Origin: a virus
Strand: one strand, 5' to 3'
DNA length: 21,207 nt
IMG/VR virus record: IMGVR_UViG_3300044627_001038
Location: 1 to 21,207 of that record
Shown here: positions 1-21,207 of the stretch, one piece after another
Layout of the letters: each line of letters starts with the position of its first letter
Position numbering within the stretch: position 1 is the first letter of the stretch
Notes under the pieces: model-generated
Seen by the model: only the letters and a program-made list of their open reading frames with translations
The model's database searches: none
What the model was told of the DNA's origin: nothing
Position numbers and translations under genes: made by a program

Positions 1-1
1 G

Positions 2-40
2 CTCGCCTGGAACTTTCCGTTCCATGTGGAGGCGTGGTGA
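2..40 (+). CDS. 3' end of an upstream gene (partial, unidentified)
   Basis: Frame 2 is open from the left edge and ends at a TGA at 38-40, giving the last 12 residues LAWNFPFHVEAW. The stop lies 4 bases before the ATG of the next gene, the same tight spacing seen across the window, which is the main reason to believe this tail. The aromatic-rich ending suits a virion protein, but twelve residues cannot identify a family. The other forward frame (from base 3) is also open here and would extend the next gene upstream, so this call is tentative. Confidence 0.35.
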   Translation, partial: LAWNFPFHVEAW

Positions 41-44
41 CCGG

Positions 45-707
45 ATGAACCAGTCCGTAGGCCAGGGCATTCCGTCCAAGCTGGCAGGCGTCCCCTCCGG
101 GCACTTGGCGCCATCGTCGTGGGTGCTACCGTACAAGCCGGGGGCGATGTCGTCGTTCACCAATCTGGTGGTGACGGTCACGCCGGGTACGCTCAACCTC
201 GCGGCGGGCGTTAATATTAACGGCTCTACGACGGTCACGATTACTGTCAACCCGGCAGGCGGGCAACTGATCGTCTCGGCGGTTGGCTCCACGTCGATCA
301 CGTTCAATCTAGCGGGCAACTTGGCTGGTGCCTTGTCCGCGTCTGGCAGCACGTCCTTCTCGTTCACGGTGAACAACGCCACGCTTGGCGCCATCGTCGA
401 CGCCGTGGGCGCTGCGCTGGTGCAGTTCTCAAACAGCGCCACGATCAGGGCCACGGGAAATTTGAGCGGCGACATCACACCGTTCACCGAACTCAGTCCG
501 CAAAATTTAGCGGCGGCGGTATGGGAAACGATTGCCGCAGACTTCAACGACTCAGGGACGATGGGCAACAAGTTGAACCTTGCAGCATCTGGCGGAGTAG
601 ACTACGATACGCTTGCGCAAGCTGTGTGGACCTATGTGAGCCGCACGCTAACCTCGGGCAGCAATGACTGCCTGACCCTCCCCCAGTTCCTGGCTCTGAA
701 GGACTGA
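45..707 (+). CDS. Beta-strand repeat protein, probable virion protein, unknown function
   Basis: A 220-residue protein. Residues about 40-140 are Thr/Ser/Gly/Ala-rich with alternating hydrophobic residues and recurring strand-like units such as INGSTTVTITV, AVGSTSITFNL and ASGSTSFSFTV, about 20-25 residues apart. This suggests a stacked beta or Ig-like fold. The C-terminal part carries two similar helical segments, LAAAVWETIAADF (about 155-167) and LAQAVWTYVSRTL (about 190-202), on either side of a GTMGNKLNLAASGG turn. I recall this style from uncharacterised phage structural proteins but cannot name a family. The ATG at 45 is preferred because GGAGG (28-32) precedes it and the upstream frame stops at 40; an in-frame ATG at 24 is the alternative. 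The TGA overlaps the ATG at 707 of the next gene. Virion location is inferred from position. Confidence 0.6.
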   Translation: MNQSVGQGIPSKLAGVPSGHLAPSSWVLPYKPGAMSSFTNLVVTVTPGTLNLAAGVNINGSTTVTITVNPAGGQLIVSAVGSTSITFNLAGNLAGALSASGSTSFSFTVNNATLGAIVDAVGAALVQFSNSATIRATGNLSGDITPFTELSPQNLAAAVWETIAADFNDSGTMGNKLNLAASGGVDYDTLAQAVWTYVSRTLTSGSNDCLTLPQFLALKD

Positions 708-709
708 TG

Positions 710-949
710 ATGGCTAAGTCCCCAGCGTGGACCAGAAAAGAAGGCCAGAACCCCAAGGGCGGGTTGAACGCCAAGGGACGCGCCTCTGCGAAGGCTCAGG
801 GCATGAACCTGAAGCCCCCTCAACCAGAAGGCGGCCCACGCAAGAAGTCGTTCTGTGCCCGTTCAGCGGGGCAGATGAAGATGTGGCCGGAAGCGGCCAA
901 AGACCCTGACAGCCGTTTGCGCAAAGCGCGGCGGGCATGGAAGTGCTGA
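710..949 (+). CDS. Short basic phage protein (DUF6321-like)
   Basis: A 79-residue, strongly basic protein rich in Lys, Arg, Pro and Gly. The recognisable pieces are SPAWTRKEGQNPKGGLNAKG near the N-terminus, then KPPQPEGGPRKKSFCARS, and a C-terminal tail of dispersed basic residues ending in RAWKC. From memory this order (SPAWxRKEGxNPxGGLNxKGR, then RKKSFCAR, then a terminal WxC) matches a small family shared by phages and large aquatic viruses, which I believe is DUF6321; I could not check this. The function is unknown. Charge and repeated appearance beside structural genes make a nucleic-acid or virion-assembly role possible. AAGGA at 699-703 sits 6 bases from the ATG at 710, so I prefer that over the ATG at 707 that overlaps the previous stop. 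It is the first of seven tiny basic genes in the window. Confidence 0.75.
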   Translation: MAKSPAWTRKEGQNPKGGLNAKGRASAKAQGMNLKPPQPEGGPRKKSFCARSAGQMKMWPEAAKDPDSRLRKARRAWKC

Positions 950-950
950 C

Positions 951-1127
951 ATGAAACACGAAATTTCTGAGGGCACAAAACATGTTGTTGACGCCCTATC
1001 AGTCGTTACAGTGGTTGGCACGCTCGTGGAATTTTTACCTGCTATTGCAGCAATCTTTACGATTGTGTGGACCGGGATTCGCATCTGGGAAACAGACACG
1101 ATCAAATCGTGGACCGGGAGAAAGTAG
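951..1127 (+). CDS. Small class II holin-like membrane protein
   Basis: A 58-residue ORF starting ATG at 951 and ending TAG at 1125-1127. It begins MKHEISEGTKHVVDALSVV and has one or two hydrophobic segments between residues 16 and 42, including VVGTLVEFLPAIAAIFTIVW, then a charged tail ending TGRK. Size, charged N-terminus, central acidic/Pro interruption and basic C-terminus match small class II holins of podoviruses, which open the inner membrane for the endolysin. GGAAG at 939-943 is 7 bases from the ATG. The TAG overlaps the GTG of the next gene (TAGTG). The gene is about 7 kb from the endolysin at 8847, which is unusual, and a second holin-like gene lies beside that endolysin. The protein could instead be a membrane protein of another role. 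The coding call is stronger than the function call. Confidence 0.68.
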   Translation: MKHEISEGTKHVVDALSVVTVVGTLVEFLPAIAAIFTIVWTGIRIWETDTIKSWTGRK

Positions 1128-1468
1128 TGCCGGTTCAGTCTGAGGCACAGCGGCGTCTGATGTACGCGGCACTGAAAGATCCCAAGGGCACAGGCATCCC
1201 CCGTAGCGTTGCCGAGAAGTTTGTTGGTCCCAAAGCACATGCCGAAGGAGGCAGTATGAAAGAGTCCAAGGAAATGATGAAGAAGGAAGTGGCCTTCATG
1301 AAGAAGAAGGGCGCTCCGAAGTCCATGATCAAGCACGAGATGAAAGAAGCCAAGGGCAAGACCAAGAAGATGTCAAGCGGCGGGTTTACTCGCGCAGCCG
1401 ATGGCGTTGCCGCGCACGGCAGGACCAAGGCAACCCAGGTCAAGATGATGGGCGGCGGTAAGTGCTAA
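1127..1468 (+). CDS. Small Lys-rich protein with SEAQRRLMYAA N-terminus
   Basis: A 113-residue protein beginning (V/M)PVQSEAQRRLMYAAL, followed by GIPRSVAEKFVG, a HAEGGSM element (nt 1238-1258), a Lys/Met-rich helical stretch (KESKEMMKKEVAFMKKKG) and a Gly-rich end MMGGGKC. The N-terminal pattern resembles short proteins of unknown function that I recall from aquatic phages and a few large viruses. The middle looks like an amphipathic basic helix, so binding to DNA or to an acidic virion surface is plausible but unproven. I chose the GTG at 1127 because it overlaps the preceding TAG, has GGGAG about 8 bases upstream and places the conserved segment at the N-terminus. A longer in-frame start exists at 1067, but it would lie inside the holin-like gene. 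The terminal Cys matches that of the 710-949 product. Confidence 0.7.
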   Translation: MPVQSEAQRRLMYAALKDPKGTGIPRSVAEKFVGPKAHAEGGSMKESKEMMKKEVAFMKKKGAPKSMIKHEMKEAKGKTKKMSSGGFTRAADGVAAHGRTKATQVKMMGGGKC

Positions 1469-1478
1469 GGAGCCTGAA

Positions 1479-2036
1479 ATGAAAAAGCGCAATTTCCGCT
1501 ACGACGAGGGCGGTGAAGTCAACTACGGCGAGGACGAGCGCCCCGCTGCCACGGGGATGTCCGAAGCAGCGGAGTTGATGCCCGAAAAGCCCAAGGCCAA
1601 GGCCAAGGCCAAGGCCAAGCCACCCGCAGGAACTCCGGGCGGTGCAAATCGGGGGCAGCGTGCTGAATCTCCTTCGCCTCAGCGAGTTGAAGTCACAGCC
1701 AAGAAGTACCCCAAGGACGATGAGTCCAAGTCTGTTTCCGAACGCGCCAAGGCCGCACGTGAACGTGCCCGTATGGGCAGCACCGGGACCGATGAGCGTT
1801 CAGCGACTGAGCGCATGGGTGGCACCGAGCGCAAGGGTTCTTCTACCTCAACGGACACGCGGTCTATCTCAGACCGCATGAAGGCCATGCGTGAAAGCGC
1901 TCGGTCTAGCAGCACCGGGACCGATACCCGCTCGGTCGGTGAGCGGATTCGTGGGGCTCTGGGCTTTGCCAAAGGCGGCAAAGTTCGTGGTGGCGGTTGT
2001 GAGCGGCAGGGCAAGACCAAGGGGAGGTTCGTTTGA
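1479..2036 (+). CDS. Repetitive charged protein (KA repeats and RSxxERM repeats)
   Basis: A 185-residue highly charged, low-complexity protein. It starts MKKRNFRYDEGGEV, so the YDEGGEV element is at residues 8-14. A Lys-Ala run follows, encoded by four exact AAGGCC units at 1593-1616. Residues 85-163 hold about three and a half imperfect 22-residue units of the form RS-x-x-(E/D)-R-(M/A)-K-A-x-R-E-x-A-R-x-x-S-T-G-T-D. The end is FAKGGKV, then a Gly/Cys patch and GKTKGRFV. It is probably helical and Arg/Lys-rich, with no enzyme motif. The ending resembles a GKTKGR(M/F)V tail I recall from small aquatic phage proteins. AAGGAG (1467-1472) is 6 bases from the ATG. The stop overlaps the TTG start of the next gene. 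The role is unknown; DNA association or virion packaging is a guess from charge and neighbours. Confidence 0.68.
   Translation: MKKRNFRYDEGGEVNYGEDERPAATGMSEAAELMPEKPKAKAKAKAKPPAGTPGGANRGQRAESPSPQRVEVTAKKYPKDDESKSVSERAKAARERARMGSTGTDERSATERMGGTERKGSSTSTDTRSISDRMKAMRESARSSSTGTDTRSVGERIRGALGFAKGGKVRGGGCERQGKTKGRFV
1593..1616 (+). repeat. Tandem AAGGCC hexamer, four exact copies
   Basis: Four perfect copies of AAGGCC encode the Lys-Ala run of the 1479-2036 product. Being in frame and a multiple of three, copy-number change would lengthen or shorten the run without breaking the gene. Confidence 0.85.
1731..1967 (+). repeat. Imperfect 22-residue protein repeat (about 3.5 units)
   Basis: Units begin at S-V-S-E-R, R-S-A-T-E-R, R-S-I-S-D-R and R-S-V-G-E-R in the 1479-2036 product, and the first three end in S-T-(G/S)-T-D. 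The DNA AGCACCGGGACCGAT recurs in the first and third units, so this is a duplication that has since diverged. Confidence 0.7.
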
Positions 2037-2329
2037 GAACTTCACGCGGCATGGGTGCCATCAACCCCTCCAAGATGCCCAAAGGCAAGGTGAAGAAGCG
2101 CCGTGACAACACCGACTTTACGCAGTACGCCGAAGGCGGACAAGTGTACGCCGAGGGCGGACGGGTGAACGAAGCTGGCAACTACACCAAGCCTGGGATG
2201 CGGAAGAGCCTTTTTGAGTCCATCAAGGGGCAGGCTACCCAAGGCACCGCTGCAGGTCAGTGGAGCGCCCGCAAGGCACAGCTTCTTGCCAAGCAGTACA
2301 AGGCCAAGGGTGGCGGGTACAGGGACTGA
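2033..2329 (+). CDS. Short basic protein with YAEGG tandem and AGNYTKPxMRK motif
   Basis: A 98-residue protein that can start at TTG 2033, which overlaps the previous TGA as TTGA and has an excellent GGGGAGG at 2021-2027, 5 bases away. The ATG at 2051 is the alternative. After MGAINPSKMPKGKVKKRRDN it carries a perfect tandem of the Gly-Gly motif, YAEGGQV then YAEGGRV (nt 2126-2167). The second half reads NEAGNYTKPGMRKSLFESIK and GQWSARKAQLLAKQYKAKGG. From memory the second half belongs to a small conserved family of unknown function found in phages and some algal viruses. The predicted structure is basic and helical. No catalytic motif is seen. It sits in the middle of the small-gene cassette, 1 base from the next gene. 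Confidence 0.7.
   Translation: MRTSRGMGAINPSKMPKGKVKKRRDNTDFTQYAEGGQVYAEGGRVNEAGNYTKPGMRKSLFESIKGQATQGTAAGQWSARKAQLLAKQYKAKGGGYRD
2126..2167 (+). repeat. Tandem YAEGGxV motif
   Basis: Two adjacent 7-residue copies, YAEGGQV and YAEGGRV, in the 2033-2329 product. The 21-base units are similar but not identical (tacgccgaaggcggacaagtg and its neighbour differ at a few bases). It is the clearest example of a motif shared with other proteins of the window. Confidence 0.85.
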
Positions 2330-2330
2330 C

Positions 2331-2564
2331 ATGAAGGCCCCGCAGCAAAGTCTGAAGGACTGGACCGCGCAGAAGTGGACGACCAAAAGTGGCAAACCTT
2401 CTAGCAAGACCGGCGAACGTTACCTCCCCAAGGCAGCTATCGAGTCTCTTACACCTTCAGAATACGCTGCCACAACCAAAGCCAAACGCGCAGGAAAAGC
2501 CGCAGGCAAACAGTTCGTCAAACAGCCTCCCAAGGTTGCTGCAAAGACCGCTAAATTTAGGTAA
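2331..2564 (+). CDS. Short basic phage protein (QSLKDWTxQKW family)
   Basis: A 77-residue Lys-rich protein reading MKAPQQSLKDWTAQKWTTKS, then GKPSSKTGERYLPKAAIESL and a Lys/Ala tail ending KTAKFR. The pattern LKxWxxQxWxTKSGKPSxxTGERYLPxxA is one I recall as a small conserved family of unknown function in phages and large aquatic viruses. It is highly basic and may bind nucleic acid; nothing in the sequence proves this. The ATG at 2331 is 1 base after the previous TGA. A longer frame reaching 2214 would overlap the upstream gene heavily and is less likely. The stop is 3 bases before the adaptor gene, so the two are likely expressed together. Confidence 0.72.
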   Translation: MKAPQQSLKDWTAQKWTTKSGKPSSKTGERYLPKAAIESLTPSEYAATTKAKRAGKAAGKQFVKQPPKVAAKTAKFR

Positions 2565-2567
2565 GCC

Positions 2568-3263
2568 ATGACAACCTCCGGCACCGCTACGTTTAATTTA
2601 GATTTGGCAGAGTACGTCGAGGAAGCCTTTGAGCGCTGTGGTGCTGAGTTGCGCACGGGCTATGATTTGCGTACTGCAAGACGGTCGTTAAATTTGTTGT
2701 TCGCAGATTGGTCCAATCGCGGTATCAATATGTGGACCATTGAGCAGGGTACACAAGTCCTGACTCCTGGCACAAACACCTACACGCTGCCCGCCGATAC
2801 GGTGGATCTGATTGAGCATGTGATTCGCACGGGCGCGGGGAATGTCTCCACGCAGACGGACCTGACCATTACGCGCATCAGTGTTTCTACCTACTCGTCC
2901 ATCCCAAACAAGCTCCAGTCTGCAAGGCCGATCCAAATTTGGATCAACCGCCAAGGCCCTGCTCCGCAGTTCACGGTGTGGCCTACGCCTGACAATTCTC
3001 AGACGTACACGCTCGTCTACTGGCGCTTGCGCAGGATTCAGGACGCTGGTGCGGGCGGGACGTACACACAAGATGTACCGTTTAGGTTCATCCCCGCTTT
3101 GGTGTCAGGGCTTGCCTACTACCTGTCCATGAAGATCCCCGGTGCGATGGAGCGGATGCAGGTGCTGAAGGCGCAGTATGATGAGGACTGGGATCTTGCA
3201 TCCACTGAGGACCGCGAGAAGGCCGCTGTCCGGTTCGTCCCGCGAGAGCAGTTCATTAGTTAA
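2568..3263 (+). CDS. Head-tail adaptor-like virion protein (first of two)
   Basis: A 231-residue protein. The N-terminal helical region (about 10-50) includes EYVEEAFERCGAELRTGYDL and LLFADWSNRGINMW, followed by QVLTPGTNTYTLPADTVDL and RPIQIWINRQGPAPQFTVWP. The C-terminus returns to helices (VPFRFIPALVSGLAYYLSMK and a charged end). An N-terminal helical bundle, a beta-rich middle starting with a TPGTNTYTLPADTVD-like strand, then a C-terminal helical pair is typical of short-tailed phage adaptor or tail-tube-A proteins (T7 gp11, P22 gp4, SU10-type adaptors), which bind the portal and extend the tail. I assign it on architecture and position, not a confirmed match. The start follows the small-gene cassette with no clear strong SD. 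An HNH gene starts 2 bases after its stop. Confidence 0.62.
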   Translation: MTTSGTATFNLDLAEYVEEAFERCGAELRTGYDLRTARRSLNLLFADWSNRGINMWTIEQGTQVLTPGTNTYTLPADTVDLIEHVIRTGAGNVSTQTDLTITRISVSTYSSIPNKLQSARPIQIWINRQGPAPQFTVWPTPDNSQTYTLVYWRLRRIQDAGAGGTYTQDVPFRFIPALVSGLAYYLSMKIPGAMERMQVLKAQYDEDWDLASTEDREKAAVRFVPREQFIS

Positions 3264-3265
3264 TC

Positions 3266-3850
3266 ATGCCTCTCAAAGACACTGAGGCAAGAAAGGCATA
3301 CGCGAAAGCGTATGCAGAAACTCGTCGTGAGGAATTAAACGCATACCGTAGAGCATGGAAAGCAGCCAACAAAGAAAAAATGGCTGAGTACGAGAAAAAG
3401 TACAAAGAAAAGAAAGGCGAAGCTCTTGTAATAGCGCAAAGAGCCCGCGTTGCAAAATGGCGTGAAAGGAATCTGGAAACCGTACGTGCTGCAAATAAAG
3501 AGCAGGCAGCTAAGAAGCGGGCAGAAAATCCTGAAAAAATTAAAGCCGCTAAGAAAGCATATGCGCAACGTAAGAAAGATGTTATCAATGCGGCAGTTGC
3601 TCGTAGAAAAGCGGCTAAGTTAAAGCGGACACCCAAGTGGCTAACAAAATTTGACAAGTTGAAGATTCAGTGTGTCTATTCAATAGCAGCAATGCTGACT
3701 CGGGTAAATAACGAGCCATGGCATGTAGACCATATTATTCCCTTGCAAGGAGACTTGGTTTCAGGTTTACATGTACCTTCAAATTTGCAAGTTATGCGCG
3801 GCGTTGAAAACGTGCGTAAACACAAGAAGTTTGAGGTGACGCATGTCTAA
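3266..3850 (+). CDS. HNH endonuclease, probable free-standing homing enzyme
   Basis: A 194-residue protein. Residues 1-125 are Lys/Arg/Ala-rich with loose repeats of the type AYxxxW/Y-K-x-A-N-K-E, likely DNA-contacting helices. The C-terminal catalytic part shows WHVDHIIPLQGD (152-163), with H153, D155 and H156, followed by SGLHVPSNLQVM with N173, then N182 and a Lys-rich end. This matches the HNH pattern, where the first His is the general base and later Asn/His bind the metal. The gene is visibly A-rich compared with its neighbours, sits between two connector-region genes and overlaps the next gene by 8 bases (ATGTCTAA). These are typical signs of an inserted homing endonuclease. It has no strong SD; only 2 bases separate it from the previous stop. 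The target site is unknown. Confidence 0.82.
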   Translation: MPLKDTEARKAYAKAYAETRREELNAYRRAWKAANKEKMAEYEKKYKEKKGEALVIAQRARVAKWRERNLETVRAANKEQAAKKRAENPEKIKAAKKAYAQRKKDVINAAVARRKAAKLKRTPKWLTKFDKLKIQCVYSIAAMLTRVNNEPWHVDHIIPLQGDLVSGLHVPSNLQVMRGVENVRKHKKFEVTHV

Positions 3851-4235
3851 CCGTTTTGCTAATGGTGCAAAGGCCTTCGGATTTTGTGATCGTTGTGGGT
3901 TTCGTTTTGATCTCAAAAAGCTCAAAAATGAGGTCATCAAAACAAAGCGTACAGCCATAAAATCGTGCCCGCAGTGTTGGAGTAAGGACCATCCTCAACT
4001 TTTGTTAGGGACCTTCCCGGTCTCGGATCCCCAGGCCATCCGTGATCCCCGTCCAGATACGAACACTTGGTACTCTTCAGGTCAGACGGTTATTGACACC
4101 ATCGGTATTGGTAGCCGGGTGATTGAGTGGGGCTGGGCTCCGATAGGTGGGTCCAGTGGTTTTGATGCGCCCCTGACGCCAAATAGCTTGGTCGGGCAGG
4201 GATATGTTGGTACAGTCACGGTCAGCACGACCTGA
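3843..4235 (+). CDS. Four-cysteine zinc-ribbon protein, connector region
   Basis: A 130-residue protein with C15-x2-C18 and C42-x2-C45, framed by FCDRCGFRFDL and SCPQCWSKDHPQLLLG, which is a classic zinc ribbon. The rest has PVSDPQAIRDPRPDTNTWYS and a Gly/Thr-rich C-terminus that suggests a small beta structure. I recall proteins of this kind, annotated as hypothetical, near adaptor genes in aquatic phages, so a structural role in the virion connector is more likely than transcription control, but this is unproven. GAGGTGA at 3833-3839 lies in the HNH gene's 3' end, 3 bases before the ATG. About the first 130 bases are A/T-rich like the HNH gene, then the composition returns to that of the region. 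Confidence 0.65.
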   Translation: MSNRFANGAKAFGFCDRCGFRFDLKKLKNEVIKTKRTAIKSCPQCWSKDHPQLLLGTFPVSDPQAIRDPRPDTNTWYSSGQTVIDTIGIGSRVIEWGWAPIGGSSGFDAPLTPNSLVGQGYVGTVTVSTT

Positions 4236-4251
4236 ACACAAGGAGCCCGAA

Positions 4252-4410
4252 ATGGCAGAGAAAGACAGCAAGGCAATGGCCGCTCTCCGCGCCCATGCGA
4301 AGAAGCCTGCGAAGCAGGCGCACGGCTTCAAGAAGGGCGGTCCTACCTCTGAGGACCGTATGCGCCTGGGCAAGAATCTGTCCCGCGCTGCCAACCAGAA
4401 GACGGGGTGA
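4252..4410 (+). CDS. Tiny basic protein (AALRAHAKKPAxxAH)
   Basis: A 52-residue protein, MAEKDSKAMAALRAHAKKP with AHGFKKGGPTSEDRMRLGKN and ending ANQKTG. It is basic, Ala/Lys-rich and mostly helical, with no enzyme motif. I recall very short phage proteins with the same AxRAHAxxPAxxAHxG...GGPTSxxRxxxGxNxARAxNQ layout, function unknown. AAGGAG at 4240-4245 is 6 bases from the ATG, and its leader AAGGAGCCCGAAATG nearly equals the AAGGAGCCTGAAATG leader at 1467-1481 in front of another small gene. It sits between the zinc-ribbon gene and the next tiny gene. Confidence 0.7.
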   Translation: MAEKDSKAMAALRAHAKKPAKQAHGFKKGGPTSEDRMRLGKNLSRAANQKTG

Positions 4411-4413
4411 GCT

Positions 4414-4605
4414 ATGAGCAAGATCACAAAACTGCCGCCTGCCAAGCAGGCATACCCGCAAGGCCCGGTCAATCCGCGTGACCTGTGCATGGTGGTGGGC
4501 AGCATCTCCAAAGAGTCCGCTCCGGGGCCAAAGACCACGGGCATCAAGCAGCGTGGATCTGGTGCCGCTACGCGGGGCTTCATGTCTCGTGGGCCGATGG
4601 CGTAA
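4414..4605 (+). CDS. Tiny Gly/Arg-rich protein ending RGPMA
   Basis: A 63-residue protein: MSKITKLPPAKQAYPQGPVN, a hydrophobic patch DLCMVVGSIS, then GIKQRGSGAATRGFMSRGPM with a final Ala. The C-terminal RG(x)GAAxxGxxxRGPMA signature is one I recall from very short hypothetical proteins of aquatic phages. It is probably disordered and basic, so a capsid- or DNA-associated role is a guess. The ATG at 4414 is 3 bases after the previous TGA, consistent with coupled translation. An 18-base spacer with a small inverted repeat follows before the second adaptor-like gene. Confidence 0.7.
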   Translation: MSKITKLPPAKQAYPQGPVNPRDLCMVVGSISKESAPGPKTTGIKQRGSGAATRGFMSRGPMA

Positions 4606-4621
4606 CGTACAAAAAAGTACG
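4606..4621. promoter_or_regulatory. Small inverted repeat (CGTAC-A6-GTACG) before the adaptor-like gene
   Basis: CGTAC (4606-4610), six A bases, then GTACG (4617-4621) form a perfect 5-bp stem with an A6 loop, placed right between a TAA (4603-4605) and the ATG at 4624. A short, weak RNA hairpin could affect initiation, since there is no clear SD before that ATG. There is no U-tract, so a terminator is unlikely. Confidence 0.35.
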
Positions 4622-4623
4622 CT

Positions 4624-5271
4624 ATGAACTACACCGAGTTGCAGACTGCCGTTGAGGATAGTACTGAGAACACGTTCTCAGCGACAGACTTTGCGCTTCT
4701 GACGAAGCTGGCAGAGCAGCGCATATACAACTCGGTGCAGCTTCCCAATTTGCGGAAGACATCAAACCTCACGCTGACCATCGGTAATCCGTTACTTGTA
4801 GTGCCGACAGACTTCTTGTCTGCGTTTTCCTTTGGGGTTACATCGGGCACTACGTTCAGTTTTTTGCTGAACAAGGATGTGAACTTCATGCGGGAGGCTT
4901 TCCCGAGTTCAACCACAACGGGGACGCCACAGTACTACGCCCTGTACGGGACGCAGACCGGCACTCCGCTGGTGCAGTCTTTCCTGCTTGGCCCCACGCC
5001 CAACGCTGCGCTGACGGCTGAACTGAACTACTTCTACTACCCGGAGAGCATCGTCACTGCATCGACTACATGGCTGGGTAACAATTTTGACTCGGTGCTG
5101 TTTAACGCAGTGATGCTGGAAGCTGCCCGGTTTATGAAGCAGGAGCAGGACATCGTTGCGTTGATGGACAAAGAGTACATGCAGTCCTTGGCGCTGTTGA
5201 AGAACCTGGGTGACGGGCGCGACAGACAGGACAGTTATCGCTCGGGGCAGGTACGAACACAGGTGAACTAA
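4624..5271 (+). CDS. Adaptor-like virion protein (second of two)
   Basis: A 215-residue protein. It begins MNYTELQTAVEDSTENTFSA, with a helical pair leading to LAEQRIYNSVQLPNLRKTS, then a beta stretch with NPLLVVPTDFLSAFSFGV and FLLNKDVNFMREAFPSS. The C-terminus is helical (FNAVMLEAARFMKQEQDIV and a charged end). From memory this N-terminal helix plus a TP/VPTDFLS strand plus NKDVNFMREA layout matches adaptor proteins described for SU10-type podoviruses. The family name is unchecked. Such proteins ring the portal exit and hold the tail. The ATG follows an inverted repeat and lacks a clear SD. The stop directly abuts the next ATG (TAAATG), a spacing that suits coupling. The other adaptor-like gene at 2568 shares the helical-beta-helical plan but I see no close sequence identity. 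Confidence 0.68.
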   Translation: MNYTELQTAVEDSTENTFSATDFALLTKLAEQRIYNSVQLPNLRKTSNLTLTIGNPLLVVPTDFLSAFSFGVTSGTTFSFLLNKDVNFMREAFPSSTTTGTPQYYALYGTQTGTPLVQSFLLGPTPNAALTAELNYFYYPESIVTASTTWLGNNFDSVLFNAVMLEAARFMKQEQDIVALMDKEYMQSLALLKNLGDGRDRQDSYRSGQVRTQVN

Positions 5272-5688
5272 ATGGCTCTGGTACAAACGCTATGCTCTTC
5301 GTTCAAACAGGAGTCATGGCTGGGTATCCATGATTTGGATACCGACGTTTTGAAGATGGCGCTCTACACGAGCGCCGCTTCTCTTGGTGCAGACACCACG
5401 GCCTACACCCTCACAGGTGAAACGTCTGGCACAGGCTACACCGCTGGGGGCGAGATCCTCACCAACGTCCAAGTGCTTCTTTCTGGCACCACGGCGTATT
5501 GCACGTTTGATAACCCTGCTTGGCCGGGGTCTAGTTTTGTCACCCGTGGTGCGTTGATCTACAACACTTCCAAAGCCGACCGTGCTATTGCCGTTTTGGA
5601 CTTCGGTTCTGACAAAACTGCTGGGCCAAATTTCACGGTGCAACTGCCTGCTGCTTCTGCCACCACGGCAGTCATTCGATTTGCTTGA
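5272..5688 (+). CDS. Small beta-rich virion protein
   Basis: A 138-residue protein beginning MALVQTLCSSFKQESWLGIH, with LKMALYTSAASLGADTTAYT, TGETSGTGYTAGGEIL, RGALIYNTSKADRAIAVLDF and a final AVIRFA. The repeated short beta strands and turns suggest a beta-sandwich. I recall proteins with the xKMALYTSAA...TGEVSGTGYTAGG...RGALIYNxSK...AVIR layout from many phages, annotated as hypothetical or virion structural; the specific role (capsid decoration or tail) is not known to me. It lies directly between the second adaptor-like gene (contiguous stop-start) and the tail fibre gene, so a virion location is likely. There is no signal or TM segment. The start is fixed by the preceding TAA at 5269-5271. 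Confidence 0.65.
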   Translation: MALVQTLCSSFKQESWLGIHDLDTDVLKMALYTSAASLGADTTAYTLTGETSGTGYTAGGEILTNVQVLLSGTTAYCTFDNPAWPGSSFVTRGALIYNTSKADRAIAVLDFGSDKTAGPNFTVQLPAASATTAVIRFA

Positions 5689-5696
5689 GGTAAAAA

Positions 5697-7625
5697 ATGC
5701 CATCTTCATATACCACCTCGCTACGTCTTACGCTTCCTGCTACTGGGGAGTTGGCGGGCCAGTGGGGCCAAACCGTAAACACCGGCATTACTGAACTTCT
5801 GGATGCTGCGGTTGCAGGTACGGCGTCGATCTCTACATGGGGTGGCCCTGGAGTTGCGTACACGCTGAGTAACAATTCTGGCACTGCGGACGAAGCACGC
5901 CGGATGTTCATTGTGGCGACGGGCACTCCGGGTGAGGCCAAGAACGTCATCTGCCCTGCGGTCAGTAAATTTTACGTGTTCAGAAACGACACGACGGGTG
6001 GCTTTGCTCTGACGCTGAAGACCTCTGGTGGCACGGGTATTTCTGTCCCTGCGGGCCAGTACAAGCTCCTGTACTGCGATGGGACCAATGTAGTTGAAAC
6101 GTTCAACTCTGCCGGGGCCTTGACCCTGAGCGGAGCGTTGACAGTTAACGGAACAACCACACTGGCGTCTAACCCGACGCTCTCCGCAGGCACCGCCAAC
6201 GGCGTGACCTACCTCAACGGCAGCAAGGTGCTGACGAGCGGGAGTGCGCTGACGTTTGATGGGACGAATCTTGGTCTTCAAGTAACCCCTAATGCTTGGA
6301 GCACAACAACATCTGTTCTTGAAAATCCGTCTGGATCAATCTACACCTTTAGTGGCACTAACCAGATTGGTCTGAACTCAAACGCTTATTTCAACGGAAC
6401 GAACTGGATTTATCGCAACGCATCGTCTGTTGGCGCTTCAGATTTCTTCCAGCAGAACGGTTTCTTTGTTTGGCGGAACGCGGTTCCGGGAACTGCTGGC
6501 AACATCATTTCCTACTCCGAACAAATGCGCCTCACCAGCACCGGGCTGGGGATTGGGACGAGTTCGCCAGCGGCAAAGTTTGAAACCTTTGACAGCACTG
6601 TTAGTGGTGCGTTTGTTGCAAACACTCCTTCTACATGGCGAGTTGCTCAAGTCAGAAACAACGGAACTGTAAATGCAAATAACGCCGCTGGCATTGCTTT
6701 TGTTGGCCGAACAGATGTGCAGCCTGCTGGTATTGTTGGTGTTCAATCTACAACAGGTGGAGGAGTTGCAGCGTTAGCTTTTCTTACTGTCTCCAGCAAC
6801 GCAACAGCAGAGTCCATGCGCCTCGACTCCTCCGGCAACCTCGGGATTGGGACAACAAGTCCATCGGCACGGTTTGTTATTTCTGACTCTAACGCAGCAG
6901 GATTTGAATTTAACCCAAATGCTTCTGGGTTAGGACAGCTTGAAATGTATAACCGAAGCACTGCTGCATATTTTGAACTTGCTATAAATTCCAAAGATAT
7001 TCGTTTTAATACTGGAACTTCCCCAGTAGAACGCGCCCGCATCACGAGCGGGGGTGATTTGCTGGTGGGGACGACAGCAACCACCTCAGGCGCAAGGCTC
7101 GATGTCAAGGGGGTTGATAGCACCGGAGGTAACTACTGCGTGTTTTTTGAGAATAGCAGCAGTGCTTTGCTGTTGGCTGTTCAAAACGATGGCAGGTGGA
7201 GGTCTGGAACAGCAGCAGCGTCTCCGTATAACTTTGTCGTAGGCGCAACGAACAGGGATTTGTTTGTAGACAACGCTGGCGAGATTGGTTATGTCGCATC
7301 CGTCCGCGCCAGCAAAATTAACATTACTCCGGTTGCCGATACTGAATGGCTGCTGCAACTAAACCCCGTCACATTTAACTTCCGCAAGAAAGACGCGGAA
7401 GGCAACTATACGGATAAAGCAGACGGGCCTATCAAACATGGCCTGATTGCGGAAGAAGTAGAATCGGTAAATCCTGACCTTTGTTTCTACGACGATGAAG
7501 ACAAGGGTGGCGCACTTCGTGGTGTGAACTACTCGCACCTCATCACGCCAATGCTGAAACTGCTGCAAGAACAGCAAGCCCTCATCACCGACCTCCGCGC
7601 CCGTGTCGCGGCGCTTGAAGCCTAA
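5697..7625 (+). CDS. Tail fibre protein with C-terminal S74 intramolecular chaperone
   Basis: A 642-residue protein. Residues 1-45 (TLPATGELAGQWGQTVNTGI) look like the virion-attachment end common in phage tail fibres. The middle is Thr/Gly/Ser-rich beta structure with recurring elements: LGIGTSSP near 284, LGIGTTSP near 382 and LLVGTTATTSG near 455. The C-terminal 108 residues form a peptidase S74 (endosialidase-type) chaperone: SVRASKINITPV has S535 and K540 with the five-residue spacing of the known Ser-Lys dyad, then WLLQLNPVTFNFRKKD, HGLIAEEVESVNPDL and a terminal coiled coil (LITDLRARVAALEA). In this family the chaperone helps trimerise the fibre and then cuts itself off just before the Ser, here near residue 534. 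GAGG (5687-5690) precedes the ATG by 6 bases. The receptor is unknown. Base composition varies along the gene, suggesting mosaic origin. Confidence 0.88.
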   Translation: MPSSYTTSLRLTLPATGELAGQWGQTVNTGITELLDAAVAGTASISTWGGPGVAYTLSNNSGTADEARRMFIVATGTPGEAKNVICPAVSKFYVFRNDTTGGFALTLKTSGGTGISVPAGQYKLLYCDGTNVVETFNSAGALTLSGALTVNGTTTLASNPTLSAGTANGVTYLNGSKVLTSGSALTFDGTNLGLQVTPNAWSTTTSVLENPSGSIYTFSGTNQIGLNSNAYFNGTNWIYRNASSVGASDFFQQNGFFVWRNAVPGTAGNIISYSEQMRLTSTGLGIGTSSPAAKFETFDSTVSGAFVANTPSTWRVAQVRNNGTVNANNAAGIAFVGRTDVQPAGIVGVQSTTGGGVAALAFLTVSSNATAESMRLDSSGNLGIGTTSPSARFVISDSNAAGFEFNPNASGLGQLEMYNRSTAAYFELAINSKDIRFNTGTSPVERARITSGGDLLVGTTATTSGARLDVKGVDSTGGNYCVFFENSSSALLLAVQNDGRWRSGTAAASPYNFVVGATNRDLFVDNAGEIGYVASVRASKINITPVADTEWLLQLNPVTFNFRKKDAEGNYTDKADGPIKHGLIAEEVESVNPDLCFYDDEDKGGALRGVNYSHLITPMLKLLQEQQALITDLRARVAALEA

Positions 7626-7642
7626 CCCCTGAAAGGACAACC

Positions 7643-7951
7643 ATGAACTGGCAAATCTCTTCCCTTGACCACACTCTCCCCGAGTGCTGCGTGACCACTG
7701 CCCACTGGCGTGTATCAAAGACCGACGGCACAGCCAGCGCCAGCGTCTACGGCACGATCTCGTTGCCGCACAAGGATCACGACGCCCCCGACTTCATCCC
7801 TTACGAAGACCTGACCGAGGCGCAAGTCATTCAGTGGGTCAAGGACCAGATGGGCGCCAACCAAGTCGCTGCGTATGAGGCCGCAGTGCAAGGGCAGATT
7901 GATGCGCAAGTCAACCCGACACAGGCTTCAGGCCTGCCTTGGAGCAACTGA
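7643..7951 (+). CDS. Small protein next to the tail fibre (DUF7936-like)
   Basis: A 102-residue acidic protein: MNWQISSLDHTLPECCVTTA, HWRVSKTDGTASASVYGTIS, then PHKDHDAPDFIPYEDLTEAQ, QVIQWVKDQMGANQVAAYEA and a short tail. A beta-rich N-terminal half is followed by helices with a (F)IPYEDLTEAQVIxWVK motif. I recall this family from phages, near fibre genes, as a small DUF (perhaps DUF7936); the function is unconfirmed, and a fibre-assembly or structural role is a guess from location. AAAGGA (7630-7636 region) supports the ATG at 7643. The TGA overlaps the next ATG by one base (TGATG). Confidence 0.65.
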   Translation: MNWQISSLDHTLPECCVTTAHWRVSKTDGTASASVYGTISLPHKDHDAPDFIPYEDLTEAQVIQWVKDQMGANQVAAYEAAVQGQIDAQVNPTQASGLPWSN

Positions 7952-8121
7952 TGAACGAGCCCAAGATCACCCTTACTGATCTGTCCGTCAACGACATGAA
8001 CGTGCTGCTCGCTGGCCTGGGCAAGCTACCGCTGGACGCTGCGTACCCTGTGTTCGTGAAGGTCAAGGCGCAAGCTGAAGCGCAGATCGCGGCACCTGAG
8101 TCTGCTGGCCTGAGCGACTGA
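7951..8121 (+). CDS. Small acidic-helical protein, unknown
   Basis: A 56-residue protein starting at an ATG that overlaps the previous stop (TGATG at 7949-7953), with GGAG at 7941-7944, 6 bases away. The sequence MNEPKITLTDLSVNDMNVLL is followed by AGLGKLPLDAAYPVFVKVKA and an Ala/Gln/Glu helix. A similar LTxxxVNxxLxxLGxLPxxxxxxLxxKxxxQ plan occurs in small phage proteins I recall, but I cannot name a family. A longer in-frame start at 7939 lies inside the previous gene and is less likely. The lysis cassette starts 2 bases downstream. Confidence 0.6.
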   Translation: MNEPKITLTDLSVNDMNVLLAGLGKLPLDAAYPVFVKVKAQAEAQIAAPESAGLSD

Positions 8122-8123
8122 TC

Positions 8124-8396
8124 ATGGCTTGGTCAGACGTACTGAAAGCGATCATCCCCATCGTGGTGGCCTGTATCGCATGGCTGCTGGGGCAAGTGAA
8201 CTCTTTCTCTGAGCGCCTGACCAAGATCGAAGGCAGCATGCCTGCGCTTATCACCTCTACCGGCGTACCAACCGACAGCCCTATATCTGCCGAGAAACGC
8301 GCCATTCTCAAAGAGCAGTTGATGAACCACATCAACGAGCTTCAGGTCAAGGTCAGGCTGCTTGAAGAGCGCGAACGTATCAAAGGAGCCAAGTGA
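8124..8396 (+). CDS. N-terminally anchored coiled-coil membrane protein, possible i-spanin
   Basis: A 90-residue protein with one N-terminal hydrophobic segment (IIPIVVACIAWLLGQV, about residues 10-25), a polar linker containing Pro-Thr-Ser residues, and a C-terminal helix, EQLMNHINELQVKVRLLEER, that looks like a coiled coil. This layout fits inner-membrane spanins (Rz type), which join the inner and outer membranes in the last step of lysis, and its place just before a holin-like gene and an endolysin supports a lysis role. I see no embedded lipoprotein (Rz1-like) ORF, so a non-spanin membrane protein is possible. The TGA overlaps the next ATG (TGATG). Confidence 0.6.
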   Translation: MAWSDVLKAIIPIVVACIAWLLGQVNSFSERLTKIEGSMPALITSTGVPTDSPISAEKRAILKEQLMNHINELQVKVRLLEERERIKGAK

Positions 8397-8866
8397 TGTT
8401 TGAGTCGCTGATCGGTGGTCTGTTTGGCGGTTTGCTTCGCCTCGCGCCAGAGGTGTTTAAGCTCTTTGATAAGAAGAATGAACGGGCGCATGAGCTTCGC
8501 ATGGTCGAAGCCGAGATGGAGTTTGCCAAGATCCGGGGTGAGATCGCCATGCGGCAGGTCGAAGCGCAGATGACGATGGCCGAGATGGACACGATGGCTC
8601 AGGCGTTCAAGGAGCAGTCCGAGACCGCCAAGAATGCCGGGTGGTTTGTCTCCGCAATCTCAGCGCTGGTGCGCCCGATGGTCACCTACGCCTTCCTGGC
8701 TCTGTACGCCTCTGTGAAGATTGCTGCTTTCTTGATTGCCATAGAACAGAACGGCAACTGGAAGGAGGTCTTGGTCACGATGTGGGGCGCAGACGATCTT
8801 GCTGTCTTCAACATGATCATCTCCTTCTGGTTTGTCGGACGGGTGTATGAGCGGTCCAGCAAGTGA
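8396..8866 (+). CDS. Holin-like membrane protein (3TM holin-type architecture)
   Basis: A 156-residue protein. The N-terminus FESLIGGLFGGLLRLAPEVF looks membrane-active, residues about 25-80 form a charged, coiled-coil-like helix, and hydrophobic segments follow at about 94-116 (RPMVTYAFLALYASVKIAAF) and 134-150 (DDLAVFNMIISFWFVGRVYE). The RP before the first TM and the F-W-F-x-G-R pattern at the second are shared, as I recall, with the 3TM holin family named for gene-transfer-agent release. Placed between a coiled-coil membrane protein and the endolysin, it is the best candidate for the main holin. I prefer the ATG at 8396 (AAAGGAG at 8382-8388) over the GTG at 8393. Its 3' end overlaps the endolysin start by 20 bases. 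A structural membrane role is possible. Confidence 0.6.
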   Translation: MFESLIGGLFGGLLRLAPEVFKLFDKKNERAHELRMVEAEMEFAKIRGEIAMRQVEAQMTMAEMDTMAQAFKEQSETAKNAGWFVSAISALVRPMVTYAFLALYASVKIAAFLIAIEQNGNWKEVLVTMWGADDLAVFNMIISFWFVGRVYERSSK

Positions 8867-9308
8867 GGCGATAGACATCGCCGCTGCTCTGTGCCGCCCT
8901 TTTGAGGGGCTAAGGCTGAAGCCATACATCTGCCCAGCGGGCTACCCCACGATTGGCTATGGAACCGTTTTCAAGCCTGACGGCACCAAAGTGACGATGG
9001 AGCACCCCGAGATCACCAAGGAAATTGCAGACGAGTGGTTGCTGTCTGAGCTACAAACGAACTATCTGGCGGGGGTTTTGAAGGCTTCGCCGGGGTTGCT
9101 TGCGTTTCCGAAAGCCCTTGGGGCTATGACCGACTTTGCTTACAATCTTGGCGTGGCCCGGTATCGCGGCAGCACCCTTCGGCGCAAGATTGACGAGCAG
9201 GACTGGGAAGGTGCCAAGGAGCAACTCGCCCTGTGGGTACGCGGCGGCGGCAAAGTATTACCCGGTCTGGTGAAACGTAGAGCCGCAGAGATTGCTTTGC
9301 TGGGGTAA
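8847..9308 (+). CDS. Endolysin, T4-lysozyme family (GH24)
   Basis: A 153-residue muramidase that cuts the beta-1,4 bond between MurNAc and GlcNAc in peptidoglycan. The N-terminal catalytic block RPFEGLRLKPYICPAGYPTI contains E20, C29 and T35 in the Glu-(8)-Asp/Cys-(5)-Thr spacing of T4 lysozyme E11-D20-T26; the usual Asp is Cys here. TIGYGT follows. The middle contains the AMTDFAYNLGVARYRGSTL helix and the end GLVKRRAAEIALL; both match the GH24 fold. The length is normal and there is no signal or SAR anchor, so it should need a holin to reach the wall. I chose the ATG at 8847 over a TTG at 8832 because it is a standard start and sits 20 bases inside the upstream gene's end. The nearest SD-like sequence is weak, so translation may be coupled. 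Confidence 0.9.
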   Translation: MSGPASEAIDIAAALCRPFEGLRLKPYICPAGYPTIGYGTVFKPDGTKVTMEHPEITKEIADEWLLSELQTNYLAGVLKASPGLLAFPKALGAMTDFAYNLGVARYRGSTLRRKIDEQDWEGAKEQLALWVRGGGKVLPGLVKRRAAEIALLG

Positions 9309-9310
9309 AT

Positions 9311-11167
9311 ATGCTCAAGAAGATACAACTCAAGCCCGGCGTCAATAAAGAGAACACTAGGTATACCACTGAGGGCGGGTGGTTTGACTGTGACAAAGTA
9401 CGCTTTCGTTACGGCACACCAGAGAAAATTGGCGGCTGGAATCAGCTATCAAACGTAAGCACATTTGAAGGCACGGCGCGTTCGCTGTGGCCGTGGTCGT
9501 CTTTGCTGGGTGTCGGAACGAACCTCAAGTTCTACATCATGTACGGCAGTGCGTACTTTGATATCACGCCGATAAGAGAGACCACAGCCGCAGGGGCCAT
9601 TACTTTTGCTGCTACAAACGGCAGCGCGACCATCACGGCTACTGACATAGCGCACGGAGCAATAACTGGAGACTTCGTTACTTTCAGCGGTGCAGTATCT
9701 TTAGGCGGGAACATTACAGCCACCGTCTTAAACCAAGAATACCAAATCACTGTACTGACGGTTGACACGTACACGTTCACTGCTACCGCTACAGCCAATG
9801 CGTCAGACTCAGGTAACGGCGGCGCAGCCGTAGTAGGCGCTTATCAAATCAACGTAGGTCCAGCTACTCAAACACCTTTGGCTGGGTGGGGCGCGGGGCC
9901 TTGGGGTGGTGGCGCGTGGGGTATCGGGAGCACATCACTTGAGTCCCTGCGCGTGTGGGACCAGCAGAATTTTGGCGAGGATCTGATCTTCGGCCCCACG
10001 GACGGGCCGCTGTACTACTGGGATAATTCTTCTGGTCTTTCCGCCCGTGGTGTAAACCTGACCTCACTTACCGGCGCGACGGACGTCCCGACGGTGCAGC
10101 GGCTGATGCTTGTGTCTGATGCTTCGCGTTTTGTTCTGGCGTTTGGGTGCAATGACTACGGTACAGCTACCCAGAACCCGATGCTGATCCGGTGGTCAGA
10201 TCAAGAAAGCGCGGTCAACTGGACGCCCGCAGCGACCAACCAAGCAGGAAGCCTCACGCTGTCTCACGGGTCTGAAATCACAGGCGTAGCCCAGGTTCGG
10301 CAGGAGATCTTGGTCTGGACAGACATCGCTCTGTATTCGCTTCAGTACCTCGGCCCCCCGATTGTGTGGGGCTCACAGATCCTTGCCGATAACGTCACGT
10401 TGATGAGCGACCGGGCGATGGTCACGGGGTCAGGCGTGCTGTACTGGATGGGTGAAGATAAGTTCTATGTGTACGACGGGCGGGTGCAAACACTCCCCTG
10501 CGATTTGCGGAAACACATTTTTAGTGATTTCAATCAGAACCAGAGAGAGCAAGTCTTTGCTTCTACCGTAGAACAGTTCACAGAAGTCTGGTGGTTCTAC
10601 TGTTCTGCGGATAACAATACTGCGTCTCCTGACAGGTACGTTGTTTACAACTACGTGGAGAAAATTTGGTATTACGGAAACATGGACCGCACCGCATGGA
10701 TGGATGCGAGCATCATCAGCAACTTACCTATTGCGGCTTACGGTGACCAGCTTCTGTACCATGAGTCCGGTGTAGACGACAACACCACAGGGACCGCTGT
10801 GCCGCTTGAGGCGTACATCACCTCGTCAGAATTTGACATTGACGACGGGCACAATTTTGCGTTTGTGTGGCGGGTGCTGCCTGACATCACGTTCCGGGGG
10901 TCTACGGCGAACAACCCCAGCGCAACGCTGACGCTTCTGCCCTTGCAGAACTCAGGCTCGGGGTACAACAACCCTGCATCCTTGGGCGGGTCAGACAACG
11001 GCGCAATCGTGCGCTCGGCAACAGTCCCGGTGGAGGAGTTCACGGGCCAAGTCAACATCCGCGTGCGCGGGCGGCAGATGTCCATCAAAATTGCGTCTAC
11101 AGACCTGGGCGTGACATGGCAGTTGGGCTCCCCCCGGATTGACCTGCGGCCCGACGGAAGGCGCTGA
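9311..11167 (+). CDS. Tail nozzle/stabilisation-like virion protein with FCCH-like insert
   Basis: A 618-residue beta-rich protein. It starts MLKKIQLKPGVNKENTRYTT, then GGWFDCDKVRFRYGTPEKIG and a Trp-rich stretch. Residues about 105-160 (SGAVSLGGNITATVLNQEYQ, ITVLTVDTYTFTA) resemble the FCCH-like small beta domain found in some phage proteins. The main body contains repeated strand blades such as VWDQQNFGEDLIFGPTDGPLY and YVVYNYVEKIWYYGNM, consistent with a propeller. The C-terminus has DFDDG-type strands and RGRQMSIKI. This architecture, and an N-terminal KVRFRxGxPEKIGGW signature, is one I associate with P22 gp10-like tail proteins of podoviruses (nozzle or stabilisation). The match is from memory and unverified. 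GGGG at 9302-9305 precedes the ATG by 5 bases; the stop overlaps the next ATG. Confidence 0.6.
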   Translation: MLKKIQLKPGVNKENTRYTTEGGWFDCDKVRFRYGTPEKIGGWNQLSNVSTFEGTARSLWPWSSLLGVGTNLKFYIMYGSAYFDITPIRETTAAGAITFAATNGSATITATDIAHGAITGDFVTFSGAVSLGGNITATVLNQEYQITVLTVDTYTFTATATANASDSGNGGAAVVGAYQINVGPATQTPLAGWGAGPWGGGAWGIGSTSLESLRVWDQQNFGEDLIFGPTDGPLYYWDNSSGLSARGVNLTSLTGATDVPTVQRLMLVSDASRFVLAFGCNDYGTATQNPMLIRWSDQESAVNWTPAATNQAGSLTLSHGSEITGVAQVRQEILVWTDIALYSLQYLGPPIVWGSQILADNVTLMSDRAMVTGSGVLYWMGEDKFYVYDGRVQTLPCDLRKHIFSDFNQNQREQVFASTVEQFTEVWWFYCSADNNTASPDRYVVYNYVEKIWYYGNMDRTAWMDASIISNLPIAAYGDQLLYHESGVDDNTTGTAVPLEAYITSSEFDIDDGHNFAFVWRVLPDITFRGSTANNPSATLTLLPLQNSGSGYNNPASLGGSDNGAIVRSATVPVEEFTGQVNIRVRGRQMSIKIASTDLGVTWQLGSPRIDLRPDGRR

Positions 11168-12534
11168 TGTCCATCCTCTCCACAGTCATCAAGCGGTTTG
11201 TAGCCCCGGCGCTACCCCAAGCCTCGCAGGAGTACGACCAGAAGTACTTCGACAAGTTCAACTCAATCCTGCGCCTGTACTTCAACCAAATCGACCAACT
11301 CCTGGGGCAACTTGTGAGCACATCTGCAACCGTTCCAGTCTCCATCGGCGGGACCAACGTCGATGCCTTTGGTCGGCTAAGAACCAGCGCTCCTTACACG
11401 ATTTTTGACTCTCAGAACCGCTACGCTATTGACAATCAGTTTGACACCAGCACCGCCACTGGAGGCTCAACAACGTACCTGCTAAACGAATCATCGGTAC
11501 GGATGGATGTCACCACCTCCAGTGGTTCTGAAGTTGTAAGGCAGTCTTACAGGTGCATGCCGTACCAGCCGGGTAAGGGTTTGTTGTGTTTGGCTACGTT
11601 CGTGATGAACACCGCCAAGACGGGGCTTCGCCAGCGGGTGGGGTACTTTGGAACCCAGAACGGCGTGTTCCTCCAACAGAACGACAGCACCGTTTCCTTT
11701 GTCCTGAGGTCTTACATCTCAGGATCTGTCAGTGATGCGCGGATCGTGACGCAGGACAACTGGAACGGCGACAAACTTGACGGCACGGGAGACTCCGGGT
11801 TTACCCTTGACCTGACCAAAGCACAAATTTTGTGGATGGACTTTGAGTGGCTTGGTGTTGGGTCTGTTCGCTGCGGGTTCATCATTGACGGTCAGTACAT
11901 CGTCTGCCACACGTTTGAAAATGCAAACGATATCACTTCTGTGTACATGACCACGGCAATTTTGCCGGTCAGGTATGAGATTACCAACACCGCAGCGACG
12001 GCCAGCGCTTCGTCCTTGAAGCAAATTTGCTCTTCGGTGGTTTCAGAAGGTGGCTACGAGCAGACTTCCATTGAGCACGTGGCCCGCAGGACAACGATCA
12101 AAACTTCGATTGGTACGACCTTTCTCCCTCTGGTGTCCATCCGGCTGGCTTCCACCGCGCTGAACGCAGTGGTGTTGCCCGTAAAATTTAACGTGATGCC
12201 GACCTCGACGGGAGATGACTTTGAGGTTATCCTGGCAAAGAACAGCACAGGGCTGACTGGGGCCTCTTGGGCTGCGGTCGCAAGCGATGCCAACGTGGAG
12301 ATGGACACCTCTGCCACGGCCATGACGGTAGGCACCATTGTGGATATCCAGTACGTGAAGTCCACTAACCAGTCCAGCGGGACGATCAACCAGACTGCTG
12401 GGTACAACTGGGATCTTCAGTTGGGCTCCTCCTTGACGGGGACGAGTGATATCTATACGCTGGGCATCCGGGTGCTGTCGGGCTCCTCCGGCGCTGCCAT
12501 CGGGTCTTTGACCTTCTACGATTTGACGCAGTGA
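11167..12534 (+). CDS. Beta-rich virion structural protein, unknown function
   Basis: A 455-residue protein. A short N-terminal helix (EYDQKYFDKFNSILRLYFNQ, about 22-41) is followed by mostly beta sequence: DAFGRLRTSAPYTIFDSQNR, RQSYRCMPYQPGKGLLC, TGLRQRVGYFGTQNGVFLQQ and KAQILWMDFEWLGVGSVRCG. The pattern AFGRLRxSxPxTxFDSxxxY...YQPGKxL...GYFxxxNGVFL...EWLGVGSVRxGFxIDGQ is one I recall as a conserved family in phages, described only as structural. There is no enzyme signature. It overlaps the previous gene as TGATG and has GGAAGG at 11156-11161. Its location between a nozzle-like protein and the internal-protein block fits a tail or capsid part. Assignment to a specific virion site is not possible from the window. 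Confidence 0.62.
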   Translation: MSILSTVIKRFVAPALPQASQEYDQKYFDKFNSILRLYFNQIDQLLGQLVSTSATVPVSIGGTNVDAFGRLRTSAPYTIFDSQNRYAIDNQFDTSTATGGSTTYLLNESSVRMDVTTSSGSEVVRQSYRCMPYQPGKGLLCLATFVMNTAKTGLRQRVGYFGTQNGVFLQQNDSTVSFVLRSYISGSVSDARIVTQDNWNGDKLDGTGDSGFTLDLTKAQILWMDFEWLGVGSVRCGFIIDGQYIVCHTFENANDITSVYMTTAILPVRYEITNTAATASASSLKQICSSVVSEGGYEQTSIEHVARRTTIKTSIGTTFLPLVSIRLASTALNAVVLPVKFNVMPTSTGDDFEVILAKNSTGLTGASWAAVASDANVEMDTSATAMTVGTIVDIQYVKSTNQSSGTINQTAGYNWDLQLGSSLTGTSDIYTLGIRVLSGSSGAAIGSLTFYDLTQ

Positions 12535-12535
12535 T

Positions 12536-14002
12536 ATGGCCTACGATCCAAAATCTTTCCTAGATCAGGCCCTGAAGACAGGGTTTCAGTCTATTGTGGC
12601 TGGCCCCAGCGGGGAAGGCGATCCTGGCGGGCAGGTTTTAGACACAGTTGCGGAATTTAGTGGGGTTCAAGTTCGCCCGTTAGTTTACGGAGGAACCGAA
12701 GACGCACCTGAAAACGGGTATATGGTCAGTGCTCCGCTATCAGGAAAATATGAAGGTTACCACCGAAACGATATCTACGACAACAACGGGAAGTTTGTAC
12801 GAACCGCAATTTCTGAACCGCAAAAGACTTCTGGACTGACAGACCTTGCAAAATTTGCAGTAAACGCGGCAAGTTTTGGTGGTTTCGGCCCTATTGCTAC
12901 TGCTGCGGCAAACGCATACAAGGGAATTAACGCTGCCAAGAGTGGTGATTGGCTGTCTGCCGCTGCGTCAATTTTGCCGGGTGTTGGGGTGATACCTGGG
13001 GTTGACCCGGAACTTGCGAAGTCGTTAAAGACTGCCGGTGGCTACGCTAAAACCGGAAGCGCTCTTCAGAAAGCAATTGAGAACAAAGACATCCTTGGCG
13101 CACTAGGCGCAGCAGCTGATATTCCTGGTGTTCCACAAGTACCAAGTGATATCACTGACATTCTCAAGGGTGTTGGACAAGCAAACCGCATACGAGAAGC
13201 TGTAAAGAACGATAACTTCCAAGGACTTTTCAATGAGATAGTGGGGGCTAGTAAAGCTGGTAGCACATCTGGCAATAGATACTTCCCTGGATACGAGACG
13301 CCCGGAGAAATTCAAGAAGGCTTCTTTGATGTCGGTGGACCAGGGTACATGGAGCCCGACGCAGGGGATCTGCCTGACTTGGCGCTTGACCCGTATAAAG
13401 ATGACACTACGCCAGCCTCATTCAAACTGCCAACTGACGAAGATTACGAAGAGCTTGAAAGCATACTGCTACGGTATCCAGAGCAGCAAGAACGTGCTGC
13501 TGAACCCAAAACGTCAATGAGCCCGAACGAACTGAACAAGTTCCTTGAGGCGAACATTGACGATCCTGGCACAATTGATAAGTTGATGCAGGATTACTTC
13601 CCTGAGTTGTACCGCCAGACTATCGACGTAACTGGCACGCTGCCGAAGAAAGATGTCGTCATCTCGGACTGGGATTTCATGGAAGAGCCTGACCGCACGC
13701 CGGGTACGCCGCTTGACACGCCGTCAGATGAAGACAGAACTGTAGCAACAACGGGTACAACGGGTACAACAGGAACCACAGGTACGACGCGGACTACGGG
13801 TGGCGGTGGCGGCGGTGGTGGTGGAAGCAGCACAAAACCAGCGAGTTCTGGGCCAAACCTTGACGCCCTTATGAAGGCTTTGATGCTTATGCAGCAGCGT
13901 CCGCAAGAGCAGAAAGAACAGTACCAGTTGGCAAACATGCCCGACTACGAAGATTTGATGTATGGCCTAAGTAGCGGCGAAACGCCGTACATGAGAGGTT
14001 GA
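12536..14002 (+). CDS. Low-complexity probable internal virion protein with TGT and poly-Gly tracts
   Basis: A 488-residue protein. Residues 1-230 are Gly/Ala-rich and partly hydrophobic (FAVNAASFGGFGPIATAAAN, SILPGVGVIPGVDPELAKSL), like membrane-active parts of ejection proteins. The C-terminal third is acidic, then a linker PDRTPGTPLDTPSDEDRTV is followed by Thr-Thr-Gly repeats and nine Gly in a row (residues about 405-430), and a short helical tail. The linker PDRTPG(T/S)P and the TGT tract recur near the start of the next gene, including an exact 16-base DNA repeat (13691-13706 and 14073-14088), so the two genes share a duplicated or exchanged segment. The start has no clear SD; it begins 1 base after the previous TGA. 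The 5' part looks more A/T-rich than its neighbours. Confidence 0.6.
   Translation: MAYDPKSFLDQALKTGFQSIVAGPSGEGDPGGQVLDTVAEFSGVQVRPLVYGGTEDAPENGYMVSAPLSGKYEGYHRNDIYDNNGKFVRTAISEPQKTSGLTDLAKFAVNAASFGGFGPIATAAANAYKGINAAKSGDWLSAAASILPGVGVIPGVDPELAKSLKTAGGYAKTGSALQKAIENKDILGALGAAADIPGVPQVPSDITDILKGVGQANRIREAVKNDNFQGLFNEIVGASKAGSTSGNRYFPGYETPGEIQEGFFDVGGPGYMEPDAGDLPDLALDPYKDDTTPASFKLPTDEDYEELESILLRYPEQQERAAEPKTSMSPNELNKFLEANIDDPGTIDKLMQDYFPELYRQTIDVTGTLPKKDVVISDWDFMEEPDRTPGTPLDTPSDEDRTVATTGTTGTTGTTGTTRTTGGGGGGGGGSSTKPASSGPNLDALMKALMLMQQRPQEQKEQYQLANMPDYEDLMYGLSSGETPYMRG
13691..13706 (+). repeat. Exact 16-base direct repeat, copy 1
   Basis: GACCGCACGCCGGGTA occurs here near the 3' end of one gene and again at 14073-14088 near the 5' end of the next. 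Both encode the linker D-R-T-P-G in the same frame, and the flanking residues are also similar. Confidence 0.8.
13748..13825 (+). repeat. Thr-Thr-Gly and poly-Gly coding tract
   Basis: Nine-base-period Thr-Thr-Gly codons (aca acg ggt and variants), then nine Gly codons in a row, at residues about 405-430 of the 12536-14002 product. This GGT/GGC run could vary in length by slippage without changing frame. Confidence 0.8.
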
Positions 14003-14003
14003 T

Positions 14004-16307
14004 ATGCCGCTTATAGTAAATCCCACCACGGGCGAGTTGGAATGGCAAGACGATGACTTCACAGAAGTTCCCGACCGCACGCCGGGTAGTCCAACGGACA
14101 CAACTCCGGGCACCGTGAGTCCTGATGACGATAGGACTGTATCTACAACAGGCTTAACGTGGGACGCACTCAGGCGATTTATTACTTCCCCTCAAGGCAT
14201 CGCGGGTCTCGGCGGTGCTGCGCTAAGTTTCCTTGACCGAGCGCCTCCTTCCGGTGGTGGTACGACACAAACCTATCAAGGTCCCGCTCAACTGACCCGC
14301 ACGATGGTGCAGGGGCCGTATGGCCCGTTGGCCGAGTACCAATCTCCGTTCCTCTCTGGTGCTCCGACGTATCAGTCGTTCCAGTCTCCGACGTTCCCTG
14401 GTCTGGTGGGCGCTCCCGCTCCGGGGCCTGCCCCTGCCCCTGCTGAAAGAACCGCTGCCTCCAAGGTTGCGGAGTATCGTCAGTGGGCAAGCTATGGTCT
14501 GTCAGATGACCGTATCCGCCGTATTGCCGAAGTGATCTATGGCCCGCAAACCGATGCAGCGTGGGCAGAACTTCGTCGAATGGCTGGTGCTGACACGGGG
14601 GGTGTGAGGTCTACGGGCACTACGGGCACTACGGGAACTGCAAGAACCACAGGTACTACAGGAACCACAGGAACTGCAAGAACGGCAAGAACCACAGGCA
14701 CCACGGGCGATGTAGGGGTTGATGCTGGACGCGGTGGTATTGGTTATGGTGCGCCCGCTAACCCTGCGTTTTTCTCGCAGCAGCCAAGTTTTACAAGACT
14801 TTCCAAAACATCTACACCATCTCAAATTTCCGCTGCATATGACGAGTTTGTAGCAAGTCGCGGTGGAGACACTGAGGCAAACCGCGCTGAAGCACTGCAA
14901 TTCTTGCAAAGCAAAGGAATAAGTCAGCCAAAGATCAATGACGCATATTCCAAGTTTCAGAAGGGCGAAACGGTAGCTGAGATAACAGGTTTATCTCAAA
15001 AAGACTGGGAGAAAGAAGCTACGTTTGCTGCACGCGAAACCCCAGGAAGTAGAACATTAGGCATTTGGCGAGACCCTACATCAGGCAAAGGGATAGCAGT
15101 AACGGCAGACAGCCGAGGCCAACCCGCCAATTTCACATACATAAGCGAAGAAGGCATCGCTGGTAACTCATCTATATTTCACCCAAGAGATCTTTACGAA
15201 AACGCCAATAAATGGGGCATTGACCTTTCAAATATATGGCAACTAGGCGATCTTTTGGATGAAAAGAAAGTCAAGTACAAGCCGTATGAGCTTTACCAAG
15301 GTACAGGATCGGATCATGGTATTAACTTTTACGACATTGCGCAAGGCGGCCTAGGTACTGCCTATGATTGGACAAAAGATCCGCTGGTGCATCTGAAGGG
15401 GGAGTCTGGGGCTACGTCGCTCGCTAACGCTCAGGCTTTGGCGTCGCGTCTTGGAGTTAAGAAAAACCCATTTGTTACTACTGAGCGAGGAATTGATCCT
15501 TCAAGGTTCACCACATTGGGGGCTGAGCGGGGCGATCCAAGGTCTAATGTCGCTTTTACTGGTGGCACTGCAAGCTGGTACAGAACACCTCAGGAAGCAC
15601 AAAACTACCTTAACCGAATTGGAGGTGGTGTCTTATACGACACACGCGTAGGAGGTACTCGCGGACCAAATCCGTTTGTGCTTAACACCAGTGGGCTTGA
15701 CCTTAAAAGTTCAACCGGGATAGCGAACGCCTACGACCAATTTCTTGCTACACAGCAAGGCGGGGATACGGCGGCATCTCGTGCTCAAGCGCAGAATTTT
15801 TTGCAGGCTCAGGGTGTTCAGCAGCCTCTTATCAACCAAGCCTACGATGTCTACAAAAATGATCTAATGGATCCCAAGGGGATTGCAAGTAAGTACAACG
15901 AGTTCATTTCTTCACGAGGCGGTGACACTGAGGCCAATCGGGCAGAGGCTCTTCAGTACCTGCAAGGTCAGGGCATTGCTCAGCCCATGATCAACCAAGC
16001 CTACGATGTCTTCAAGCAAGGCAATTTTGCTCACGGCGGCGCTGTCCAGATGGAAGACGGCGGGTTCGTGATGACCAAGCGGGCGGTGGACGGCGCTGGT
16101 GGTCCGCAGGGTATACAGCAACTGGTCCCAGGTGCGAGAATGATCCGTGGTCCCGGGCATGGCACAAGTGACTCCATCCCTGCAGTGATCAACGGGCGAA
16201 ACGGACAGACCCCTGCAAGGCTCTCCAACGGCGAAGCCTATGTCCCACCGGGGCGCAACACCAAAGGGCTATACGCCCTGATGCACCAGCTTGAAAGGAA
16301 AGCGTGA
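14004..16307 (+). CDS. Large repeat-bearing probable internal virion protein
   Basis: A 767-residue protein. The N-terminus has the linker PDRTPGSPTDTTPG, then Pro/Gln/Thr-rich sequence. Residues 204-235 are Thr-Gly-Thr/Ala-Arg-Thr repeats. A helical module of about 50 residues occurs three times: 270-322, 569-623 and 624-675, with the shared core (A)Y(D/N)xFxxSxGGDTxAxRAxAxxxLQxxGIxQPxIN. Between the first and second copies lies an unrelated 246-residue block with GFNFYDI-like aromatic segments and no motif I know. The C-terminus (FAHGGAVQMEDGGFVM, then VPGARMIRGPGHGTSDSIPA and ARLSNGEAYVPPGRNTKG) resembles the SIPAxLxxGExVxP ending I recall from internal or tape-measure-like phage proteins. 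GAGAGG about 8 bases before the ATG supports the start. The stop overlaps the next ATG (TGATG). Confidence 0.68.
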   Translation: MPLIVNPTTGELEWQDDDFTEVPDRTPGSPTDTTPGTVSPDDDRTVSTTGLTWDALRRFITSPQGIAGLGGAALSFLDRAPPSGGGTTQTYQGPAQLTRTMVQGPYGPLAEYQSPFLSGAPTYQSFQSPTFPGLVGAPAPGPAPAPAERTAASKVAEYRQWASYGLSDDRIRRIAEVIYGPQTDAAWAELRRMAGADTGGVRSTGTTGTTGTARTTGTTGTTGTARTARTTGTTGDVGVDAGRGGIGYGAPANPAFFSQQPSFTRLSKTSTPSQISAAYDEFVASRGGDTEANRAEALQFLQSKGISQPKINDAYSKFQKGETVAEITGLSQKDWEKEATFAARETPGSRTLGIWRDPTSGKGIAVTADSRGQPANFTYISEEGIAGNSSIFHPRDLYENANKWGIDLSNIWQLGDLLDEKKVKYKPYELYQGTGSDHGINFYDIAQGGLGTAYDWTKDPLVHLKGESGATSLANAQALASRLGVKKNPFVTTERGIDPSRFTTLGAERGDPRSNVAFTGGTASWYRTPQEAQNYLNRIGGGVLYDTRVGGTRGPNPFVLNTSGLDLKSSTGIANAYDQFLATQQGGDTAASRAQAQNFLQAQGVQQPLINQAYDVYKNDLMDPKGIASKYNEFISSRGGDTEANRAEALQYLQGQGIAQPMINQAYDVFKQGNFAHGGAVQMEDGGFVMTKRAVDGAGGPQGIQQLVPGARMIRGPGHGTSDSIPAVINGRNGQTPARLSNGEAYVPPGRNTKGLYALMHQLERKA
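14073..14088 (+). repeat. Exact 16-base direct repeat, copy 2
   Basis: Second copy of the sequence at 13691-13706, 382 bases apart, in the matching linker of the next gene. Confidence 0.8.
14613..14708 (+). repeat. Thr/Gly/Ala-Arg low-complexity coding tract
   Basis: Codons for Thr-Gly-Thr, Thr-Gly and Thr-Ala-Arg units alternate at residues 204-235 of the 14004-16307 product. It is related in style to the tract at 13748-13825 of the previous gene, and copy changes here would keep the frame. Confidence 0.8.
14811..14969 (+). repeat. 50-residue helical module, copy 1
   Basis: Residues 270-322 of the 14004-16307 product. The core SRGGDTEANRAEALQ is identical to that of copy 3 (15873-16028), while the DNA differs in many third positions, so the protein sequence has been conserved. 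Confidence 0.85.
15708..15872 (+). repeat. 50-residue helical module, copy 2
   Basis: Residues 569-623, the more divergent copy: TQQGGDTAASRAQAQNFLQA. It abuts copy 3 directly and is separated from copy 1 by an unrelated 246-residue block. Confidence 0.8.
15873..16028 (+). repeat. 50-residue helical module, copy 3
   Basis: Residues 624-675. It has the same GGDTEANRAEALQ core as copy 1 and the AYDVFK end of copy 2, and runs directly into the FAHGGAV motif. Confidence 0.85.
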
Positions 16308-18127
16308 TGGCTACCGCCCTCGATCCGTCTCAGTCCACGCTGAGCCCAAATTTCGCGCCTTACGTTTACAACTATCTTGCGTTGGGCGAGGGTGCGGCCA
16401 AGCTGCCTTTCCAGCCGTTTACAGGGCAACGCTTTGTTGGGCCATCGAACCTGCAGACGCAGGCGTTCTCGGGACTTGCTGGTCTTCAACAGCCAAGCCA
16501 GTTTCAAACCGCGTCAAATCTGTTCACAGATGCTGGTACGCGGGCGATGGGGTTTGGGTACAACCCGTCTGGAACACCTTCCTATGGGCAGGTGGGTTCT
16601 CAAAACATCTTCTCTCAGTACCAAGCCCCCGACGCTTTCCAGCCTGGGTTGTTCCAGAACCGTTTTCAAGGCCCCGGCGCATACCAGCCACAAGGTGCTA
16701 CGTCTGGTTTCCAGATGCCGTCGCCGTATCAGGCGGGAAACTTTTCGTCAGGGTTTGGCTATCAAGCTGGTCCAACAACGCAGTTTCAGAATCAGTTTCA
16801 AGGCCCCGGCTCGTACCGTCCGTCTACTGACTTTACTCAAGGGATTGGTGGTCAGAGCTACAACGCCAATCAGTTTCAGACGGGGCTCGGCCCGGTCAGG
16901 TCCGTTCAGGACTATATGAGCGATTACGTCGGTGGTGTATCAGACATCGCTGCGCGTGAAGCTACTCGTCAGGCAGACGTAAGTCGGCAGGCGGAGCAGG
17001 GGCGTTTGGCTCAAGCGGGAGCGTTTGGTGGTGCGCGGCAGGCCATCATGGAAGCTGAGCGTCAGAGAAATCTTGGTACGCAGATCGGAGATATCCGAGC
17101 CAAGGGGTTGCAAGAAGCGTTTGACCGTGCACAACAACAACGTCTGCAAGAAGCTGGATTGGGTCTGGAAGCACAACGTGCTACTGAGGCATCGCGTCAA
17201 TTTGGTGCTTCTTTCGGTCAGCAAGGGCTTGGTCAGCTTCTCCAAGCACGGCAAATGGGTGAGCAGGCGCAGCAGTTCGGTGCTCAACAGGGCATGCAAG
17301 CGGCTCAACTGCAGGCGCAGTATGGTTTGTCTGCTCAACAGGCTCAGGAAGCAGCACGCCAGTTCAATGCGGGTCAAACGCTCAACGCTGCACAGATCCA
17401 AGCGCAATTTGGTCTGGATGCCCAGAAAGCGCAGGAGATGTCTCGTCAGTTTGGCGCTCAGCAGGCTATGACGGGGGCGACGACTGGTGCTCAGTTGGGG
17501 CTTCAAGCTCAACAGCAAACCGCTCAGGATCGTCAGTTTGCGGCGCAGCAGGCAATGAACGCGCAGCAGCTTCAGGCTCAGTACGGTCTGAGTGCAGATC
17601 AGGCAGCAGAAGCATCTCGGCAGTTTGCCTCCGGTCAGCGTATGACGGCGGCGGATCTCCAAGCTAGGTTTGGTCTGGACGCTCAAAAGGCCAACCAGAT
17701 GGCCTCGATGCAGGCTCAGCAGTACAACCAGCAAGCAGCACTGGAAGCGAATCGGCAGGCTGAAGCGTCTCGGCAGTTCGGTGCTACTTACGGCATGGAT
17801 GCACTGCGTCAGCAACTTGCAGCAGGTCAGGCACTTGCCGGTTTGGGGCAAACTCAGTATGGTACGCAACTGCAAGGTCTTGAGTCTTTGCTCCGCGCAG
17901 GCGCAACGCAGCAGCAGCTTGCTCAACAGCCGCTTGACTTTGGTTACCAGCAGTTCCAAGAGTCTATGAAATACCCGATGCAGCAAGCTCAGTTCATGCA
18001 GTCTTTGGCGCAAGGTCTGCCGCTTCAGGCGCGACCATATAACGAGGGTGATTCAGGGCTTGGCTCCGCGTTGAGCGGTGGGCTGTCTGGGTTGGCTCTG
18101 TTTAGGGCCCTCTTTCCGAACGGATAA
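16307..18127 (+). CDS. Gln/Ala-rich repetitive virion protein (29-residue repeats)
   Basis: A 606-residue protein. The N-terminal 215 residues are aromatic/Gln/Pro-rich (RFVGPSNLQTQAFSGLAGLQ and two NxFQGPG(A/S)Y units). A conserved-looking helical segment follows at about 228-280, containing GRLAQAGAFGGARQAIMEAE. Residues 337-481 hold an exact 29-residue repeat (five units from 17315, every 87 bases) with AQ(Y/F)GL(S/D)AQ at the start and (A/S)RQF mid-unit. The C-terminus ends in a Gly/Leu patch and ALFPNG. I recall proteins with QAGAFGGxRQAIMEAE from many aquatic phages, annotated as structural. The predicted long helices and lack of membrane segments fit an internal or tail-associated role. 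I chose the ATG at 16307 (overlapping the previous TGA) over the GTG at 16304. Confidence 0.68.
   Translation: MATALDPSQSTLSPNFAPYVYNYLALGEGAAKLPFQPFTGQRFVGPSNLQTQAFSGLAGLQQPSQFQTASNLFTDAGTRAMGFGYNPSGTPSYGQVGSQNIFSQYQAPDAFQPGLFQNRFQGPGAYQPQGATSGFQMPSPYQAGNFSSGFGYQAGPTTQFQNQFQGPGSYRPSTDFTQGIGGQSYNANQFQTGLGPVRSVQDYMSDYVGGVSDIAAREATRQADVSRQAEQGRLAQAGAFGGARQAIMEAERQRNLGTQIGDIRAKGLQEAFDRAQQQRLQEAGLGLEAQRATEASRQFGASFGQQGLGQLLQARQMGEQAQQFGAQQGMQAAQLQAQYGLSAQQAQEAARQFNAGQTLNAAQIQAQFGLDAQKAQEMSRQFGAQQAMTGATTGAQLGLQAQQQTAQDRQFAAQQAMNAQQLQAQYGLSADQAAEASRQFASGQRMTAADLQARFGLDAQKANQMASMQAQQYNQQAALEANRQAEASRQFGATYGMDALRQQLAAGQALAGLGQTQYGTQLQGLESLLRAGATQQQLAQQPLDFGYQQFQESMKYPMQQAQFMQSLAQGLPLQARPYNEGDSGLGSALSGGLSGLALFRALFPNG
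17315..17749 (+). repeat. Five in-phase 87-base (29-residue) units
   Basis: Units start at 17315, 17402, 17489, 17576 and 17663. Each opens with A-(Q/R)-(Y/F/L)-G-L and carries a (R/D)-Q-F near residue 15-17, except the last, which is degenerate. The exact spacing suggests tandem duplication of one unit followed by sequence drift. Confidence 0.88.
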
Positions 18128-18130
18128 ACC

Positions 18131-19861
18131 ATGATGAATCAAATGCAAATGGCGGGACCGATGCCTGGGCAAGCACAGGGTATCCAGCAAGTTTTGCCAG
18201 GGATGATGCCGAAGCAGGGTGCTCCGACGCCCCAAGCGATGGTTGGCCCGCTGTCTCAAATGCACCTGCAGCAGTTGACGCAGATGATGCTCAACCCGCG
18301 CCCGGAAGGCCCTCCGTTGTATGCGGTGCTGTCGGCAATCACTGAGAAGCAGAAGCAAGCCCAGGCGCAGGCGTCAATGCAGCGCCAAATGGCTATGGCG
18401 CAGGGGCAGCAAGCAGCACAGCAGCCTCCTGTAGCGCAGGAAGTCTTGGCGCAAGCGCAGCAGATGCAGGCCGAAGAGCCCGTCATGGCAGCGTATGGCG
18501 GCGAGATGCACGGCTACGCAGGCGGCGGTGCGGTTGCGTTTGGGGGCGGTGGAAACCCTGAAATAGAACAGATCCTAAAGAAGAGTCCGATGATGCGGAC
18601 GCCCGAGGAGAATGAAAAACTCCGCGCCGCCGGTATAGGTTTGGAAAGACGTCAACCCGCCCCAGAAGGCAGCGGAGTAGACAGAGTAAATCGGTACCTC
18701 AAAGGTATTTTTGGAGACCCTTCACCTGTTTCATACTCTAGCGGTATTGATGAAGTACTTGCGGCTGAAAAAGCACGTACCCCTACAGCGATGACTTCGC
18801 AGCAAATGGAGATGGCAACGCAGTCTGCCCCCGTTGCAGCACCACGCCCTCCGGGCGCAACACGTCCGGGTACTGGGATTGCACAAGGTCAAAACCGTCC
18901 ACAAAACCGCCCGCAGATGCCACCCACCGCAGCGCTTGGGCAAGGGCTTGGTAGCTTCGTGGAACAGACTGGCACCCCTGCCCCTGACAAGTGGGCTGAA
19001 ATTGAAGCCGGTGGTATTGCGGGTGTTAAAGCCCTACAAGACATATTGCGCAAGCAGGGTGAATCCGACCCTGAACTGATGAAGCTACGCGAAGCTGCTT
19101 ACAAGTCTTCTCAAGATATTGCCGCACGTCGTGAGCGTGATCGGCAGGCGATGCTGGAGTCTGGGCAGAAACAGTACGATGATATAACTGACCTGCTCAT
19201 TGGTGCAGCGGGTGGGGCAAGAGGCAAGACGTTCGGTGATGTGTTGTCTGGTGCAGTTGGCGGCGCTGGTACTGCTCGTACTGCAAAGCGTGCGGAGTTC
19301 CAAAAAGTTAAAGAAGCTGCTCGTCAGGAACAGAATGCTATTGACAATCTCAACCAAGCGCTGGCTGATAAGCGCGTGGCAGACCGTAGCGGTGATGTGG
19401 ACAAGAGGAGAGAAGCGGACCGTAAGGTTGCTGAAGCTGAACTGAAGGTCACTGATCTGCGTTCTGGTATTCAGGAAAAACGAGCCACTGAAGCCGATCG
19501 CGTTGAACAGCGTAGGCTCACCGCTCGTGGTCAAGACCTGCAACGGCAGACGACACTTGAAGCCGCACGTATCGGAGCCGCAGCGCGTGAAAGTGCATCG
19601 GATATTGCTGAGAAACGATTTGCGCTGCAACAACTTAGGGCTGATCCTGAGTACACTGCTGCAATGAACAAGATCAAGGAGCTTTCAAAAGCTGCTGGAA
19701 TGAGTAATGCTCCAACGGTCCAAGCTGCGTTTAGAGCCGCCCAACAAGAGGCGTTAGCAGTTGCAAAACGGTATGGTTTGACTCCTAAAGATATTGGAGC
19801 CACAGGGGCGGATGCTGGCGCAGCACCGGCTGGAAATGATCCGCTTGGTATCAGGAAGTAA
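18131..19861 (+). CDS. Large coiled-coil virion protein, probable internal protein
   Basis: A 576-residue protein. The first 115 residues are Met/Gln/Pro-rich (MMNQMQMAGPMPGQAQGIQQ) and include AAYGGEM and YAGGGAVAFGGGG (the second motif at nt 18515-18535). A proline-rich, variable middle (about 200-280) is followed by GQGLGSFVEQTGTPAPD and a long charged helical region of about 230 residues (about 295-525), containing KLREAAYKSSQDIAARRERD and EQNAIDNLNQALADKRVADR, likely a coiled coil. The C-terminus is Ala-rich and ends NDPLGIRK. There is no enzyme motif. Neighbours and architecture suggest an internal virion protein that may act with the 16307 and 19864 products. The start ATG at 18131 is 3 bases after the previous TAA; an ATG also lies at 18134. 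Confidence 0.64.
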   Translation: MMNQMQMAGPMPGQAQGIQQVLPGMMPKQGAPTPQAMVGPLSQMHLQQLTQMMLNPRPEGPPLYAVLSAITEKQKQAQAQASMQRQMAMAQGQQAAQQPPVAQEVLAQAQQMQAEEPVMAAYGGEMHGYAGGGAVAFGGGGNPEIEQILKKSPMMRTPEENEKLRAAGIGLERRQPAPEGSGVDRVNRYLKGIFGDPSPVSYSSGIDEVLAAEKARTPTAMTSQQMEMATQSAPVAAPRPPGATRPGTGIAQGQNRPQNRPQMPPTAALGQGLGSFVEQTGTPAPDKWAEIEAGGIAGVKALQDILRKQGESDPELMKLREAAYKSSQDIAARRERDRQAMLESGQKQYDDITDLLIGAAGGARGKTFGDVLSGAVGGAGTARTAKRAEFQKVKEAARQEQNAIDNLNQALADKRVADRSGDVDKRREADRKVAEAELKVTDLRSGIQEKRATEADRVEQRRLTARGQDLQRQTTLEAARIGAAARESASDIAEKRFALQQLRADPEYTAAMNKIKELSKAAGMSNAPTVQAAFRAAQQEALAVAKRYGLTPKDIGATGADAGAAPAGNDPLGIRK

Positions 19862-19863
19862 AT

Positions 19864-21207
19864 ATGAACATAGCGCAGATCCGCGGTAAGTATCCGCAAT
19901 ACAAGGATTTGAGCGATAAGCAGCTTGCGGATGCTCTGCACGCTAAGTTCTACTCCGATCTGCCGGTTCAGGATTACTACAAACGCATCGGGTTTGCACC
20001 TGAAACAACTGTCCTCGGGCAAGTCAAGGAAGGCTTCAAAGGACTCATCCCCGGTGCAGTAGGTCTTGTCGAATCAGCGGCTGTAGGTGCCTCTGCGCTT
20101 CTGCCTGAGGATTACGAGAAGACGGCGCGGGAGAAGATCGCCAGCATCGCTGGCGCAGCCAAGGCACCGTTCGCTGCCTCTGCAGGGTACGAGGATACTG
20201 TTGGGCGTAAGCTGGGTGAAGCCATCGGCTCAACGGTGCCGTTCTTGGCGGCAGGTCCCCTCGGCCTTGCGGGTCGTATTGGTGCGGTTGGTCTGGGTGT
20301 TGGAGCCGGTGCTGGTGAAGCACGCGGGCGTGCCGAGAAGGAAGGTGCTACTGCAGAGCAGCGCAGCACCGCGACGGCGCTCGGGGTCATCCCCGGGGCG
20401 ATGGAAGTCTTCGCACCCTTCCGCATCCTGTCTCGTATTCCTGACACTGCCAAGGCTCAGGGCGTGCAGTTGGTCAAGCGTGCGGCGCTTGCAGGTGGTG
20501 AGGAAGCTGCTCAGGAAGCTGCATCCGGTTTCGCGCAGAACCTGATCGCCAAGGGCGTCTACAAGCCTGAGCAGGAACTCATCGAGGGGCTGGGCGAACA
20601 GGCAGCCTACGGCGGTGCTACTGGTGCCATCGTGCAGGGCTTGATGGATTTGGCCTTGGGTCGTCGCGCACGTGCTGCGCAGCCTGCTCCGGGAACCTTG
20701 CCCGGGGAAACGCCCATCGAGCGTGCTGAGCGCCTGAAGGCAGAAGCGGAAGCAGCCAAGGCTGCAGCGCAACCCCCAGCACCGCCTGCGGCGGAGATCC
20801 CACCCCTGCCCGACACCTACGCTGAACTTGTTCTGTACAGCGAACAACTGAAGACGCTTCCAAAGTCCAAGGAGCGTGATGAGGCGTTGAAGGCAGCGGC
20901 TGAAAAACGCAAGGCGCTTAACGTAGCGTACATTGAGGAGCAGCGCTCCACCAGCGAAGCAGCCAAGGGGTTCATGACTGCCGAAGAAGCGGCAGCAGCA
21001 CAGATCACCCCCCGTGAAGAAGTCACGGCACCGCCCGAAGGACAAGCTCCTGCAGCGCCCATCGAAGAGCCCAAGGTCCGCAAGGTGGGTGAACCACCCG
21101 CGACTGGCTTGCAGCCCGCTGACATTGAAGCCCTCGGCATCAGCAAGAAGCAGCCGATCTACCGGCGCATGCTGGGGAAAGACCTTGAGAACCCCGAGCA
21201 GCGTGCA
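19864..21207 (+). CDS. N-terminal part of a large polyvalent-type virion protein (runs off the window)
   Basis: The frame is open from ATG 19864 to the right edge, giving 448 residues without a stop; the end lies outside. The N-terminus MNIAQIRGKYPQYKDLSDKQ, then ADALHAKFYSDLPVQDYYKR, is one I recall from very large phage polyvalent or internal virion proteins (I-R-x-K-Y-P-Q-Y-x-D-L-S-D-x-Q-L-A). A Gly/Ala/Leu-rich, probably membrane-active region follows at about 120-160 (FLAAGPLGLAGRIGAVGLGV), then LAGGEEAAQEAASGFAQNLI and GGATGAIVQGLMDLALGRR (about 200-280). Beyond residue 285 it is a Pro/Ala/Glu-rich linker with charged helices. Such proteins usually carry enzymatic or ejection domains further on, which cannot be seen here. 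It may cross the cell envelope at infection, but this is inferred. Confidence 0.7.
   Translation, partial: MNIAQIRGKYPQYKDLSDKQLADALHAKFYSDLPVQDYYKRIGFAPETTVLGQVKEGFKGLIPGAVGLVESAAVGASALLPEDYEKTAREKIASIAGAAKAPFAASAGYEDTVGRKLGEAIGSTVPFLAAGPLGLAGRIGAVGLGVGAGAGEARGRAEKEGATAEQRSTATALGVIPGAMEVFAPFRILSRIPDTAKAQGVQLVKRAALAGGEEAAQEAASGFAQNLIAKGVYKPEQELIEGLGEQAAYGGATGAIVQGLMDLALGRRARAAQPAPGTLPGETPIERAERLKAEAEAAKAAAQPPAPPAAEIPPLPDTYAELVLYSEQLKTLPKSKERDEALKAAAEKRKALNVAYIEEQRSTSEAAKGFMTAEEAAAAQITPREEVTAPPEGQAPAAPIEEPKVRKVGEPPATGLQPADIEALGISKKQPIYRRMLGKDLENPEQRA

Follow-up and report, generated by a model that had tools for sequence, protein, structure and literature searches.

We found that the 29-residue repeat of this phage protein is probably part of an alpha-helical segment of elastic length and locked phase; the protein probably serves in DNA ejection, in a phage with a short tail. 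Among relatives, most changes in segment length amount to whole helical turns, and this points to a long, rod-like helix whose register the phage maintains. The window –the whole stretch of DNA analysed here– is the entire virus record of 21,207 bases, probably a piece of a phage genome. That phage is short-tailed, with DSL-LC04 and HMO-2011 as relatives, and the window has structural proteins in common with both.

The 29-residue array and its protein

The repeat protein contains 19% Gln and 16% Ala (606/607 residues), and its start codon is probably the ATG at 16,307 (AGGA at 16,296-16,299) rather than the GTG at 16,304. It holds 19 prolines in residues 1-200 and none in residues 201-540, and the spacer from anchor 1 to anchor 2 spans 294 residues (Table 1). 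We set aside a possible antisense gene, a 357-aa TTG-start ORF opposite the repeat (16,940-18,013); a long open antisense frame would be expected from Gln/Ala-rich coding DNA.

Table 1. Features of the window and of the repeat protein
Feature	Position	Strand	Remark
SU10-type adaptor PF24175	2568..3263	+	mark of short-tailed phage
Second SU10-type adaptor PF24175	4624..5271	+	
Virion structural protein phrog_3287	9311..11167	+	DSL-LC04 gene at equivalent place annotated stabilization protein
Neighbouring structural ORF, 767 aa	14004..16307	+	DSL-LC04 gene at equivalent place annotated tail tape measure protein
Repeat protein CDS, 606 aa, probable DNA-ejection protein	16307..18127	+	ATG start; ORF opens with GTG at 16304
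N-terminal part, residues 2-200, Pro/Phe/Gln-rich	16307..16903	+	19 prolines in residues 1-200
Proline-free stretch, residues 201-540	16904..17923	+	mostly helical by prediction
Anchor 1, GAFGG motif at residue 239	17018..17032	+	G, A and next G invariant (83-sequence alignment)
Outlying RQF module, residue 298	17195..17203	+	
29-residue unit 1, residues 338-366	17315..17401	+	
29-residue unit 2, residues 367-395	17402..17488	+	
29-residue unit 3, residues 396-424	17489..17575	+	
29-residue unit 4, residues 425-453	17576..17662	+	
29-residue unit 5, residues 454-482	17663..17749	+	second half degenerate (RQF lost)
Outlying RQF module, residue 490	17771..17779	+	
Anchor 2, 36 residues from G533	17900..18007	+	conserved in relatives
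Downstream ORF, 576 aa, Gln-rich start	18131..19861	+	weak phrog_26797 match
Large ORF start, cut by window end	19864..21207	+	N-terminus matches phrog_10691 (3925 positions)

Self-comparison of the protein placed five 29-residue units in register at 17,315-17,749 with zero gaps, as a first, sequence-only reading had claimed. Within residues 331-490, self-similarity was found at lags of 87 (49% identity), 29 (44%) and 58 residues (40%). At lag 29 the mean BLOSUM score was 1.81, against -0.12 (sd 0.18) in 1000 shuffles of which the highest value at any lag was 1.27; lag 29 also topped all tested lags across the entire protein.

That reading had called the repeat exact, which holds for its length but not for its sequence: the units share 28-66% residue identity and 34-61% DNA identity. 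This low pairwise DNA identity explains why Tandem Repeats Finder left the array unreported, and it rules out a recent DNA duplication as the array's origin. Unit positions A1, G4, L5 and A7 are identical in all five units. Of the motifs that the reading had called conserved, (Y/F)-G-L is present in four of five (LGL in unit 3) and RQF likewise in four of five (absent from unit 5). Further RQF modules, degenerate ones, flank the array at residues 298, 323 and 490, some of them off the 29 grid. Residues and bases have diverged under a perfect register; thus, the unit length was kept while the sequence drifted.

Among 76 non-redundant relatives tested, 39 carried a repeat above all shuffles. Their lags were 29 (12 relatives), 33 (nine), 66 (five), 18 (three), 22 (two) and 14 (two), with 11, 28, 32, 40, 58 and 67 seen once each. 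Length changes in steps of 29 residues, as initially proposed, do occur in places –the spacer of L007 is longer than that of the window protein by 29 residues and that of L009 by 145 (5x29), and the spacers of L002 and L010 differ by 116 (4x29)– but other lengths occur too. As sole unit length, 29 had to be abandoned: units of other lengths, which the sequence-only reading had itself named as evidence against it, account for all but 12 of the 39. The idea about geometry fared better, with 29 residues making eight turns at 3.625 residues per turn and unit lengths of 11 and 18 present in relatives. As 31 of the 39 lags come to whole turns at 3.625 with a tolerance of 0.17 turn, and most length changes are also whole turns, the conserved quantity is the helical phase and not the number 29.

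A family of putative DNA-ejection proteins

At the genomic level, three large structural ORFs, the repeat protein among them, stand in a row before a very large ORF. This run resembles the ejection-gene runs of P22 (gp7, gp20, gp16), T7 (gp14, gp15, gp16) and DEV (gp73, gp72, gp71). With P22- and T7-type phages the window also shares a short tail with an adaptor-type tail machine, as judged by its two PF24175 genes. Besides phrog_10691, the ORF at 19,864-21,207 weakly matches a virion RNA polymerase (phrog_2206, E 0.0027). The window genes further include a putative holin/endolysin-like stretch, read from the frames, and a 194-aa Lys/Ala-rich ORF (3266-3850) with a C-terminal stretch that we take to be HNH-like (WHVDHIIPLQGD).

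The upstream 767-aa protein has its own repeats, a segment of about 45-50 residues in three copies (GGDT at residues 287, 586 and 639), and its C-terminal end is a GPGxGTSDSIPA-type motif. In DSL-LC04, the gene at its place has an end that matches tape measure profiles. Two successive structural ORFs contain short tandem repeats of 9-base period (13,748-13,824 and 14,611-14,704), which encode Thr/Gly-rich, TGT-type linkers. A fusion of the repeat protein with the upstream 767-aa protein, sought by the GPGTGTSD-type motif, was absent from the 11 long relatives examined.

Relatives were gathered by several scans: the first gave three loci, a profile scan 49, and four further scans contributed 80 loci each (the best 80 of 117, 524, 451 and 278 matches, three of these totals being read as at least that number). 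Most relatives have a stretch centred on GA(F/Y)G and, close to the C-terminus, a 36-residue second anchor. The core motif was present in 298 of the 377 loci, which include duplicates, and a confident second anchor in 231, corresponding to 199 unique proteins and 60 distinct spacers. Before counting, 3 of 51 proteins were left out of the first spacer set and 67 of 298 out of the main one, which comprised 197 unique cores. The spacer measures 59 residues in the shortest, repeat-less forms, and 439 in L009. In genome contigs we found nine family loci, eight from MAGs or uncultured bins and one on an Azospirillum soli contig; the latter is a weak family member (E 2e-5), possibly from a prophage.

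For the protein family, an indication of function came from phrog_4287. At the equivalent place, DSL-LC04 encodes a 294-residue protein that matches this family, annotated 'DNA ejection protein', at 6.9e-9. Matches at E<=0.01 were found in 9 of 11 family proteins scanned (weakest 0.0091), with Pag-Yong1 best at 2.1e-19, L050 at 6.2e-11 and HTVC023P at 2.3e-10, the best ones over most of their length; the two missed were P0002 and L041, of which the C-terminal 272 residues were scanned. The window protein had no phrog_4287 match of its own, as hmmscan at E<=0.01 listed only phrog_6610, and tblastn of it directly against named phages gave no match; its link to them thus runs via shorter relatives. 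The window family profile aligned with the Pag-Yong1 member at both ends (hhalign probability 99.4%). The family resembles phrog_4287 in that relatives match and its profile aligns, whereas the window protein is longer and carries its repeat block between the conserved ends. By homology and gene order, we infer that the repeat protein is a virion protein and probably a DNA-ejection protein.

Homology to the ejection proteins P22 gp7, P22 gp20 and T7 gp15 was undetectable (hhalign probabilities of 0.2, 0.0 and 0.1%), and a profile search of PDB sequences gave no match. Foldseek returned 18 PDB matches, none significant (best E 3.6; the PhiM1 ejectosome at rank 2), and two BFVD matches at E<=0.001, both uncharacterised phage proteins.

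Some relatives carry repeats of another kind in their N-terminal part. Residues 85-275 of P0002 (L001:4971-7430), the closest long relative, form a repeat rich in Pro, Phe and Gln that advances by 15, 30 and 59 residues, of which 15 does not correspond to complete helical turns; a repeat of this type stayed under significance in the window protein. The N-terminal ~200 residues of L023 hold a WFNxNxVT...AGVxxxDIDWMKxxGY-type segment three times (lag 72) ahead of the family core. Similar segments occur in the separate upstream ORF of L001 and at the N-terminus of the L024 protein.

The wide variation in spacer length could bring to mind a tape measure, whose repeat number fixes a physical length as in long-tailed phages. 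Lengths of tape measure proteins vary by 11-residue units and show 11-11-18 patterns marked by F/W, according to part of the published account (PMC3271669), and the DSL-LC04 gene upstream of the family member is annotated as a tail tape measure protein. However, profile searches in 50 records of relatives found the SU10 adaptor in 42, a sheath (PF04984) in none and PhageMin_Tail (PF10145) over cut-off in none, where the last two profiles would overlook some tape measure proteins. These phages look short-tailed and would thus lack a long tail whose length could be measured, and we regard a tape-measure role as very unlikely. The window family shares with tape measure proteins the variation by whole-turn units (described in part of PMC3271669), but those belong to long-tailed phages, the family units are mostly of 29 or 33 residues, and the window units lack the Trp marker of tape measure units.

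Spacer lengths and helical phase

A spacer that forms a single helix is expected to change in length by whole turns. We scanned the spacers for all periods from 2 to 16.7 residues, none of them preselected; in the course of the analysis we ourselves chose the tolerance of 0.17 turn, the cut-offs for anchor scores and the widths of the jitter. The first 23 distinct spacers had their top peak at 3.621 residues (R 0.667), a value reached by 0 of 5000 random sets in the band 3.5-3.75 and by 19 of 5000 anywhere. With all 60 distinct spacers, R was 0.464 at 3.62-3.67 (reached by 3 of 3000 jittered sets). The 27 with a second-anchor score above 55 gave a Rayleigh R of 0.786 at 3.620, which 0 of 3000 jittered sets reached at any period, and the 15 spacers of up to 130 residues an R of 0.871 at 3.598 (0 of 3000). 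The signal was weaker in the 37 spacers new since the first set, with R 0.497 at 3.672 (98 of 3000). Peaks overall lay at 3.60-3.67 residues, and control lengths from the same proteins, before the first motif and after the second, showed no such peak.

One inherited change would otherwise count many times, so we compared pairs separated on a tree. The flank tree of 194 tips was cut into 50 pairs with different spacers and no common branch. Differences lay within 0.17 turn of a whole number in 36 pairs, against 17 expected, and jitter of up to 5 residues reached the observed value in 0 of 5000 trials. Without multiples of 29, 32 of 46 pairs were in phase; with one entry per distinct difference, 22 of 33 (binomial 1.3e-4). 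The 14 pairs out of phase included differences of 132 (twice), 154, 165, 168, 78, 49, 41 and 34 residues. Distinct differences above 60 residues were in phase in 10 of 17 cases at 3.62 and in 4 of 17 at 3.60. Small pitch errors accumulate along long helices and blurring is thus expected there, but the long differences are a weak part of the evidence.

Gln/Ala-rich coding DNA is prone to expansion, and some close relatives differ by whole 29-residue units, as they would if replication slippage in a low-complexity gene had produced the repeat and its geometry were unselected. Against such a neutral origin, the units are old (to judge by their DNA identity) and yet kept their length, and in independent lineages, once multiples of 29, 11 and 7 are set apart, 18 of the remaining 22 differences are still in phase. 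Slippage also leaves the near-absence of prolines unexplained: the 25,435 spacer residues include eight, and the spacers of 191 of 199 proteins lack proline altogether. We find a neutral origin highly improbable.

Residue patterns within the segment point to the same pitch. In residues 239-533, Ala, Gly and Ser had a best period of 3.615 (absolute z 4.60, against a maximum of 3.10 in 300 permutations), and the median best period in 26 relatives with spacers above 110 residues was 3.626. The small-residue stripe had its top period at 3.660 in relatives with other repeats; in repeat-less relatives it appeared as a secondary peak at 3.642 (z 12), the top period being 2.084. Gln lay opposite the small residues in the 26 relatives (183 degrees, R 0.87), an opposition partly forced by two mutually exclusive classes, and in the window protein Gln alone stayed within permutations (absolute z 2.47 vs. 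3.08). A single hydrophobic stripe at 3.62 was rejected, as large hydrophobics in residues 239-533 peak at 2.233 instead. This value is the second harmonic of 3.62, as expected from two opposite stripes. In repeat-less relatives large hydrophobics peak at 3.97.

The monomer structure prediction that had been proposed as a check came out mostly helical, but at low confidence and with breaks at some unit boundaries. A first AF2 model (mean pLDDT 57, pTM 0.25) was usable for helix content only. The second (residues 195-607, 83 sequences), still of low confidence with mean pLDDT 72.8 and pTM 0.30, placed helical blocks at 201-237, 244-321, 373-427 and 460-570, with block pLDDT mostly 60-87. Helix breaks were predicted at 322-344, 356-361, 370-372, 428-430, 444-448 and 457-459; they fall in units 1, 2, 4 and 5, and unit 3 has none.

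Several of these breaks coincide with YGLS/FGLD or RQFNAG/RQFASG sites, and Gly is invariant at unit position 4. Both would fit a helical hairpin or solenoid, in which a pair of short helices would make up each unit, turning at (Y/F)GL[SD] and RQF(N/S)xG and with S/D/T-A-x-Q N-caps. Nevertheless, the breaks are of low confidence, shared only in part with the first model, and absent from unit 3, where LGL replaces YGL. A solenoid would predict neither whole-turn changes in relatives with units of 11, 18, 22 and 33 residues nor a small-residue stripe near 3.62 in repeat-less ones. On balance, hairpins seem unlikely to us.

A proposed phase-locked helix and its counterparts

For a continuous helix of locked phase, the reading that we prefer, the GAFGG region and the QQPLDFGYQQFQ...YP region, both conserved, would serve as end modules and be joined by a proline-free helix that grows or shrinks in evolution by whole turns (7, 11, 18, 22, 29 ... 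residues). Such steps would keep the Ala/Gly/Ser packing face continuous and preserve the relative orientation of the end modules. The 29-residue unit, eight turns at 3.625, would be the version nearest to an unstrained, straight helix. A natural reason for keeping phase would be that many copies pack side by side, in contact through their small-residue faces. Packed in this way, the helices may build a putative homo-oligomer, shaped as a bundle or a barrel and located in the virion or spanning the host envelope, and the protein may be ejected together with the DNA.

The periodicity near 3.6-3.67 and the lags of 11, 18, 22, 29 and 33 residues liken the segment to coiled coils of the hendecad/heptad type (11/3, 18/5). 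Heptads (3.5) and hendecads (3.67) give a helix a left- or right-handed supercoil, and a helix tolerates insertions that fit it whereas others break it, as described in part of PMC4786415. In a literature that takes in few subscription journals, we looked for repeats, hendecads or helical phase in ejection and internal virion proteins and for in-phase length variation; earlier cases were found for tape measure proteins and for SMC arms, and none on this phage family. For tape measure units, packing side by side along a helix face has been proposed (part of PMC3271669). In SMC arms, natural and engineered lengths obey helical and superhelical periods, of 3.5 and 91 residues (part of PMC5344682), but these arms are unrelated cellular proteins with heptad coiled coils.

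Another counterpart is the DNA pilot protein H of phiX174, a decameric alpha-helical tube. As set out in part of PMC7354561, its wall-crossing, Gln-rich helix consists of hendecads (11/3) and then heptads (7/2), and the inside of the tube is largely lined by Gln, Asn and Arg. The profile search of PDB sequences, with 0 matches, gave no sequence relationship between H and the window family, which differs also in its sevenfold range of helix length and in belonging to a dsDNA phage. It is conceivable, though doubtful, that a putative Gln-faced alpha-helical barrel conducts dsDNA out of the short-tailed phage, as an independent counterpart of the H tube whose length evolves freely in whole turns. 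As a single straight helix at 0.15 nm per residue, the 294-residue spacer would measure ~44 nm and those of relatives ~9 to 65 nm. With such a span and a sevenfold length range, a fixed-length periplasmic ruler or span is unlikely, and a simple periplasmic tube is hard to reconcile.

If the phase-locked helix is right, natural length variation alone would reveal helical phase without a structure. Long continuous helices could then be tested for by sequence alone in virion proteins that evolve fast, for which structure predictors are unsure (pTM 0.30 here). A single design rule would be common to tape measure proteins, the phiX174 H tube and podoviral ejection proteins. For the ejection proteins of aquatic short-tailed phages, it would amount to a testable rule of evolution, with lengths free and phase fixed.
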